The notes below the pieces were generated by a model that saw only the letters and a program-made list of their open reading frames with translations, had not been told where the DNA came from and searched no databases. A stretch of 64,000 nt of DNA, taken from Marinobacter alexandrii (GTDB lineage: Bacteria > Bacteroidota > Bacteroidia > Cytophagales > Cyclobacteriaceae). The stretch is from positions 2,860,501-2,924,500 of the forward strand of contig JBDWTN010000007.1 of NCBI GenBank assembly GCA_039984955.1, written 5' to 3'. Below, piece after piece: positions 1 through 64,000 of the stretch. Both the position numbers and the translations under genes were made by a program. Each line of letters starts with the position of its first letter. The stretch's first letter is position 1.

Positions 1-150
1 GATAAAATCCTGAATAGATTCAAAATCTTGGAGAGACTTATATTCATCATCAAAGTAATGTGCAGTACCAATGATGGTGACGTCTAATTTTCTTTGAGCC
101 AAACAAAGAATGCTAAAGGCAAGTAGATAAATTGTGATAATTGTTTTCAT
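1..150 (-). CDS. Exported protein, N-terminal 50 residues only (cut by window edge)
   Basis: An open frame starts at an ATG at 150 on the minus strand and runs off the left edge of the window. It begins with a typical Sec signal peptide (MKTIITIYLLAFSILCLA, cleavage near LAQ) followed by a short beta strand and the motif IIGTAHYFDDEY. The GTAH motif after a hydrophobic strand resembles the start of DUF5694-like or erythromycin-esterase-like proteins, two full-length examples of which lie at 1214-2416 and 4052-5362. That family link is inference from about 50 residues. The gene diverges from the LytTR regulator at 318, and the shared intergenic region carries a set of direct repeats. Confidence 0.6.
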   Translation of the reverse strand, partial: MKTIITIYLLAFSILCLAQRKLDVTIIGTAHYFDDEYKSLQDFESIQDFI

Positions 151-209
151 GATTGTGTTCGATTTGTTTCTTCAAAGCACATATATGAATGAGATGATTT
201 TAGGAAATG

Positions 210-310
210 ATGTCTGTAGTCTTGGTTTGGATGTCTGAAATCTGGTTATTTAAGTTGTGGTGGAATACCTGACAATGTCTGAAATGCCTATCTTCATGTC
301 TGAAATCTGA
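210..310. promoter_or_regulatory. Four direct repeats upstream of the LytTR gene (candidate LytTR operator)
   Basis: The 12-13 base motif ATGTCTGAAATCT recurs at 210 (partial, ATGTCTGTAGTCT), 231, 275 (ATGTCTGAAATGC) and 296. Start-to-start distances are 21, 44 and 21 bases, so the copies form two pairs, each pair two helical turns apart. Known LytTR proteins such as AgrA and ComE bind pairs of direct repeats spaced about 21 bp apart. The array lies between a divergent gene (start 150) and the LytTR gene (start 318), with the last copy ending only about 10 bases before the latter. Autoregulation by the 318-1217 product is inferred. Confidence 0.65.
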
Positions 311-317
311 GACATAA

Positions 318-1217
318 ATGTGGTTATCACTTAATTATGATTTACTGAAATCCTGGAAACCAATTGTGGTCACCACTTTCATCATGGAGTTGGTTTATCA
401 GGCGATCATTTACCTTCATCCTGAAAATCTTGACTGGGTAGGAAGCGACCAATTTTCTTTATCTAATACGCTTAAATTCATTTTCGTTGATCAGTTTTTG
501 ATTGAGTGTGCAACTGTCACCATCATGTTTCAGTTGATCCGGATCTATGGAACAAAGCTTAGACTGTTGGATTTACAGCTAAGAATCCGAGAGATTTTCT
601 TGTACGAATTAAAATTCTTACCTGTCTTACTAGTTTCATTCTTTGTGTTTGCGCCGGTGACACTTACATTCAGGTTCTTGTATCACCATTATCCAGACCT
701 AAATTGGGATATCTATTTCAATGAGTATTTTTATAGCACTACTCTCTACTTCAACTACCTGACGCCAGTTTTACTGATTGGGTATGTTACGATCAATGTG
801 AACCTCATCTATCTATACAATTCCCAGCTGGGGGAAACAAAACAAGATTTACATGAAGCAAAAAAGATGAAAGTAAAAAACCGTTTATGGGCATCAGATG
901 AGTTTGGTGAACTATTTCTGGATACTGATAAGGTACATTGGGTCGAACGAGACAGCCGTAAAACGTACGCTTTTACAGATGATGAAAAGTATCGACTGAA
1001 AGAGAATATTACGGAATTAGAGGAAAAATTAGATCCGAATACTTTTATCCGGATCAACCGCAGCGCTATTGTTAATCTTGAATATGTACTCAATTACTCA
1101 TTTTGGGAAAACGACAAATACATTGTCCGAATTAAAGATTCAGATAAGGAATTTGTGATGAGCAGAGAACGGTTACAAAAGGTGAAGGGAAGCTTCTTAA
1201 AAGAAGAAGTCACCTAA
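318..1217 (+). CDS. Membrane-anchored LytTR-type transcriptional regulator
   Basis: The 299-residue protein has four hydrophobic segments in the first 170 residues (about 14-32, 50-75, 98-120 and 145-170). A C-terminal LytTR DNA-binding domain follows (about 188-295), marked by the FIRINRSAIVNLEYV signature, the usual F-R-(H/N)-R-S-x-(L/I)-V-N pattern. There is no receiver domain, so it is not a standard response regulator. The DNA-binding domain is tethered to the inner membrane and the N-terminal helices probably sense a membrane or periplasmic cue (inference). A strong operator candidate lies directly upstream. The stop codon overlaps that of the convergent gene at 1214 by four bases. Confidence 0.85.
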   Translation: MWLSLNYDLLKSWKPIVVTTFIMELVYQAIIYLHPENLDWVGSDQFSLSNTLKFIFVDQFLIECATVTIMFQLIRIYGTKLRLLDLQLRIREIFLYELKFLPVLLVSFFVFAPVTLTFRFLYHHYPDLNWDIYFNEYFYSTTLYFNYLTPVLLIGYVTINVNLIYLYNSQLGETKQDLHEAKKMKVKNRLWASDEFGELFLDTDKVHWVERDSRKTYAFTDDEKYRLKENITELEEKLDPNTFIRINRSAIVNLEYVLNYSFWENDKYIVRIKDSDKEFVMSRERLQKVKGSFLKEEVT

Positions 1218-2416
1218 TAGTTGGGTTTTGGATATTGATCGTTTGGTGAAAGAAGAAGTATATCATAGCTATTAAGCTCAAACTCGATATCCTTAGAAAC
1301 TTTGATCTCTCCATTTTGCATCATCTCTTTAAAAGGTCGAAGATCTATTGCAGTCCATTGATCTTTTCTGCCTAGCTCTAGGAATAAGGATGTTGACTTC
1401 CATCTGGATTTTCCAACATTACTCTTACCATTCCGATATGCTATTAAGTGACGGATAGATAGGAATCCTACATTGCTAGTTTTTGCAGTCTCTGTGAGAA
1501 ACTTTCCCATGTCATCAACACCGAAGATGGATCGTCCATGAGTCAAATGAATGCCTCCAAGCTTAAGGAATACTTTTGGGTTTCCTTCTTCTGAATCTTC
1601 ATAGTAAGTCTTAAAATTCTTTTTCATATAGTTAGCACGTTGCTGATTGCTACCTTGTCCTGTAGCAGACTTACAATAGATGTCCCAGCTTTCCCGCATA
1701 TCATCAATGATGACTTTTGCCTTGGTATTGCTTTCCATCATTTTCAGGTATGTATTAATGATTTCATTAGACTGATACCAGCAGAAAACACTTTGACCAC
1801 TCACCTTATTTTTAAAAATATTTTTATGAATTAATGCTTTTGCTTTTTCATAAGCTTCCTGCTCAGGCGTTGGGTTTTGAGCTAGTTTATGAATGTTATC
1901 CAGATGCATTTCGTAGGAGTATAGATACTCCTGATCAAGCCCCCAGAGATTAAACCCTAGCCTTGAAGCCTCTTCTGCAAAATTTGAATCTTCAATCTTA
2001 TCAAAGAATACGAAAAGCGGCTTACGGCTTTTTGCATAACGTCTACTGTATTGCTGTATATTTTCAGATGTCTCACTTGGATTTCGAGTTATATCCTGAA
2101 TAACAGCGGCAGAATTGGGCCCAATTTCAACTGCGAAATTCTCAAAGCCTCTTTCTTTTAAAACCTGAAGGATTCCTTTCGTGAAAAATGATAATTGAGC
2201 AGAGTTATGTACCTCAGCTAATCCTACAAATTGATTATCGGCAATCCAATTAGTCCATTGTTCTTTTGCAGCTCCATTAATTTCATGCTGCTCAGACAAT
2301 GAAAAACGAACAGCTGATGATTCCATCATTTCAGATGTCAAAGTTTTTTGACCGTAGGTTTGAAAGAGGGAAATGAATAATAGTATGCTAGCGATAAAAA
2401 TTCTGGAATTCATCAT
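1214..2416 (-). CDS. Exported erythromycin-esterase-like protein
   Basis: The 400-residue protein starts with a signal peptide (hydrophobic stretch to about residue 21, then YGQ). It carries motifs shared with the paralogue at 4052-5362: GLAEVHNSAQL near residue 65, AVEIGPNSAAV near 95, LWGLDQEY near 160, FLKLGGIHLTHGRS near 285 and IDLRPF near 358. The E-x-x-H, E-x-G-P and late H motifs fit the fold of the erythromycin esterase/ChaN superfamily. The substrate is unknown, and resistance to macrolides should not be assumed. The start could be either of two adjacent ATG codons. Upstream lies a two-box operator shared with the divergent AraC-type regulator at 2513, which probably controls it (inference). 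Confidence 0.6.
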   Translation of the reverse strand: MMNSRIFIASILLFISLFQTYGQKTLTSEMMESSAVRFSLSEQHEINGAAKEQWTNWIADNQFVGLAEVHNSAQLSFFTKGILQVLKERGFENFAVEIGPNSAAVIQDITRNPSETSENIQQYSRRYAKSRKPLFVFFDKIEDSNFAEEASRLGFNLWGLDQEYLYSYEMHLDNIHKLAQNPTPEQEAYEKAKALIHKNIFKNKVSGQSVFCWYQSNEIINTYLKMMESNTKAKVIIDDMRESWDIYCKSATGQGSNQQRANYMKKNFKTYYEDSEEGNPKVFLKLGGIHLTHGRSIFGVDDMGKFLTETAKTSNVGFLSIRHLIAYRNGKSNVGKSRWKSTSLFLELGRKDQWTAIDLRPFKEMMQNGEIKVSKDIEFELNSYDILLLSPNDQYPKPNY

Positions 2417-2437
2417 TTTGGTTTTTATTGTATTTGA

Positions 2438-2509
2438 ACTCGAATGTCGTATATGCGGATGAGATTTTTTGATTGAAATCGTTTATCTGAATTCAAATGA
2501 ACAAATTTG
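2438..2509. promoter_or_regulatory. Two-box operator between esterase-like gene and AraC gene
   Basis: Box 1 (ACTCGAATGT, 2438-2447) and box 2 (2479-2509, containing AATTCAAATGAACAAATT) recur at 5982-5991 and 6023-6053 with exactly the same 31-base spacer length. Box 1 is identical, and box 2 matches at 27 of 31 positions, while the spacer itself is not conserved. Box 2 holds an inverted repeat, TTCA-NN-TGAA, kept in both copies. Read on the minus strand, box 1 (ACATTCGAGT) is placed like a weak promoter -7 element, so box 2 would be an upstream activator site. Binding by the AraC protein encoded at 2513 is inferred. Confidence 0.6.
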
Positions 2510-2512
2510 CGG

Positions 2513-3571
2513 ATGCCTGAATTCAATGCTTTTCAGCTGATTATTTTCCTAGGCCTGGTCAATGGCCTGATCTTGCTTCTCTCGCTAAGTTCACTGCCTA
2601 AGAAGTTCAGAAAACCCGCGAAGATTCTGGGGTGGTTCATCCTTGGGTATACTGCATACGTTTCTAATTGGACCATATTTGCTTCTATAGGATTTTATCA
2701 TAATGTTACCCCATTATGGATTCCATCACTCTACTTCTTACCTGCGCTTACTTACTTATTTAGTAAATCCATCATTTCTCCTGAGGGGATTTCAAAAACT
2801 GATTTATTTTTTTTCATACCAGGGATATTAGATGCCGCCTTTCAAGTAGCTAAGTGGATTTGGTATTTAAATTTTCATGAAGGCTATTATTTTCCTTTGG
2901 ACGACCGTACCGAATTTTTTATCTATGAAGGGATTGGGCTACTATTTGCAACTTTCTGTATTTGCAAAATCGTGCTAATAATTCGAAGAACCTCCTTTAA
3001 AAGAAATGATGCATTCAGGTTTTATCGCTATGCTTTATTTTTTTTACTGTTTGTTTTGTTTAGGTGGATGACCTTGTACGCGATGGATTATTTCAATCCG
3101 GCATTACTCACTTTTAATTTGCAATTCACTTTTTGGTTGATAGATCTTGTCTTTTTTCTATTTCTAGGATACCGTAGTTTAATAGCTCCTGGCAAGTATG
3201 TTTCACGAATACCTATCAAAAAAACAAGTAATATACCTGACGAAGCGAAGAGTTTAATTTCAGTTATTAAAGAAGAGAGGCTTTATCTAAATCCAGCATT
3301 TAGTAGAAAGCACTTAGGAGAAAAACTTGGATTGCCTGACACAAAGATATCTGGGATCATAAGCAACCAACTAGACACTACATTTTATGAGTTGGTTAAT
3401 GAAATGAGATTAGGTGAAGCTAAATCTTTTTTAGATGAAGGCCTAAGTAGTTCACTTACACTTGAAGCAATCGCATCCCAAGCTGGTTTTAAATCTAAGA
3501 CTACTTTCTATAAGTTTTTTAAGAATAAGCTGGGCATGAATCCAAGTGAATACCTTCGTTCGATTGAATAA
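2513..3571 (+). CDS. Membrane-embedded AraC-family transcriptional regulator
   Basis: I chose the ATG at 2513 over an in-frame TTG six bases upstream, giving 352 residues. The first 230 residues contain about seven transmembrane helices separated by short loops. The last 100 residues form an AraC-type double helix-turn-helix, ending LEAIASQAGFKSKTTFYKFFKNKLGMNPSEYLR, written here only as its known pattern: the second HTH with the conserved F-K-x-x-x-G-x-x-P-S-E-Y tail. This architecture is common in Bacteroidota. The gene is divergent from the esterase-like gene, and the box 2 operator overlaps its own start region, which suggests autoregulation. A second site with the same layout precedes the operon ending at 3603. 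Confidence 0.85.
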   Translation: MPEFNAFQLIIFLGLVNGLILLLSLSSLPKKFRKPAKILGWFILGYTAYVSNWTIFASIGFYHNVTPLWIPSLYFLPALTYLFSKSIISPEGISKTDLFFFIPGILDAAFQVAKWIWYLNFHEGYYFPLDDRTEFFIYEGIGLLFATFCICKIVLIIRRTSFKRNDAFRFYRYALFFLLFVLFRWMTLYAMDYFNPALLTFNLQFTFWLIDLVFFLFLGYRSLIAPGKYVSRIPIKKTSNIPDEAKSLISVIKEERLYLNPAFSRKHLGEKLGLPDTKISGIISNQLDTTFYELVNEMRLGEAKSFLDEGLSSSLTLEAIASQAGFKSKTTFYKFFKNKLGMNPSEYLRSIE

Positions 3572-3602
3572 AATTGAATTTGTCATACTCCAGAAGCAGG
3601 CT

Positions 3603-4016
3603 TTAAATCACCCGCATCTGGTTTCCTCGTTTTTCATGCGTCACTTCTGCTAAGCCCAATGCCTCCATCAGTGGTGGCATGTACATACCAAATCTTCCTC
3701 TCAAATTTTTCTTAAGCCCGTACCATCCACCAACAGGATTTTCAGAAGATCGTCCCCAATGCTCAACAGTTCCTTCTTTCGTGTCTTGTTTTTCGTCTTT
3801 GCTACCTAGCTCCATCCAGTCGCCGTGTGTTTTTAGCATCTTATGTAGGTCTTCAATAGCTCGCATATCATAATGAAGCTTCGTTGAGCCCACTGTACAT
3901 ACCAATATATCCTGCCCATCTTTCTCTTCTATATGCATGGTATATTCAGATGTTTGAGGAGGAGTTTTAAGTTGCAGTGGATTTTCTTTTGTCCCGATTT
4001 TTTCTTTGTAGTTCAT
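3603..4016 (-). CDS. Conserved hypothetical cytoplasmic protein
   Basis: This 137-residue protein has no signal peptide or membrane segment. It shows recognisable conserved-looking stretches: ILVCTVGSTKLHYD near residue 37, HGDWMELGSKDE near 64, NPVGGWYGLKKNLRGRFGMY near 92 and a C-terminal LGLAEVTHEKRGNQMRV. The pattern looks like a known uncharacterised family of about 140 residues, but I cannot assign a function. It lies 35 bases downstream of the membrane-anchored esterase-like gene and is probably the last gene of a three-gene operon starting at 5928. Confidence 0.7.
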   Translation of the reverse strand: MNYKEKIGTKENPLQLKTPPQTSEYTMHIEEKDGQDILVCTVGSTKLHYDMRAIEDLHKMLKTHGDWMELGSKDEKQDTKEGTVEHWGRSSENPVGGWYGLKKNLRGRFGMYMPPLMEALGLAEVTHEKRGNQMRVI

Positions 4017-4051
4017 AGTTATTATGATGTGTTGTTTAAAATTGGCTTAAT

Positions 4052-5362
4052 CTAAATCAAGGTATTCTTTCTTTTCCTCCTCTTTCTTTTTACGAACTTG
4101 ATTATGAAATAGATAATAACTCCGAGGATGGTAAGAATTATAGTTAGTATGATTATTCCATAAGTATGCGTGGCTAGGCTGCCATCCATAAATGTAGCAG
4201 GAGTAGCATGAGGTAGTAAGATGAGATAATCATACCCTGCAATCATATACCTAATACGGTAATTCATATTTTCGAGATCTGGATGACCTCTTAATGGACG
4301 TAGATCAAATAAGGCTGGCTTGTCTACATATTTCCTAAAAGGAGATGCTTCCCATACTTCAGTTGACTGAAGAGGAGTTTCGCCTCCCATTAAGGCATCT
4401 CTTGTTTCTCCTTGAACGGCATCAATAAATACGTTCATTGTATTCATTCCCTTCTCACGACCCCAATTAGTTATTTTTAGTCCTAAGGCTTCCTTTACAG
4501 AAGGAGATTTCCCCCTATGTAGGTGGTAGGCTCCAAATTTTAAGAACATGTTAGGGATAGAATCAATGGCTTCTGTATATGTCAGAAAGTTTTCCATCAT
4601 CAACTCTTCTCTTCTCTGATTAGACCAGCGACTGTCACCTCCCATCTGCTCTTTGTAAATTTTGTGAGATAGTATGAGTTGTTCAGTTAGCTTTCGAGCT
4701 TCCTTACTTTCTGAGTTTTTGAATGCTTCCTGAAGTTTTTTCAAAGCGTCCCCACTTCCCATTCCAATAAAAAAGGGGTTTAGGTAGTAAGCCCTGTAGG
4801 CTTTTTTGATAGCTTTCTTTTCTTCAGGTGTGGTGGCAAGCTTTTCCAAATGCCGTAGGCAGATGGACCCTCCAGCGACAAATTCTTGGTCAAGGCCCCA
4901 AATCACAGGATTGTTCTGAGGTAGTTTTTGAATAGCTGTCTTTATAAGTGGAACTTCCTCTTTTAAAAAGAAAAAAGGAACACTATGAAGATTGACCCAG
5001 CTATCCATAAATTCTTCATATTTATCTAGCTGAATGAGTTCTTCTACTTCGGCAGCTGTATATGGGCCTATTTCTGTTGCAACAATCCTAGGTTGTTCAA
5101 TAGCTAGTTCTTCATAGATGATGTTGGCCAACCAGGCAATCTCCCGAATGCCATGGTTTTCACCGAACATAAAGATTTCAGCCTTTTTAGCGGAATCCAG
5201 TAGCATGCCTGCTCCAGATCCCAGAATACCTTCTTCTTTCAGTTCAAAAGGATAATGATTCTTAGAAACAAGGGAATCGAGATTGGCTTGTCCAGTAACT
5301 TTTGATAAAGTGAATGAGACTAAAAATCCGATTAAATATTTGTTAAGTACAAATCTCATCAT
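4052..5362 (-). CDS. Membrane-anchored erythromycin-esterase-like protein
   Basis: The 436-residue protein is a paralogue of 1214-2416 and shares its landmarks: MFGENHGIREIA near residue 65, ATEIGPYTAAEVEEL near 99, IWGLDQEF near 156, FLKFGAYHLHRGKS near 272 and FDLRPLRG near 355. It differs in its C-terminus, which has a single transmembrane helix (about 402-424) followed by a strongly basic tail (KRKRRKRKN). With the N-terminal signal peptide this predicts a periplasmic or surface enzyme domain held in the inner membrane, a layout also used by sortase-like anchoring systems (speculative). It is second in an operon after the SRPBCC gene (59-base gap). The substrate is unknown. Confidence 0.6.
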   Translation of the reverse strand: MMRFVLNKYLIGFLVSFTLSKVTGQANLDSLVSKNHYPFELKEEGILGSGAGMLLDSAKKAEIFMFGENHGIREIAWLANIIYEELAIEQPRIVATEIGPYTAAEVEELIQLDKYEEFMDSWVNLHSVPFFFLKEEVPLIKTAIQKLPQNNPVIWGLDQEFVAGGSICLRHLEKLATTPEEKKAIKKAYRAYYLNPFFIGMGSGDALKKLQEAFKNSESKEARKLTEQLILSHKIYKEQMGGDSRWSNQRREELMMENFLTYTEAIDSIPNMFLKFGAYHLHRGKSPSVKEALGLKITNWGREKGMNTMNVFIDAVQGETRDALMGGETPLQSTEVWEASPFRKYVDKPALFDLRPLRGHPDLENMNYRIRYMIAGYDYLILLPHATPATFMDGSLATHTYGIIILTIILTILGVIIYFIIKFVKRKRRKRKNTLI

Positions 5363-5421
5363 CCTCAGGTTATAATTGATTCATTAGATATAGCTCGCTA
5401 CTTAAAAGGTTGCAGGTCTCC

Positions 5422-5928
5422 TTAATTTTGTTTAGCAATTTCTTGAGCTCTCGTTTTGAGGTCGGCAACATATTGTTCAAAAACTTCATCAAAGGGAGGT
5501 ATGTATTTGGAGTACATTGGGAACATGATTCCACTAATTTTCTCGCTCATAGTAAATGTTACTGTTCCGTTTGGGTTTTTGATTAATGTATGAATTCGAT
5601 TTCCTTTACCATCTCCCCAAACCATTCTTGATTCCGGTATGAGTTCTTTTACTTTGAGCTTGAAAGTTCTTCTTTCATCCAGAATTGATTTAAGTAGGAT
5701 TTTTTCTCCCTGCTCAATTACCCCTTCTAGCGAAGTGATCGTGGAATTCCAATTGCTGAAGTTTTCAGCGTCAGTTAGCATTTCCCAAATGATTGAAACA
5801 TCAGCATCTATTATAGTGGATACAGTAGTCTCACGACTAAAAGTTTTGCGAACCGTGGTGGCTTTGTCGTATTGGCTCGTTGCTTGGTAAGTACTCATAA
5901 GTATTAAAATGATTAGTATTTTTTTCAT
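5422..5928 (-). CDS. Exported SRPBCC (START-like) domain protein
   Basis: The 168-residue protein has a signal peptide (MKKILIILILMSTYQATSQ) and a single SRPBCC/polyketide cyclase-like domain. The domain is marked by the early strand and helix VSIIWEMLTDAENFSNWNS, then LKVKELIPESRMVWGDG, and a long C-terminal helix from about 140 that would close a hydrophobic cavity. Such domains bind lipids or other hydrophobic ligands, but the ligand here is unknown. Export of an SRPBCC domain is less common than the cytosolic form. It is the first gene of a probable operon with the membrane-anchored esterase-like protein and the 3603-4016 protein, downstream of the two-box operator at 5982-6053. Confidence 0.75.
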   Translation of the reverse strand: MKKILIILILMSTYQATSQYDKATTVRKTFSRETTVSTIIDADVSIIWEMLTDAENFSNWNSTITSLEGVIEQGEKILLKSILDERRTFKLKVKELIPESRMVWGDGKGNRIHTLIKNPNGTVTFTMSEKISGIMFPMYSKYIPPFDEVFEQYVADLKTRAQEIAKQN

Positions 5929-5956
5929 TGATTAGTTTATTTATAGGCGATCCTCA

Positions 5957-5972
5957 GCTATCAGATGATAGC
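5957..5972. repeat. 16-bp perfect inverted repeat upstream of the SRPBCC gene
   Basis: The sequence GCTATCAGATGATAGC consists of two perfect 7-base arms around a GA spacer. It lies 29 bases upstream of the start codon at 5928 and just downstream (in the direction of transcription) of the box 1 element. It could be a second regulator site or a small hairpin in the 5' leader. No copy of it precedes the related gene at 2416. Confidence 0.5.
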
Positions 5973-5981
5973 AAGCCTGAG

Positions 5982-6053
5982 ACTCGAATGTGAATCAATA
6001 TTGTGAAAACTGAAGAGCTATTTCGTTTGTCTAAATTCAAGTGAACAAATTGG
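5982..6053. promoter_or_regulatory. Second copy of the two-box operator, upstream of SRPBCC/esterase-like operon
   Basis: Box 1 (ACTCGAATGT, 5982-5991) and box 2 (6023-6053, containing AATTCAAGTGAACAAATT) repeat the arrangement at 2438-2509, with an equal 31-base spacer of unrelated sequence. The operator lies 54 bases upstream of the gene starting at 5928. Conservation of both boxes and of their spacing, but not of the sequence between, points to co-regulation of the two esterase-like loci, most simply by the AraC-type regulator at 2513. The remaining sequence from 6054 to 6190 shows nothing recognisable. Confidence 0.6.
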
Positions 6054-6190
6054 ATACTCTACTACTTTCAATTTTGCGATACTATACGAGTTTATTTTAT
6101 ACCTTCTATTTCATGATCTTAATTTGTTTTAGGCGATGATGTCAGAAAAAATGATAAGAAACTTATTATTTATTTGAACAACTTATTTTT

Positions 6191-7180
6191 TTATTCGAAC
6201 TGTGAGATTTCTATACCTGCTATTAATGATTGTTGGTAGGGGTACCACTTTCCCAGACTATATGATCGATAATAAGTGGCACCTCCTTTTTTTGTTGTGC
6301 TGAACCTGATCTTTGGAGTAGTCCTAGCAAGTGATTCAAGTTGGGTTTCAATTTTTTTATTCAATTTGAATTGATTTACCATCACTCCATTGCTATCCAC
6401 TATCTCTACTTTTTTGTTGTTGTAGATATTAACTGATCCTTTGTGATGGGTTTTTATAGAGTCGGTTAGAACTCTTTTGTATTGATACAGATTTGAGATT
6501 TTTTGAGCGATTTCTTTACTCACTAGCCACTCAAAAGAAAGGAATACAGAGCCGGGGACTTCAAAAGATTTATCGAGGTTTAACTCAACAACTCCGTCCT
6601 TCTTTTCAAAATGAAAAGCTTTGGTTTGATAGAGAAGCTCTGCTGGTTTGTTGTTTTTTGTACCATAAATACTGGCTCTTATTCTAAAAGAGTCAAGGTT
6701 CTTGCAAGAGACATTTACCATCAGTCGCTCTATGACGGATCGGTTTTCTGGGAGTTGAATAATGGTTCCTACTTCGGCTCCATTGAAGGGGAGATCTATG
6801 GCAATACTACTCGCAGATTTTTTCTTGAAAAGGCCTAAAAGTTGCGTTTTTTGAGGGCTGATTACTACATCTCCCAATGCAGTTTCTTTTTCCTGTAAGA
6901 TTATTTTCTTACCTACTTCTGGAATCCTGATTTTGATTGCCTCATACGCTATATGTCTTATAGTTAATGAATCATCTGGAGTGAATCTGAAAGCTATGAA
7001 TGAGAAAGAACCATCTTCAAATGAGTAGGTGCCAATGTTTTTATCTTCTATGCCAATTGTTGCAAAAGCTATAGGGTTGCCGGCCTCATCCTGAATATAT
7101 CCTTCAATGATTTTTTGGGCCTGAGCAATATTCAACAGAAGCATTGTGCTCACCAATGAAAGAGCCGAATGAATTTTCAT
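6191..7180 (-). CDS. CarboxypepD_reg-like domain exported protein
   Basis: The 329-residue protein has a signal peptide (to about AQAQ, residue 22) and an N-terminal carboxypeptidase-regulatory-like beta sandwich. That domain is recognisable by IEGYIQDEAGNPIAFATIGI, the later NIGTYSFEDGSFSF and the strand ILQEKETALGDVVI. The C-terminal 200 residues look like beta-rich domains with no motif I recognise. Bacteroidota use this N-terminal domain in TonB-dependent receptors and in many other envelope proteins, and here no plug or barrel follows. Its start overlaps the stop of the TlpA-like gene by four bases (ATGA), so the two are translationally coupled. Confidence 0.75.
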   Translation of the reverse strand: MKIHSALSLVSTMLLLNIAQAQKIIEGYIQDEAGNPIAFATIGIEDKNIGTYSFEDGSFSFIAFRFTPDDSLTIRHIAYEAIKIRIPEVGKKIILQEKETALGDVVISPQKTQLLGLFKKKSASSIAIDLPFNGAEVGTIIQLPENRSVIERLMVNVSCKNLDSFRIRASIYGTKNNKPAELLYQTKAFHFEKKDGVVELNLDKSFEVPGSVFLSFEWLVSKEIAQKISNLYQYKRVLTDSIKTHHKGSVNIYNNKKVEIVDSNGVMVNQFKLNKKIETQLESLARTTPKIRFSTTKKGGATYYRSYSLGKWYPYQQSLIAGIEISQFE

Positions 7181-7740
7181 CGGTTAATGATTTTTATTTC
7201 CTCATGGAATGCTTTTGAGCCGGGTTTAGAAAGATTTCTATTCACGATTTTTCCGCTTGGATCAATAAGTACATACTGTGGAGTTAGCGTTATCACAGAT
7301 GATTTACCATCTTCATTTTCAATGAGTTTTAAACTCGGAAGAAACAAAGGATTGGACAGGGTAAATCCCCCAAAATAATTTGAATAGCCTATGTTGTACT
7401 TTTTGCTGTACTTCTTGAATTTGGAAAAGCTCTTGTCAACGTTGATTGCAACTATTTTTAGCTGCATAGAATCGTGTTCACTTATGGACTTCAAAACAGG
7501 AAATGCTTCAATACATGGTTTGCAGCCTGCTGTCCAGTAATCTAAAATGATCCATTGTCCCTTTATTGATTGAAAACTTAGTGTATCCTCTTCTTCGGTG
7601 ATCAGCCATGATTTTTCCGATAATTGATAACCGTTATCTACTTCCAATATCTTTTGTCGTATTTTTTCATCAACTCCTTGAGCTTTTGAACAAGAGCTTG
7701 CTACAATTAAGCTTATGAATAAAATACTATAATGATTCAT
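7177..7740 (-). CDS. TlpA/ResA-like thioredoxin-fold lipoprotein
   Basis: I use the ATG at 7740, which gives 187 residues and a clean lipoprotein signal peptide (MNHYSILFISLIVASSC), rather than an ATG 30 bases upstream lying deeper in the preceding gene. The thioredoxin active site CKPC sits in the motif LDYWTAGCKPCIEAFPVL, and a cis-proline motif TPQYVLIDPSGKI follows. These features fit a periplasmic TlpA-type disulfide reductase or peroxiredoxin-like protein. The gene overlaps the preceding membrane-protein gene by 14 bases and the following gene by four, so all three form one operon. Confidence 0.85.
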   Translation of the reverse strand: MNHYSILFISLIVASSCSKAQGVDEKIRQKILEVDNGYQLSEKSWLITEEEDTLSFQSIKGQWIILDYWTAGCKPCIEAFPVLKSISEHDSMQLKIVAINVDKSFSKFKKYSKKYNIGYSNYFGGFTLSNPLFLPSLKLIENEDGKSSVITLTPQYVLIDPSGKIVNRNLSKPGSKAFHEEIKIINR

Positions 7741-8374
7741 GTGATAGGGTTTTTTTGATGAAGACAGCATATAGCATGATTATGAGGAGAACGCCATAAA
7801 AAATAGCGAAAAATGGCCCTGGGTCTATTAACTGATCGTCTGCAGGTGGGATGGGGAACGTGAGCATATTTAGAAAAAGCCCACCTAACCCGATAAGTAA
7901 ACCAGGTACGAAAAGCCACTTTGGAAAATAGCTTTGTCGGGTGATCGCCAAAGCGAAAAAGAACATTCCGAGTGAAACGAGAACATCCCAGCAAAAATCC
8001 ATTCCAAGTTGGGTGAGGTTGCCGGACTTGAAACTACGTCGTATCATTTCTTGAACAGCCGGATCATCTGTTTTTTTCATGTCCATACTCATAGAGAAAA
8101 CAGACTTTTGAACTGTTAGCATCATCAATACAGCAGCTCCTGCTAATGCACTAAATAGAAAACCAAGTTGATTGAAAAAGCTATGACCATATTTTTTAAT
8201 AAATAAGTAAATAGCATAGCTACCAATGATGAATAGAGGACCGAAAGAGATTTCAAGAAATAGCGGCCATAGACCAAACCCATGAGTGGTTATCATGAGT
8301 GGGTATATTATTGAAGTAGCAATACCCGTAATCAAGCCAAACTTGATAGCGAAATCATTTTCTTTTTTGTCCAT
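7727..8374 (-). CDS. Integral membrane protein of unknown function (about six helices)
   Basis: The 215-residue protein starts with a short charged cytosolic segment (MDKKENDFAIKF). It then shows about six hydrophobic helices, near residues 13-33, 40-60, 70-92, 125-145, 153-170 and 185-208. A polar loop between helices 3 and 4 contains SMSMDMKKTDDPAVQEMIRR. I do not recognise a family. It is the first gene of the operon with the TlpA-like lipoprotein and the CarboxypepD_reg protein, and follows the LytTR membrane regulator gene by 96 bases on the same strand, so the regulator may control it (inference). Confidence 0.7.
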   Translation of the reverse strand: MDKKENDFAIKFGLITGIATSIIYPLMITTHGFGLWPLFLEISFGPLFIIGSYAIYLFIKKYGHSFFNQLGFLFSALAGAAVLMMLTVQKSVFSMSMDMKKTDDPAVQEMIRRSFKSGNLTQLGMDFCWDVLVSLGMFFFALAITRQSYFPKWLFVPGLLIGLGGLFLNMLTFPIPPADDQLIDPGPFFAIFYGVLLIIMLYAVFIKKTLSHESL

Positions 8375-8470
8375 AAGAGTTTATGGCGAAGAACGATTCA
8401 AACGAGCATTGAGGATACTTTTTTTAAGCTAATGTGATATATGACAGAATAAAGGGATGTATGAATACAC

Positions 8471-9265
8471 TTAGTTCCTTCGAGACCAGTGATTCTGAAA
8501 AGAGGTTAAGTATTTTCTTGAAATGGGGATAGAATAGTCAGACCCGCTGAGAATAAGTGACCCCCCTGAACTGTTCATTTTTACTTCAATTATTTGTTGA
8601 AGATTCACCAAATAAGAACGGTGTACTCGTACTACTGGAGGTTCTAGTTGATCTTCAAAAAATGTCAGACTACCTCTTAGTAATTTTTTCTGGAACTGGT
8701 TTCCATTCCAGATATATATGCCAGCGTAATTCTCTTCACTTGTCAGATATAGCAGGTTATTTACATTCAGTCTGAGATGCTCGGGGTTGGTGCCCTGGGA
8801 CGTAAAATGAATTTCAAAATCTTCCTTTTTTGTTTTTTGAAGAAGTAGTATAAATGCGATCAAACTGAAAGGAATGATCGATATTATACCGACACGATAA
8901 ATGACTATACCCAAATCAGTCCATGAGACCCCAGTCCAGCCTATCCATATTGTTCTGCATAAAAAAATATTGATAGTAACGAATAAGAGAATGATAAAAT
9001 ACCAAATCAGTGCTCCATAACGAGTTTGAGAAATACTCCATTTAGTACGATAATACATACCAAAGTAATATTCCAAGGAGAAAACGGATGCAGATGCCAC
9101 AATAGCGTAACTGAGTATTCTGAGAAAGCCATTGAACGTATATCCATGCGTGATATCACCAAATGGTTGAAAAAAGAAGAGGATGAAAAAGGTGCTTAAC
9201 AGGATAGATAAGCAGACTTTTATCAGCGTGCTATTATTGGGTATATATAAAATGGGAAATTTCAT
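8471..9265 (-). CDS. Membrane-anchored LytTR-type transcriptional regulator
   Basis: The 264-residue protein has four transmembrane helices in its first 150 residues (near 15-33, 50-65, 85-105 and 120-145). A C-terminal LytTR domain follows from about 160, with the signature VVRVHRSYLVNLQQI and a final SRKYLTSFQNHW. It has the same architecture as the protein at 318-1217 but a different membrane part, so it is a distant paralogue. No receiver domain and no partner sensor kinase are present. The 3' remnant of a queG-like frame lies directly upstream of its start. It could share a transcript with 8374-6191. Confidence 0.85.
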   Translation of the reverse strand: MKFPILYIPNNSTLIKVCLSILLSTFFILFFFQPFGDITHGYTFNGFLRILSYAIVASASVFSLEYYFGMYYRTKWSISQTRYGALIWYFIILLFVTINIFLCRTIWIGWTGVSWTDLGIVIYRVGIISIIPFSLIAFILLLQKTKKEDFEIHFTSQGTNPEHLRLNVNNLLYLTSEENYAGIYIWNGNQFQKKLLRGSLTFFEDQLEPPVVRVHRSYLVNLQQIIEVKMNSSGGSLILSGSDYSIPISRKYLTSFQNHWSRRN

Positions 9266-9274
9266 GAAATTTAT

Positions 9275-9343
9275 TTAACGGTGGATGAACTCCGGATTCC
9301 TCTTCAATTCTTCAAACTTTGTACGCTTAACATGCAATGCTAC
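9275..9343 (-). pseudogene. Remnant of a queG 3' end
   Basis: Read on the minus strand, 9343-9275 encodes 22 codons, including VKRTKFEELKRN, and then a stop codon. An in-frame stop lies immediately before it. The intact queG gene ends with [12 protein letters not shown] plus eight more residues. At the DNA level 9296-9331 matches 12677-12712 at 34 of 36 positions, and one of the two differences is silent. The short frame has no start and cannot be a gene, so it is best read as the displaced or duplicated end of queG or a close homologue. Confidence 0.7.
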
Positions 9344-9356
9344 TTAGCGACTGCAA

Positions 9357-10055
9357 CTAAAATTTAATCCCAATAGCTAAACTGAGGAGACTTACATTTT
9401 GTGTGCCTTTTAAGAGTTCCACCTCATCATCTGTTACAGTTCTTCCTTCTATGTCATGATCTCCTAATCCAAGATAATTGAGAGAAACAATAGCCCTATT
9501 CCCAATCGAAGCAGCAATTCCTATTTTTATACCAAATCTATTTTCAATGTCATATTCTATTCTGGATGTAAAAGTCTCATCATCGAGCTCCGTAGTAAAT
9601 TCTGAATCAGATATATTCAAGATGTTATAGGTGATTCCTCCAATCATAAAAATCGAGAGTTTTTCGTCTTGATGAAGCCGATATTTTAAACCTGCAGATA
9701 GTGGTGAATTGATATAGTGACTATGGTCAAATTTCACAATTGTTGCTCCGAAGGATCTCAAAATATTCTCAACTCCATCTTTTGTTTCCTTTTTAAGATC
9801 ATTATATAAAAAATCAAACCCAAAGAAAATTTTATGTCCATTTTCTGATATTAATAATGTGTACTCGACACCTAATCCCACACCAATCCCTGCTCCCCCA
9901 GCCCCTTCGAAAGTAGTTGAGAAATCACCTACAGGAAATGTAGGTCCAGCGTGGATTTCAAAAGAATTTTGAGCTTGTGTAACAAATGAACCTAAAGAAT
10001 AAAGGATGAAGAAAAAGGCTGTTTTTAAAATTGATTTTGAAGGTGCGTTTTTCAT
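9357..10055 (-). CDS. Outer-membrane beta-barrel protein (PorT/OmpX-like)
   Basis: The 232-residue protein has a signal peptide ending near residue 29 (TQAQ), then FEIHAGPTFPVGDFS, a start typical of Bacteroidota outer-membrane barrels. Alternating amphipathic strands follow, and the last strand, VSLLSLAIGIKF, ends in phenylalanine as expected for recognition by the BAM complex. It probably forms an eight-stranded barrel. A function cannot be assigned. It lies at the downstream edge of the 3.4-kb segment bracketed by the two queG end sequences. Confidence 0.8.
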   Translation of the reverse strand: MKNAPSKSILKTAFFFILYSLGSFVTQAQNSFEIHAGPTFPVGDFSTTFEGAGGAGIGVGLGVEYTLLISENGHKIFFGFDFLYNDLKKETKDGVENILRSFGATIVKFDHSHYINSPLSAGLKYRLHQDEKLSIFMIGGITYNILNISDSEFTTELDDETFTSRIEYDIENRFGIKIGIAASIGNRAIVSLNYLGLGDHDIEGRTVTDDEVELLKGTQNVSLLSLAIGIKF

Positions 10056-10205
10056 AGCTAAGCTGTTTTTTATTATTGATTAGATAATTTTTTTTTGAAT
10101 ATATTTTTAATATTTACAGTTGTATGTCATATAAGTAACTATGAGTCTAACCCCTTTTCAAACATCATGATGTCTGTCCTGCTTTTGTGATTTTGCTTCG
10201 GATAG

Positions 10206-10709
10206 TTAGAAGTAAACAGAGCATAGATTAAAATTGGAATGGAGGAACATGATTGATTTTGTATCACTTTTGAATACCGCACTATTTGGCAAAAGATCAT
10301 ATGTAATCTTTAGTAAAATCATAGACCGTAATGTCCATAAGATCGTTCGAATCCAATTTGTTTGAATCAACCTCAGCTTTTGCGCGCTTGATGACTTCCT
10401 TGATAATCCTATTTGGATGGGTATCTGAAATAAAATAGTACTGATCTCTATGACAAACAGCAGCAACATGTTATAGAAAAACAGTGTACCGCTCATCCAA
10501 AAAAGTAAAAAACTTCCTGACAGAAGTTCAATCACCATCAAAGTGACTGTGAGATAAGCAGTCCTGTAGTTTTTCTTTTCATAAGCTGGGAAATCTCCAT
10601 CTGATATTTGTAGAAAAAGAGGATAATGAACCACTTGTACAAACCAACAAATACCGGCCATTAGCAACGTGGTTAATGTATGTAGTAGAAATATGACCTT
10701 TAGTTCCAT
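10206..10709 (-). CDS. Small four-helix integral membrane protein
   Basis: The 167-residue protein has four hydrophobic helices near residues 5-25, 50-72, 78-100 and 120-140. Motifs such as WFVQVVHYPLF near residue 22 and QTNWIRTILWTLRSMIL near 115 resemble uncharacterised DUF1772-like membrane proteins. The last 28 residues after the fourth helix are hydrophilic and unlike the rest, and may be a read-through extension. It starts four bases after the stop codon of the SnoaL-like gene, so the two are co-transcribed. Confidence 0.65.
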   Translation of the reverse strand: MELKVIFLLHTLTTLLMAGICWFVQVVHYPLFLQISDGDFPAYEKKNYRTAYLTVTLMVIELLSGSFLLFWMSGTLFFYNMLLLFVIEISTILFQIPIQIGLSRKSSSAQKLRLIQTNWIRTILWTLRSMILLKITYDLLPNSAVFKSDTKSIMFLHSNFNLCSVYF

Positions 10710-10713
10710 TTGT

Positions 10714-11052
10714 TTATGATGGCAATTGTGTTATGACCGAACTAACACTGACTATCAGGTTATCTTGAACTTCCAAACATTCTGACACTCGCATTTTTGC
10801 ATTGTTTTGAGTATCTATTCCTTCATAGATAATACAAGCAAAGTCTCCGATATACTTTGAGAAAAGTAAATCCATGTCTTTCCATGGTGACGGATTCATT
10901 GACATCATTCCGATGAATTCTGCTTTATGGTTACTCTTAAAAAAGCCTAGATCCACGGCTACTTGATCATGTAGGCAAGCAGCCGTTTCATCAAAATCAG
11001 CTGGTTCTTGCCAGGAGTTAAAGTATTTTAATACCAATTCTTGAGTGTTCAT
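10714..11052 (-). CDS. SnoaL-like (NTF2-fold) protein
   Basis: The 112-residue cytosolic protein begins with a helix (LVLKYFNSWQEPADFDETAA) followed by HDQVAVDLGFFKSN and a beta-rich half with VSECLEVQDNLIVSV. The size and the helix-then-sheet order fit the SnoaL/NTF2 fold. Such proteins bind or transform small molecules, but the ligand here is unknown. It forms a two-gene unit with the membrane protein at 10206. Confidence 0.65.
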   Translation of the reverse strand: MNTQELVLKYFNSWQEPADFDETAACLHDQVAVDLGFFKSNHKAEFIGMMSMNPSPWKDMDLLFSKYIGDFACIIYEGIDTQNNAKMRVSECLEVQDNLIVSVSSVITQLPS

Positions 11053-11486
11053 TTTTTCTTTTTTTAGCTTGGATTTAGGCTTTTTATCTAGTCAAGGCTT
11101 TCTTGCAAATAGGTTTCTATATTTTCCATTTCATTGATTTAAGCTATCAGATATGTGTCTTCTATAGTGTCTCCAGTAATTCTTAAATATCTTTTTAAAT
11201 ATGTTTTCAACATTGTAATTATTAGACATAATTAGATTTCATTTTTTTAGTAAAAAAGAATGAAGTAATCCAGAAAGTCATGAATAAAGAACGGTAATTA
11301 TTGAGTTAGATTAATGAACCCGAGTGTCTCAAAAACGAAATGAGACATATTATTTAAGTCTATTAAATAGATGAGATCTTATCTTAAAGTGGTATCCAAT
11401 CAAAAAAGATGTTCTAACGGATAGAAGTGAATTAGAATTCTTATGTGGGGGGAAGAAGATGATGCGGAATTTAGTAGAAGAAGATA
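11053..11486. other. 434-base intergenic stretch with one inverted repeat
   Basis: No credible gene is present on either strand. The stretch is very AT-rich. The only clear structure is TGTCTCA (11325-11331) and TGAGACA (11341-11347), 7-base arms around a 9-base loop, which may be an operator or a weak hairpin. It separates the AraC-type gene at 11487 from the SnoaL-like gene, which is read on the same strand. Confidence 0.5.
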
Positions 11487-12629
11487 TTACGATTTTTTAG
11501 AGAAATACTGATAAGGAGTCATCCCTTCTTTCCGTTTAAACACTCTGTAAAAAGAAGCTCTCGAACCAAAACCGCATAGTTGCGCCATCCCTTCTATGCT
11601 GAATTTGTCGGGATTTCCAGGCAGGCTCATAATTTTTTTGAATTCTTCAACTCGAGTAGTATTGATAAATTCTTTGAATGTGGTTTTGTATATTGCTTGT
11701 ACAAATTCAGAGAGCTTTTTTTCAGGAATACCAAATTGACTACTAGCTAATGATAGGTTAAATGAGGGATTCTTAAAATAGTCATCTGCAACAATTTTAT
11801 AAAAAACTAAATCGATATTGGCTGGATATTTTTGGTTAGTATCTATCTTCTTTTCCAGAATTTTATTGAAGTCAAGTTGGGCTGCTGAATAGAAGAGAAA
11901 GAAAACATAGAAAATAGTAAGGCTGTAACTCATAATCTCGAGAATTAATGGAGAAAAGCCTTCTGCTAGTGTTGGATCAAGCTTATAGATCCATAGAGGT
12001 ATCAAGTGAAGCAGATCAAAAGTAATTGTAAGTGGGAAAAACAAGACATACAACCAAATCAAGAATTGATGTTTTCTTTTTTGATAGTTAGCGATTAACA
12101 TCTTTCTTGCCATCCAGAAGTACATTCCAAAATAAATTGTAGGTACTAAAAAAACAGTTTGCTGATATACTGAGTGATAATTCTGATAGTGAGTTGAGAA
12201 ATACTTAATGGAAGAAAAAAAAGCAATGTACAAAATGGGAAAAATAAGATGTCTTTTGACTTGTTGGTTTGTATGTCCAAACTTCAACTGAATTAGCAAA
12301 AAGAATAGTGGGGCTGTCAATATACTTATTCTAGCACCAAAGATTACCTGAAACACTACATGACTATCAATGAGCTTCCATATAGAAAAAGGTGCAAAAC
12401 CGAGTGCCAAAATGAGTGCAATTGCAGCCAAGTAATTATTGCTCCTTTCGCCTATAGTTAAATGGAGAATACTAATAAACAAGAATTGAATTGCAATCAA
12501 GAAGGTTATTCCGTCATAGATTGCAACCCAGTTCAATACGAAAAATATCATATATAAAGTTGCACCAAAATAGAAAATGCATCCGCTAGTTTTTCGAATT
12601 TTTTTTACTACGTGAGGAAAAGCGATCAA
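11487..12629 (-). CDS. Membrane-embedded AraC-family transcriptional regulator
   Basis: The 380-residue protein has about seven transmembrane helices up to residue 250 and a C-terminal AraC-type domain (about 275-378) ending GFGSRASFYRVFKRKEGMTPYQYF. The start codon is a TTG at 12629, because no ATG occurs before the first helix; this start is uncertain. The gene begins 17 bases after the queG stop on the same strand and could be read through from it. It has the same architecture as the regulator at 2513, but its HTH sequence differs, so a different target is expected. Confidence 0.8.
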   Translation of the reverse strand: MIAFPHVVKKIRKTSGCIFYFGATLYMIFFVLNWVAIYDGITFLIAIQFLFISILHLTIGERSNNYLAAIALILALGFAPFSIWKLIDSHVVFQVIFGARISILTAPLFFLLIQLKFGHTNQQVKRHLIFPILYIAFFSSIKYFSTHYQNYHSVYQQTVFLVPTIYFGMYFWMARKMLIANYQKRKHQFLIWLYVLFFPLTITFDLLHLIPLWIYKLDPTLAEGFSPLILEIMSYSLTIFYVFFLFYSAAQLDFNKILEKKIDTNQKYPANIDLVFYKIVADDYFKNPSFNLSLASSQFGIPEKKLSEFVQAIYKTTFKEFINTTRVEEFKKIMSLPGNPDKFSIEGMAQLCGFGSRASFYRVFKRKEGMTPYQYFSKKS

Positions 12630-12646
12630 GTCAGCTTTACGTTAAC

Positions 12647-13582
12647 TCAATTTATTTTTTTGAAAATAAAATTAATATTCCTCTTCAATCCTTCAAACTT
12701 TGTACGTTTAACGGCGGACTTCTTGAATACTTTTTGAAAGACGTCTTTGGTGAGTTCCTGCCATTCTTGCTTTGAAAAATCTTCCCAACCTTGAGGCTCG
12801 AAAGCTGGTTCATTGTGAGGTTTTGAAAACCGATTCCAAGGACAAACATCCTGACAGATGTCACACCCAAATGCCCAGCCTTCCATTTTATCTTTAAACG
12901 ATGTAGGAACCTCATCTTTAAGTTCAATGGTTAAATAGGAGATACACCGACTGCCATCAACAACATAGGGTTCTGGAATAGCATCTGTCGGGCAGGCATC
13001 CTGGCAAGCGGTGCAAGTGCCACAATAATCTCGCATGGGCCCATCTGCCTCTAGTTCCAAATCGATGATCAGCTCTGCTAAAAAGAAAAAGCTACCCATT
13101 TCTCTATTTAGGAGTAATGAATTTTTCCCAATCCATCCAATGCCGCTTTTTGCAGCCCAGGCTCGCTCATGTACTGGCGCTGAATCCACAAACACTCGTC
13201 CGTCTACTTCACCTATTTCATCGTGAATTCTAGACATGAATTCTTTCAATTTGTCTTTTACCACAAAATGATAATCCTGGCCGTACGCATATTTTGCAAT
13301 CTTTGGAGCGCTTTGTGAATGATTTTTTTCTGGGAAGTAATTATAGACAAGAGAGACTACTGACTTTGCTCCAGGCACTAACTTGGTCGGGTCTAGTCTT
13401 TTTTCAAAATGATTTTCGAGATAGTTCATTTTGCCATGGTAGTCTCGCTTTAACCATTCTTCTAGCTTAGGAGCTTCTTCTTCCAGAAACTCAGCCTTTG
13501 ATATTCCGCAAAAACTAAACCCAAGCTCACTGGCTGTTAACTTGATCTTTTGTGCATTCAACGCATTCAAAGGGCTACCCAT
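12647..13582 (-). CDS. queG: Epoxyqueuosine reductase QueG
   Basis: QueG reduces epoxyqueuosine to queuosine in tRNA, the last step of queuosine synthesis, using cobalamin and two [4Fe-4S] clusters. The 311-residue protein shows the first cluster motif [12 protein letters not shown] (Cys 187, 190, 193, 197) and the second [12 protein letters not shown] (Cys 240, 243, 247). A further Cys at 213 in [11 protein letters not shown] fits the cluster set, and an acidic [11 protein letters not shown] motif near 133 carries the presumed catalytic Asp. The length matches the short form without a HEAT-repeat extension. QueA is encoded separately at 49803. Its 3' end has a near-identical fragment at 9296-9331. 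Confidence 0.95.
12677..12712. repeat. 36-bp direct repeat, queG copy (partner at 9296-9331)
   Basis: This segment of queG encodes [12 protein letters not shown] and matches 9296-9331 at 34 of 36 positions in the same orientation. The pair brackets the segment that holds the barrel, membrane, SnoaL-like and AraC genes. Confidence 0.75.
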
Positions 13583-13646
13583 CTAATTAGTTTTATCATA
13601 AAAATCTTCCAAGACTACATTTAGACCAAATTAAACCTAATACATT

Positions 13647-14039
13647 ATGCTAAAAGAATTTAAGACCTTTATTATGAAAGGCAACATCCTGGACTTGGCT
13701 GTTGCGGTAATAATCGGAGCGGCCTTTAAAACCGTAATATCCTCATTCGTAAATGACATCTTAATGCCTCCTATTGGAATGGCACTAGGTGGCGTTGATT
13801 TTACGGATTTGAAGTTTGCTTTGACGGAAGCTTCAGAAGGCGTGGAAGCTGTCACTATAAATTACGGAGTGTTTATTCAAACCGTCATTGATTTTGTAAT
13901 TATTGCTTTCGTGATTTTTATGGTAATCAAGGGCTATAACAGTATGCAGAAGAAAAAAGAAGAAGCACCTGCTGAGCCGCCAGCACCTTCAAATGAGGAA
14001 GTACTCTTAGGAGAAATTAGAGATTTGCTTAAAAAGTAA
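13647..14039 (+). CDS. mscL: Large-conductance mechanosensitive channel MscL
   Basis: MscL opens a wide pore under membrane tension and releases solutes during osmotic downshock. The 130-residue protein shows the N-terminal amphipathic helix and first membrane helix ([20 protein letters not shown], then [21 protein letters not shown]). The second helix lies near residues 70-95 ([20 protein letters not shown]), and a charged C-terminal bundle ends [11 protein letters not shown]. The length is normal for the family. It is convergent with ruvB and shares a terminator with it. Confidence 0.97.
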
Positions 14040-14044
14040 AAGAT

Positions 14045-14085
14045 TAGGTCGTCTCAAGAAATCAAGCGTTACTTGAGACGGCCTA
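14045..14085. terminator. Bidirectional terminator between mscL and ruvB
   Basis: A 14-base arm TAGGTCGTCTCAAG (14045-14058) pairs with CTTGAGACGGCCTA (14072-14085) with a single mismatch, over a 13-base loop. It fills the gap between the convergent mscL and ruvB genes. Weak A/T tracts flank both sides. Confidence 0.8.
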
Positions 14086-15111
14086 TTAAAAAAGAGATCC
14101 AGTTTTATTCGGAGGAATTTCACCAAGATGCTTATAAGCCAATTCTGTGGCTTCTCTTCCTCTGGAAGTTCGTTTGATATATCCTTCTTGAATCAGAAAA
14201 GGCTCATAGACCTCTTCTATAGTTTCAGATTCTTCGCTACACGCTGTGGCTATTGTACTAAGGCCTACTGGTCCGCCTTTGAATTTATTGATGATGGTAG
14301 AGAGTATCCTGTTGTCCATTTCATCCAGACCATGATCGTCCACATCCAGTGCTTTGAGAGCCATCTTCGAAATATCAAGCGTAATAGCACCATCACCTTT
14401 GATCTGAGCAAAATCTCTTGTTCGACGTAGTAAATTATTTGCAATACGTGGGGTTCCTCTGCTTCTTCTAGCAATTTCGTAAGCAGCCTCTTCATCAATA
14501 ATAGAATTGAGGATATCAGCAGATCTACCAACAATTGAGGTAAGTAATTTAGAGTCATAATACTCTAGCCGGGAATTTATCCCGAATCGTGCTCGTAGAG
14601 GAGAAGTCAAAAGTCCGGATCGAGTGGTAGCCCCAATCAATGTAAAGGGATTCAATTCGATCTGAACTGATCTTGCATTAGGTCCTGAGTCGAGCATGAT
14701 ATCTATACGGTAGTCTTCCATAGCCGAGTATAGATATTCTTCTACGACAGGATTGAGACGATGTATCTCATCAATAAAAAGCACGTCATGAGCTTCTAGA
14801 TTAGTAAGCAATCCGGCTAGTTCGCTTGCTTTATCAAGAACTGGCCCAGATGTCACTTTAATATTTGATTGAAGCTCATTTGCTATAATGAAAGAAAGCG
14901 TTGTTTTGCCCAAGCCAGGAGGACCGTGTAGAAGAACATGATCTAAGGGCTCTGTTCGCTGCTTTGCAGCTTCCACGAAAATCTTAAGATTATCAACTAC
15001 TTTTTGTTGACCAGTGAAATCAGAAAATGATAGCGGCCTAAGCGCTTTCTCAAATTCCTTTTCGGAGGATTCCATGCCTTCACTGTCCGCTTGTAAGTAG
15101 TCTTCTCTCAT
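14086..15111 (-). CDS. ruvB: Holliday junction branch migration helicase RuvB
   Basis: RuvB is the hexameric AAA+ motor that drives branch migration of Holliday junctions together with RuvA. The 341-residue protein shows Walker A GPPGLGKT (63-70), Walker [12 protein letters not shown], sensor 1 [10 protein letters not shown], the arginine finger region PLRARFG and a C-terminal winged helix ([16 protein letters not shown]). I use the ATG at 15111 (MREDYLQ) rather than an upstream TTG, because a TAnnTTTG promoter element overlaps that TTG. No ruvA is adjacent. Confidence 0.97.
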
Positions 15112-15117
15112 CGCACT

Positions 15118-15125
15118 CAAATATA
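15118..15125 (-). promoter_or_regulatory. Candidate -7 promoter element for ruvB
   Basis: TATATTTG on the minus strand fits the Bacteroidota -7 consensus TAnnTTTG exactly. It ends only seven bases before the chosen ATG at 15111, so the transcript would be leaderless or nearly so. No clear -33 element is visible. Confidence 0.5.
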
Positions 15126-15287
15126 ACTCACAAAGCGTTTGAAGCCTGATTGAATTATCATTGTGGTAAATCTAAATGGCCTATGAAATGAACATGACTG
15201 TAGTAAACACCAACACACAGGTGATTAGAGTTCATGTGAATTCCATTGTTCCGGCAAACCGGTGACATTTGAAAACAGACGACACAC

Positions 15288-16313
15288 ATGAATAAAAAGG
15301 CGCTACTCATTTTTGGAATCGGGCTGGCGGTCACTTTCCTCATTTTTTCTTATCTCCGAAAGGATGATCCAAGACTCTACCATATTACCGGGCAAACGAT
15401 GGGGACAATTATCTATAATGTCAAATATGTAGGTCAGGAAATTGAGGATCTAGACGCTGATATTGCAAAGGAACTGGTCGCTTTCAATCAGTCGCTTTCA
15501 ACCTATATTCCCACCTCTGAAATATCAATCTTAAACAAGGAAGGGCAATTCACTTTTCAGTCAGACTTTTTTTTACCAATCCTTCAAAAGAGTAGAGAGA
15601 TTTATGAGTCTACCTACAGGACTTTCGATCCAAGTATCGGCCCACTAGTTCAAGCATGGGGGTTCGGTCCGGATAAAAATATTCCAAATATTGATTCTGC
15701 TGCAGTAGATTCATTAAAACAAATTATCGGGTATGATCAAGTTTCATTTGATGAAAAAGCTATTCAAATGCCTAAAAATTTTCAACTTGATTTTAGTGCT
15801 ATAGCAAAAGGTTATGCTGTGGATGCAGTAGGGGGGTTGCTGGAAGCAAAAGGTCTTAAAAATTATTTGGTTGAAATTGGAGGAGAGGTAAGGTGTCGAG
15901 GAAACAATAGTGAAGAAAAATCCTGGTCTTTAGGGATAGAAGATCCCACAGTTAATCAGGATGAACAGCGATTGATGGCAATAGTACGACTGAGAGATAA
16001 ATCTTTGGCTACATCTGGTAACTACCGGAATTATTATGAAAAAGATGGAAAAATACATGCGCACATAATTGACCCGAGAACGGGCTATACTGCAAATCAT
16101 AATTTATTGAGCGCATCTGTGTTTGCAGAAGATTGTATGAGTGCAGACGCATATGCTACGGCATTTATGGTTTTAGGAATGGAGCAATCTCAACAAATTA
16201 TAGAAGGTAGAAATATTGATGCGATTCTGCTTTACAGGTCGGAAGATGGCCAGGTGAAAAGCTATGTTTCTGAAGGAATAAGACCTTTTTTAGAAATGAA
16301 TAAAGCTGAATGA
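15288..16313 (+). CDS. apbE: FAD:protein FMN transferase (ApbE family)
   Basis: ApbE attaches FMN covalently to threonine or serine residues of exported flavoproteins such as Nqr or Rnf subunits, using FAD. The 341-residue protein has an N-terminal membrane anchor (residues 6-22) without a lipobox Cys and lies in the periplasm. It shows ITGQTMGTIIYNV near residue 34, SAIAKGYAVDAVGG near 172, LVEIGGEVRCRG near 196 and HIIDPRTGYTA near 258, all ApbE landmarks. No flavinylated partner is encoded in this window. It is divergent from ruvB. Confidence 0.93.
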   Translation: MNKKALLIFGIGLAVTFLIFSYLRKDDPRLYHITGQTMGTIIYNVKYVGQEIEDLDADIAKELVAFNQSLSTYIPTSEISILNKEGQFTFQSDFFLPILQKSREIYESTYRTFDPSIGPLVQAWGFGPDKNIPNIDSAAVDSLKQIIGYDQVSFDEKAIQMPKNFQLDFSAIAKGYAVDAVGGLLEAKGLKNYLVEIGGEVRCRGNNSEEKSWSLGIEDPTVNQDEQRLMAIVRLRDKSLATSGNYRNYYEKDGKIHAHIIDPRTGYTANHNLLSASVFAEDCMSADAYATAFMVLGMEQSQQIIEGRNIDAILLYRSEDGQVKSYVSEGIRPFLEMNKAE

Positions 16314-16371
16314 ATTCTTTCCACTTGCGCGTGGTTATATTTTCTGCAACTTTGATGCATAATCAAACACC

Positions 16372-17082
16372 ATGACCCTAATCATACTCATATTAATTGC
16401 GAGCACTTTACTTGGAGGAGTAAGTTTAAACCTGATACCAGGGCTGAAGAAAAACCTAAGACTCCCACTCATCTTTGCAGGTTCCTATCTCTTTGCGATA
16501 ACGATTATCCATATCATACCAGAATTGTTCTCCATAAGCCCAGATCCATCAATCATTGGATTATATGTGTTGATTGGCTTTTTTATGCAGCAGTTTTTAG
16601 AATATTTCTCATCAGGAGTAGAGCATGGTCACGTACACAAAGACAAAGCAGTCTCTATGAGTGGACGTTTTTCGATTATTGCTGCTTTAATGATCCATAG
16701 CTTACTTGAAGGAACTTTGCTTACACATGATTCTCCATTTCATGAGAAGCATGAATCGTATTCGCTTCTGTTAGGAATTGTTTTGCATAAAATGCCGGCA
16801 GCTTTTGCCTTGATGGCAACTATGCAGGGGCTTGGTAAGAAAGCGTATTATTTATTAATTCTCTTCAGTCTGGCTTCTCCTATTGGACTTTTGTTGAGTG
16901 ATTTTGTTTTGCTCTCAGAGGATGCAATGTTGATCGTTTTTGCTGTGGTATGTGGGAGCTTTCTTCATATTTCAACGACCATTTTTGTGGAGGCAAGTCC
17001 TGAGCATCATTTTGGATTGAATAAGATTTTGATCAGTTTGACTGGTGCTTTGCTAGCAATTTTGGTAGAATATCTAGTGTAG
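16372..17082 (+). CDS. ZIP-family metal transporter
   Basis: The 236-residue protein has about eight transmembrane helices. Metal-site motifs are visible: TIIHIIPELF in helix 2, a His-rich loop EHGHVHKDKA, MIHSLLEGTLL in helix 4, VLHKMPAAFAL in helix 5 and GSFLHISTT near 200. These are the binding residues of ZIP importers for zinc or other divalent cations. The metal cannot be fixed from sequence. It starts 58 bases after apbE and may share its transcript. Confidence 0.9.
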   Translation: MTLIILILIASTLLGGVSLNLIPGLKKNLRLPLIFAGSYLFAITIIHIIPELFSISPDPSIIGLYVLIGFFMQQFLEYFSSGVEHGHVHKDKAVSMSGRFSIIAALMIHSLLEGTLLTHDSPFHEKHESYSLLLGIVLHKMPAAFALMATMQGLGKKAYYLLILFSLASPIGLLLSDFVLLSEDAMLIVFAVVCGSFLHISTTIFVEASPEHHFGLNKILISLTGALLAILVEYLV

Positions 17083-17170
17083 AGGGTAATTGATGTTGAA
17101 GAATATGCTGACAAGACAGCACTTTTTCAAAAATCTTCTTTTCATTTGGGTAGCTAAATTCAACCAACCT

Positions 17171-18034
17171 ATGAAAATTCATTTGATAGTAGTTTTATTG
17201 TGCCTTTTAAGTATTCAATCATATTCGCAAAGCTTTACTGGAGATACCTGGGCTACAGCTAGGGAAACGGGACAAGCCAGCATAGTGGTGACTTATGCTG
17301 AAGTTCCGAAGTATTCAGAAATGATTAATGGCCAGCCATCTGGGATTTGTTTTGAGATAATGGATCATTTTGAAGATTTTGTTGAATCTAGGTATGGAAT
17401 TCAATTAAATGTTCAATATAAGTCTATCGAAGATCCAACCAATTGGGGAGCTTTCATGGAGTCAGTAAGATCAAGTTCTGGAGGCGTTTTTGGACTTGGA
17501 GATGTATCTATAACAGAAGACAGAAAATTACAATACAATTTTAGCCCACCATACCTTTCCAATGTTGCTATACTCGTAACCAATAAGGATGTGACAAACC
17601 TTTCTTCAATAGAAAAAATTCACTCTGAGTTTTCAGGGATGACAGCTATTGTTCAAAGGGGATCTTCTCATGATAAAAGGATACAAAAGCTTCAGAAATT
17701 ATATGGAGGTTTTGATATTTCTTACGTCGACAATTCAGCAGATAAAATCACAAAGGTTCTATCATCTCCGCGCAACTTCACCTACATTGATTTCCCCAAT
17801 TACCTTGAAAGTGTATTGGATGGTGTGAACATAAAGCGACATGGAGAAGGTGATGATGCTGGAGAGAAATTTGGAATCCTGATGCCTAAAAACAGTGATT
17901 GGAATGTTGTTATGCAGTCCTTCTTTAGATCTAATGGAGGTTACACTTTAAGTGATCAATACCGAGAATCCTTGCGAAACAATCTGGGAGAAAAGATCTT
18001 AAGACTTACAGATGCGCTTGCCGCAAAGGATTAG
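17171..18034 (+). CDS. Periplasmic solute-binding protein (family 3-like)
   Basis: I use the ATG at 17171 because it gives a proper signal peptide (MKIHLIVVLLCLLSIQSYSQ), whereas an upstream in-frame ATG at 17090 adds 27 residues before it. The mature protein has the two-lobe layout of amino-acid-binding SBP_bac_3 proteins, with GICFEIMDHFEDFV near residue 60, FGLGDVSITEDRK near 105, YNFSPPYLSNVAILVTN near 120 and VQRGSSHDKRIQKL near 160. No ABC permease or ATPase accompanies it. It is convergent with a chemoreceptor gene (three-base gap), so a sensory role is possible (inference). Confidence 0.8.
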   Translation: MKIHLIVVLLCLLSIQSYSQSFTGDTWATARETGQASIVVTYAEVPKYSEMINGQPSGICFEIMDHFEDFVESRYGIQLNVQYKSIEDPTNWGAFMESVRSSSGGVFGLGDVSITEDRKLQYNFSPPYLSNVAILVTNKDVTNLSSIEKIHSEFSGMTAIVQRGSSHDKRIQKLQKLYGGFDISYVDNSADKITKVLSSPRNFTYIDFPNYLESVLDGVNIKRHGEGDDAGEKFGILMPKNSDWNVVMQSFFRSNGGYTLSDQYRESLRNNLGEKILRLTDALAAKD

Positions 18035-18037
18035 TCT

Positions 18038-20191
18038 CTATTCTTTAATCAAAGTCAATTTTTTTATTTCTTCTTTGAGCAGGGAAGCCACATCTTCCAT
18101 TTGTTTTGCTTTCTCATAAAAACTTTTCATTCCTGAAGAAAGCTCCGCAACTCCTGAAGCTGTTTGTTCTGTGCCAGCCGCAGTTTCCTCTGCGATGACG
18201 ACCACAGCTTCTGAAATTGAAACAACTTTTGACACATTCTCCTTCTGTGCAGTAGTCGCGGTGAGGATATCTTTAGAGTGGTCAAATGTATGTGTATTTG
18301 ATTTTTCAATATCGCCAAATACTTTTGAAGCCTCATCGGAGGCTTTCTTCCCGGTGATCACTGTCTTGTTCATTACGTCTATTATACTTGAAGCCTCTCC
18401 TGTATCTTTTTGAACATCTCTGATAAGTTGCTCAATTTGAGAAGCTGATTTTTTTGAATCTTCGGCAAGCTTCCGTATTTCTTCAGCCACTACTGCAAAT
18501 CCTCTCCCGGCATCACCAGCTTGCGCAGCTTCAATGGCAGCATTCAATGCCAAGAGGTTCGTCTGGCTTGCTATCTCTGATATGACATCAAGAACGCGAG
18601 TGATCTCTTTCGACCTACCAGTTAAAACATCAATAGAGGCATTTGTTTTTTCTCCATAAATGGCTATTTGATTAATGCTATTGGAAATATTTTCTATCAT
18701 TTCTCGGCCTTTTTCCCCGCTTTCAAATCCAACTTTTGCGGCTACATTGATGGCAGTTGCTCTTTCTTCCATGTCGTTGGATGACTTCAGTATTCCCTCA
18801 ATCAAAGAAGACACCTCATCTACTTGAGTGACTTGATTCTGGGCTCCAGAGCTGATTTCTCCTATAGCAGAAGCAATCTCTTTTGTATTTGTATTCATCT
18901 CCTCACTTACACTTAGCATCTCTCCTGATGATTGATCTACAATATCTGAGTTTTTAGATATTTTATTTAATAAGTTGTTAAGTTCAATAATCGCCTTATT
19001 TAGTGAGTCAGTCAGATTGAAAATTTCACCTTTTTCAAGGCGGTCATATTTTTTTGTTAAGTCACCTTTTGACATGGCCAGAGTGATGTCGTTTAGCAGG
19101 AGCATTGGACTTGAAATTGATGCCAATAGGTTATTAATTGCAACACTTAAGTCTCGCCATGCTCCTTGCTTGTCAGAGGTGTCAATTTTGGCACTCAGAA
19201 CCCCTTCCTCACCAGCCATTCGTACCACTTCATTGGTATCATCGATCACTTTTTTAAGGTTATTTCTCATCGAAATCAACGAATTCCCTAAAACATCTTG
19301 GGAACTTCTCGCGCTGAATTCAGCTTCTAGATTCCCTTTTTCTATTTCACTTGAGAATGTTGATAAGCGTTCAAAGCTTTCTATCAAAGAATTTATCCCC
19401 CGACTCATTTTTCCAATTTCATCCTCACTTTTAATGGAGATGGAATCGGTGATAATCCCTTCACTCATCAATGAGACTTTTTCCTGAAGGGTTTTCAATG
19501 GATTCGTAATATTTTTAGATAACCAGTTTGCAATAAGTATCGCAATAACAGTTCCTATAATACTTAGAATAAGTATCATGAAATTAAGCGAGTTAAAGGA
19601 GCTTTCCATATCACTGGTGATGCTGGATAGCTCCTGCTTTTTTTGTGTTAAAATTTCATTTACTCTCTCTACCAGGATTCCAGATTTTGGGATAATATTT
19701 CTTTCTAGCAATTCTTCACTGATAAGCACATTGATGATATCTGCATATTCTTCCTCAGAGTGAAGAATCTCTACAATGGTTTTTTGACTCACTAAAATAC
19801 TGTCATATGATGCTACCGTACTTGCGAGTATTTGATCAATCGAGCTTGCTTTGGATGTACTGTCGATTTGAGTGAGAAGCTTTTTCTTTAGAATAGGATA
19901 AGCATTATTGTGTATTTCTCTCAGCTTTTCTTTGTCCTTTTCATATTTTGAAACGTAAACCCAGTTGGTGGCGTATGATCTTGAATTCTCAACAATATTT
20001 CTGAATTCATTTATGGTATCGACAGATCGATTGATCTCATTGTTGACTTTGTCCAATACATCTATGCTCTTGGAGAGAGTGAAAAAAGTATAGATCCCAT
20101 AAATAACATTGATCGTAATAATCAAAATGAAACTAACCCTTATTTTTTTTCCAATAGTTGAATTGCTGAGTGATAATTTTTTATCGAACAT
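18038..20191 (-). CDS. Methyl-accepting chemotaxis protein with several HAMP units
   Basis: The 717-residue receptor has a first membrane helix near residues 15-35, an all-helical periplasmic region to about 198 and a second helix near 200-222. A HAMP domain follows ([20 protein letters not shown]), and then further HAMP-like repeats near 275-315, 320-360 and 360-400, each with the GxL(x)n pattern ([25 protein letters not shown]). The C-terminal signalling hairpin is canonical ([20 protein letters not shown], then [18 protein letters not shown]). No che genes lie in the window. A poly-HAMP receptor in a presumed gliding bacterium may feed a Che-like or other kinase pathway. Confidence 0.93.
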
Positions 20192-20348
20192 GTGTTACTA
20201 AAATCATATGCTGGTTGAAGCTTATAAAGCTATAAAAACGATTGATATTTTAATTCATTGATATTGACTTGCGGTTATCAAATTCGACATTGTGCGATTT
20301 ATTATCCTTTGCTTGGGGCACTTTTAGCCATTCTGTAGAGTATATGTT

Positions 20349-21083
20349 TTAGTTTTCAATAATTTCAATCAACTCTATTTCGAGCGTTTGATTACCATAG
20401 TTGTGGATAATCATTTTCACAAATCCAAACTCAGGATGAAACCAGAAGTTATGTGAAGAACTACCAAATGACGCTTCAGTATAAGAGCTAATATGCCAAG
20501 CTTCTAGTTTCCTATACGGCAATTCAAGGTTTTCATACCCAATGACTTCATAATAGTTAGTCAATGTAGAATTAGCCCAATCGCCCCATCCTTCATAAAT
20601 ATTTAAGGACCCACTCCATGTCTTGCCGTGCTCGAGTGGAAGTCTAACTTCCGGGAAGGGAGCTACCTCAGTAAATGAATATTGATTTTGTCTAAATGGA
20701 TGCATCCAAATGATATTCTCGTTTTCTATTATACCAGTGGTTGTCTTTTTGACCCATGTCCAATCTAAAAGCTTCTTGTTGATTGAAAGATTATTTATCC
20801 GATCGACATCTTCTTCATCGAATTCATACTGAATGGTGATTTCCTGTTGACTCTCCGGCTGATACTCCCATGGATTTCCATTTGCCATCATCCAAATTTT
20901 GCTTTCTGATACTTGGTTATGCTCTGCATCCCATAGTTTAGCATTGAAAATGTATTGCCTACAGGGCTTGAAAACCATATAGCTATTTCCGTTTTCAATG
21001 CATTCTACTGTTTCAAAAGTGGAAACTTGATTACAGCTAAACGTGCTTATTAGTATCATGACACCACAAAAAGAGTTTTTCAT
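20349..21083 (-). CDS. Putative lipoprotein of unknown function
   Basis: The 244-residue protein has a lipoprotein-type N-terminus (MKNSFCGVMILISTFSC), with Cys 17 as the likely lipidated residue. The mature part is rich in Trp, Tyr and Asn and looks all-beta, for example LLDWTWVKKTTTGIIENENI and GKTWSGSLNIYEGWGDW. No family is recognised. It is divergent from the phospholipase C-like gene at 21143 with only 59 bases between the start codons. Confidence 0.65.
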   Translation of the reverse strand: MKNSFCGVMILISTFSCNQVSTFETVECIENGNSYMVFKPCRQYIFNAKLWDAEHNQVSESKIWMMANGNPWEYQPESQQEITIQYEFDEEDVDRINNLSINKKLLDWTWVKKTTTGIIENENIIWMHPFRQNQYSFTEVAPFPEVRLPLEHGKTWSGSLNIYEGWGDWANSTLTNYYEVIGYENLELPYRKLEAWHISSYTEASFGSSSHNFWFHPEFGFVKMIIHNYGNQTLEIELIEIIEN

Positions 21084-21142
21084 TCTTTGTTCTTTAAGGA
21101 TATTGAAACCAATGTATTCATAAAATTTTCTAACTTCAGTGT

Positions 21143-22108
21143 ATGAGAGCTTTCCTCGTATTTTTTACTGTGTTGATACCCATCTTTTCTTGGGGAGAAA
21201 AGAGCTGGGGATTTTTTGCGCATCAAAAAATAAATCGATTGGCGGTATTTACTCTTCCTCCAGAAATGATTGGCTTTTATAAGGAGAACATTCAATTCGT
21301 GACTGAGAAAGCTGTCAATCCTGACATGCGGCGTAACGTAATAAAAGAAGAAGCAGCTAGACACTATATTGATGTGGATGTATATGGAGATTCTGCTGTT
21401 TATAAAATGCCCAGGTATTGGAATGATGCTGTTGAAAAGTACACAGAAGATACACTGCAGGCATATGGCATTGTCCCTTATCATATCAACCGAATGTCAT
21501 TTTGGCTGATAAAGGCCTTTCAGGATAAAAATGCTGAACAAATTTTAAGACTCTCATCTGACATGGGGCATTATATCGCAGATGCAAATGTGCCTCTTCA
21601 TACTACGGAAAATTACAATGGACAATTGAGTGGTCAGTATGGCATTCATGGTTTTTGGGAATCAAGGTTGCCCGAATTGTTTGTAGAGAACTACGACCTA
21701 CTTTCTGGAAAAGCAAAGTACATTGAAAATATTCAGCTACGTGCTTGGGATGCCGTAGTAAATGCACATGAAGCTCTGGATTCGGTTCTATTGTTTGAAA
21801 AACAATTGACAAAAAGGTATCCGGAATCGAAAAAATATGGATATGAAGAGCGCGGACAATCAACTATCCGTACCTATAGCTATGATTTCTCCGAAGATTA
21901 TCACAGAAAGCTAAATGGTATGGTCGAACGACAAATGCGAGCCTCCATCAAGATGGTAGGAGATGTTTGGTTTAGCTGCTGGGTAAAGGCAGGACAACCA
22001 GATTTGTCTGATTTGATAGAGAAGGGGGTGGAGCTTCAGGATTCTACATTTGTCATAGATACAAGTGTGAAATTGAGAAATCATGAAGCTGGAATAGGAG
22101 AGAATTGA
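21143..22108 (+). CDS. Zinc-dependent phospholipase C / S1-P1 nuclease-fold protein
   Basis: The 321-residue exported protein has a signal peptide ending near residue 20 and a tryptophan at the mature start (SWGFFAHQKINRLAVF). In this superfamily the N-terminal Trp and the following His are zinc ligands. Other ligand motifs are RHYIDVDVYG near 72, SDMGHYIADANVPLHTTENY near 140 and GIHGFWESRLPEL near 170. Family members cleave phospholipids or single-stranded nucleic acids, and the sequence alone does not decide between these. The stop codon lies one base before the ilvA stop on the other strand. Confidence 0.8.
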   Translation: MRAFLVFFTVLIPIFSWGEKSWGFFAHQKINRLAVFTLPPEMIGFYKENIQFVTEKAVNPDMRRNVIKEEAARHYIDVDVYGDSAVYKMPRYWNDAVEKYTEDTLQAYGIVPYHINRMSFWLIKAFQDKNAEQILRLSSDMGHYIADANVPLHTTENYNGQLSGQYGIHGFWESRLPELFVENYDLLSGKAKYIENIQLRAWDAVVNAHEALDSVLLFEKQLTKRYPESKKYGYEERGQSTIRTYSYDFSEDYHRKLNGMVERQMRASIKMVGDVWFSCWVKAGQPDLSDLIEKGVELQDSTFVIDTSVKLRNHEAGIGEN

Positions 22109-22109
22109 T

Positions 22110-23369
22110 TTAAACAATCAAATTCAGAAGATCTGGTTGATCATTAAGATATTCTCCGAAGAAACGTTTCCGCTTCATTCTATCGATAAGTGACAAGAGG
22201 TCTCTTTTATCCTTTAGCTCAATTCCTACTACCGCAGCTCCTTTTTCACGCGAATTCTTTTTGGTATACTCAAAATGAGTAATGTCATCTTTAGGTCCCA
22301 GAATTTCAGCGACAAACTCTTTTAAAGCTCCTGCACGCTGGGGGAACCGCACTACGAAGTAATGCTTAAGTCCTTCGAATAGAAGTGCTCTTTCTTTGAT
22401 TTCTTCCATTCGTGTAATGTCGTTGTTGCTACCGCTAACAAGACATACCACATTTGTTCCCTTAATCTTATTGGAAAGCTGACTCAGAGCAGAGATAGTA
22501 AGGGCTCCCGCCGGCTCCACGACTATGGCATCTCGATTGTATAACTCTAGCATAGTTTTGCAAATTTCCCCTTCAGGCACAGTTATCACTTCATCTATAA
22601 TCTCTTTGCAAATCGCAAAAGTGAGATCGCCGACCTGCTGTACAGCTGCTCCATCTACAAACTTATCTATGTGATCCAGAGGAGTATTTTCACCATAGTC
22701 TAAGGCATGCTGCATAGATGGCGCTCCCAATGGCTCTACCCCAATAATCTTCGTTGATGGGGAGAGTGTTTTAATGACTGAGCCTACACCAGCTGCCAGT
22801 CCACCACCACCAATAGGAAGCAATAGATAGTCAATGGGTTGAGATACTTGTTCCAGCAATTCCAACCCTATTGTGGCTTGGCCTTCGATGACTTTTAGGT
22901 CGTCAAAAGGATGAATGAATGATGCATTTCTTGATTTAGAAAATAGCAGGGCAATTTCCTTCGCTTGATCAAATGTGTCTCCCTCTAATTGGATTTCCAC
23001 ATATTCTTTCCCAAACATTCGCACCTGCTCCACCTTTTGCATTGGAGTGGTCGATGGCATGAATATGACTCCTTTTGTCTGGAGTTTTTGACAGGAAAGT
23101 GCTACTCCCTGCGCATGATTGCCTGCGCTTGCGCAGACTACTCCATTGGCCAACTCTTGTGGGGATAGAGATTGCATTTTGTTAAAAGCACCTCTGATCT
23201 TATAAGATCTCACTGGCTGTAAATCCTCTCTTTTCATCAGAATGTTTGCCTGAAAGAAAGAGGAGTAGTTTAGGCTTGGCAATAGAGGAGTGTAAGCCGC
23301 AACTCCTTTTAAAGTAGATGCTGCGGCTTTTACACTATCTAAACTAATAACGTGTTCTTTTACTTCCAT
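22110..23369 (-). CDS. ilvA: Threonine dehydratase (threonine deaminase) IlvA
   Basis: IlvA converts threonine to 2-oxobutanoate, the committed step to isoleucine, with pyridoxal phosphate. The 419-residue protein shows the PLP lysine motif RSYKIRGAFNKM near residue 57, SAGNHAQGVALSC near 82, the phosphate-binding loop PIGGGGLAAGVGS near 188 and VSGSNNDI near 311. A single C-terminal ACT-like domain (YFVVRFPQRAGALKEFV onward) could bind isoleucine as feedback inhibitor. It is the last gene of the leu-ilv array, 25 bases after ilvC. Confidence 0.96.
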   Translation of the reverse strand: MEVKEHVISLDSVKAAASTLKGVAAYTPLLPSLNYSSFFQANILMKREDLQPVRSYKIRGAFNKMQSLSPQELANGVVCASAGNHAQGVALSCQKLQTKGVIFMPSTTPMQKVEQVRMFGKEYVEIQLEGDTFDQAKEIALLFSKSRNASFIHPFDDLKVIEGQATIGLELLEQVSQPIDYLLLPIGGGGLAAGVGSVIKTLSPSTKIIGVEPLGAPSMQHALDYGENTPLDHIDKFVDGAAVQQVGDLTFAICKEIIDEVITVPEGEICKTMLELYNRDAIVVEPAGALTISALSQLSNKIKGTNVVCLVSGSNNDITRMEEIKERALLFEGLKHYFVVRFPQRAGALKEFVAEILGPKDDITHFEYTKKNSREKGAAVVGIELKDKRDLLSLIDRMKRKRFFGEYLNDQPDLLNLIV

Positions 23370-23394
23370 TCAATGAAGATTTACGGACGATCCC

Positions 23395-24441
23395 TTATGC
23401 ATTTTCAGGTCTAAGTTTTCTTACTGCGGCACCAGCTTTCCACATTTCTGAATCGCTCAATTCTTTTAGCTCTTCCTCAAGCCTTACTCTGTAGTCATCT
23501 TTTTCGTTGGCCTTAATAGTTATTTTGGCTTCATTGCCTGACTCCACACTATCGTACAATTCTTCAAAAACTGGAACTACTGCATCTCTAAATTTTTTCC
23601 ACCAGTCAAGTGCACCGCGTTGTGCGGTTGTGGAGCAATTAGCATACATCCAATCCATACCATTTTCCGCAATGAGCGGGTAAAGAGATTGAGTAGCTTC
23701 TTCCACCGTCTCGTTAAATGCTTCGGAAGGTGAATGCCCCTTCTTTCGAAGCAAATCATACTGAGCAGCAAACAATCCCTGAATTGCACCCATCAAGCTT
23801 CCTCGTTCTCCAGTTAGATCGCTATGAACTTCCTTCTCAAAATTGGTTTCGAATAGATAACCAGAACCGACTCCAATACCCAATGAAATGACTCGTTCTC
23901 TTGCATTTCCCGTAGCATCTTGATGTACAGCAAATGATGAGTTGAGACCTTTTCCAGCGACAAATAATCTTCTCAATGAAGTTCCAGATCCCTTTGGCGC
24001 AACCAGAATAACATCGACATCATCAGGAGGCACTATGCCGGTCTGATCGTGATGAGTGATGCCAAATCCATGAGAGAAATACAAGGCTTTTCCAGCGGAT
24101 AGATGGTTTTTTACTGTATTCCATTGGGCGATTTGCCCTGCATCTGATAGGAGGTATTGAATGATGGTTCCTTTATCACAAGCTTGCTCTATTTCAAAAA
24201 GATCAATTCCCTCCTGAAAGCCATCTGCTTTAGCCTTTTCCCATGATTTTCCGCCTTTACGCTGACCTATGATTACATTGAACCCATTGTCTCTTAGGTT
24301 GAGCGCCTGACCAGGTCCTTGTACACCATAACCAATGATGGCGATGGTTTCGTTTTTCAGTACTTCTCTTGCTTTTTCTAATGGAAATTCTTCCCGGGTG
24401 ACCACCTCTTCTAAGGTTCCACCAAAATTAATTTGTGCCAT
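23395..24441 (-). CDS. ilvC: Ketol-acid reductoisomerase IlvC
   Basis: IlvC isomerises and reduces acetolactate or acetohydroxybutyrate to the dihydroxy acid with NAD(P)H and magnesium. The 348-residue protein has a Rossmann motif (IAIIGYGVQGPGQALNLRDN), a following GQRKGGKSWEKA loop that sets cofactor preference, and the acidic metal motif DLTGERGSLMGAIQGLF with the later ETVEEATQSLYPLI. The sequence type is the one seen in Bacteroidota. It is co-transcribed with ilvN (18-base gap). Confidence 0.96.
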   Translation of the reverse strand: MAQINFGGTLEEVVTREEFPLEKAREVLKNETIAIIGYGVQGPGQALNLRDNGFNVIIGQRKGGKSWEKAKADGFQEGIDLFEIEQACDKGTIIQYLLSDAGQIAQWNTVKNHLSAGKALYFSHGFGITHHDQTGIVPPDDVDVILVAPKGSGTSLRRLFVAGKGLNSSFAVHQDATGNARERVISLGIGVGSGYLFETNFEKEVHSDLTGERGSLMGAIQGLFAAQYDLLRKKGHSPSEAFNETVEEATQSLYPLIAENGMDWMYANCSTTAQRGALDWWKKFRDAVVPVFEELYDSVESGNEAKITIKANEKDDYRVRLEEELKELSDSEMWKAGAAVRKLRPENA

Positions 24442-24459
24442 TTCTGTTTCTGTTATTGT

Positions 24460-25017
24460 TTAAAATTCTTTGATACTTAATGTGTTAGATTGTGAGGTTT
24501 CTAATTCCCTTATGAAAGCCTCCGTTCGTCTTTTTGATTTTGAAATTGCCACTCTGCCAGAGCGGGCAAATTCAAGAATGTCGAAAGGCTGTAGCGTTTC
24601 ATACAACTCATGCGTTTCTTGCTTGGTGCCTGTTTTCTCAATGACAATCTGATTTTCTTCAATTGCAATGATTTTGGCTCCATGCTGCCTGATGAGTGTC
24701 TCCAGAAGCCTGTTTTTTTGAAAGACTTCAAGCGAGAGTTTGTATAAAGCAATTTCCTGATAGTAAATCTGATCTTCTTCGTATAGGAAAGACCCCAGAA
24801 CATCAACTAGTTTCCTTATCTGTTTTACTACTTTCTCTAATGCCGGTTTAGTGGCAGTAGCCACTATGGTATACCTGCTGACTCCTTCCACTTCTGTAGT
24901 AGAGACATTCAGACTATTTATATTGATCTTTCTTCGACTCAAAATGATCGTGAGTTTATTCAGAAGTCCAGGTTTGTCCTCTGTCAAAACCGATATGGTG
25001 TATTCTTTCTGCTCCAT
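24460..25017 (-). CDS. ilvN: Acetolactate synthase small (regulatory) subunit
   Basis: This subunit activates the catalytic subunit and gives valine feedback. The 185-residue protein opens with an ACT domain (YTISVLTEDKPGLLNKLTII, then RRKININSLNVS) and ends with the C-terminal ACT-like half (LETLIRQHGAKIIAIEENQI, LEFARSGRVAISK). I use the ATG at 25017, which overlaps the ilvB stop as TGATG, rather than a GTG one codon earlier. It is translationally coupled to ilvB. The symbol ilvH would be equally valid. Confidence 0.93.
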   Translation of the reverse strand: MEQKEYTISVLTEDKPGLLNKLTIILSRRKININSLNVSTTEVEGVSRYTIVATATKPALEKVVKQIRKLVDVLGSFLYEEDQIYYQEIALYKLSLEVFQKNRLLETLIRQHGAKIIAIEENQIVIEKTGTKQETHELYETLQPFDILEFARSGRVAISKSKRRTEAFIRELETSQSNTLSIKEF

Positions 25018-26744
25018 CACTCTAATCTTATTTTAGAAACACAACTTCCTGAAGGCACCATAGGGAATACATTTTCTTCCTTCTCTACCACAATTTCGAG
25101 GAGACTGGACTCTTTGGTATTCAGCCATTGATCAAATGCATAGTTTAATTCTTCTCTTTTCTCAATTCGTTGCGCAGCAATGCGGTATCCTTCTGCTATT
25201 TTGATGAAATCAGGATTATCCATTTCTGTGAATGAATACCTTCTATCGAAGAATAACTGTTGCCACTGCCTCACCATACCCAGAAAACTATTATTCAAAA
25301 TCAAAATTTTAACTCCTACTTGGTACTGCATGATTACCCCCAGCTCTTGTATGGTCATTTGAAAGCCGCCATCTCCAATGATGGCGATCACTTCCCGATT
25401 CGGTTTGCCGATCTTAGCACCGATCGCAGCTGGAAGACAGAATCCCATGGTTCCTAGACCACCTGAAGTGATATGACTTTTAGGTTGGTCGAACTGATAG
25501 TATCTAGCCGCCATCATTTGATGTTGCCCTACGTCTGTTATAACGACCGATTTTCCTTGTGTTTTTATGGATAATTTGTGGATGACTTCTGCCATGGTCA
25601 TCAATTCACTGGTTGGTTGAATTGATTTCTGGATAGCTTTATCCATTTCAATTTTATCGCATTCGTGAAATTCTTTTACCCATTCCTCGTGATCATTTGA
25701 TTTAACTAATGGTAGCAATGCTTTGAGTGCTTGCTTAGCATCTCCGTTTATTGCGACATCCGTTTGAATATTCTTGTCAATTTCGGCTGGATCCAATTCG
25801 ATGTGGATCACTTTTGCTTGCTTTGCATAGGTATTGATGTCACCTGTTACACGGTCGTCGAATCGCATGCCAATAGCTATGAATACATCGCATTCATTGG
25901 TTTTCACATTTGGCCCATAATTACCATGCATGCCCGCATAACCTACATAGAGTGGATGGTTGGTTGAAAAAGCTGATAATCCCAATAGGGTAGAAGCTGC
26001 AGGAATTCCTGTTTTTTCCACGAATTCCTTAAGTTCTTTTTCAGCGCCAGACAGAGTTACACCTTGTCCGAAAATCAGATATGGTTTTTTTGCCTGATTG
26101 ATTAACTCAGTGGCTGTTTTTAGCGGCTGCTCTTTTAGTTCTGGATAAGGCTGATAACTTCTGATTCTTTCGCAAGCCTCATAAGTAAAATCAAAAGACT
26201 GTTGTTGAGCATCTTTCGTGATGTCAATAAGGACAGGGCCGGGGCGCCCAGATTGTGCAATGTAAAAAGCTTTTGCGAGTGCCATTGGGATTTCTTCTGG
26301 CCGAGTTATCTGGAAGTTCCATTTAGTTACTGGCATAGAAATACCAATGATGTCAGTCTCTTGAAATGCATCACTGCCCAATAGATGGCTGGCGACTTGA
26401 CCTGTTATACAAACAAGGGGAGTAGAATCAATTTGGGCATCAGTAATGCCTGTGATTAGATTGGTTGCACCTGGTCCGGAAGTAGCAAAGCAAACGCCTA
26501 CTTTTCCAGAAGATCTGGCAAACCCTTGGGCTGCATGTATAGCTCCTTGCTCGTGTCGTGTCAGAATATGCTTTAATTGATCTTCATAATCATACAAAGC
26601 GTCATAAACAGGCATAATGGCCCCTCCTGGATAACCGAAAATGGTTTCAACTTCTTCTTCAATCAGGCATTTCAAAATAGCTTCAGAACCGGTTAATCGT
26701 TCGGTTTTTAATTTTTTTTCTAGACTTTCTACTAGTGCTTCCAT
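25017..26744 (-). CDS. ilvB: Acetolactate synthase large (catalytic) subunit
   Basis: The enzyme condenses two pyruvates, or pyruvate with 2-oxobutanoate, using thiamine diphosphate, FAD and magnesium. The 575-residue protein shows the catalytic Glu region GYPGGAIMPVYDAL near residue 37, TSGPGATNLITGI near 88, the FAD-linked centre, and the ThDP-binding motif IIGDGGFQMTIQELG with the following ILNNSFLGMVRQWQQLF. The length and motif order are normal. It follows ilvD by one base and overlaps ilvN by one. Confidence 0.97.
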   Translation of the reverse strand: MEALVESLEKKLKTERLTGSEAILKCLIEEEVETIFGYPGGAIMPVYDALYDYEDQLKHILTRHEQGAIHAAQGFARSSGKVGVCFATSGPGATNLITGITDAQIDSTPLVCITGQVASHLLGSDAFQETDIIGISMPVTKWNFQITRPEEIPMALAKAFYIAQSGRPGPVLIDITKDAQQQSFDFTYEACERIRSYQPYPELKEQPLKTATELINQAKKPYLIFGQGVTLSGAEKELKEFVEKTGIPAASTLLGLSAFSTNHPLYVGYAGMHGNYGPNVKTNECDVFIAIGMRFDDRVTGDINTYAKQAKVIHIELDPAEIDKNIQTDVAINGDAKQALKALLPLVKSNDHEEWVKEFHECDKIEMDKAIQKSIQPTSELMTMAEVIHKLSIKTQGKSVVITDVGQHQMMAARYYQFDQPKSHITSGGLGTMGFCLPAAIGAKIGKPNREVIAIIGDGGFQMTIQELGVIMQYQVGVKILILNNSFLGMVRQWQQLFFDRRYSFTEMDNPDFIKIAEGYRIAAQRIEKREELNYAFDQWLNTKESSLLEIVVEKEENVFPMVPSGSCVSKIRLE

Positions 26745-26745
26745 A

Positions 26746-28422
26746 TCAATTATCAGTTAAGCACCCCTGAGATGCAGATGAAACCATTTTGGCATATTTG
26801 TAAAGTGTGCCTCGTTGAATTTTTAGTGAAGGGGCGGACCAATTGGCTTTTCGCTGTTCTAACTCCTGATCGCTTATCTCCAGTTTTATGCTATTCTTCT
26901 CCGCATCTATTGTAATTGTATCTCCAGTTTTCACCAGAGCAATAGCTCCTCCTTCTTGAGCTTCAGGCGAGATATGACCTACTACAAACCCATGAGTGCC
27001 TCCTGAGAATCTTCCATCGGTGATTAATGCTACTTCTTTTCCAAGTCCTACTCCCATAATTGCAGCAGTTGGTTTGAGCATTTCGGGCATCCCTGGGCCA
27101 CCTTTTGGGCCTTCGTAACGAATGACGATTACATCTCCTTTTTCTATCTCCCCATTCTGGATTCCGTCATTTGCAGCATACTCTCCATCATATACTTTGG
27201 CTTTACCAGTGAACTTCAAACCTTCTTTTCCGGTGATTTTAGCTACTGCTCCTTCTTCTGCAAGGTTTCCGTGAAGTATTTGAATATGACCTGATGGTTT
27301 AATAGGGTGATCTACAGGATAGATGACTTTCTGTTCAAAAGAAAGATCTGGAACGGTTGATACATTTTCTTTGAGTGTTTTTCCTGTAACCGTCATGCAC
27401 TCACCGTCAATCATACCCAGCTTAATCAAGTATTTTAGAATAACAGGCATACCACCCATGAGATGAATGTCTTCCATCAAGTGTTTACCGCTGGGTTTTA
27501 GATCGGCCAGAAAAGGAGTTTTGTCACTGATATGCTGGAAATCAGATAATTTGAAGTCAACACTTGCCGCATCAGCGATAGCGAGAAAGTGCAGGACTGC
27601 ATTAGTAGATCCTCCTAATACAGTTAAAAGTGTTACTGCATTTTCAATGGCGGTTTTCGTAACAATATCAGAAGGCTTAAGATCCTTTTCTAATAAGGTC
27701 ATGAGGTATTCACCTGCTTTCTTACTTTCATGAACCTTTTCTTCACCTACCGCTGGATTAGACGAGTTGTAGGGCAAAGACATACCTAAGGCTTCTATGG
27801 CAGAAGCCATGGTGTTGGCCGTATACATTCCTCCACATGCACCTGCGCCAGGGCAGGCATTTTCTATTACCTGTTGATATTCATTTTCCTCTATCTGACC
27901 TGAGACTTTTTCACCCCACGCCTCAAAGGCAGAAACAACATCTAACTTTTTATCATTGAGGCATCCAGAAGCAATGGTGCCCCCGTATACCAGAATTGAA
28001 GGGCGATCTAATCGCAGCATAGCCATTAGTGCACCAGGCATATTTTTGTCACATCCTACCACGGTGATTAAACCATCATAACTCATGCCCCTTACTACAG
28101 TCTCCATAGAATCGGCAATTAGATCACGGGAAGGAAGTGAGTAACGCATGCCTGGTGTTCCCATAGAAATACCATCACTTACTCCAATCGTATTAAAGAT
28201 TAGTCCATTTCCACCACACGAATTGACCCCCTTTTTGACATGAATGGCAAGGTCATTCAGATGCATATTGCATGGGTTTCCCTCAAACCCTGTGCTCCCG
28301 ATACCAATCAAAGGTTTTTTGAGATCTTCTTTGCTCAAACCTATTGCATGAAGCATAGCTTGCGCCGCAGGTTGTGAGGGATTTTGTGTAACTATTTTGC
28401 TGTATTTGTTTAGTTCTTTCAT
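26746..28422 (-). CDS. ilvD: Dihydroxy-acid dehydratase IlvD
   Basis: IlvD dehydrates the dihydroxy acids to the 2-oxo acid precursors of valine and isoleucine using an iron-sulfur cluster. The 558-residue protein keeps three cluster cysteines: Cys 51 (EGNPCNMHL), Cys 124 ([10 protein letters not shown]) and Cys 196 ([14 protein letters not shown]). A C-terminal [15 protein letters not shown] motif is also present. It is the first gene after the leader-peptide attenuator at 28438-28559 and so is directly controlled by it. Confidence 0.97.
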
Positions 28423-28437
28423 GAAAGTAATGGCATT

Positions 28438-28468
28438 AAAAAACCCTTCTTTTTTTGAGAAGGGTTTT
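28438..28468 (-). terminator. Attenuator terminator hairpin before ilvD
   Basis: On the minus strand AAAACCCTTCT (28468-28458) and AGAAGGGTTTT (28450-28440) form a perfect 11-bp stem with a 7-base loop, followed by two more T. It ends 16 bases before the ilvD start codon, so a transcript stopped here would contain leuB and the leader peptide but not the ilv genes. Its left arm overlaps the partner of an antiterminator segment. Confidence 0.85.
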
Positions 28469-28502
28469 GATTTTTTTTGGATATATCAATACTCTTCTCA
28501 GC

Positions 28503-28559
28503 TTATATCTGAATGACAATGACATTAAAAATGATAATGCGGGTACTAGTATTCACCAT
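28503..28559 (-). CDS. Ile/Val-rich leader peptide of the ilv attenuator
   Basis: This 18-codon frame on the minus strand reads MVNTSTRIIIFNVIVIQI and then stops. Eight of its last eleven residues are Ile or Val, the end products made by the downstream ilv genes. It starts 22 bases after the leuB stop codon and ends 35 bases before the terminator hairpin. The composition, position and pairing segments together make a regulatory leader peptide far more likely than chance. No Shine-Dalgarno sequence is visible, as is usual in this phylum. Confidence 0.85.
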   Translation of the reverse strand: MVNTSTRIIIFNVIVIQI

Positions 28560-28580
28560 AAAAGCTTTACTTGTTTTGAT

Positions 28581-29699
28581 TTAGATTATACAATTAAGTG
28601 AGATTTTGGCTGAATCATCTTTGATCTTCATATCCCCTTCTTCTTCTATGAACCAAGCAACGACATCTCCGATTTTTGAGCATGAACTGGATTCTTTACC
28701 AGCACTTAGATCTTGAGTGATAATGTCATTGTCCAAGGCCCACTTGATACCATTTTTAATCATTTCAGCTTCTGAAAAGAGTCCGAAATGCTCGTACATC
28801 ATTGCAACTGAAAGAATGGCAGCCATAGGGTTGGCAATATCTAATCCTTGGGCTTGTGGGTACGAGCCATGAATAGGCTCAAACAACGCTACTTTCTTCC
28901 CGACTGAAGCGGAAGGTAACATTCCCAATGATCCGGTAATTACACTAGCTAAGTCTGAAATGATGTCGCCAAACATATTCTCAGTAAGGATTACATCAAA
29001 TTGACTTGGGTTAAGCACAATTTGCATAGCTGCATTGTCCACAAAGAGATAATCAACAGTAACTTCAGGATATTCCTGACTTATTTCTTGCACCACCCGT
29101 CTCCAAAGCCTGGATGTTTCAAGTACATTGGCTTTATCTACCAGCGTAAGTTTTTTTCTTCTGGCAGAAGCTGCTTCAAAAGCTTGATAGGCAATCCTGC
29201 TTATTTCTTTGTCTGAGTATTCACAAAGATCTGAGGCGTGAGTTTTATCCTCGGATAACTTTTTCTCCCCAAAATATATTCCTCCTGTTAGCTCCCGATA
29301 GATAACAAAATCTACTCCGTCGAGTAAGGTGTTTTTTAGAGGAGAAACGTTGAAAAGAAGGTCATATGTACTAATCGGTCGAATGTTTGAAAACAACTCT
29401 AATGACTTTCTCAGCTTGAGCAATCCTTGTTCCGGACGTACTGGAAGATTAGGGTCATTGTCATATTTTGGATCCCCAATGGCACCTAGATATACAGCAT
29501 CACTTGTGAGACATGCGTCCAGAGTTTCATCTGTGAGTGGAGTGCCGTATTTATCGATGCTTATCGCTCCAAAATCAGCTTCTTTTAGCTCGAAGTGATG
29601 ATCGAACAAGTGATTTATTGCTTTAATCACTTTTAATCCCTGATTCACTACTTCAGGACCTATGCCATCTCCGGGTAATATTGTTATTTTCTTTTTCAT
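28581..29699 (-). CDS. leuB: 3-isopropylmalate dehydrogenase LeuB
   Basis: LeuB oxidatively decarboxylates 3-isopropylmalate with NAD in leucine synthesis. The 372-residue protein shows ILPGDGIGPEVV at the start, ELTGGIYFGEK near residue 137, KANVLETSRLWRR near 187, the metal-binding Asp motif NMFGDIISDLASVITG near 240 and PIHGSYPQAQGLDIANP near 275. It is last of the four leu genes, and the ilv leader peptide begins 22 bases after it. Confidence 0.97.
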   Translation of the reverse strand: MKKKITILPGDGIGPEVVNQGLKVIKAINHLFDHHFELKEADFGAISIDKYGTPLTDETLDACLTSDAVYLGAIGDPKYDNDPNLPVRPEQGLLKLRKSLELFSNIRPISTYDLLFNVSPLKNTLLDGVDFVIYRELTGGIYFGEKKLSEDKTHASDLCEYSDKEISRIAYQAFEAASARRKKLTLVDKANVLETSRLWRRVVQEISQEYPEVTVDYLFVDNAAMQIVLNPSQFDVILTENMFGDIISDLASVITGSLGMLPSASVGKKVALFEPIHGSYPQAQGLDIANPMAAILSVAMMYEHFGLFSEAEMIKNGIKWALDNDIITQDLSAGKESSSCSKIGDVVAWFIEEEGDMKIKDDSAKISLNCII

Positions 29700-29705
29700 A
29701 ATAAT

Positions 29706-30293
29706 TTAAACAGGTTCCCCTCTTTGAGTTTCGTAAGCCAAGATTTCAGACTTTAGATTTATTAAAAATTCAGTCTCGTCTATTCCTTGCATTAAGCATT
29801 GCTTTTTAAATGGATGAATATCAAAGGGTTGATTTAAGTTTATTGCGTCACATGAAATCATTTGGTTTTCTAAATCAATGTTTACTTCAGTTTCAGCATT
29901 GTCCATTGTTTTCTGTAGGAGTATATCAACAAACTGTTTATCCAGCTCAATTGGAAGAATTCCATTATTGTAAGCGTTTCCTTTAAAGATGTCTGCAAAC
30001 TGTGTTGATATAATTGCTTCAATTCCATAGTCTGCTACCGCCCATGCGGCGTGTTCACGACTGGAACCACAACCAAAATTATTTCCTGCAATCATAATTT
30101 TAGCTGAAGATCTTTCTGGTTGGTTGAGAATAAATTCTGGATTGACATTCCCATCTTGTAGATATCTCCAGCTATAGAAAAGATTTTTCCCGTACCCGAT
30201 TTTATCCACTTGCTTTAAAAATTTCGCAGGGATGATCTGATCAGTATCAATATTGTCGATTGCCAGAGGGAGGGCTGTGGAGTTAATTTTCAT
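29706..30293 (-). CDS. leuD: 3-isopropylmalate dehydratase small subunit LeuD
   Basis: LeuD is the swivelling domain that completes the active site of the LeuCD isomerase. The 195-residue protein shows NIDTDQIIPAKFLKQ near residue 15 and NFGCGSSREHAAWAVADYG near 73, the phosphate- and substrate-binding loop. It overlaps leuC by 11 bases and precedes leuB by six. Confidence 0.96.
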   Translation of the reverse strand: MKINSTALPLAIDNIDTDQIIPAKFLKQVDKIGYGKNLFYSWRYLQDGNVNPEFILNQPERSSAKIMIAGNNFGCGSSREHAAWAVADYGIEAIISTQFADIFKGNAYNNGILPIELDKQFVDILLQKTMDNAETEVNIDLENQMISCDAINLNQPFDIHPFKKQCLMQGIDETEFLINLKSEILAYETQRGEPV

Positions 30294-31653
30294 CTAGAAA
30301 TAGGGTTGGGTCTGTGATCTTTCCTGTTAATGCTGAGGCAGCTGCCGTAAGTGGACTGGCAAGTACTGTTCGTGCTCCATCTCCCTGCCTGCCCTCAAAA
30401 TTTCTATTGGAAGTAGAAACACAGAGTGAACCTGAAGGAATTTTATCATCGTTCATAGCCAGGCAAGCTGAACAGCCTGGTTCACGAAATTCGAATCCGC
30501 TTTCTTTGAATATCTTATCTAAGTTTTCTTCAATGGCTTGTGCTCTTACCTTCATAGAGCCAGGTACCACCCAGGCATTAACTCCATCTGCTTTTTTTCT
30601 GCCCCTGATCAGGTTTGCAACCAGCCTTAAGTCTTCTATTCTTCCATTTGTGCAACTGCCGATAAATACATAGTCAACTACCTGATCTGATACATTTTCT
30701 TCAGCATTGAATTTCATGTATTGCAAGGATTTTGTTGATAGATGAGGAGCATCTCCAATTTTTTGATTTAACCTAACACCTGTATCTGGGGCAGTTCCGG
30801 TAGTCACCATTGGGTGGATATCTTCTGCACGAAAAGCAATTTTCTTATCGTAGAATGCATTGTAATCTGTGTTTAATGATTTCCACCAGGAGAGTTTTTC
30901 ATGGTCTATTTCTGCTCTTTTGGTTACATAATCAACAGTGGTTTGATCAACTCCTATGAGCCCACCTCGTGCACCCATTTCAATGCTCATGTTGCAGACG
31001 GTCATGCGCTCTTCCATTGACATATCTTCGAACACACTTCCACAGTATTCCACAAAATGACCTGTTGCGCCTTCTGTGCCCAACTTTGAGATGATGTAAA
31101 GGATGACATCCTTCGGGGTAGTTCCAAAAGGTAATGATCCATTTACTTCGATTTTCATGTTTTTTGGCTTACTCAGTACAAGACTTTGAGTGGCTAAAAC
31201 TTGTTCTACCTGTGAAGTGCCTATGCCAAAAGCAATGGTTCCAAACGCTCCATGAGTGGAAGTATGACTGTCTCCACAAACGATGGTCATGCCTGGTTGA
31301 GTAATTCCTAAGTCTGGCCCAATAATGTGAACGATTCCTTGGTTTTCATGACCTATCTCAAAGAGTTCTATTCCAAATTCGTCACAATTTTTTTTCAAAG
31401 AAGCTACCTGTGTTGCAGAAAGAGGATCTTTGATAGGCTGAGATTGATTAACTGTAGGCACATTATGATCTGCAGTTGCCAAACATCTATGAGGCATCAG
31501 TACACCTATGCCCCTATCTCTTAATCCATCAAATGCTTGTGGGCTTGTAACCTCATGTAGGAAATGCTGATCGATAAAGAGTACATCCAATCCTTCGGAT
31601 ACATTTTTAACTACATGACTATCCCATATCTTATCAAATAATGTCTTTCCCAT
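30283..31653 (-). CDS. leuC: 3-isopropylmalate dehydratase large subunit LeuC
   Basis: LeuC carries the [4Fe-4S] cluster that isomerises 2- to 3-isopropylmalate. The 456-residue protein shows the cysteine motifs VFIGSCTNGRIEDLR and PGCSACLAMN, and the aconitase-family signature GDSHTSTHGAFGTIAFGIG near residue 131. Its start codon overlaps the leuA stop by one base (TAATG), so translation is coupled. Confidence 0.97.
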   Translation of the reverse strand: MGKTLFDKIWDSHVVKNVSEGLDVLFIDQHFLHEVTSPQAFDGLRDRGIGVLMPHRCLATADHNVPTVNQSQPIKDPLSATQVASLKKNCDEFGIELFEIGHENQGIVHIIGPDLGITQPGMTIVCGDSHTSTHGAFGTIAFGIGTSQVEQVLATQSLVLSKPKNMKIEVNGSLPFGTTPKDVILYIISKLGTEGATGHFVEYCGSVFEDMSMEERMTVCNMSIEMGARGGLIGVDQTTVDYVTKRAEIDHEKLSWWKSLNTDYNAFYDKKIAFRAEDIHPMVTTGTAPDTGVRLNQKIGDAPHLSTKSLQYMKFNAEENVSDQVVDYVFIGSCTNGRIEDLRLVANLIRGRKKADGVNAWVVPGSMKVRAQAIEENLDKIFKESGFEFREPGCSACLAMNDDKIPSGSLCVSTSNRNFEGRQGDGARTVLASPLTAAASALTGKITDPTLFLDEN

Positions 31654-32807
31654 TAGGCGTATACTTTAATGCTCTTGAAAATATCATGTAAGTGCGACTG
31701 TTCAATACATCTTACTGTATCGGCAACCTCCAGGAAATTTTTGTAAGCAATTTTTAATGCGTCTTTATCAAGGGTATATCCAAGTTTTTTTGCGTGGAAG
31801 TTTAGAGCGGCCTTGCCACTTCTTGCAGTTAAGATAATTTCAGATCCTGTTGCACCAACTTCCTCTGGATCAATGATTTCGTAAGTTTCTCTGTTTTTTA
31901 TCACCCCATCCTGATGAATTCCGGATGAATGAGCAAAGGCATTCGCACCTACAATTGCCTTGTTCGGTTGTACAGGCATATTCATCATTTCTGATACAGT
32001 TTCACTAATAGGAATGATCTTTTTTGTGTCAATCTCATGAGCTACGGTGATGTGCTTATGTTGATTAATGATCATTACCACCTCTTCCAATGAGGTGTTG
32101 CCTGCTCTTTCTCCTATCCCATTGATTGTGCATTCTACTTGGCGAGCACCTGCTTGGATTCCAGCAACGGAATTAGCAGTGGCCAAGCCTAGGTCATTGT
32201 GACAATGAGTAGATAATATAGCCTTATCAATGTTAGGGACATGATTAATTAAGTAGCTTATTTTTTCTCCGAATTGTTCCGGAAGGCAGTATCCCGTAGT
32301 ATCTGGAATGTTGATGATGGTTGCTCCTGCATCTATCGCCGCTTCAACTACCCTCGCTAGATATTCATTATCTGTTCTTCCAGCATCTTCTGCATAGAAT
32401 TCAACTTCTGCCACTTTATTTCTAGCATACTTTACAGCGTGAACAGCGCGAGCTATTATTTCTTCTTTTGTTGCTTTGAGCTTGAATTTAATATGAGAAT
32501 CTGAAGTACCGATACCTGTATGGATTCTCGCATTCGCTGCATTTTTCAAGGCCTCAGCTGCTACATCAATATCTTCATCAACGGCTCTAGACAAACCACA
32601 AATTGTTGTATCCTTAATTTGATTTGAAATCAAGGATACAGATTTAAAATCTTCCGGGCTTGAAACTGGAAATCCTGCTTCAATAATATCTACCCCTAGA
32701 CTTTCTAAGGCAAAAGCAATTTCAAGTTTTTCTTCACTTTTCAATTGACATCCTGGCACCTGTTCGCCATCCCTAAGTGTAGTATCAAATACAAAAAGTT
32801 TGTCCAT
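31653..32807 (-). CDS. leuA: 2-isopropylmalate synthase LeuA
   Basis: LeuA condenses acetyl-CoA with 2-oxoisovalerate, the committed step to leucine. I use the ATG at 32807 ([19 protein letters not shown]) instead of a TTG three codons upstream. The 384-residue protein has the DTTLRDGEQ metal-binding start, [18 protein letters not shown] near residue 200 and [16 protein letters not shown]. It lacks the long C-terminal LeuA dimer domain of about 130 residues that mediates leucine inhibition, as in the short Bacteroidota and archaeal types. This suggests control at the transcript level or a different inhibitor site. It is the first gene of the array. Confidence 0.94.
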
Positions 32808-32959
32808 ATTCGTCAATCACATTTTTATTTGTGTTTCGACAAAGGTGAGTGTCAGAGGTAAGAGGTCGAAATCAATATTTTTTTTTATTCATCTGTTCAA
32901 TTTCATTATTTGCTTTGTAAGTATTTAATTATCAATCGGTTAAAAATTTCTAAAAACAC

Positions 32960-34498
32960 TTGTCCAAGCAACTTTCATATCAAATTCATAACCTAATCAA
33001 AAGGTTAACCAAAGCTGAAAAGCGACACTTTAAGCTGTATGTAAATAGGAACAGTTCAGAGAAAGAACCAATAATAGTGAAATTGTTTGATGTGTTTGAC
33101 AAGCAAAGTGAGTTGGATGAAGAGAAAATAAGTAAGATTTTTTCTCACTTAAAACCAAATACATTTTCCAACCACAGAGCGAATTTATATGAACAGCTTT
33201 TGTCAAGTATTCGACTTCTACATAATGATGACCCGAGTATCCGAATTAAAGAGTTGATAAGTTATGCGGATGTACTGCATAATAAAGGTCTTTATCAACA
33301 AGGCTTAATCCAGCTTTCCAGGGCTAAGCAGCTTGCTAGCAAGAATAAAATGGATATTCTAAAGCTTGAAATAATTGAGTTGGAGAAAAAAATCGAAACC
33401 AGGTATGTAACTGGCAGTACGCCAGATCGGGCACTTGAATTGACAAAGGAATCTCAGGAGTTAAGGCATCAATTTTATTTCAGCGGCTCATGGTCAGATT
33501 TGGCATTGCGTCTGTATGATTACTATTTAAAATTTGGTCCCGTAAAGGGGGAAGAACAACAAGATCAGGTTACTTCTTTTTTTAAGCAAAATGCTCCCCG
33601 GCAAGAGGATTCATTGGGGTCCGATACTATTTTTTATTACCAAAGTTATGTGTGGTACTATCACATAATTCAAAACTTTCCCCTATGCTACAAGTACGCT
33701 AAACTGTGGTGTAATCTGTTTGACCAAAATCAAGTTATGATTGCAGAAGAGCCTGAAATGTACATACGGGGATATCACAATGTGCTTTCTTCTTTATTCT
33801 TCAGCGATGATGTTAAGCGATTTCGCCAGGAATTAAGCTTATTGGAAAATTTTGTAGATGAAAGAAAGAGCTCTTTCAACGAAAATCAATTGATTCAAGC
33901 ATTTACTTATTTAGAAACAGGAAAACTTAATCTTTTCTTTTTAGAGGGAAAATTTTCTGAAGGAGCTAGGTATTGTAGAGTTTTTGAAGAGAAATTGGCA
34001 GAGTATGAGTCGAGAATTGACATTCATAGAAAGATGATTTTTCAGTATAAAATGGCAAGTCTAAAATTTGGAAGCAGTGATTTTCATGGATCACTGAAAC
34101 ATTTAAATATTATTATTAACAATCCTGTCCCTATTTTAAAAGAGGATATTCAGTCTTATGCTCGTTTCTTAAGCCTAATTGTACACTATGAGCTTGGAAA
34201 CGATGATCTTATTTACTTTCAGATCAAATCTACCTATCGATTCATGCTAAAGTTGAAGGACTTTCAGAAAGTACATGCTGCGATTTTTAAGTTTTTGCGT
34301 AAATCCATTTACATGGATAGAAAATCGCTGCTACCTTATTTTAAAGAATTGAGAGAAGAGCTGGTCCAGGTTATTCAGGACAAATTTGAAAGAAGGCCTA
34401 TGCTGTATCTAGATTTTGTATCATGGCTCGAGAGTAAAATTTACGATAGGCCAGTTGAAGAGATCATTCGAAATAAAAAAATTACGAAAGGAGCATAA
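32960..34498 (+). CDS. Conserved Bacteroidota protein, helical-repeat type
   Basis: The 512-residue protein is all-helical and soluble and starts at a TTG codon (no ATG lies near). The first 30 residues include IKRLTKAEKRHFKLYVNR, a motif I associate with an uncharacterised family common in Bacteroidota. The rest looks like irregular TPR-like helix pairs, such as GLYQQGLIQLSRAKQLASKN and LETGKLNLFFLEGKFSEGAR. No catalytic motif is visible. It is divergent from leuA. Confidence 0.7.
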   Translation: MSKQLSYQIHNLIKRLTKAEKRHFKLYVNRNSSEKEPIIVKLFDVFDKQSELDEEKISKIFSHLKPNTFSNHRANLYEQLLSSIRLLHNDDPSIRIKELISYADVLHNKGLYQQGLIQLSRAKQLASKNKMDILKLEIIELEKKIETRYVTGSTPDRALELTKESQELRHQFYFSGSWSDLALRLYDYYLKFGPVKGEEQQDQVTSFFKQNAPRQEDSLGSDTIFYYQSYVWYYHIIQNFPLCYKYAKLWCNLFDQNQVMIAEEPEMYIRGYHNVLSSLFFSDDVKRFRQELSLLENFVDERKSSFNENQLIQAFTYLETGKLNLFFLEGKFSEGARYCRVFEEKLAEYESRIDIHRKMIFQYKMASLKFGSSDFHGSLKHLNIIINNPVPILKEDIQSYARFLSLIVHYELGNDDLIYFQIKSTYRFMLKLKDFQKVHAAIFKFLRKSIYMDRKSLLPYFKELREELVQVIQDKFERRPMLYLDFVSWLESKIYDRPVEEIIRNKKITKGA

Positions 34499-34523
34499 AA
34501 AAAGCCGAAGTATAAACTTCGGC
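34497..34523 (-). terminator. Terminator for the 41-residue membrane protein gene
   Basis: On the minus strand GCCGAAG (34523-34517) pairs with CTTCGGC (34510-34504) over six bases and is followed by seven T (34503-34497). The T tract lies on the minus-strand side, so it ends transcription coming from 34554-34679. It also overlaps the end of the plus-strand gene at 34498. Confidence 0.85.
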
Positions 34524-34553
34524 CTCATCAGGTCTTGCTGGTTGGAAAGACCC

Positions 34554-34679
34554 TTAAATTGACATTAATATTATTGCTAGGTAAGCAAATGCAAGTGAAG
34601 CAATTCTTACCATTGTACCTTTTCTCGTGAATTTACGAGTCAAGATAGCAGGGTCTATAAAATTAGCTTGTTTGTCCAT
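34554..34679 (-). CDS. 41-residue single-pass membrane protein
   Basis: The frame runs from an ATG at 34679 to a TAA at 34554. The product starts with a short polar segment (MDKQANFIDPAILTRKFTRK) and has one hydrophobic helix near residues 24-41 (VRIASLAFAYLAIILMSI). It is followed 30 bases later by a perfect terminator on the same strand, and preceded by a 29-bp perfect palindrome. The basic residues before the helix predict a cytosolic N-terminus. It is not part of the tsf operon, which has its own terminator upstream. Function is unknown. Confidence 0.65.
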   Translation of the reverse strand: MDKQANFIDPAILTRKFTRKGTMVRIASLAFAYLAIILMSI

Positions 34680-34740
34680 AGCTGTTTTTCTTGTAAAAAT
34701 CAGAATCTATGACCGCATTACATATGTGAATTTCTCCTAG

Positions 34741-34769
34741 ATAATAATAAGCATTATGCTTATTATTAT
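34741..34769. repeat. 29-bp perfect palindrome upstream of the small membrane protein gene
   Basis: ATAATAATAAGCAT (34741-34754) is followed by a central T and its exact complement ATGCTTATTATTAT (34756-34769). It is 62 bases upstream of the start at 34679 and downstream of the tsf terminator. The position suits an operator, though a hairpin at the end of the tsf transcript is also possible. Confidence 0.7.
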
Positions 34770-34782
34770 ATCATTAGAATTG

Positions 34783-34816
34783 AAAAAGGCCTCCCAATTA
34801 CTCAGAAGGCCCTTTT
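34783..34816 (-). terminator. Terminator of the rplM-rpsI-rpsB-tsf operon
   Basis: On the minus strand an AAAAGGGCCT arm (34816-34807) pairs with AGGCCTTTTT (34792-34783) around a 14-base loop, allowing one shift, and the T tract is part of the right arm. It lies 18 bases after the tsf stop codon. Confidence 0.75.
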
Positions 34817-34833
34817 AATGATTTTTAGATCAA

Positions 34834-35664
34834 TTATCCGATTGAAACTCTTTTGAAATCAGAAACAGTCATTCCCTTAGATACAGAATCAAGGTACTGA
34901 GATACGGATTGAGAGCTATCCTTGACAAATGATTGGCTAAGTAGTGTGTTCTCTTTATAGAACTTGTTAAGCTTACCCATTGCAATTTTTTCTATGATAT
35001 TTTCAGGCTTTCCTTCTTGTCGTGCCTGATCTTTTCCGATTTCGATTTCCTTTTCTACCACCGATGGATCAACACCATCCTTATCAACAGCAACAGGGTT
35101 CATTGCAGCTATTTGCATAGCAACATCTTTTCCAGCTTCCGCTACTTCAGTTCCATTGGTGTTAGATAATACTACCATCACTCCAAGTTTACCATTTGAA
35201 TGGATGTAAGGAACTACAGCTTCACCAGTCAATACTTCGAAAGCTTTCACTTCTAGTTTTTCACCTATTTTTCCAGTAAGCTCAATAATCTTATCGCCTA
35301 CGGTTAAATCACCAAGACTTAAACTGTTCAACGCCTCTATGTTAGAAGGTTTCTGAGCGAATGCAAGCTCAGCAATTTGATTTCCTAATTGAACGAACTC
35401 ATCATTCTTAGCTACGAAATCAGTTTCACAAGTAAATGCGATTAATGCACCTTCAGTGCTATCACTGTTGGTTTTAGCAAATACGACTCCTTCAGAAGTC
35501 TCTCTATCAGCTCTGGATGCAGATACTTTCTGACCTTTCTTTCTCAAAAACTCAACTGCTTTATCGAAATCTCCTTCTGCTTCTGTAAGCGCCTTCTTGC
35601 AATCCATCATGCCGGCACCAGTCATTTGTCTTAATTTGTTTACGTCTTGTGCTGTAATAGCCAT
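34834..35664 (-). CDS. tsf: Translation elongation factor Ts
   Basis: EF-Ts exchanges GDP for GTP on EF-Tu. The 276-residue protein has the N-terminal UBA-like domain with VNKLRQMTGAGMMDCKKAL and the core motif TCETDFVAKNDEFV near residue 78, which contacts the EF-Tu switch region. The length is normal. It follows rpsB with an 89-base gap that holds a hairpin. Confidence 0.97.
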   Translation of the reverse strand: MAITAQDVNKLRQMTGAGMMDCKKALTEAEGDFDKAVEFLRKKGQKVSASRADRETSEGVVFAKTNSDSTEGALIAFTCETDFVAKNDEFVQLGNQIAELAFAQKPSNIEALNSLSLGDLTVGDKIIELTGKIGEKLEVKAFEVLTGEAVVPYIHSNGKLGVMVVLSNTNGTEVAEAGKDVAMQIAAMNPVAVDKDGVDPSVVEKEIEIGKDQARQEGKPENIIEKIAMGKLNKFYKENTLLSQSFVKDSSQSVSQYLDSVSKGMTVSDFKRVSIG

Positions 35665-35690
35665 TGTATTGTTGTTTTATTTTCTACAAA

Positions 35691-35725
35691 CAAAAATTGA
35701 ACACCGAAATACATCAATGTTCAAT
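35691..35725 (-). terminator. Hairpin with T tract between rpsB and tsf
   Basis: On the minus strand ATTGAACA (35725-35718) pairs with TGTTCAAT (35703-35696) across a 14-base loop, followed by TTTTG. It looks like a weak intrinsic terminator inside the operon, which would lower tsf expression relative to the ribosomal protein genes. Confidence 0.55.
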
Positions 35726-35753
35726 CTTATGTTAAGATTTTATGGTCTTTTGA

Positions 35754-36521
35754 TTATTCTGCTACTTCAGACTTTTCGTCAGCTGCCTTTTTTGCTGCTT
35801 GTTCCTCAGCCTGAGATTGCTCTTCCTTATCTTTCTTACGCTCAGAAAGTCCTTCCTCCAATGATTTACCAATAAAACTGGTAATAAGTTTTATCGATTT
35901 AAAAGCATCATCATTACCCGGTATTGGGTAATCAATCTTAGATGGGTCTGAGTTAGTATCAACGATTCCAAAAACGGGAATGTTTAATTTTTGAGCTTCT
36001 GCGATTGCGATGTGCTCACGCTTGATGTCAACCACAAAAAGTGCTGCAGGAAGTCTGTTCAGGTCAGCAATACCACCTAAAACCTTCTCCAATTTATCCT
36101 TTGCTCGGGTAATCATTAAACGCTCTCGCTTTGCAAGATTCAAGTAAGCTTCTTCTTTCATAAGCTTCTCCATTCCTTGCATTTTCTTCAATGACTTTCT
36201 GATCGTTGCAAAATTGGTAAGCATGCCTCCTTGCCATCTTTCAGTAACGTAAGGCATATTTAGTCGTTGCGCCTCTTGCTCTACAACCTCTTTGGCTTGC
36301 TTCTTGGTAGCAACGAACATTACTTTTCTTCCTGATCTGACAACAGCTTTCATAGCTTCCGTAGCATCTTCAAGGCAAACAAGTGTTTTGTGAAGATCGA
36401 TAATATGAATGCCGTTTTTCTCCATGAAAATGTATGGAGCCATGGCTGGATTCCACTTTCTGGTTAGGTGTCCAAAGTGCACACCTGCATCCAGGAGATC
36501 TTTATGTTCTAATTTTTGCAT
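35754..36521 (-). CDS. rpsB: Ribosomal protein S2
   Basis: The 255-residue protein shows the S2 landmarks DAGVHFGHLTRKWNPAMAPYI at the start (given here as a known pattern), VMFVATKKQAKEVVEQEA near residue 68, ERWQGGMLTNFATIRKS near 92 and VFGIVDTNSDPSKIDYPIPG near 192. A charged Ala/Glu/Lys-rich tail ends the protein. It sits between rpsI and tsf, the standard order in Bacteroidota. Confidence 0.97.
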   Translation of the reverse strand: MQKLEHKDLLDAGVHFGHLTRKWNPAMAPYIFMEKNGIHIIDLHKTLVCLEDATEAMKAVVRSGRKVMFVATKKQAKEVVEQEAQRLNMPYVTERWQGGMLTNFATIRKSLKKMQGMEKLMKEEAYLNLAKRERLMITRAKDKLEKVLGGIADLNRLPAALFVVDIKREHIAIAEAQKLNIPVFGIVDTNSDPSKIDYPIPGNDDAFKSIKLITSFIGKSLEEGLSERKKDKEEQSQAEEQAAKKAADEKSEVAE

Positions 36522-36526
36522 CTCAA

Positions 36527-36913
36527 TTATCGTTTACTGAATTGGAATCTTTTTCTTGCTTTTCTGCGACCTGGCTTCTTACGTTCCACCATTCTAGAAT
36601 CCCTGGTAAGGAATCCTTCTGATTTTAGTGGGCTTCTGAACTCAGCATCTACTTCAGTAAGTGCACGAGCAATTGCCAGTCTAACCGCTTCTGCTTGTCC
36701 AGCAGGTCCACCGCCGTTCACATTAACGCTTATGTCGAAATTACCATCTTGCTCCACTTTTACGAGTGGTTGCTTTACGATGGTTTGAAGAATTTCGGAA
36801 GGGAAGTAAACGCCAAGTTCCTTATCGTTTACGGTTATTACACCTTTCCCACTCGTAACATAAATACGAGCTACTGAGGTCTTTCTCCTCCCTATGGTAT
36901 TAATTCTATCCAT
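36527..36913 (-). CDS. rpsI: Ribosomal protein S9
   Basis: The 128-residue protein shows INTIGRRKTSVARIYV at the start, VNGGGPAGQAEAVRLAIARAL in the middle (pattern) and the strictly conserved C-terminal tail PGRRKARKRFQFSKR that reaches the ribosomal P site. It follows rplM by six bases and precedes rpsB by five. Confidence 0.98.
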   Translation of the reverse strand: MDRINTIGRRKTSVARIYVTSGKGVITVNDKELGVYFPSEILQTIVKQPLVKVEQDGNFDISVNVNGGGPAGQAEAVRLAIARALTEVDAEFRSPLKSEGFLTRDSRMVERKKPGRRKARKRFQFSKR

Positions 36914-36919
36914 TCAGGT

Positions 36920-37363
36920 TTATAGTTTTACTTCTTTTGGTTTTTGAGCTGCATGTGGATGCTCTGCACCCTCATATACGTATAAGTTTTTGAAAATTTG
37001 TCTTCCAAGTCTATTGATTGGAAGCATACCTCTCACTGCTTTTTCAATTAAGATCGTGGAAGACTTTGCTTTAATGCTGTTAGGCGTTTCAAAGCGCTGA
37101 CCTCCAGGATAACCAGTGTGTCTTACATATTGCTTGTCGGACCACTTATTACCTGTCAATCTGATTTTATCAGCATTGATCACAATTACGTTATCGCCAC
37201 AATCTACATGTGGTGTGTACGCTGGCTTGTGTTTGCCACGGATCATTTTAGCAACCTCACTTGCCATTCTTCCAAGTATCTGAGAATCAGCATCTATGAT
37301 GACCCAATTCTTCTCTACGGTTGTACTGTTTAATGATACAGTTTTAAAGCTGTTAGTATTCAA
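36920..37363 (-). CDS. rplM: Ribosomal protein L13
   Basis: The 147-residue protein shows WVIIDADSQILGRMASEVAK near residue 20, KHKPAYTPHVDCGDNVIVIN near 45 and the motif AVRGMLPINRLGRQIFKNLYVY near 108 (pattern). It is the first gene of the operon, with a well-placed promoter about 50-80 bases upstream. Confidence 0.98.
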   Translation of the reverse strand: MNTNSFKTVSLNSTTVEKNWVIIDADSQILGRMASEVAKMIRGKHKPAYTPHVDCGDNVIVINADKIRLTGNKWSDKQYVRHTGYPGGQRFETPNSIKAKSSTILIEKAVRGMLPINRLGRQIFKNLYVYEGAEHPHAAQKPKEVKL

Positions 37364-37394
37364 TTTTATATTGATTTTATAATGTCAAAATCTA

Positions 37395-37444
37395 TCCCCT
37401 TGAAAAAGGGACACAAAAATAGAATTTTCAATCGAGAAATCAAA
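37395..37444 (-). promoter_or_regulatory. Promoter of the rplM operon
   Basis: On the minus strand TTTG (37444-37441) and TATTTTTG (37421-37414) are separated by 19 bases. Both match the Bacteroidota -33 (TTTG) and -7 (TAnnTTTG) consensus exactly. The predicted transcript starts near 37409 and carries a short hairpin (CCCTT with AAGGG, 37397-37410) in a leader of about 45 bases before rplM. Confidence 0.8.
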
Positions 37445-37453
37445 TGGCGATCT

Positions 37454-38176
37454 CTAATTAAATTTTCTTAAGAGCTTGATTAACACAGAGAAATCTTTCG
37501 GATACTCAGCTTCTCCTTCGATTACCTTACCGTTTAATCCTTTAAAAGCCACTTGAGAGGAGTGTAGCGCTACACGGTTGATCATTGGATTTTCTTCTTC
37601 CCACTTCTTATGGTTATAATTTCTTTTTAATTCTGATAGAAATGCTTCCTTTCCACCATAAGCTGGATCGTTTACTATGGGAGCCTGATGATAAGCCAGG
37701 TGAGCTCGTATTTGATGCATACGGCCTGTAACAGGGAAGCATTTGATTAATGAGTGCTTCTTAAAATGCTCTAATGTACCCAATAGCGTGAATGCGGCTT
37801 TTCCACTATGGAAATCTACTCTTGATTTAGTGGAGGTTGTATGCAGAGGCTCATCTGCTTCAAAATCTTCAAACTTGTGTAATCCATGGATCACAGCGTG
37901 ATAGATCTTTTTTACTTCCCGATTTTCTAATTGCATGGCAAAATTTCGGTAAGCTTCTGGATTTTTTGCAAACACAACTATCCCAGAGGTTTCTTTATCA
38001 AGTCGATGACAGATTTGATATTCTTCGAATTCTTTTTTTGCGAGACCTAATAAATTTTTGATTTCGGCACGGTCGTCCAGGCTGGCTATAAATGGAGGCT
38101 TATTAACAAGTGTATAATCCTCATCTTCAGAGATAATTAAATCTTTGAAAGAAATATTTTTTAGATTTTTATGCAT
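37454..38176 (-). CDS. RluA-family RNA pseudouridine synthase
   Basis: The enzyme converts uridine to pseudouridine in rRNA or tRNA. The 240-residue protein shows LVNKPPFIASLDDR near residue 23, the catalytic Asp motif CHRLDKETSGIVVFAKN near 55, a central beta sheet and the C-terminal FPVTGRMHQIRAHLAYHQAPI. No S4 domain is present. I use the ATG at 38176, which overlaps the histidine kinase stop by eight bases, rather than one 30 bases upstream. The exact RNA target cannot be assigned. Confidence 0.9.
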   Translation of the reverse strand: MHKNLKNISFKDLIISEDEDYTLVNKPPFIASLDDRAEIKNLLGLAKKEFEEYQICHRLDKETSGIVVFAKNPEAYRNFAMQLENREVKKIYHAVIHGLHKFEDFEADEPLHTTSTKSRVDFHSGKAAFTLLGTLEHFKKHSLIKCFPVTGRMHQIRAHLAYHQAPIVNDPAYGGKEAFLSELKRNYNHKKWEEENPMINRVALHSSQVAFKGLNGKVIEGEAEYPKDFSVLIKLLRKFN

Positions 38177-39245
38177 AGTCTTCTTCCTCGTCCCATCCTG
38201 CATCAACTTTGTCTATGTAGTTAGCCTTGTTTAGATCGAAATAAAATTTTGAACCTTGCTTGTATTCGCTTTCTACAAAGATCTCTGAGTCGTGACTCTC
38301 AAGGATGTGCTTTACGATAGATAGACCAAGGCCTGTTCCCCCTTTTTCTCTTGATCGACTTTTGTCTACTCTATAAAAGCGCTCGAAAATACGGGAAATA
38401 TCTGATTCAGGAATCCCACGACCAGTATCTTCCACCATGATGCGAATTTTATTGTCAGCTTCAGCAAAACTAATTTTCGCTTCTCCTCCGTCACGTGTAT
38501 ACTTTATTGCATTAGAAATCAGGTTAAGCATTACCTGATAAATTCGACGATAATCACCAGTAACTATAATTGGTTCTTTATATTTTTTTGACATTTTGAT
38601 GTCAATGCCTTTTTTCTCTGCTTTCCCTTCGAGCTGGTCTAATATTTCATTGCACATTCCCCGCATATCAAAATTCTCAAAATGCATGGTGATTTCACCC
38701 GACTCAATTTGAGAGATAGTGAGTATGTCTTGAACGAGCAGATCTAATGCATCAAGACTCTTAGCTGCCTTTTTTAGAAACTTCTTGCGAACCTCTTTAT
38801 CATCGATAGCTCCATCCAGAAGTGTATGCACAAATCCTTGAGCAGCAAAAATTGGAGTTTTTAATTCATGAGAGACATCTGCGATAAACTCTCTCCTAAA
38901 GTGTTCTTTCTCTTTTAGTAATTCAATTTCTTTTTCTTTGCTTTTTGCAAAACTCGAAATCTCACGATCTATTCTTTTGAGTGGATTGATGGATGAGAAC
39001 CTTCCGCGTAGAGCTATTTCACTTGCTTTTATATTCTTGAGTGAGTCATAAATATTCTCTATTTGTCTAAAAAACAAGAATTCAAGAACCAGACGGACCA
39101 AGATATAGGATGATGAAAATGCTAAAAGAAAAGCAATGACAATAGCAGTTGTGGTGATGTCCGGCACCAAGTATAGAAAGGCCGTTGTTATTGATGCTAC
39201 GCATAGCGCCAAAAGAAGTGCGATGGCACGTGAGTTAAACTGCAT
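38169..39245 (-). CDS. PhoR-like sensor histidine kinase
   Basis: The 358-residue protein has two close transmembrane helices (residues 7-28 and 32-56) with almost no periplasmic part, so it probably senses through the membrane or a partner. The HisKA motif FIADVSHELKTPIFAAQGF carries the phosphorylated His 126. An HATPase domain follows, with the N box MLNLISNAIKYTRDGGE, GRGIPESDISRIFERFYRVD and GGTGLGLSIVKHI. It lies 11 bases downstream of its response regulator and upstream of the pseudouridine synthase gene. The stimulus could be phosphate, as in PhoR, but this is only by family resemblance. Confidence 0.92.
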   Translation of the reverse strand: MQFNSRAIALLLALCVASITTAFLYLVPDITTTAIVIAFLLAFSSSYILVRLVLEFLFFRQIENIYDSLKNIKASEIALRGRFSSINPLKRIDREISSFAKSKEKEIELLKEKEHFRREFIADVSHELKTPIFAAQGFVHTLLDGAIDDKEVRKKFLKKAAKSLDALDLLVQDILTISQIESGEITMHFENFDMRGMCNEILDQLEGKAEKKGIDIKMSKKYKEPIIVTGDYRRIYQVMLNLISNAIKYTRDGGEAKISFAEADNKIRIMVEDTGRGIPESDISRIFERFYRVDKSRSREKGGTGLGLSIVKHILESHDSEIFVESEYKQGSKFYFDLNKANYIDKVDAGWDEEEDYA

Positions 39246-39256
39246 TCAGTCAGTAA

Positions 39257-39943
39257 TTAATTGGAGTCGAACTTATAGCCAACTCCCTTAACAGTGGTAA
39301 TATGATCATTTCCGATCTTTTCCCTCACCTTTCTAATATGCACATCCACAGTTCTTGCAAGTACATAAACATCTGTGCCCCAGATGTTTTGCAATAATTC
39401 GTCTCTGCTGAAAACTTTACCTGGATTTTGAGCTAAGAAATAGAGCAATTCAAATTCTTTCTTAGGGAGTGATATTTTTTCATCTCCATTTTTCACAGTA
39501 TAGCTGGTTCTATCAACTACTAATTCACCAATGGTAATCGTATTTGATTCTTTTTTCTTCTTTGACTCTCTTCTGAATAACGCATTGATCCGACTGACCA
39601 ACGCTCGAGGTTTAATGGGCTTTGTGATATAATCATCTGCTCCCATATCGAAAGCTGCTACTTCAGAATACTCTTCAGATCGTGCTGTTAGGAAAATAAC
39701 AAATGTATTGGCCATTTCTGGCTGCTCCCTAATTTGCCTGCATGTTTCTACACCGTCTTGCTTTGGCATCATGATATCAAGTAGAATGAGATCAGGGACG
39801 AAACTTTTTGCTATTTCTACCCCCTTAATTCCATCGCCAGCTGTTTTTACATCATAACCTTCTTTGGTCAAGTTGTATTTAAGTAGCTCCAGTATGTCTG
39901 CTTCATCGTCTACTACAAGAACCTTTTGATTGTGTTTAGCCAT
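39257..39943 (-). CDS. OmpR/PhoB-family response regulator
   Basis: The 228-residue protein has a receiver domain with the acidic pair at 12-13 (VVDDEADI), the phosphorylated Asp 56 (LILLDIMMPKQDG), Thr in FLTARSEE and Lys in YITKPIKP. The C-terminal winged helix shows KKEFELLYFLAQNPGKVFSR and DVYVLARTVDVHIRKVREKI. It is first in the operon with the sensor kinase. A TAATTTTG promoter element lies about 120 bases upstream (40067-40060). Confidence 0.93.
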   Translation of the reverse strand: MAKHNQKVLVVDDEADILELLKYNLTKEGYDVKTAGDGIKGVEIAKSFVPDLILLDIMMPKQDGVETCRQIREQPEMANTFVIFLTARSEEYSEVAAFDMGADDYITKPIKPRALVSRINALFRRESKKKKESNTITIGELVVDRTSYTVKNGDEKISLPKKEFELLYFLAQNPGKVFSRDELLQNIWGTDVYVLARTVDVHIRKVREKIGNDHITTVKGVGYKFDSN

Positions 39944-40263
39944 TTTCCGAGGATGTTGATTGTGTAACTTTCTCTTAAATTGTTCTTTACAATTTGATAA
40001 ACTTCGTAACTGTTTCTACTTGAAATATTCAGCTTTCGGCCATCTCTTTCAACGTTATTCAAAATTACGCAGAAATCAACTGTATGTTAAAAAGGTAACA
40101 ATTTGGTAAAAGTAGAAGTAAGCTTACTCTTTGAGTTATTGAATTGGCTAAATGCCAAATTACATTATGTGGGAATCTATTTTTTTAATTAAATTGATAG
40201 GTGAAATACTCTGCATGCATACTATTTAGCATGTAGAGTGATGTTTAACATTAACCTAACCGT
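39944..40263. other. Divergent intergenic region (response regulator / subtilase)
   Basis: The region has no gene. It holds a -7-like element TAATTTTG on the minus strand (40067-40060) for the two-component operon, a 12-bp palindrome AGTAAGCTTACT (40117-40128) and a long imperfect inverted repeat (40208-40239) before the subtilase gene. No clear promoter is seen for the plus strand. Confidence 0.55.
40208..40239. promoter_or_regulatory. Stem-loop just upstream of the subtilase gene
   Basis: ACTCTGCATGC (40208-40218) pairs with GCATGTAGAGT (40229-40239) with one G-T position over a 10-base loop. It ends 24 bases before the ATG at 40264. It may be an operator or a 5' leader structure that controls translation or stability. 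Confidence 0.55.
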
Positions 40264-41790
40264 ATGAACAACACAAGAATCAGTCTGGTGTTGCTGGCAT
40301 TTCTATTGCTAGCATGTACAGACGAAACGAGCTTGGCCCCCGAGATTGAGCAGCAAGATCCAATTGCAAAGGCTAAAATTGACAAAACCATCATTGCATC
40401 GTTGCAAAACACTGATGAATTTAATTGGAGAGATGTTTCTGATGAGATGATCTGGAGCGCTCTTGTCCATAGTGACTCTGTTTTAAGTATTGGATACAGG
40501 CCAGCTAATGAATCTGATATTAATGGCAGAATATCAGAAATTGACATTGAACAAGAGGCATGGATCGAAGCTTCTGATGCGATAGTTAATGAATCAATCA
40601 CAATCCTAAGAGAAGAAGGAGATGATTCATTCATCGAATCAGATTTGAATATCCATAAACATGACGTGCTGCCTTTCATAGATATGAAAGTGAGCAGCCT
40701 CGAAGTAGTGAAATACTTACGTTCTCTATCTACAGTGAGATATGCTGAGCCTCTAGGATATGAGGTTGATTTTATAGTTGTGGATGGAGGGAGAATTGAA
40801 AGTAACTCTGGATGCAGTAATGATCCAGATAACAGTATTCCATCTAGCGACTTCACGAACATTAGTCCTGGAGCTAAAGCTTCGTGGCACTTATATGCAA
40901 ATAATGTAGTAAGTGCCTGGAATTCCAGCACAGGAAGTGGAATTGGAATAGGCTTGATAGATACTGGAATATCTCCAAATCAAGATAATTTGAATAGCAA
41001 TTTTAATTCAGGTAATTCAAGTGGAAGATATGTGAATAAATATGGTTTCTATAGAAGCTCTTGGTGGTGGTGGTCTAAACCTGATGGCCCGAATGATCAA
41101 TGTGGACATGGAACTGCAATGGCAGGAGTGATGGCTGCACCACGTAGTACTGATGGATCATCGGTGGGGGTAGCTTATAACTCCAATTTAGTTGCTGTAA
41201 GAGGAACTGGTGATGTGGTGATCAATGGAGGAAGAGAAAAAACAGGAGTAGCTGATGCGCTTGTTTTTCTAGGAAATAGGAGCGATGTGAAGATCATTAG
41301 CATGTCCATTGGTGATGTGTTTTCAAACTCCAAAGTAGCTGATGCCATTCGATATGCTTACGGAAAAGGTAAGTTGATTTTTGCTGCTGCGGGAACTTCA
41401 ACATCATTTACTAACTGGTTTGGAGTGATTTTTCCTGCCACTATGAACGAAACAGTGGCAGTCACAGGGATAAAAGAAAGTGGATATACACGTTGTGATA
41501 TTTGTCATTCTGGAAGCAAAGTTGACTTTACAGTAATCATGGAAAGAAATGGAACGGCGAATCACCCTCTTTCATTGGCTATGTCTGGTAATCAACCATC
41601 AACAGTCGGAGGATCTTCGGTAGCTACTGCAACAGCAGCAGGAATTGCCGCACTTGTTTGGGCTAAAAACCCAGGAATGACAAGAGAGCAAGTGTTAGAT
41701 AAGATGAAAAGAACAGCAGATTTATATCCAAATAAAAGTTCTTCTTACGGATGGGGAACTTTGGATGCAGCAGCAGCTGTGAATTATTAG
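40264..41790 (+). CDS. Subtilisin-like (S8) serine protease lipoprotein
   Basis: The 508-residue protein has a lipoprotein signal peptide with LLAC (Cys 18). A region with propeptide-like strands follows (SSLEVVKYLRSLSTVRYAEP near 140), and then a peptidase S8 domain. The catalytic triad is visible: Asp 233 in GLIDTGISP, His 282 in CGHGTAMAGVMA and Ser 452 in GGSSVATATAAGIAAL. The usual GTSMA(A/S)P motif is altered to GSSVATA, with the final Pro absent, so activity is likely but not certain. It would act at the cell surface or in the periplasm. Confidence 0.88.
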   Translation: MNNTRISLVLLAFLLLACTDETSLAPEIEQQDPIAKAKIDKTIIASLQNTDEFNWRDVSDEMIWSALVHSDSVLSIGYRPANESDINGRISEIDIEQEAWIEASDAIVNESITILREEGDDSFIESDLNIHKHDVLPFIDMKVSSLEVVKYLRSLSTVRYAEPLGYEVDFIVVDGGRIESNSGCSNDPDNSIPSSDFTNISPGAKASWHLYANNVVSAWNSSTGSGIGIGLIDTGISPNQDNLNSNFNSGNSSGRYVNKYGFYRSSWWWWSKPDGPNDQCGHGTAMAGVMAAPRSTDGSSVGVAYNSNLVAVRGTGDVVINGGREKTGVADALVFLGNRSDVKIISMSIGDVFSNSKVADAIRYAYGKGKLIFAAAGTSTSFTNWFGVIFPATMNETVAVTGIKESGYTRCDICHSGSKVDFTVIMERNGTANHPLSLAMSGNQPSTVGGSSVATATAAGIAALVWAKNPGMTREQVLDKMKRTADLYPNKSSSYGWGTLDAAAAVNY

Positions 41791-41810
41791 AATATAATTT
41801 TAATTCATTC

Positions 41811-41839
41811 AAAGCGTCATGATATCATGGCGCTTTTTT
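41811..41839 (+). terminator. Terminator after the subtilase gene
   Basis: AAAGCGTCATGA (41811-41822) pairs with TCATGGCGCTTT (41825-41836) with one G-U pair, followed by further T. It ends at the stop codon of the convergent aminopeptidase-like gene. Confidence 0.85.
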
Positions 41840-42857
41840 ATTTGTGATAGTCTTTCATTCCCTTCACGAAAAGTTTAAGATTCCCTTTGTATTTTGATGA
41901 TAGTATTTCCGCTAAAGAATCCTTTGAGGAATAATACCTTAAATAAGACATGAAGTAGGCATTATTTGGACGTGTAGAACTAAATGCTTTATAGTACCTA
42001 GGGTTATGAAAATGAAGAGTGTCAATGGAGCTTGTGATCTTATCAATCATAATATGTTTCAAGACATTTTTTGCTGAATCGGAATCCTGCTTATCAAAAG
42101 TCTTGTATAATGAATCTAACTTTTGAGTTCCCAAGAGCATTTGATTTCTGAAAGTTTGACTGTCTTCTTCACCTAAGATATATTCAAAAAATGGGTCAGA
42201 GTTTTTTCCATACTTCTCATTTAGGTACTGAATTGCTCCTCTCTCTCCAATAAACGAAGCTAGATTTTCATTAAAATCAATATTATCTTTTACAAACAGG
42301 GTCGTGTGAGTGAGTTCATGGATGATCAACTCAGCTAAAGATCCTTCAGCTCGCTCAATCATATTTGAGAGGATTGGATCCTTCGTCCAACCTAAGGTTG
42401 ACCAACCACCTACCGGTCGAATTCTAGCTTCATATCCTTCTTCCCTGAGTCTGGCCATTTCCTTTTTTCCTTCTTCCAAATTAAAAAAACCTTTGTATGG
42501 AAATGATCCTAATAATGGAAATGACCATGATTTAGGTTCTAGTGCAAATTTTTCTGAGGCAGAGAGGTTCCAGAGAGCTACCTGACCATTTTGATCATAA
42601 TAGGTGGTGTAATTCTTAGTTTTTGCGAGGGCTAGATTTTCGTGAGCAAATGCCTTTGCTTCTTGTATGATTTTGATTTTTTGCTTTATGCTATCAGGAG
42701 TAGAACTCTCTGCAAGTACATTTTGAATGTCTCTTGCGTTCCAAATGATCTTAAGCTGGCCAGAAGCTTGTTGATAGCCATATGCGACAAGATGCCAGTT
42801 GAAAACTAATGTCAATAACATCAAAGCGAGTATTATCCAGGTTGCCTTTTTAATCAT
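41838..42857 (-). CDS. Putative zinc aminopeptidase, membrane-anchored
   Basis: The 339-residue protein has an N-terminal membrane helix (residues 5-25). A gluzincin-type active site follows, ELIIHELTHTTLFVKDNIDFNE (a pattern near residue 180): the HELTH zinc motif with the downstream Glu in FNENLASFIG. Motifs WNLSASEKFALEPKSW and YKGFFN also fit the putative aminopeptidase family PF10023. The substrate is unknown. It is convergent with the subtilase gene and shares its terminator region. Confidence 0.8.
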   Translation of the reverse strand: MIKKATWIILALMLLTLVFNWHLVAYGYQQASGQLKIIWNARDIQNVLAESSTPDSIKQKIKIIQEAKAFAHENLALAKTKNYTTYYDQNGQVALWNLSASEKFALEPKSWSFPLLGSFPYKGFFNLEEGKKEMARLREEGYEARIRPVGGWSTLGWTKDPILSNMIERAEGSLAELIIHELTHTTLFVKDNIDFNENLASFIGERGAIQYLNEKYGKNSDPFFEYILGEEDSQTFRNQMLLGTQKLDSLYKTFDKQDSDSAKNVLKHIMIDKITSSIDTLHFHNPRYYKAFSSTRPNNAYFMSYLRYYSSKDSLAEILSSKYKGNLKLFVKGMKDYHK

Positions 42858-42929
42858 GCTACAACTTTATTTATTGTTTATCGTAAGATACCTTGCAATA
42901 CATAGTAATAAAAACTAACCTTCTTGATC

Positions 42930-43346
42930 ATGGACTTGAAAAATCACGAGAACAACCTAAGAATTATTGGTAAGATATTTATTGTCATAGGACTCATTTT
43001 AGTTCCTATCTCAATTTCTACATTCTTTTTTGTGGATATGTTCGTTGAGAGTGATTTATGGATGGAAATAAGAGAATTGGATGTTGTTCTTTTTGAATTA
43101 AGACCACCATCAGGAATCGCCTATTTTTTACCTACCATCCAAACTATTGGAGCAATCATTTTCTTGGCTTCAGGTTACGGTCTTGCTACAGAACAATCAT
43201 GGGGGAAGAAGCTTGCTATTGTTCCTGCAGTGCTGTTGTTGTTTAAGTTTCCTATTGGAACGGCACTGGGGGGATACATGATTTATGCTATTCACTATGT
43301 GCCAAAGGAAGAACAGGTAGTAAATGGAGACGAATTAGCCTCCTAA
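42930..43346 (+). CDS. Small integral membrane protein of unknown function
   Basis: I use the ATG at 42930 over an in-frame TTG two codons upstream, giving 138 residues. Three or four hydrophobic segments are visible near residues 13-35, 68-85 and 92-122. No conserved motif is recognised. Its stop overlaps that of the convergent SiaB-like gene by four bases. Confidence 0.6.
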   Translation: MDLKNHENNLRIIGKIFIVIGLILVPISISTFFFVDMFVESDLWMEIRELDVVLFELRPPSGIAYFLPTIQTIGAIIFLASGYGLATEQSWGKKLAIVPAVLLLFKFPIGTALGGYMIYAIHYVPKEEQVVNGDELAS

Positions 43347-43963
43347 GGCTTTAATTCAGTATCCTTGGATACTCGCATGGTTAAAATAAAGAAGCAAGCA
43401 TCTTCACTATCAGGCTCAAAGTAATACTCGTACTTAGTTCCCGTTTTTTTAGCTATATCAATGAACCCAAGACCTGCACCACCAGTATCTCCGAGCTCGG
43501 AATTCTCCATTGCATCTCGATACATTTGCTTGACTCCATCGGCATCTAGCGCATTGATTTTATCAAGTATGTCTCGAAGTGATATTGCACTTTTGATTTG
43601 GATGTTATTTCCTGTGGTTATAAAGTACTCCTTCTCGTCATGACCAATAAGAAAGATGCCTTCTTTTACAAGTCCATCTTCTAAAGAATTTGATTCTTCA
43701 TCAGACTGACTATCCGCATGCTTACAAATATTTTGGAGCGATTCCATCATTACGTGATAGACTCGTTTTGTCACCTTACGATTCTCATGACGCACATGCA
43801 GATCCTCAGATATCATGTCCGTAATGCTATCAATGGTAGACTGGGTCACATTGCCTAGGTACACGACGTTCAGATTGGATTTAGTCATCATTTTTTTAAA
43901 ATTGATGACGCTTTTTAAGTGTTTTAGCTGTTGGTAAATCTGCTCATATCCTGAGTTTTCCAT
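43343..43963 (-). CDS. SiaB-like (DUF6272) protein kinase
   Basis: The 206-residue cytosolic protein has a histidine-kinase-type ATPase fold. The N box is seen in VYHVMMESLQNICKHAD near residue 70 and a glycine-rich G box in GDTGGAGLGFIDIAKKTG near 157. In Pseudomonas SiaB phosphorylates the anti-sigma-like SiaC within a biofilm switch. No SiaC (DUF1987) or SiaA phosphatase gene is seen next to it here, so the partner must lie elsewhere. Confidence 0.75.
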   Translation of the reverse strand: MENSGYEQIYQQLKHLKSVINFKKMMTKSNLNVVYLGNVTQSTIDSITDMISEDLHVRHENRKVTKRVYHVMMESLQNICKHADSQSDEESNSLEDGLVKEGIFLIGHDEKEYFITTGNNIQIKSAISLRDILDKINALDADGVKQMYRDAMENSELGDTGGAGLGFIDIAKKTGTKYEYYFEPDSEDACFFILTMRVSKDTELKP

Positions 43964-44032
43964 TTCTTATCCTTTAATCATAGAAAACCAAAATTAGGAC
44001 AAACTGAGAATCTCGGCGCTAAGGTCTTACAA

Positions 44033-45883
44033 TTAGCTTCTGCCAAGATAAATTCCAAAACTTACCATCCAATTGACTGAAAGAAGATCTCCATCATAAT
44101 TTAGATCTAGATTTTCTCCTCCTTCTATTAAAAATTCATTCTTTTTAGTGAGGAAGAACTGGTCGTCTTCATTGAATACAACCCCGGTGGAACGTTTGAG
44201 AAATACATTGGTCCCGAAAGAAAGAAAATATTTGACTACTTGATTCTTTTCTAGACCTAAGGATATCGTAGGAGACAAATGGAACCCTCTTTCATGTAAG
44301 TAAAGATTTGTTTTCCCACTGTCAAATTTCTTTCCATTGATCTTATAATTTGATTCATGTTCTACAGAGCCTATCGAATGATTGACCCATTGATGACCAA
44401 TTATCAATTTAGGAGAAATCAATATGGGACGTCCGTTGGGGTTTAAGTTGAAATCTCTCGTTACTACAAAATCTAAACTACTGTATTGCCTGTCCCTAAA
44501 CGTTGTGTTAGTCCTGATTCCGACCCAAAAATTTTCACGAATTTCCAAATCCAGACCCCAAACAAAATTTATCGAATAGTCAGATGTTGCATTTTCATTG
44601 GAAGAGAAATCGAGAGCGTCATTGGAAAACGAAACGCCAGCTTGACTTACATCTATTGGGATATAAGATATTTCGAAATGAGACCGTATTGCTTTGTTAT
44701 TATCCGGTTTAGATATTTCTGTGGAATCAACTGTTGAAACTGATTCTGGTAAATCAGCTTTTCTAAAAAGTTTTTCAATACCCTCATTAGGTATAATAAT
44801 GGTATATCCTTTCCAAAAACTTGAATCATATTCTCCTACATTGTCGAGGAATACATCACTGCGGTGTATTCTTTCTAAATAGGGTATTTTCTCTTCGTTC
44901 GGCTCTGTTCGCGTACTGACAAATTCACTTTTGAGATTGAGTATTTTCCCATATTTAAATGCTGTATTATATTTCGAATGTTTGTATCTCCATTTATTGT
45001 CTTCCGACCTCTCGTAACTCACTTTGTAGTTCATGAATCTTCTACTTGCATCTCTGTAACGAAGAGGGAATGACCCCTTATAATCAAAATATGCTTCCAC
45101 AATGGCAAACGAAGAGTCGATTATCAATAGATACCCATTTACATCTTCTCCTTTTTTGAAACTAAGCTTATAGAGGTTTTCATTGTAAAGTCTAAGCGTA
45201 TCACTGATTTCAAGTTCAAAATCTTTGTCATTGCTAAGTAGACTGCTCCTGAATCCTACTGCGTCAAACCTATTGATATGATGGCTTCCAGCGACAATAA
45301 CTGTCGGTAGCTTATCCTTTTGTTCTTGGTCTATATACCTTCTGCCTTCGCTGACTTTTACATGTCCCTTTGAGTTTTTTGTTTCATAGGAGTCTTTGAT
45401 GGTTTCTAATGTAGATTCTGCTACATAGATTGGATTATTGCTGCTGTCTTGCCAAAAAGCGGACTCTCTGGCAAACCCCTTATGCCGCTCCTCTCTTGCA
45501 GGATAATTGTTTGGTATAGCCTCTATCGCTTTATTTAGTAGCTCTCTCTCATAGTCTTTAGGAACTACGACGACCTCATTTAGTCTGACTATGTCTTCAG
45601 GCAGTGTTATGATATTGGATGAATAATTATTAAAAGAAATTTCCTTCGTCATGTACCCAATGCTGCTGATTACGAGCGTAGGGTCTATTAATAAATTAGG
45701 TGCAGTTATTCTAAATTCTCCATTTACGTTGCTTATTGTGCCATTCATGGTGTTCTTAAAATGAACATGAGCAAATGGTATTGGGTCTTTATGTTCGTCC
45801 ACAACGAGGAATGTTTTCGATTCCTGACTGAAGAGGTGGATAGTAAACGATAAAAGGAAGTAAATTTTTAAGATAATCTTCAT
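44033..45883 (-). CDS. CarboxypepD_reg-like outer-membrane associated protein
   Basis: The 616-residue protein has a signal peptide (to about residue 19) and an N-terminal carboxypeptidase-regulatory-like domain (FLVVDEHKDPIPFAHVHFKN, then GTISNVNGEFRI and VISSIGYMTKEISF). A long middle region resembles DUF5686-type proteins, with IPNNYPAREERHKGFAR near 120. The C-terminal 200 residues show alternating strands ending LLSVNWMVSFGIYLGRS, which could be a partial beta barrel. No TonB box or plug is seen. Function is unknown. Confidence 0.65.
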   Translation of the reverse strand: MKIILKIYFLLSFTIHLFSQESKTFLVVDEHKDPIPFAHVHFKNTMNGTISNVNGEFRITAPNLLIDPTLVISSIGYMTKEISFNNYSSNIITLPEDIVRLNEVVVVPKDYERELLNKAIEAIPNNYPAREERHKGFARESAFWQDSSNNPIYVAESTLETIKDSYETKNSKGHVKVSEGRRYIDQEQKDKLPTVIVAGSHHINRFDAVGFRSSLLSNDKDFELEISDTLRLYNENLYKLSFKKGEDVNGYLLIIDSSFAIVEAYFDYKGSFPLRYRDASRRFMNYKVSYERSEDNKWRYKHSKYNTAFKYGKILNLKSEFVSTRTEPNEEKIPYLERIHRSDVFLDNVGEYDSSFWKGYTIIIPNEGIEKLFRKADLPESVSTVDSTEISKPDNNKAIRSHFEISYIPIDVSQAGVSFSNDALDFSSNENATSDYSINFVWGLDLEIRENFWVGIRTNTTFRDRQYSSLDFVVTRDFNLNPNGRPILISPKLIIGHQWVNHSIGSVEHESNYKINGKKFDSGKTNLYLHERGFHLSPTISLGLEKNQVVKYFLSFGTNVFLKRSTGVVFNEDDQFFLTKKNEFLIEGGENLDLNYDGDLLSVNWMVSFGIYLGRS

Positions 45884-45979
45884 GACTTATACTAATGCAT
45901 AGAACTAAGTTTTGGTTGCTTTAGTATGATCATGTTCTTTTTTTAAAAATACTAATATTTTTAGCTAAATATGTTTTTC

Positions 45980-46003
45980 TTCGATTCGAAAGAACTATTT
46001 TTG
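45980..46003 (+). promoter_or_regulatory. recA promoter with palindromic operator
   Basis: TATTTTTG (45996-46003) fits the -7 consensus TAnnTTTG, about 30 bases before the recA ATG. Between the -33 and -7 positions lies TTCGATTCGAA (45980-45990), a perfect palindrome with 5-base arms around a central T. That is a typical place for a repressor, and a LexA-type SOS operator is the simplest guess. Confidence 0.55.
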
Positions 46004-46032
46004 TTTGATTTTAAATATAGATCGAAAGAAAT

Positions 46033-47028
46033 ATGGCCGACGCACAAGACAAACTGAAAGCTCTCCAGATCACCATTGAGAAGTTAGAAAAAACCTATGG
46101 TAAAGGGACTGTTATGAAACTCAGCGATGAGAAAGTAATGGATGTACCTACTATTTCTACTGGATCCTTAAGTCTGGATATTGCTTTAGGAGTCGGAGGA
46201 ATTCCAAGGGGAAGAATTATTGAAGTGTATGGGCCGGAATCTTCAGGTAAGACGACACTGGCTATGCATTGCATTGCTGAGGCTCAAAAAGCTGGAGGTA
46301 TTGCAGCTATCGTAGATGCTGAACATGCATTTGATAAGCTCTATGCAGAAAAATTGGGCATTGATACGGAGAACTTGCTGATATCACAGCCGGATAATGG
46401 AGAGCAGGCACTTGAGATCGCAGAACATTTGATTCGTTCGGGAGCGATAGACATCATTGTGATTGACTCTGTTGCAGCGTTAGTTCCAAGAGGAGAGCTG
46501 GAAGGAGAGATGGGGGATAGTAAAATGGGGCTGCAGGCTCGTTTGATGTCTCAAGCATTGAGAAAACTAACAGGAACCATCAGTAAGACGGGTTGTTCCT
46601 GTATCTTCATCAACCAACTTCGGGAGAAGATAGGGGTGATGTTTGGAAATCCTGAAACCACGACTGGAGGTAATGCATTGAAATTCTATGCATCTATTCG
46701 ATTGGATATCAGAAGGATTGGGCAAATCAAAGAATCTGCGGATAATGTGATGGGTAACAGGACAAGAGTGAAAGTTGTGAAAAATAAGGTAGCACCTCCA
46801 TTCAAAGTTGTTGAGTTTGATATTATGTATGGACGAGGAATTAGTAAGAGTGGGGAGATTGTTGATATAGGAGTGGAGTTGGATGTAGTGCAAAAGGCTG
46901 GTTCATGGTTCTCTTATGATGGAAACAAATTAGGGCAAGGTAGAGATGCGGTGAAAGCTTTAATTGAGGATAATCCTGAGTTGATGGAAGAGTTAGAGAA
47001 GAAAATCAAAGAAAAGTTGAACGCATAA
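46033..47028 (+). CDS. recA: Recombinase RecA
   Basis: RecA forms filaments on single-stranded DNA, pairs homologous strands and triggers LexA self-cleavage. The 331-residue protein shows Walker [10 protein letters not shown] (67-75), [10 protein letters not shown] near 91, [20 protein letters not shown] (Walker B and loop L1 region) and the L2 region with [16 protein letters not shown]. The C-terminal acidic tail is short. It has its own promoter and terminator. Confidence 0.98.
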
Positions 47029-47053
47029 AAACTATACCTAGCCGAAGTATATT

Positions 47054-47080
47054 AAGGTGAGCATTTGTTCACCTTTTTTT
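47054..47080 (+). terminator. recA terminator
   Basis: AAGGTGA (47054-47060) and TCACCTT (47069-47075) form a stem over an 8-base loop, followed by five T. It lies 26 bases after the recA stop codon. Confidence 0.85.
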
Positions 47081-47090
47081 GTCTAAATCA

Positions 47091-48350
47091 CTATCCAGTT
47101 GTTCGGATAGCTATCACAGGGTCTAATCTTGCTGCCATTAATGCAGGCACTATTCCAGAGATTACGCCAATAATTCCAGCTACACCTAATCCTAGAATGA
47201 CGTTACTCATGGTCAATACTAGATCGAGACTTCCTAGGCTCGCCAGTGATAGAAGCCAGACCAGAAATAGTCCTACAGCACCTCCAATTAGGCTTAAGAA
47301 TATTGCTTCAAAAAGGAATTGGAAAAGGATGAAGAAATTTTTAGCTCCAAGGGATTTTTGAATTCCTATGATATTGGTTCGTTCTCTTACAGAGACAAAC
47401 ATGATGTTGGCTATTCCAAATCCACCAACGAGAATAGAAAATCCACCAATAGCCCATCCGGCTACCCCGATAACATCGAATGTGGAACCGATAATGTTCA
47501 TGATTGCATCTTGCCGATTTACGGAGAAATCATTTTTATCTTTTGGACCTAGCCCACGTTTTGATCGCATGAGACCAGTTATCTCAGCTTCCAGTTCGAC
47601 TAATCCAATATCATCGGTTTTTCCCTTAATACTAATATTAGGTTCTACCCCTGTTCTCCGCCCAGAGTAGAATATTTTTTGGAAGGATTGAAAAGGAATG
47701 AGAACAACTTCATCATTTCCTGTATCTCCAAAAATCCCTTCTCCTTCCTCTTCGAAAATCGCTATAACGATGTACTTGAGTCCTTTTATTTTTATCTCCT
47801 TACCTATTGATTCACCACTAGGAAAGAGTTTGTTCGCAATTTTGTAGCCAATCATAGCTACATTTTTACCAGTGTAAGATTCAGCCGCAGTAAAATACCT
47901 GCCTTTTTCAACATCACTCGCAACATCATATACTTCGTCATGTGTATGGCCTACACCTACAAGTGCAACATCGTTATAACTGCTACTTTTGTATTTTACT
48001 GTTTTACCTCCAGTACTAGCGAAAATGGTGATTCCTTCAGCATTGTTAAGATTTTTTTTGAGGAATTCATACTCTTCATATGTAGCATAGGGTCTTTTCA
48101 GATATTCCCACCATGGAATATTTGGGCCGAACTCATAAGGAAATCTCCCGATATCGAGATTGTTGGCGTCCAAAAAGCTGAGACTGTTTTTAATGCTTCT
48201 TTCTAGTGAGTCAACTAAAGTAAAAACAGCGATGATTGCAAATATTCCAATGGTAACACCAAGTAGAGAAAGTGTTGTGCGGAGGAGATTCATTCTTAGG
48301 GCGCTCCACGCAAACCTGAAACTTTCGATGACTAATTTGAATATTTTCAT
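47091..48350 (-). CDS. MacB-like ABC transporter permease (second of a tandem pair)
   Basis: The 419-residue protein has an N-terminal membrane helix (FAWSALRMNLLRTTLSLLGVTIG), a large periplasmic MacB_PCD domain and three C-terminal helices of the FtsX type (residues about 290-410), ending ARLDPVIAIRTTG. It is very similar to the protein encoded at 48357-49610, starts six bases after it and is co-transcribed with it. No ATP-binding subunit is encoded nearby. Such permeases export lipoproteins, peptides or toxins, or act as mechanotransmission subunits. The two paralogues could form a heterodimer. Confidence 0.88.
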   Translation of the reverse strand: MKIFKLVIESFRFAWSALRMNLLRTTLSLLGVTIGIFAIIAVFTLVDSLERSIKNSLSFLDANNLDIGRFPYEFGPNIPWWEYLKRPYATYEEYEFLKKNLNNAEGITIFASTGGKTVKYKSSSYNDVALVGVGHTHDEVYDVASDVEKGRYFTAAESYTGKNVAMIGYKIANKLFPSGESIGKEIKIKGLKYIVIAIFEEEGEGIFGDTGNDEVVLIPFQSFQKIFYSGRRTGVEPNISIKGKTDDIGLVELEAEITGLMRSKRGLGPKDKNDFSVNRQDAIMNIIGSTFDVIGVAGWAIGGFSILVGGFGIANIMFVSVRERTNIIGIQKSLGAKNFFILFQFLFEAIFLSLIGGAVGLFLVWLLSLASLGSLDLVLTMSNVILGLGVAGIIGVISGIVPALMAARLDPVIAIRTTG

Positions 48351-48356
48351 TCTTTG

Positions 48357-49610
48357 TTATCCAGATGTTCGAATAGCGATTACAGGATCTAGTCTAGCTG
48401 CCATTAACGCAGGTACAATGCCGGACAGTACTCCAATTATTGCAGAAATGGCTAATCCCAGGATGGTGTTGCTGGTGGTGAGTACTAAATCCAGACTTCC
48501 TAGACTTACAAAAGATAAAAGATATACTAACACGACACCAACACCGCCTCCTATCAAACTCAGAAATACTGCTTCAAATAAAAATTGGAATAAGATGAAG
48601 TAATTTTTAGCTCCGAGAGATTTTTGAATACCAATTATATTGGTTCGCTCTCTTACAGAAACAAACATAATATTGGCTATTCCGAATCCTCCGACAAGGA
48701 TAGCAAACCCTCCAATGATTGCTCCGGCAACTCCAATAATGTCAAAGGTGGATCCGATGAAATTAGTAATAGCTTCTGGCCTGTTCAATGCGAAATTATC
48801 GTCTTCTTTTGGTTTTAAGGAACGCTTTTTACGCATTAAGCCTCTTAACTCAGCCTCTAATTCTACTAAACCAATATCCGATGTTAATCCTTTGACTGTA
48901 ATTCGAGGTTCTATGCCTCTACGTCTTCCAGAATAATAGATTTTCTGAAATGATTTATAAGGCATGTAGATATTGTCATCATTGCTAGGGGCTCCCAGAA
49001 AGCTTTCGCCTTCTTCTTTGATAAGTCCAATAATGTAATATTTCAGTCCCTTGATTTTAATTTCTTTACCGATAGGTGTTGTTCCAGGGAAGAGTTCTTT
49101 TGCTGTTCTGTTTCCGATAATAACAACATTGGATCCTCCACTGGCTTCTTGCCGGGTGAAGTATCTACCGTCTTCGATTGGTATCTCATAAGCATCTTTA
49201 TGATCGTAGACTATGCCTAAGAGTGATAAATCTGCTGAACTATTGTTGTCGCGTTTAGCAATAATTCCTCCACGAACTGTAAAAATGGATACTGCTTTTG
49301 CATTTTTCACATTGTCTTTAATGAATCTATATTCATCAAAAGTCACATAAGGTCTTCTCAAGTAAGTCCACCATGGATAAGGCCCGCCAAATCCGTAGGG
49401 CCATTTCTCAACATTGATATTATTGGTGCCTAGAAAGTTTAAACTGTCTTTAATGCTTTTTTCTAGAGAATCGACGGCAGTAAATACTGCAATAATTGAA
49501 AAAATCCCAACAGTTACACCAAGGAGAGATAATGTTGTTCTTAAGAGGTTAGTCCTAAGTGCGCTCCATGCAAAGCGAAAACTTTCTATTATTAATTTAA
49601 ATACTTTCAC
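48357..49610 (-). CDS. MacB-like ABC transporter permease (first of a tandem pair)
   Basis: The 417-residue protein has the same layout as 47091-48350: FAWSALRTNLLRTTLSLLGV at the start, a periplasmic MacB_PCD domain and three C-terminal FtsX helices with FVSVRERTNIIGIQKSLGAK near 310. The two differ most in the periplasmic domain, for example YPWWTYLRRPYVTFDEY here against IPWWEYLKRPYATYEEY. This pattern points to a tandem duplication with divergence of the substrate- or partner-facing part. A promoter element TACATTTG lies just upstream. Confidence 0.88.
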   Translation of the reverse strand: MKVFKLIIESFRFAWSALRTNLLRTTLSLLGVTVGIFSIIAVFTAVDSLEKSIKDSLNFLGTNNINVEKWPYGFGGPYPWWTYLRRPYVTFDEYRFIKDNVKNAKAVSIFTVRGGIIAKRDNNSSADLSLLGIVYDHKDAYEIPIEDGRYFTRQEASGGSNVVIIGNRTAKELFPGTTPIGKEIKIKGLKYYIIGLIKEEGESFLGAPSNDDNIYMPYKSFQKIYYSGRRRGIEPRITVKGLTSDIGLVELEAELRGLMRKKRSLKPKEDDNFALNRPEAITNFIGSTFDIIGVAGAIIGGFAILVGGFGIANIMFVSVRERTNIIGIQKSLGAKNYFILFQFLFEAVFLSLIGGGVGVVLVYLLSFVSLGSLDLVLTTSNTILGLAISAIIGVLSGIVPALMAARLDPVIAIRTSG

Positions 49611-49630
49611 TGTAAATAGTTCTAATCAAA

Positions 49631-49638
49631 CAAATGTA
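49631..49638 (-). promoter_or_regulatory. Candidate -7 element of the MacB-like operon
   Basis: TACATTTG on the minus strand matches TAnnTTTG exactly and lies 21 bases before the start codon at 49610. No good -33 element is seen. Confidence 0.5.
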
Positions 49639-49759
49639 CTTAATTGGATAGCGGGAAATTGAATAAAATAGCGATCGGTCAATGATCATTTCAAACGGTC
49701 AATACTTTTAGTTTGACGAGTTTCAAAGCAGATACGTTACATAGATGAAACATATTTGC

Positions 49760-49767
49760 TAATTTTG
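49760..49767 (+). promoter_or_regulatory. Candidate -7 element of the queA-ispD operon
   Basis: TAATTTTG matches TAnnTTTG and lies 36 bases before the queA start. The -33 position has GTTAC, a weak match. No preQ1 riboswitch-like structure was recognised in the leader. Confidence 0.5.
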
Positions 49768-49802
49768 CGCTCTTTTGATCATTAAAATAGATCCTTTTTC
49801 CT

Positions 49803-50855
49803 ATGGGAATGAAATTATCCGAATTCAAATTCGATTTGCCATCAAGTCTTATTGCACTACACCCAACAGAGAATCGTGACGATTCGCGTCTCATGGTCAT
49901 TCACAAGGATAGCGGAGAAATTGAGCATAAAACGTTCAAAGATGTAGTCGGCTATTTTGGTGAAGATGACGTGTTTGTATTGAATAACACAAGAGTTTTC
50001 CCAGCTAGACTTTATGGGAATAAGGAAAAAACAGGAGCAAAAATTGAGGTATTCCTCCTTCGTGAGCTTAACACAGAAATGAAACTGTGGGATGTTTTGG
50101 TTGACCCTGCAAGAAAAATAAGAGTAGGAAATAAACTTTATTTTGGTGATGGAGAGTTGGTGGCTGAGGTTATCGACAATACCACAAGTAGAGGAAGAAC
50201 TATTAGATTCTTATTTGATGGAGATCATGAGCAATTCTATAAGATGATCGATGCTCTTGGAGAGACTCCTCTTCCTAAAGAAATACAAAGATCTGCGGAA
50301 CCTGAGGATAGAGAGCGCTTTCAAACAATTTATGCCGAGAAGATTGGCGCTGTTGCTGCTCCTACAGCTGGAATGCATTTTACCCCTCAACTCATGAAAA
50401 GAATGGAGTTGATCGGAATTGATACAGCTGCTATAACACTTCACGTTGGTTTAGGAACTTTTAGACCAGTAGATGTTGAAGATCTTACGAAGCATAAGAT
50501 GGACTCTGAAAACTACTGGGTAGAGAAGCCAACCGCTGATAGAGTTAACCGAGCATTGGCTGAAAAATCAAAAATATGTGCGGTTGGTACTACTGCAATG
50601 AAGACACTAGAGTCTTCTGTTTCTGCAAATGGTCTCCTAAAGGATAATTCTGGTTGGACTGATAAGTTCATTTTCCCTCCATATGAATTCAAGATTTGCG
50701 ATGCACTTATCACAAACTTCCATTTACCTGAATCAACTTTGTTGATGATGGCTTCCGCGTTTGGTGGATATGAGTTAATTCAGGAGGCATATCAAACTGC
50801 AATCAAAGAAAAGTATCGCTTCTTCAGTTATGGAGATGCCATGCTAATCATCTAA
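49803..50855 (+). CDS. queA: S-adenosylmethionine:tRNA ribosyltransferase-isomerase QueA
   Basis: QueA transfers and isomerises the ribosyl part of SAM onto preQ1-modified tRNA to form epoxyqueuosine, the substrate of QueG. The 350-residue protein shows [20 protein letters not shown] near residue 14, [15 protein letters not shown] near 57, [16 protein letters not shown] near 182, [13 protein letters not shown] near 205 and [19 protein letters not shown] near 313. The start may be the ATG at 49803 or 49809. It is co-transcribed with ispD. Confidence 0.96.
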
Positions 50856-50859
50856 TCTA

Positions 50860-51501
50860 TTGGAGGAGTATGCCATCATAGTGGCAGGAGGTATTGGTTC
50901 ACGCATGAAGAGCGAGGTGCCAAAGCAGTTTTTGCTTATTGATGATGTGCCGATCATCGTGCATTCCATTAGTAGTTTTTTAAACTATGATGATAATATC
51001 AATATCATAGTAGTGCTTCCCGAAGCTCACATAGATCGCTGGAAGGAAATTAAATCCAATTATTTCTCAGATATTGAAATAAGAACAGTAAGTGGGGGAT
51101 TGACGAGAAGTGCATCAGTGCTTTCAGGTTTGACCCTTATAAAAAAAGATGGTTTAGTAGCTATCCATGATGCAGTTAGACCTTATGTATCCAGCCGTAC
51201 AATTTCTGAATCTTTCAAATCTGCCAAAGACAATGGTTCTGGAGTCTCAGCGGTTGAGCTTAAGGACTCTATAAGAGAACTTGAAAATGACTCGTCTGTC
51301 GCCAGAGATAGATCAAAATATGTTTTAGTTCAAACACCACAAACTTTTAGAATTGATGATCTCAAGAAAGCTTATGAGAAGGTGGGTGTTAGGTTATTTA
51401 CTGATGACGCAAGCGTGTTTGAAGCTGCTGGATATAAGGTAACCCTTGTCAAAGGTTCTTACGATAATATCAAAATCACAACACCAGAGGATTTAAAGTA
51501 A
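50860..51501 (+). CDS. ispD: 2-C-methyl-D-erythritol 4-phosphate cytidylyltransferase IspD
   Basis: IspD adds CMP to methylerythritol phosphate in the non-mevalonate isoprenoid pathway. The 213-residue protein shows the CTP-binding start YAIIVAGGIGSRMKSEVPKQ, HDAVRPYVSSRTI near 105 and VLVQTPQTFRIDDLKKAYEK near 150, with TDDASVFEAAG and NIKITTPEDL at the end. The start is a TTG four bases after the queA stop, with a GGAGGA stretch just after it, and no better start exists. Confidence 0.93.
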   Translation: MEEYAIIVAGGIGSRMKSEVPKQFLLIDDVPIIVHSISSFLNYDDNINIIVVLPEAHIDRWKEIKSNYFSDIEIRTVSGGLTRSASVLSGLTLIKKDGLVAIHDAVRPYVSSRTISESFKSAKDNGSGVSAVELKDSIRELENDSSVARDRSKYVLVQTPQTFRIDDLKKAYEKVGVRLFTDDASVFEAAGYKVTLVKGSYDNIKITTPEDLK

Positions 51502-51502
51502 A

Positions 51503-51527
51503 ATCCACTCCCGTTCTGGGAGTGGAT
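51503..51527 (-). terminator. Terminator of the T9SS-cargo / S74 operon
   Basis: ATCCACTCCC (51503-51512) and GGGAGTGGAT (51518-51527) form a perfect 10-bp stem with a 5-base loop. On the minus strand it is followed by TTTTACTTT, so it ends the transcript of 54476-51535. It also directly follows the ispD stop. Confidence 0.85.
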
Positions 51528-51534
51528 ATGAAAA

Positions 51535-52710
51535 TTATCGTTTAATGACTCTAAAGGTCATTGCAGTTTTGTTGTTCTGATGATCGAAGAATTTTAGTAA
51601 GTATTGACCACTGGAATATTCTGCTAGATCGAGTTCCATTATACTTTGGTTTTCTTTCTTCAAATCTCTTTTAAGTAGCATGTTGCCATTCATATCTATT
51701 AGCTCCATGCTTATTTTGTCTGATAAGATTTTATCGTAGCTAATATTAACCTTATTTACTGTTGGGTTTGGATAGATATTGAAATTGGTAAAAAATTCAG
51801 ACGTTAATCCAAGAATCAATTCTATAGTAATCCCTTCCTCGGTAACTAGTGCTGCCAAAGTAAACTGGTTATCAGAAACACCAGCTTCGCCAACATTAAA
51901 TTCTACGAATGAAGACTCGTCAATAGGAATTCCAGGATATTCAACAAAGAATCGATAGGTTCCTTGTGGTAGGAATCCATATTCAAACTCCCCATCATTG
52001 TTCGTCTCTCCGTAAGCAATGAGTGTGAACTCATCCTGCTCAGTTCTCCCTCCTCTTCTTCTTTGTTTTAATCCACATTTTCTACCTTTTGCTCTTCTTC
52101 TTGCAGCTATTCTTCCTTCCTCATCTTCAAAATCTTCTTCAACAGTTCCTTTGACTAGACCTTCTCCATCATTCTCGTCTAAAACTGGAGGAATGTTTGT
52201 CATGACAATCTGAGTTGTGGTATCACTGTCTAGTTTCAATACATCGGCTTCATCCCATGAAAACGTATCGCCGAAATAAGTCGCTACAAATTTTTCTGGA
52301 TCAGAATCAACAACCACTAAGTAGTCACCATGAAAGACTGATGCGAAGGAAAAATCTCCTGAGTTAGAAGTTGGAATGTCAAGTGTATCATAATTTCCAG
52401 ATTGTCTGATTTTAAGCAAATAGCCTACGAAATCATCTGATATTACTTGATTGGAACTATTTATTGCTCTAACACTCACAATACTAGTTTCAAGATTAGC
52501 AGCAGCTAATCCTGGTAATATGGTGTATCCATCTCCTTTTACTATTTCACTTATGTATCCCGTTGAAATCTCCGTTGAAAAATTGGAACCACTAGAGATG
52601 CCACCGGCAACATATGCAGAGTAACCTTGAGTAGATAGTTGAGCACTAGCTGATCCAAGCATTAAGCAGGAGATCAGAAACGAGTGAAATTTACTCTTTA
52701 ACGCTCTCAT
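51535..52710 (-). CDS. Type IX secretion cargo protein with C-terminal sorting domain
   Basis: The 391-residue protein has a signal peptide (to about ASAQ, residue 24) and a C-terminal T9SS type A sorting domain (NFNIYPNPTVNKVNISY near 309, then MELIDMNGNMLLKRDL and GQYLLKFFD). The middle holds two Cna-B-like or carboxypeptidase-regulatory beta sandwiches (near 75-160 and 185-285). The second is interrupted by a very basic stretch, RRRAKGRKCGLKQRRRGGR (residues 204-222), after an acidic one. Its start overlaps the S74 gene stop by four bases (ATGA), so the two products are made together. Confidence 0.85.
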   Translation of the reverse strand: MRALKSKFHSFLISCLMLGSASAQLSTQGYSAYVAGGISSGSNFSTEISTGYISEIVKGDGYTILPGLAAANLETSIVSVRAINSSNQVISDDFVGYLLKIRQSGNYDTLDIPTSNSGDFSFASVFHGDYLVVVDSDPEKFVATYFGDTFSWDEADVLKLDSDTTTQIVMTNIPPVLDENDGEGLVKGTVEEDFEDEEGRIAARRRAKGRKCGLKQRRRGGRTEQDEFTLIAYGETNNDGEFEYGFLPQGTYRFFVEYPGIPIDESSFVEFNVGEAGVSDNQFTLAALVTEEGITIELILGLTSEFFTNFNIYPNPTVNKVNISYDKILSDKISMELIDMNGNMLLKRDLKKENQSIMELDLAEYSSGQYLLKFFDHQNNKTAMTFRVIKR

Positions 52711-54476
52711 TTGCTTGCTGCTTTACTGCCACCTAACATTTTCATCAGTTGATCCATTTCAGTTCGTAGAGTCTGTACTTCTGTTAGAGAGGTCTTCAGT
52801 TCCGTATTTTCAGCTTCCAGTTTCTCAACCTTTTTGTTGAGTTCTTTGATTGCCCCTATAAGCACAGGTGTCATCTGTGCATAGTTTACTGCTTTCATAC
52901 CTTCATCGTTTGTATGTACGAATTCTGGGTAGACTTCTTCCACCTCTTGTGCGATCACACCAATTTGATTTCTTTGCGATTTAAACTCATCTTTCCATTG
53001 GTAAGAGACTCCCCTCAGTTTTAAGACGTTTTCAAGAGGCTTTTCTAAGCTTTGGATATTCTTCTTTAATCTCCTATCAGAAGTTTGAGTGACAACAGCT
53101 GCTGTAACAGTTCCTGTAGCATTAATATCCCCAAGATTACCATCTAGTGTGATTGTAGTAGCGCCTGGATCATCCCTGAGCTCCAAAGTTCCTGCGCTTG
53201 CCTCATAAAATAGTTTATTTTGATCTGCGGCATTCTGAATCGATATCCCTCCATTGTCGCCTGCTACAAAGAAATTTATTGCACTACCACCATCTGTACG
53301 ATTGGCAGAAATACTGCCATTGCCACCATCTAGATATATTCTGTCAGCGTCTGCAGCATCGCGTACGATGACCAGTCCACCTTGACCTGTTCCATTATGA
53401 GAGTCTAGTACTATTGTCTCATTGTAAATGCCACCGTTTTGACTATTACCCATAAAGATGACAGCACCTGTGTTGCCGCCTCCAATGTCTTGAGTGTGTA
53501 ACCCTATATTAGTTACTGTCCATGATCCTCCGTCATCATTTTGCCCATAAACATTGATGTGTCCTAGATTGTTGTTTTGATCTACTGGAGCAGTTAATCC
53601 TATGTTAGGTGTGCTGGTTCCCCATATATTCATTGAGCCAGAAAAGCCGGAAGGGTCACTACCTCCAGGATCTGTAGCGGAATAAATATTGTGCGTTTGG
53701 CTTCCGAGATAATTATAGATATCAATTCCACCTCTTCTGTACCCATCAGAAAGAGGAGCACCACCTTGATCAAGATTTGAAGCATACATGTCAACCATCA
53801 GAGCAATACTACTTCCTTCTTGATCTCCTCCGTACAATGAAATTCCAGCATTTTCGTCTCCAAACGTTGAACCCACTATTGCACTTTTTAGTGAGTTAGC
53901 ATTGTCTCGTTGTACAAATTGAAATCTACCACCATCATTTCTAGATTCTATTCTTACACCTTGATTTCTGATGGAATCATAAAGGAATAAAGCACCTTCA
54001 TAGCCAGGTGTAGTTGTTCCAAGAATCACTTTGGTTGAATCATTAGCACCATATAGAACTAAACTCCCTGCATCATTAGGCTCAAAATAACTTAACTCAG
54101 CACGTAAGTCTCCTGTGTTATTTGTGATTTCATACCTACCACCTGCTATGGAAGGACTTGGCATTGGAGCATATAAAATCACAGGACTTAATGTTTCGCC
54201 ATTTACAGTAATGTTAAGACTGACTTCTCTGGATACCTGAAAGAGCGTGTCGGGTAAAGGTGTTATTTGTCCCAATACTACTGCGTAATAGCCATCTGTT
54301 ACTACTACATCGTTAATGGTCTCGGTCCATGATGGACTTGAAATGCTGAATTGTATATCGGCAGTTCCATTAAAGGGCTTACCAGCATCTAATAAACGCC
54401 CTTGAAAAGGAATTTTTTGTGCGAAAAGCAAATTTGAAAATAAAAGGCAGAGCAATAGAAAGTAAAACTTCTTCAT
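52707..54476 (-). CDS. Tail-fibre-like protein with S74 intramolecular chaperone domain
   Basis: I use the ATG at 54476 (MKKFYFLLLCLLFSNLLFAQ signal peptide), not one 33 bases upstream. The 589-residue protein begins with IPFQGRLLDAGKPFNGTADI and has a long glycine/asparagine/aspartate-rich beta region. It ends with a peptidase_S74 chaperone domain (SDRRLKKNIQSLEKPLENVL near 471, then NQIGVIAQEVEEVYPEFV) and a coiled coil (LNKKVEKLEAENTELK). S74 domains trimerise fibres and may cut themselves off; the Ser in SDRRLKKNI is the catalytic one. An exported phage-fibre-like trimer is expected. Confidence 0.88.
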   Translation of the reverse strand: MKKFYFLLLCLLFSNLLFAQKIPFQGRLLDAGKPFNGTADIQFSISSPSWTETINDVVVTDGYYAVVLGQITPLPDTLFQVSREVSLNITVNGETLSPVILYAPMPSPSIAGGRYEITNNTGDLRAELSYFEPNDAGSLVLYGANDSTKVILGTTTPGYEGALFLYDSIRNQGVRIESRNDGGRFQFVQRDNANSLKSAIVGSTFGDENAGISLYGGDQEGSSIALMVDMYASNLDQGGAPLSDGYRRGGIDIYNYLGSQTHNIYSATDPGGSDPSGFSGSMNIWGTSTPNIGLTAPVDQNNNLGHINVYGQNDDGGSWTVTNIGLHTQDIGGGNTGAVIFMGNSQNGGIYNETIVLDSHNGTGQGGLVIVRDAADADRIYLDGGNGSISANRTDGGSAINFFVAGDNGGISIQNAADQNKLFYEASAGTLELRDDPGATTITLDGNLGDINATGTVTAAVVTQTSDRRLKKNIQSLEKPLENVLKLRGVSYQWKDEFKSQRNQIGVIAQEVEEVYPEFVHTNDEGMKAVNYAQMTPVLIGAIKELNKKVEKLEAENTELKTSLTEVQTLRTEMDQLMKMLGGSKAASK

Positions 54477-54617
54477 GTTGTTTGGTTTCGGTTTATTTTG
54501 TGAATACAATCCATAAACCTAACCAACAGGGTACAATAGTTCAATACCTCGGTCGGGGTATTTTTATCATTTGATGATGTTTTCTATTAATAGTGTTGCG
54601 TAAAAGACGAACAATAA

Positions 54618-54647
54618 AAAAGCTTCAATCGAAAGATTGAAGCTTTT
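54618..54647 (-). terminator. Terminator of the DUF2795 gene
   Basis: AAAAGCTTCAATC (54618-54630) and GATTGAAGCTTTT (54635-54647) form a perfect 13-bp stem with a GAAA loop. T bases follow on the minus-strand side, 25 bases after the stop of the gene at 54672. Confidence 0.85.
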
Positions 54648-54671
54648 AGGTGCCTTTAGTTTTTAAATTAA

Positions 54672-54893
54672 CTAATATTCATCCTCGTTAAAGAAGAAGT
54701 CCTCCTTCGTGGGATAGTCAGGCCAGATTTCTTCGATATTTTCAAAGGGCTGTCCGTCATCTTCGAGTTCCTGTAGGTTTTCTACTACTTCCAATGGAGC
54801 TCCAGATCGGATAGAAAAATCAATTAATTCATCTTTTGTGGCGGGCCATGGGGCGTCTTCTAAGTAAGAAGCAAGTTCAAGTGTCCAATACAT
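54672..54893 (-). CDS. DUF2795 domain protein
   Basis: The 73-residue acidic protein shows the DUF2795 pattern: YWTLELASYLEDAPWPATKD at the start, ELIDFSIRSGAPLEVVENL in the middle and the end IEEIWPDYPTKEDFFFNEDEY (pattern). The fold is a small helical bundle that may bind nucleic acid or protein. This protein is very well conserved in Bacteroidota, but its role is unknown. It is a single-gene unit with its own terminator. Confidence 0.85.
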   Translation of the reverse strand: MYWTLELASYLEDAPWPATKDELIDFSIRSGAPLEVVENLQELEDDGQPFENIEEIWPDYPTKEDFFFNEDEY

Positions 54894-55035
54894 ATTCTAG
54901 CCTCGGTTTATAAGTCCTGTTTTAATAATGCGCGCAAATATATATTATTATATTTTATGTGCACTAAATAGAAAAATTCATCTGTAGAAAGGTAATTTTC
55001 TTACATCAAAAGACAAGGAAAAGTTTCTCAAAAAT

Positions 55036-56235
55036 TTAAAATTCTCCTGATTCTACCCAATTTAATAGTTTTGACTTCACTTCAATTTTCCGTTTTTGAC
55101 TCTTAATTTTACTTTCAACCACTTTATTCATTCTTCCATCGGATGAAGAAAAGTTGGCTGAATTTTCTTCATAAATCTTTAAATCCTCTTGGTCTCTGGA
55201 TATTAAATCTTTAATTATCCCTGTTTTAACGCTTTCCTTTTTTTCAGAGTCTAGTTTCGCATATTCAGGAAAGCGCTTATATGCAAGTTTGAGGACAAAT
55301 TCACGCTCATTTAGCAATTGAATAAGCTCTAAACATTTATGCTTCTCTGGATTCCTATTCTTATCTCGAAACAGATCTTTCTTTAGTTTATCAATTTCGT
55401 CTTTATTGAATGGTTCCTTACCTGATTTAATACCCATTAATTTGGATAGCGTTTCAGAGTAGTCTTTTGGAGGAATGAACCTATCCCCTTTCAATTGTTG
55501 ATTAAAATCATTATTCAAAGGTTTATAAAACTCTGAGGGTATACCACCTATCTCCTTCCACCGTTCTTTCAATTCTTTTACTTTATTGAAACGCTCTTTA
55601 CCATGAATCTCGGAAAGTTTTTTTGCCCCCTCTACAAGCTCTTCATATTGTCTTTTTCTATGATCTGTCAGCTTTTGCTTATCCTCAAAGAATTGTTTTT
55701 TTCGATCAAAAAATCCTTTAATAATATCCCAAAATTGTTCTTCAAGAATTTCATTTTTATCTTCTTCCGCACTTCCAGTCTTTATCCACCTACTTTTTAG
55801 GTCGGTGATCTTCTCAGTCGCTTCTTTCCAATTAATAATTTCTACTGATTCCTTGGCTTCTTCAATGAGAGCTGTTTTTATTTCTGTATTCCTGATTCGA
55901 TTTTTCTGGATGATATCTCTGACAAGAGATTCGTATCGCAAAATGTTATCTAGCAAAGCTTGGTAGTCTCCAAGTCCATCATGCTCAGGTAAATGTTCTC
56001 TTAAATGGACTAGCTTCATTAAAAATGAGCCTTTGTTTTCTGTGGCATCAATTTTCTCAGTCACTTCGTTGATCTTTTTTTCAAGGTCAGAAAAGCGCTC
56101 TTGAAAAAACTGAGTAGATTTTTCTGAGTCTTCATCTCTTACTTCTCCAATTTCTCTGTCTGGGTTTTCTCCCCAGCTGCTTCTAAAGACCTTGCCGTCT
56201 TTAATAAATCCAAATGATACTTGTATAATGTCCAA
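55036..56235 (-). CDS. DUF349-repeat coiled-coil protein
   Basis: The 399-residue protein is highly charged and all-helical. The start pattern FGFIKDGKVFRSSWGENPDREIGEV fits Bacteroidota DUF349 proteins, and DUF349 repeats are seen near residues 155-200 (RWIKTGSAEEDKNEILEEQF) and 220-245 (RWKEIGGIPSEFYKPLNNDF). The start codon is a TTG at 56235, because no ATG is near. Its function is unknown. It is divergent from ettA. Confidence 0.8.
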   Translation of the reverse strand: MDIIQVSFGFIKDGKVFRSSWGENPDREIGEVRDEDSEKSTQFFQERFSDLEKKINEVTEKIDATENKGSFLMKLVHLREHLPEHDGLGDYQALLDNILRYESLVRDIIQKNRIRNTEIKTALIEEAKESVEIINWKEATEKITDLKSRWIKTGSAEEDKNEILEEQFWDIIKGFFDRKKQFFEDKQKLTDHRKRQYEELVEGAKKLSEIHGKERFNKVKELKERWKEIGGIPSEFYKPLNNDFNQQLKGDRFIPPKDYSETLSKLMGIKSGKEPFNKDEIDKLKKDLFRDKNRNPEKHKCLELIQLLNEREFVLKLAYKRFPEYAKLDSEKKESVKTGIIKDLISRDQEDLKIYEENSANFSSSDGRMNKVVESKIKSQKRKIEVKSKLLNWVESGEF

Positions 56236-56290
56236 GGGTGAGTGTAATTCTTAAATGCGTCGTATATTCGATTTCTAATCAAACTTAAGC

Positions 56291-57973
56291 ATGTCAGACG
56301 AAAAGATCATCTTCTCAATGTCGGGAGTCAACAAGATTCACCCGCCACAAAAACAAGTACTTAAGAATATTTATCTGTCATTTTTCTATGGTGCGAAAAT
56401 AGGAGTACTAGGCCTAAATGGGGCTGGAAAGTCCTCATTACTTCGCATAATTGCCGGAAAAGATACAGATTATCAAGGTGAAGTAGTGTTTTCCCCTGGT
56501 TTTTCCGTCGGAATGCTTGAGCAAGAACCAGAATTGGATCCAGAAAAAACAGTCATTGAGGTGGTTCGTGAGGGAGTAAAAGAAATCAATGATTTATTAA
56601 AAGAATACGAGGAGGTTAATGCTAAATTTTCTGAGCCTGAGATTTTAGAAGATCCTGATAAGATGAACAAGCTCATCGAACTGCAAGGGAAGATACAAGA
56701 AAAACTTGATGCAACAGGGGCGTGGGAGATAGACCATAAGCTAGAAAGAGCCATGGATGCACTACGTACCCCTCCTGAAGATGCTGTGATTAAAAACCTA
56801 TCTGGAGGGGAAAAGAGAAGGGTAGCTTTGTGCAGACTCTTATTAGAACAACCAGATGTATTGCTCTTAGATGAGCCGACTAACCATTTGGATGCAGAGT
56901 CAGTACTGTGGTTGGAGCAGTATTTACAACAGTATGAAGGAACTGTTATCGCAGTAACTCACGATAGGTACTTCCTCGATAATGTTGCTGGATGGATTCT
57001 TGAACTAGATAGGGGAGAGGGAATTCCATGGAAAGGAAATTATTCAAGCTGGTTAGAGCAGAAAGAAAAAAGACTTGCAAAAGAAGATAAGCAAGAGTCT
57101 AAAAGGCAAAAGACCCTTCAACGTGAATTGGAGTGGGTAAGAATGAGCCCTAAAGGGCGACAAGCGAAGGCCAAAGCCAGGCTAAGTGCGTACGATAAAC
57201 TTTTAGGAGAAGAAGCGAAAGAAAAAGAAAGCCAATTAGAATTGTATATTCCACCGGGCCCGCGGTTGGGTGCTAAGGTTATTGAGGCAAGTGGGGTGGC
57301 AAAAGGATACGGTGATAAACTGCTATACGAGGATTTGTCCTTTAGTTTACCACAAGGAGGAATTGTAGGAGTAATTGGCCCCAATGGAGCAGGAAAGTCT
57401 ACATTGTTCAAGATGATTACTGGAAATGAAACACCCGATAAAGGAAGCTTTGAAGTAGGGGAGACTGTGGTGATGAGCTATGTGGACCAAGAGCACGATC
57501 AACTTGATCCAAATAAATCGGTATTCGAAGTGATTTCTGAAGGAAATGAGATTATTGATTTGGGAGGTAGAGAAATGAATGCACGCGCATATGTCAGCAA
57601 ATTCAATTTTTCAGGACAAGATCAGGGAAAGAAAGTAGGAACACTTTCTGGAGGGGAACGAAATCGAGTGCACTTAGCATTGACCCTCAAAAGAGGAGCC
57701 AATTTGATTTTACTGGATGAGCCTACGAATGATTTAGATGTGAATACGCTAAGAGCACTGGAGGAGGCACTAGAAAATTTCGGAGGATGTGCGGTGGTAA
57801 TCACTCACGATAGGTGGTTTCTGGATCGTATTGCTACACATATTCTTGCTTTTGAAGGAGACTCTCAAGCTTATTGGTTTGAAGGTAATTTCACTGAGTA
57901 TGAAGAAAATAGGAAGAAACGTTTAGGAGATGAAGCACCCAAGCGAATCAAATACAAGAAATTAACGGACTGA
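56291..57973 (+). CDS. ettA: ABC-F protein EttA (energy-dependent translational throttle)
   Basis: EttA binds the ribosomal E site and gates the first translation steps according to the ATP/ADP ratio. The 560-residue protein has two ABC domains: Walker A GLNGAGKSS near residue 43 and GPNGAGKST near 360, and signatures LSGGEKRRVALCRLL and LSGGERNRVHLALTL. LDEPTNHLD and LDEPTNDLD also occur, and a linker with the arm region (residues about 240-320) lies between. The length is typical of EttA rather than Uup. It is divergent from the DUF349 gene. Confidence 0.95.
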   Translation: MSDEKIIFSMSGVNKIHPPQKQVLKNIYLSFFYGAKIGVLGLNGAGKSSLLRIIAGKDTDYQGEVVFSPGFSVGMLEQEPELDPEKTVIEVVREGVKEINDLLKEYEEVNAKFSEPEILEDPDKMNKLIELQGKIQEKLDATGAWEIDHKLERAMDALRTPPEDAVIKNLSGGEKRRVALCRLLLEQPDVLLLDEPTNHLDAESVLWLEQYLQQYEGTVIAVTHDRYFLDNVAGWILELDRGEGIPWKGNYSSWLEQKEKRLAKEDKQESKRQKTLQRELEWVRMSPKGRQAKAKARLSAYDKLLGEEAKEKESQLELYIPPGPRLGAKVIEASGVAKGYGDKLLYEDLSFSLPQGGIVGVIGPNGAGKSTLFKMITGNETPDKGSFEVGETVVMSYVDQEHDQLDPNKSVFEVISEGNEIIDLGGREMNARAYVSKFNFSGQDQGKKVGTLSGGERNRVHLALTLKRGANLILLDEPTNDLDVNTLRALEEALENFGGCAVVITHDRWFLDRIATHILAFEGDSQAYWFEGNFTEYEENRKKRLGDEAPKRIKYKKLTD

Positions 57974-57991
57974 TTAAAATATCCTTATCCA

Positions 57992-59269
57992 ATGAAAAAA
58001 CTAACCTTAGCCTTATGCACTTTGATGATTGTGATATCATCATCTGCTCAGAGAACCATTATTCATGCCGGTACACTGATAGATGGAGTATCCAAAAAAG
58101 CGTTTACCGAAAGGTCTATTATCGTAGATGGCAAGAAAATTTCATCCATTGAAAATGGCTATGTTTCACCAAATGATGGTGATGTAGTCATTGACTTGAA
58201 GAATCATACCGTGATGCCAGGATGGATTGATATGCATGTACATATGGAGGGAGAAACAAGTCCAGATCGATACATACGAGAGTTTACTGACAATCCAGCA
58301 GATAAGGCCTTTGCATCTGTCAACATAGCAGAACGGACGTTATTGGCAGGATTTACGACAGTTCGTGATTTGGGAGGTACAGGCGTCAATGTTTCATTAA
58401 GGGATGCGATCAATAAGGGTACTGTTGATGGCCCAAGAATTTTCACAGCGGAAAAGAGTCTGTCAATTACTGGAGGACATGCAGATCCTAGCAATGGGTA
58501 TAGGGATGATTTGATGGGAAATCCAGGTCCAGACGTAGGGGTGGTTAATGGAGTGGATGATGCAAGAAAAGCAGTTCGTCAGCGCTACAAAAATGGAGCA
58601 GACCTTATTAAAATAACGGCTACTGGTGGAGTGCTTAGTGTAGCAAAAGATGGGCAAGGAGCTCATTTTCAAGAAGAAGAAATTATTGCCATAGTGGAAG
58701 CAGCCAATGATTTGGGATTTCATGTGGCAGCCCATGCGCATGGCGATGAAGGTATGCGAAGGGCGGTAGCAAATGGTGTGAAAACCATTGAGCATGGTAC
58801 CTATATGAGTGATGCTACTATGGATTTGATGATTAAGAATAACTCTTATCTGGTTCCTACTATTACTGCCGGGATGGAAGTAGCGAATAACGCAAAGAAG
58901 CCAGGATATTATCCGAAAGTTGTAGCTGAGAAGGCTCGTGTGATTGGGCCGAAGATTCAAGGCACATTTGCTCGGGCTTATAAAAAAGGGGTGCCGATCG
59001 CTTTTGGTACTGATGCTGGGGTTTTTAAACATGGAGAGAATGCCAGAGAGTTTGGATACATGGTGGAGGTAGGAATGCCTGCCATGGAAACAATCATTTG
59101 TGCAACTAGCAACAACGCCGCTTTACTTGGAATCGGAGACGAATTGGGAATGTTGAAAAAAGGTTTTTTGGCTGACATTGTAGCTGTTCCTGGCAATCCT
59201 CTGAATGATATAGAAGTGATGAAAGACGTGAGATTTGTGATGAAAGAAGGAAAGATTTATAAGAAGTGA
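57992..59269 (+). CDS. Exported amidohydrolase
   Basis: The 425-residue protein has a signal peptide (MKKLTLALCTLMIVISSSAQ) and a metal-dependent amidohydrolase domain. Metal ligands are seen in MPGWIDMHVHMEGE near residue 72, a Lys in GADLIKITATGG near 205, HVAAHAHGDEGMRRA near 245, KTIEHGTYMSD near 268 and the Asp in AFGTDAGVFKHG near 340. The pattern fits the imidazolonepropionase-like group that includes exported Xaa-Pro dipeptidase-type enzymes. It follows ettA by 18 bases. The substrate is unknown. Confidence 0.85.
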   Translation: MKKLTLALCTLMIVISSSAQRTIIHAGTLIDGVSKKAFTERSIIVDGKKISSIENGYVSPNDGDVVIDLKNHTVMPGWIDMHVHMEGETSPDRYIREFTDNPADKAFASVNIAERTLLAGFTTVRDLGGTGVNVSLRDAINKGTVDGPRIFTAEKSLSITGGHADPSNGYRDDLMGNPGPDVGVVNGVDDARKAVRQRYKNGADLIKITATGGVLSVAKDGQGAHFQEEEIIAIVEAANDLGFHVAAHAHGDEGMRRAVANGVKTIEHGTYMSDATMDLMIKNNSYLVPTITAGMEVANNAKKPGYYPKVVAEKARVIGPKIQGTFARAYKKGVPIAFGTDAGVFKHGENAREFGYMVEVGMPAMETIICATSNNAALLGIGDELGMLKKGFLADIVAVPGNPLNDIEVMKDVRFVMKEGKIYKK

Positions 59270-59347
59270 TAATTGAGACTGAATAATGCACGGCTTTTGG
59301 CCGGTCAGATCTAATCCAGTATAAGGCTTGCAAAGAATAGAAAATGG

Positions 59348-59382
59348 AAGACTTCCGAAGTTTTTAAAACTTCGGAAGTCTT
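59348..59382. repeat. 35-bp perfect palindrome in the intergenic region
   Basis: AAGACTTCCGAAGTTTT (59348-59364), a central T and its exact complement AAAACTTCGGAAGTCTT (59366-59382). It lies between two convergent genes. No T tract follows it on the plus strand, and a separate terminator follows for the minus-strand gene. It could serve as the plus-strand 3' hairpin or as a protein-binding site. Confidence 0.75.
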
Positions 59383-59399
59383 GACCTATCAAATTAAAA

Positions 59400-59419
59400 A
59401 AGCCTGGTCTCTCAGGCTT
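59400..59419 (-). terminator. Terminator of the GIN-domain gene
   Basis: AAGCCTG (59400-59406) and CAGGCTT (59413-59419) form a 7-bp stem with a 6-base loop. On the minus strand further T bases follow the stem. It lies 37 bases after the stop of the gene at 59456. Confidence 0.75.
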
Positions 59420-59455
59420 CATTATTCATTGAATAATTTTCAATTCTTAATTACA

Positions 59456-60145
59456 CTACATCTTCCTTACTTTTCCGCTACCAGAAGAATTGCTAACAAC
59501 ACGATCAGGGTTGCCTGCATAGTAGACACTTCCACTTCCTGATATATTTGCACTAACCTCATCCGTAGCAGTAATGTAACAGCTGCCAGACCCACTAATG
59601 GATGCTTGAAATATCTTTACGGTAAGATCTTCAGCTTTTACCCTTCCCGATCCGCTGATCTTTGCTTCAGCCTCATTTGCTTCTCCATTTAATCGTATGC
59701 TTCCTGATCCAGAAATTCTGAGATCCATTTCATCACTATTAAGGTCAAGCTCCATATTTCCAGACCCACTTACAGATAATCGAACATCTTCTGTTTTAAG
59801 CATTCCATCACTCTCGATTGATCCACTTCCACTTACAGAGACTCCTTCTATTTCATCCATGGTAATATAGATGTCAACTTCCGATCTTCTCCAACCATCA
59901 TTCCAATTCCACTTACCTTCTTTTTTAATGACTAATTTATCACCGCGTATTTCGAATTCAATCTTATCAAAAATGTCTTGGTCACATTCAATCTCGACGC
60001 TTTGGGTAGATCCTTGCTTTAAATAAACAGTTCCTGAAATGCCCAATGATAATTCACTGAAGCTGCCTACGTCAACAGTTCTTCCTTGCCCCAGAGATGG
60101 GAACACAATGATTATAGATAATAATAAGGTTATTAATGTTTTCAT
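59456..60145 (-). CDS. GIN/DUF2807-domain exported protein
   Basis: I use the ATG at 60145 (MKTLITLLLSIIIVFPSLGQG signal peptide), which removes 45 implausible upstream residues. The 229-residue protein has a head domain (FSELSLGISGTVYLKQGSTQ) and at least six SGSGS/N-type turns, spaced about 20-30 residues apart (VSGSGSIESDG, SVSGSGNMELDL, RISGSGSIRLNG, ISGSGRVKAED, SISGSGSCYIT, ISGSGSVYYAG). This is typical of the parallel beta-helix DUF2807/GIN family, thought to be surface-exposed and possibly adhesive. Confidence 0.88.
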   Translation of the reverse strand: MKTLITLLLSIIIVFPSLGQGRTVDVGSFSELSLGISGTVYLKQGSTQSVEIECDQDIFDKIEFEIRGDKLVIKKEGKWNWNDGWRRSEVDIYITMDEIEGVSVSGSGSIESDGMLKTEDVRLSVSGSGNMELDLNSDEMDLRISGSGSIRLNGEANEAEAKISGSGRVKAEDLTVKIFQASISGSGSCYITATDEVSANISGSGSVYYAGNPDRVVSNSSGSGKVRKM

Positions 60146-60194
60146 TTTATATAGAGTTTTAATAAAAGACCATTTTATCTCAGCAAGGTTGCAA

Positions 60195-60695
60195 TTAGTA
60201 TGGTTTTTTACCAACCCAATTGCCAGGGGGATCATAGTTGCAGACCCAAATGTCCATGCCATCACATTCAATTTTTGCACAGCCTACTTTTTTAGTTGTT
60301 TGCCATACCATCTGCGTGTAGTGACCACACATTTTTCCTGACTTACATTTATTTCTCTTGTAATTGTAGTCTGCTTTCTCACTAGCCCAAGCATCTACCA
60401 CATAAGCAGCATCAAAAACGCCTGCCGTTCCTTTGAAAAGGTTCTCCCCGAATTTATTATCAGGTCTGTGTTCCCAGCCACATTTTTTTCTTTTTAACTT
60501 CTTGGCCCAATCTGCTGCCAGAGCTGCCATTTCGTCGGACCATTCTAGTTTCTCATTAACGCCTACATCAGCACGCCAATAGTTATGTCGATCTAGTATC
60601 ATGTTGATTTCTTCATCCGTTAGAGCTGTTTGTTCATCAGGGATGTTGGAAGAAGTAAACCATAGCAGGCTTAATAAGAATAAAGGGATCTTCAT
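60195..60695 (-). CDS. CAP (SCP/TAPS) superfamily exported protein
   Basis: The 166-residue protein (ATG at 60695, signal peptide MKIPLFLLSLLWFTSS) shows the CAP signature: ILDRHNYWRADVGVNEKLEW near 30, FGENLFKGTAG near 80, CGHYTQMVWQTTKKVGCA near 120 and WVCNYDPPGNWVGKKPY at the end. Two His and two Glu of the CAP cavity are in place. CAP proteins bind lipids or act as extracellular signals, and activity here is unknown. Its start overlaps the stop of the CREST-type gene (ATGA). Confidence 0.9.
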   Translation of the reverse strand: MKIPLFLLSLLWFTSSNIPDEQTALTDEEINMILDRHNYWRADVGVNEKLEWSDEMAALAADWAKKLKRKKCGWEHRPDNKFGENLFKGTAGVFDAAYVVDAWASEKADYNYKRNKCKSGKMCGHYTQMVWQTTKKVGCAKIECDGMDIWVCNYDPPGNWVGKKPY

Positions 60696-61369
60696 ATGTT
60701 TTTTACTGTTAATTCGTCCTTGCGGATTAAGTAAAGATATTTTGCAATGTAAAACGCACCAAAGCCGCTGAGTATGTGCCAAAGAAAATGTGAGCCCATT
60801 GGAATAAGCTGTGCAACGCTGTAATCAACACGTCGAAACATTAAACTTAGCGCAAGAAATAATGCAGAAATAAATATTGGTTTAAAATGCTTGTATTGAT
60901 GTTTCATCAAGTAAAAAAAGACTGGAAAGAAAATTAGAAATCCAGTAATAGTATAACTGAGATTAACTGCAAGGTGTGGGGTGAAATAGTCAAAAACGGC
61001 ATATCGAATAAAAGCAAATGGGAGTACCACAGTTGCAACTTGCCATCTTTTAGGAAGGACCTTATCCCAGAAGTAAATACTAACAGATAGCGTTACTACT
61101 GCAGTTGGGAATACATCCATCCACAATAAAAATTTTGAGGATCGAAAAGCATGAAAAAGTGTACTTCCCATGCCTCCTAAAAACAATAATGGCATTAGAA
61201 AATAGAGAAATGGAAATTCTTTAGCGTTCCATTTTAATCTAAAAGCCCAATATATTGAAGGGAGTACAATGGCGAGTGAGGAGAGGGCATTCCATGGTTC
61301 AGAAATATAGGCGGTAAGATCTGTTTCGGCGTAAATTGGCCCACCGTCGGTGGGCAAGAGTGTCTGCAT
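60692..61369 (-). CDS. CREST-superfamily (ceramidase/PAQR-like) membrane hydrolase
   Basis: The 225-residue protein has seven hydrophobic helices. It shows the superfamily's metal-site pattern: ISEPWNALSSLAIVLPS near residue 22, GGMGSTLFHAFRSS near 64 (Ser and His), LWMDVFPTAVVT near 82 (Asp) and PMGSHFLWHILSGFGAFY near 190 (two His). Such proteins hydrolyse lipid amides with a zinc ion in the membrane. The actual substrate, such as a sphingolipid or ceramide made by Bacteroidota, is inferred. It is translationally coupled to the CAP gene. Confidence 0.8.
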   Translation of the reverse strand: MQTLLPTDGGPIYAETDLTAYISEPWNALSSLAIVLPSIYWAFRLKWNAKEFPFLYFLMPLLFLGGMGSTLFHAFRSSKFLLWMDVFPTAVVTLSVSIYFWDKVLPKRWQVATVVLPFAFIRYAVFDYFTPHLAVNLSYTITGFLIFFPVFFYLMKHQYKHFKPIFISALFLALSLMFRRVDYSVAQLIPMGSHFLWHILSGFGAFYIAKYLYLIRKDELTVKNI

Positions 61370-61587
61370 GAAGTATGTTTTAAGTTCTTTTAACTATACG
61401 AATAACTAACTGGCAAGGATTTTGATTTCTCAATATTAACTATGAGCATGTATTTGTTCTAATCTTTTTTGGTTAGTTGAGAATTCTGTCTGCTAATTGT
61501 CGGATAAGGTTTCTTTTTTGAATAATCGTCCTTTTTTTATGGATTCTCTCGTCAAGATTTATATATTGAAAAAAATCCTATTTCGTT

Positions 61588-62841
61588 TTGCAATCTGTTA
61601 TTTCTTCCGAATTCAAATTATTAGATAACTATCAGAGAGTGAGGGCGCAAACTCAATTTCTTTGCGACCCACTGGAAATAGAGGACTTTGTTGTCCAACC
61701 CGTAATAGATGTAAGTCCGTTAAAATGGCATCTTGGACATACGACTTGGTTTTTTGAAAACTTTATCCTCGCTCCCAATGTAGAAGGCTATAAAGTATTT
61801 CATCCTAAGTATGCTCTTCTATTCAATAGTTACTATATCTCCGCGGGAGATAGATGGTCTAGAGAAAACCGAGGGCAGCTCACTAGACCCACAGTTAAAG
61901 AAGTATTTGAATACAGAGATTATGTGAACCAGCATATGTCCAATTTTCTAATGGAAGGGGTTTCTGATGAAATAGCTGAAATAGTTATACTGGGAATTAA
62001 TCATGAGCAGCAGCATCAAGAGTTATTTCTATATGATATTAAGCGCATATTAGGAGATAATCCACTCTATCCTGCTTATCGGGAAGATCAAATTGCGGTA
62101 AAAAGAGTCAAATCTAATACTGACTGGTTAAAGATTCCTGAGAGCATCTATGAAATTGGTTTTCAGGGTAAAGGTTTTCATTTTGATAATGAGGAAGGAG
62201 TTCATAAAGTTTTTCTGCATGCATACCAGATAGGATCTAGTTTAGTTACTAATGGTGAATACATAGAGTTTATAAATAGTGGTGCTTATACCAGTCATTC
62301 CTTGTGGCTTTCTGAAGCTTGGGATTGGGTAAATAAAAATAACATTTGTGCTCCACGATATTGGGAGATGATTGATGGTGAATGGTGGCATTATACACTT
62401 TATGGATTTGAGAAAATTAATAGCGGCGATCCGTTGTGTCATGTTTCGTATTATGAGGCAGATGCTTTTGCTAGATGGAAAGGTTGCCGATTGCCCACCG
62501 AGCAAGAATGGGAAGTAGCTTGTAACACATTCTCACCTAAAGTATCTAATAAAGGAAATTTTGTAGAAGAAAATAATTTCAGACCTATTCAAACGGAGGA
62601 TCATAATTTTTTCGGAAATGTATGGGAGTGGACTTCAAGTCCGTACGTTTCCTATCCATATTATAATCCTCCTGCTGGGGCTTTAGGAGAATACAATGGG
62701 AAATTCATGGTGAACCAAATGGTACTCAGAGGTGGATCTTTTGGAACGGCTAGAAGCCACATTCGATCTACCTATCGGAATTTTTTTCACCCCCATTTAC
62801 GTTGGATGTTTTCTGGTATTCGCCTCGCTAAGCATATTTAA
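61588..62841 (+). CDS. egtB: Ergothioneine biosynthesis iron-dependent sulfoxide synthase EgtB
   Basis: EgtB uses non-haem iron and oxygen to join a thiol to trimethylhistidine (hercynine). The 417-residue protein has an N-terminal DinB-like part with the iron ligands in LKWHLGHTTWFFENF near 45 and LGINHEQQHQELFLYDI near 133. A C-terminal formylglycine-generating-enzyme fold follows (SSLVTNGEYIEFIN, GCRLPTEQEWEVA, GNVWEWTSSPY, MVLRGGSFGTARSH). The start is a TTG at 61588. It lies five bases before egtD. No egtA (gamma-glutamylcysteine ligase) or egtC is present, so cysteine may be the sulfur donor. Confidence 0.93.
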   Translation: MQSVISSEFKLLDNYQRVRAQTQFLCDPLEIEDFVVQPVIDVSPLKWHLGHTTWFFENFILAPNVEGYKVFHPKYALLFNSYYISAGDRWSRENRGQLTRPTVKEVFEYRDYVNQHMSNFLMEGVSDEIAEIVILGINHEQQHQELFLYDIKRILGDNPLYPAYREDQIAVKRVKSNTDWLKIPESIYEIGFQGKGFHFDNEEGVHKVFLHAYQIGSSLVTNGEYIEFINSGAYTSHSLWLSEAWDWVNKNNICAPRYWEMIDGEWWHYTLYGFEKINSGDPLCHVSYYEADAFARWKGCRLPTEQEWEVACNTFSPKVSNKGNFVEENNFRPIQTEDHNFFGNVWEWTSSPYVSYPYYNPPAGALGEYNGKFMVNQMVLRGGSFGTARSHIRSTYRNFFHPHLRWMFSGIRLAKHI

Positions 62842-62846
62842 TATCA

Positions 62847-63800
62847 ATGTCAAAAGAATCAATTACACTCACACCATTTGCTGAAGATGTTCTTACTGGC
62901 CTTCAAGCTTATAATAAAACTCTTCCTTCTAAGTATTTCTACGATACAAAAGGGGATGATTTATTCCAGCAGATTATGCATTTGGAAGAGTATTATTTAA
63001 CCAGAAAGGAGCTTGAGATATTCCAAACGCATAAAGAAGCTATTTTAGAAGCTATAGGCGATGGGCAGCCATTTAGAATCATTGAACTAGGTGCTGGAGA
63101 TGGTTTAAAAACCAAAGTTTTGTTGAAGCACTTTTTAGAACAAGGCGTAGACTTTACTTATACACCAGTCGATATCTCAGGGAATGTACTCGAGATTTTA
63201 GAGGAGAATCTTTCATCTGAAATGCCTGAACTAAAAATAGAATCTTATGAGGGGGACTATTTTGATGCGCTCTCTGAAATTTCTGAAAGTCCTGAAAAGG
63301 ATATTGTATTCTTTCTAGGATCTAATGTGGGAAATTTTTCTCAAGAAGAGGCAGAAAGTTTTTTATCAAAACTGCAAAATTTCCTAAAGCCAGAGGATCT
63401 TCTTTTTATGGGTGTAGACCTTAAAAAAGACCCTGCCATTATCTTAAATGCATACAATGATTCAACAGGAGTTACTAGAGAGTTTAACTTAAATCTGCTT
63501 GATCGAATGAACTCAGAGTTAGAAGGAGACTTTGATCGAAAGCAATTTCTTCATTATCCATACTATAACCCACATACGGGAGAATGCAGAAGTTATCTTA
63601 TTAGTAAAGTTGAACAAGTAGTTACCATTGGAGGTGAGGAAATTCATTTCAGGGCTTGGGAAGCTATATTCATGGAGATATCTAAAAAATATGATCAGCC
63701 ACAGTTGCAATCATTAGCACAAATTTCGGGATTCAAGCCATTGGATTCATTCCTTGATTCGGAAAAATGGTTTGCGAATGTTCTTTGGGAAAAAGGATAA
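62847..63800 (+). CDS. egtD: L-histidine N-alpha-methyltransferase EgtD
   Basis: EgtD trimethylates histidine to hercynine with SAM. The 317-residue protein shows KTLPSKYFYDTKGDDLFQQI near residue 18, the SAM-binding motif IIELGAGDGLKTKVLL near 77, FTYTPVDISGNVLE near 102 and FFLGSNVGNFSQEEA near 150. The C-terminal part has YYNPHTGECRSYLIS near 237. It is the second gene of the egtBD pair. Confidence 0.95.
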   Translation: MSKESITLTPFAEDVLTGLQAYNKTLPSKYFYDTKGDDLFQQIMHLEEYYLTRKELEIFQTHKEAILEAIGDGQPFRIIELGAGDGLKTKVLLKHFLEQGVDFTYTPVDISGNVLEILEENLSSEMPELKIESYEGDYFDALSEISESPEKDIVFFLGSNVGNFSQEEAESFLSKLQNFLKPEDLLFMGVDLKKDPAIILNAYNDSTGVTREFNLNLLDRMNSELEGDFDRKQFLHYPYYNPHTGECRSYLISKVEQVVTIGGEEIHFRAWEAIFMEISKKYDQPQLQSLAQISGFKPLDSFLDSEKWFANVLWEKG

Positions 63801-63880
63801 AAGTGCCGATGAGAAGATTCGATCTGGCCGATCACATCGCAGCGGTGAACCGCCTTCCTCGGATACCATTTACATAGGTA
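63799..63880 (-). pseudogene. Decayed tRNA-like remnant
   Basis: 63799-63824 matches 63912-63937, the 3' end and T arm of the neighbouring tRNA-Leu with its flank, at 23 of 26 positions. The rest, up to about 63880, shows only faint similarity to the D arm (GGATACCATTT against GTCTACCAATT). No matching 5' acceptor arm exists. It is therefore not a working tRNA but the remains of a duplicated or displaced one. Confidence 0.5.
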
Positions 63881-63916
63881 GATAGCTTTCTATTCATAAA
63901 CAAATGAATGAAAAAG

Positions 63917-64000
63917 TGCGCATGAGAAGATTCGAACTTCCACGGGATTGCTCCCACCACCCCCTCAAGATGGCGTGTCTACCAATTCCACCACATGCGC
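63917..64000 (-). tRNA. tRNA-Leu (anticodon GAG)
   Basis: Read on the minus strand, the 84-base gene starts at the right edge with GCGCATG and ends with CATGCGC plus the discriminator A at 63917. It has the long variable arm of class II tRNAs and a normal T arm (GGAAG, TTCGAAT, CTTCT). The anticodon stem CCATC/GGTGG encloses the loop TTGAGGG, so the anticodon is GAG and it reads CUC and CUU. CCA is not encoded, and a run of T follows (63915-63911) as terminator. Confidence 0.92.

Follow-up and report, generated by a model that had tools for sequence, protein, structure and literature searches.

A putative isoleucine/valine leader-peptide attenuator within a leu-ilv operon and the spread of similar leaders in Bacteroidota

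Introduction

The enterobacterial ilvGMEDA and ilvBN operons share a layout in which a short Ile/Val leader is followed by a terminator and a competing antiterminator, with the ilv genes downstream. The pheM attenuator of Escherichia coli is co-transcribed with the preceding genes and also has its own promoter. The leu-ilv operon of Lactococcus lactis carries a Leu leader, and its attenuator precedes the leu genes. In Bacteroidota, the Bacteroid-trp RNA is linked to trp genes, and attenuators of Bacteroidetes/Chlorobi are reportedly mentioned by Vitreschak et al. in 2004.

Both enterobacterial ilv operons are named as attenuators in the available text of PMC1183508, in which theory identifies control codons as those whose tRNA is the first to lose its charge. 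The available part of PMC5371410 tabulates the E. coli pheM attenuator between rplT and pheM. Furthermore, leader-peptide attenuation is suspected for amino-acid biosynthesis operons of Flavobacterium psychrophilum, according to the available text of PMC9723704. Here we describe a candidate attenuator in a stretch of Bacteroidota DNA of 64,000 nucleotides (hereafter the window), where it lies between leuB and ilvD, and compare it with related loci.

Organization of the leu-ilv locus

On the '-' strand of the window, the genes run in the order leuACDB, leader, terminator and ilvDBNCA. The leu and ilv genes were named by sequence recognition and operon context, together with tblastn matches to relatives. 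The features of the locus are as follows.

32816-31653, '-' strand: leuA (ORF listing; named by sequence recognition and operon context)
31653-30283, '-' strand: leuC (named by sequence recognition and operon context)
30293-29706, '-' strand: leuD (named by sequence recognition and operon context)
28581..29699, '-' strand: leuB, last gene of the leu half (ORF; matched to relatives by tblastn)
28583-28581, '-' strand: leuB stop codon (sequence)
28503..28559, '-' strand: leader frame MVNTSTRIIIFNVIVIQI with its stop (sequence; conserved in five other genus genomes)
28559-28557 and 28505-28503, '-' strand: leader ATG and leader stop codon TAA (sequence)
28548..28553, '-' strand: proposed segment 1, AATACT (sequence; weak pairing in the window)
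28494..28500, '-' strand: segment 2, TGAGAAG, antiterminator strand, 2 nt past the leader stop (sequence and folding)
28488..28493, '-' strand: AGTATT, proposed partner of segment 1 (sequence)
28489-28485 and 28471-28467, '-' strand: inner helix TTGAT/ATCAA (folding prediction)
28456..28462, '-' strand: segment 3, CTTCTCA, antiterminator partner (sequence and folding)
28440..28468, '-' strand: terminator hairpin, with arms AAAACCCTTCT (28468-28458) and AGAAGGGTTTT (28450-28440)
28438..28443, '-' strand: terminator T-run (sequence)
26746..28422, '-' strand: ilvD, first gene under the putative attenuator (ORF)
past ilvD, ending at 22110, '-' strand: ilvB, ilvN, ilvC and ilvA, in this order (ORFs)

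The gap between leuB and ilvD measures 158 nt, and the leuB stop codon is separated from the leader ATG by 21 nt. The sequence-only reading of this DNA had placed an 18-codon Ile/Val frame between the two genes; such a frame is present at 28559-28503, and all the segments named with it were found in the window sequence at the positions listed above. Of the 18 codons of this predicted frame, nine specify Ile or Val (6 Ile and 3 Val). The terminator consists of a perfect 11-bp stem, a 7-nt loop and six T, and lies 15 nt ahead of the ilvD ATG. It has segment 3 in common with the antiterminator, and this segment can enter either the 2:3 (antiterminator) or the 3:4 (terminator) pairing. Judged by its anatomy, the element is a leader-peptide attenuator internal to a leu-ilv operon.

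A leader of the same kind was found before leuA in none of 50 distinct upstream regions (each at least 350 nt long), which fits a two-level control of the operon. An inverted repeat, TTTCGAC...GTCGAAA, lies just ahead of leuA at 32871-32834 of the window, with Leu codons between its arms; there is no ATG in the frame of these codons, and the repeat was not obvious by eye in other sequences of the genus.

Conservation and covariation of the antiterminator

The genus set comprised ten genomes, nine of which have ilvD, and yielded eight readable leuB-ilvD junctions, including that of the window. One genome (G006) was left out because its contig begins inside ilvD, and another (G002) because it gave neither ilvD nor a leuB match. 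Alignment of leuB-ilvD spacers from relatives had been proposed as a check on the frame and its pairings, and it supports the frame, the terminator and the 2:3 pairing. Six of the eight junctions (G000, which is the window's genome, G001, G003, G005, G007 and G008) carry an Ile/Val-rich leader, a CCCTTCT/AGAAGGG terminator and segment 2. The antiterminator core, TGAGAAG/CTTCTCA, is almost invariant across the genus, which says little because segment 3 also serves the terminator. The pairing continues beyond the core, and the contiguous 2:3 run reaches 9 pairs in all in G001 and G008 and 12 in G003, G005 and G007. Here, position 8 is C-G in G001 versus T-A in G003, G005, G007 and G008, and position 10 is A-T in G005 and G007 versus T-A in G003, with a mismatch in G001 and G008. 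Compensatory changes thus occur at two positions among the six genus sequences, within the terminator loop or next to it. In G003, G005, G007 and G008 the covarying bases sit in that loop, which makes the antiterminator the simplest cause of the covariation; in G001 the position 8 base has a pairing partner in the terminator as well. Positions 8 to 10 of the 2:3 run are gone from the window, which keeps 7 pairs.

The element has been lost from the two remaining junctions, G004 and G009, in both of which leuB still adjoins ilvD. The attenuator is eroded in G009. In G004 (L009/L144), GAGAAGG of segment 2 runs directly into the T-run, and the apparent cause is a deletion between segments 2 and 4, which are alike by design. 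As a separate observation, the IlvD proteins of G003, G004 and G009 (L008, L009 and L010) are 59-61% identical to that of the window, with LeuB at 77-80% and IlvB at 79-82%; these genomes may have exchanged ilvD alone, downstream of the leader.

Predicted folding of the leader RNA

With predicted energies of -12.7 kcal/mol for the antiterminator (including the inner helix TTGAT/ATCAA) and -13.3 for the terminator, the two structures appear balanced in the window. In ribosome-free folding, 2:3 is predicted to form already before segment 4 is made, and the minimum for the whole transcript is the terminator, so that the outcome must rest on the order of folding. As both the 2:3 and the 3:4 pairing had been a condition of detection, our first swap tests of them were circular; the test of 2:3 was replaced by one on leaders found without requiring an antiterminator. 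In 62 non-redundant leaders of this sort, the 2:3 run averages 7.84 pairs, compared with 5.30 after shuffling and 5.47 after swapping, and only 35 of the 62, taken singly, beat their shuffles at the 5% level. In the 49 leaders with at least 7 pairs, the median start of segment 2 lies 6 nt upstream of the end of the stop codon. In the window, with 2 nt between the stop codon and segment 2, a ribosome at the stop would cover segment 2.

The sequence-only reading had further proposed a 1:2 pairing, AATACT/AGTATT. Six base pairs are indeed possible, but the helix is absent from the minimum-energy folds of the window, and the best 1:2 duplex energy of the window (-11.1) does not stand out from swapped pairs, which average -11.6. 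In G005, G007 and G008, segments 1 and 2 are predicted to form helices of about 9-12 bp. Among 82 leaders, relatives included, the leader's own 1:2 duplex was among the top 5% relative to swapped partners in 19 (about 4 expected), and 25 of the 82 reached the 5% level against codon-shuffled leaders. Together, this excess and the missing helix in the window make a 1:2 protector hairpin likely for the group of leaders and doubtful for the window's own copy.

Distribution of leaders upstream of ilv genes

The detector called leaders with at least 8 I/L/V in 12 codons and a terminator 8-60 nt past the stop, and did not require an antiterminator. Upstream of ilvE/ilvD, it returned 94 distinct sense leaders versus 5 antisense matches in the same 114,643 bases. 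Two non-random samples were used. For the family sample, 148 genomes were searched and 136 had an IlvD match; upstream sequence was taken from 69, mostly those with the highest IlvD similarity, and 62 of these were counted after dropping five with less than 400 nt upstream and two without orientation (G087 and G106). The named sample consisted of 79 of the best 80 IlvD-match loci, and at least three genomes are common to both samples (G011/L048, G023/L067 and G143/L110). An I/L/V-rich leader with a terminator was present before the first ilv gene (ilvE or ilvD) in 53 of the 62 family genomes and 45 of the 79 named loci; G106, outside the count, shows a leader as well. When leuB lies directly upstream, 36 of 47 examined records have a leader (23/26 family, 13/21 named), which does not support the earlier view that a leader between leu and ilv genes is exceptional in Bacteroidota. 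Flavobacteriaceae, Saprospiraceae and Chitinophagaceae are represented among the named positives, as is one Ignavibacteriae record; the set therefore covers a large part of the phylum and may reach into a neighbouring one.

At the locus itself, no Rfam family reached its gathering score. The best right-strand match at a lax threshold was Phe_leader (RF01859; 28435-28550, 23.1 bits versus a gathering score of 55, E 0.12), which was rejected, as were Leu_leader (RF00512; 13.1 bits versus 50) and rnk_pseudo (31.5 bits versus 55), both on the other strand. The covariance model of Bacteroid-trp (RF01692) gave no match in the window, nor in any of the ten genus genomes at E 0.001. The counts in relatives and these Rfam comparisons suggest that the window's element is one member of a widespread Bacteroidota set that Rfam does not cover.

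Two Ile/Val-type leaders in series, each with a terminator, are called by the detector ahead of the first ilv gene in six of the 62 family genomes (G018, G023, G062, G065, G083 and G098; L026, L031, L036, L123, L126 and L016) and in nine of the 79 named loci (L041, L051, L072, L089, L091 and L095 among them). A longer Val/Ile frame lies upstream of ilvD in L030, L033 and L035 (G153, G120 and G057); its end can pair downstream (CTCTTTGG/CCAAAGAG) without a T-run, and it is perhaps a different switch.

Promoter-like sites ahead of the leaders

Bacteroidota promoters have the consensus TTG, 18-21 nt, TAnnTTTG. We scored this simple consensus in the 110 nt before each of 98 leaders and counted a site wherever 8 or 9 of its 9 positions matched. 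Such a site was found before 64 of the 98. Among leaders without leuB upstream, 41 of 62 had one (9.5 expected from shuffles), as did 19 of 25 with a leuB-leader spacing of 46-120 nt (2.9 expected; some sites reach into leuB) and 4 of 5 with a spacing above 120 nt (0.6 expected). At a spacing of 45 nt or less the count was 0 of 6, which, with 0.4 expected, indicates that the usual site is missing but does not establish that a promoter is absent. Ahead of the window's leader, the best score against the same consensus was 6/9 in the last 110 nt and 7/9 in the last 400 nt.

As most leuB-adjacent leaders keep a promoter-like site, the usual state behind leu genes is probably promoter, leader and ilv genes, that is, start-of-unit attenuators. 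In G005, G007 and G008, for example, a terminator-like hairpin past leuB is followed by a promoter-like site. These scans led us to abandon the view that attenuators located behind leuB are as a rule internal. The six tightly spaced loci are G000 and G001 of the window's genus, G045, L076, and G063 and G123 of one genus, which amounts to about four lineages. Tight spacing without a promoter-like site being confined to these few loci, the arrangement in the window appears to be a derived one that arose as spacer and promoter were lost, and its attenuator looks truly internal. A leader after leuB as such is common (36/47); the strictly internal state is seen in few loci, the six tight ones. In G063 and G123 (L121 and L122), the start codon of the leader and the stop codon of leuB share bases (TAATG), an arrangement suggestive of translational coupling between leuB and the leader.

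Valine codon usage of the leaders

Of the 231 Val codons in 62 non-redundant leaders, 114 (49%) are GTC, versus 10% in ilvD of the same loci. ATC accounts for 22% of Ile codons in leaders versus 28% in ilvD, and without a rise in ATC the excess of GTC is not a general rise of C at third positions. In 37 of 42 comparable loci, the leader had a larger GTC share of Val codons than ilvD (sign test 4e-7, a certainty overstated by related loci), and the codon pair GTC-ATT occurs 53 times, second only to ATT-ATT. In the window, the leader has two GTC and one GTG, and 12 genes contain 43 GTC among 316 Val codons (14%). Applying control-codon theory here, the leader GTC may be a starvation-sensitive control codon. 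A tRNA-Val(GAC) is present in 8 of 10 genus genomes. In the window's genome, neither a pattern search nor a DNA search turned one up, the tRNA survey there having scored 150 of 354 candidates; tRNA-Ile(GAT) was absent among 30 of the 34 matches from that survey.

Discussion

We consider it probable that ilvDBNCA are governed by a ribosome-dependent leader-peptide attenuator situated within a leuACDB-ilvDBNCA transcript. Transcription would start before leuA, and the polymerase would pass leuB and enter the leader. With enough charged tRNA-Ile and tRNA-Val, the ribosome would reach the leader stop and cover segment 2, whereupon the 3:4 terminator would halt transcription ahead of ilvD. If Ile or Val were short, the ribosome would stall on codons 8-16, segments 2 and 3 would pair, and ilvDBNCA would be transcribed. 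The leuACDB genes, lying upstream of the switch, would escape this control.

The main rival to this reading is that the attenuator is decaying and its hairpin is now mostly a fixed partial terminator with little response to Ile/Val. The weak 1:2 and the shortened 2:3 pairing of the window, weaker than the copies of its relatives, leave room for partial decay, and two genus members are without the element. We nevertheless judge it quite unlikely, given that the Ile/Val run, the spacing between stop codon and segment 2, and the 11-bp terminator all remain, and that the predicted antiterminator and terminator energies are still balanced. It is also unlikely that the ilv genes are transcribed separately from a promoter located within leuB or behind it, which would make the attenuator one of the normal start-of-operon type. 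That seems to be the usual state in relatives, as judged from the sites before 19/25 (46-120 nt) and 4/5 (>120 nt) of leaders behind leuB and from the leuB hairpins followed by promoter-like sites in G005, G007 and G008; in the window, however, the leuB-leader gap is just 21 nt and the best scores stay at 6/9 and 7/9 within 110 and 400 nt.

Short frames are common and hairpins occur between genes, and the small frame could in principle be a chance one beside an ordinary intercistronic terminator or RNA processing site. This explanation is highly improbable in view of the Ile/Val-rich frame kept in 6/8 genus junctions and 53/62 family genomes, the 94 distinct sense leaders versus 5 antisense matches, and the GTC bias.

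On a wider scale, we lean somewhat towards a scenario in which uncatalogued Ile/Val attenuators tuned to GTC, a rare Val codon, occur before ilv(E)D throughout the phylum. In about four lineages, the window's included, they would have lost the promoter and become an internal valve of a fused leu-ilv operon, with TAATG coupling in G063/G123. The relatives suggest likely steps along this path: separate units, each with a promoter of its own, then an internal attenuator, and finally its loss. One transcript may carry two levels of control, the leu half following the promoter and the ilv half following the supply of Ile/Val. Bacteroidota start most genes without a Shine-Dalgarno sequence. Attenuation needs close coupling of transcription and translation, and the element thus bears on such coupling in this phylum. 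Further, the GTC bias allows a direct test of the theory in which control codons are read by the tRNAs most sensitive to starvation (PMC1183508, available text).

Our literature search, which covered few subscription papers, returned no recognisable paper on a Bacteroidota attenuator for Ile/Val that lies between leuB and ilvD. Attenuators of this kind have long been known; within the literature searched, what is new is the placement in a fused leu-ilv operon without a promoter-like site of its own, together with the breadth of distribution, the GTC bias and the overlap in G063/G123. Like the window's element, the Bacteroid-trp RNA (RF01692) is an RNA element of Bacteroidota, as described in the available text of PMC2864571. 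The suspected attenuators of F. psychrophilum belong to the same phylum, but the available text of PMC9723704 positions them upstream of operons and names no operon. The E. coli pheM attenuator resembles the window's in being of the leader-peptide type and inside a gene cluster, and differs in its Phe codons and in the genes concerned, those of phenylalanyl-tRNA synthetase. The L. lactis operon shares the order of leu genes followed by ilvDBNCA; its attenuator lies before the leu genes, whereas that of the window lies after leuB. The enterobacterial ilv attenuators share with it an Ile/Val leader, a terminator, a competing antiterminator and ilv genes downstream; these stand at the 5' end of their operons, whereas the window's follows four leu genes without a promoter-like site.
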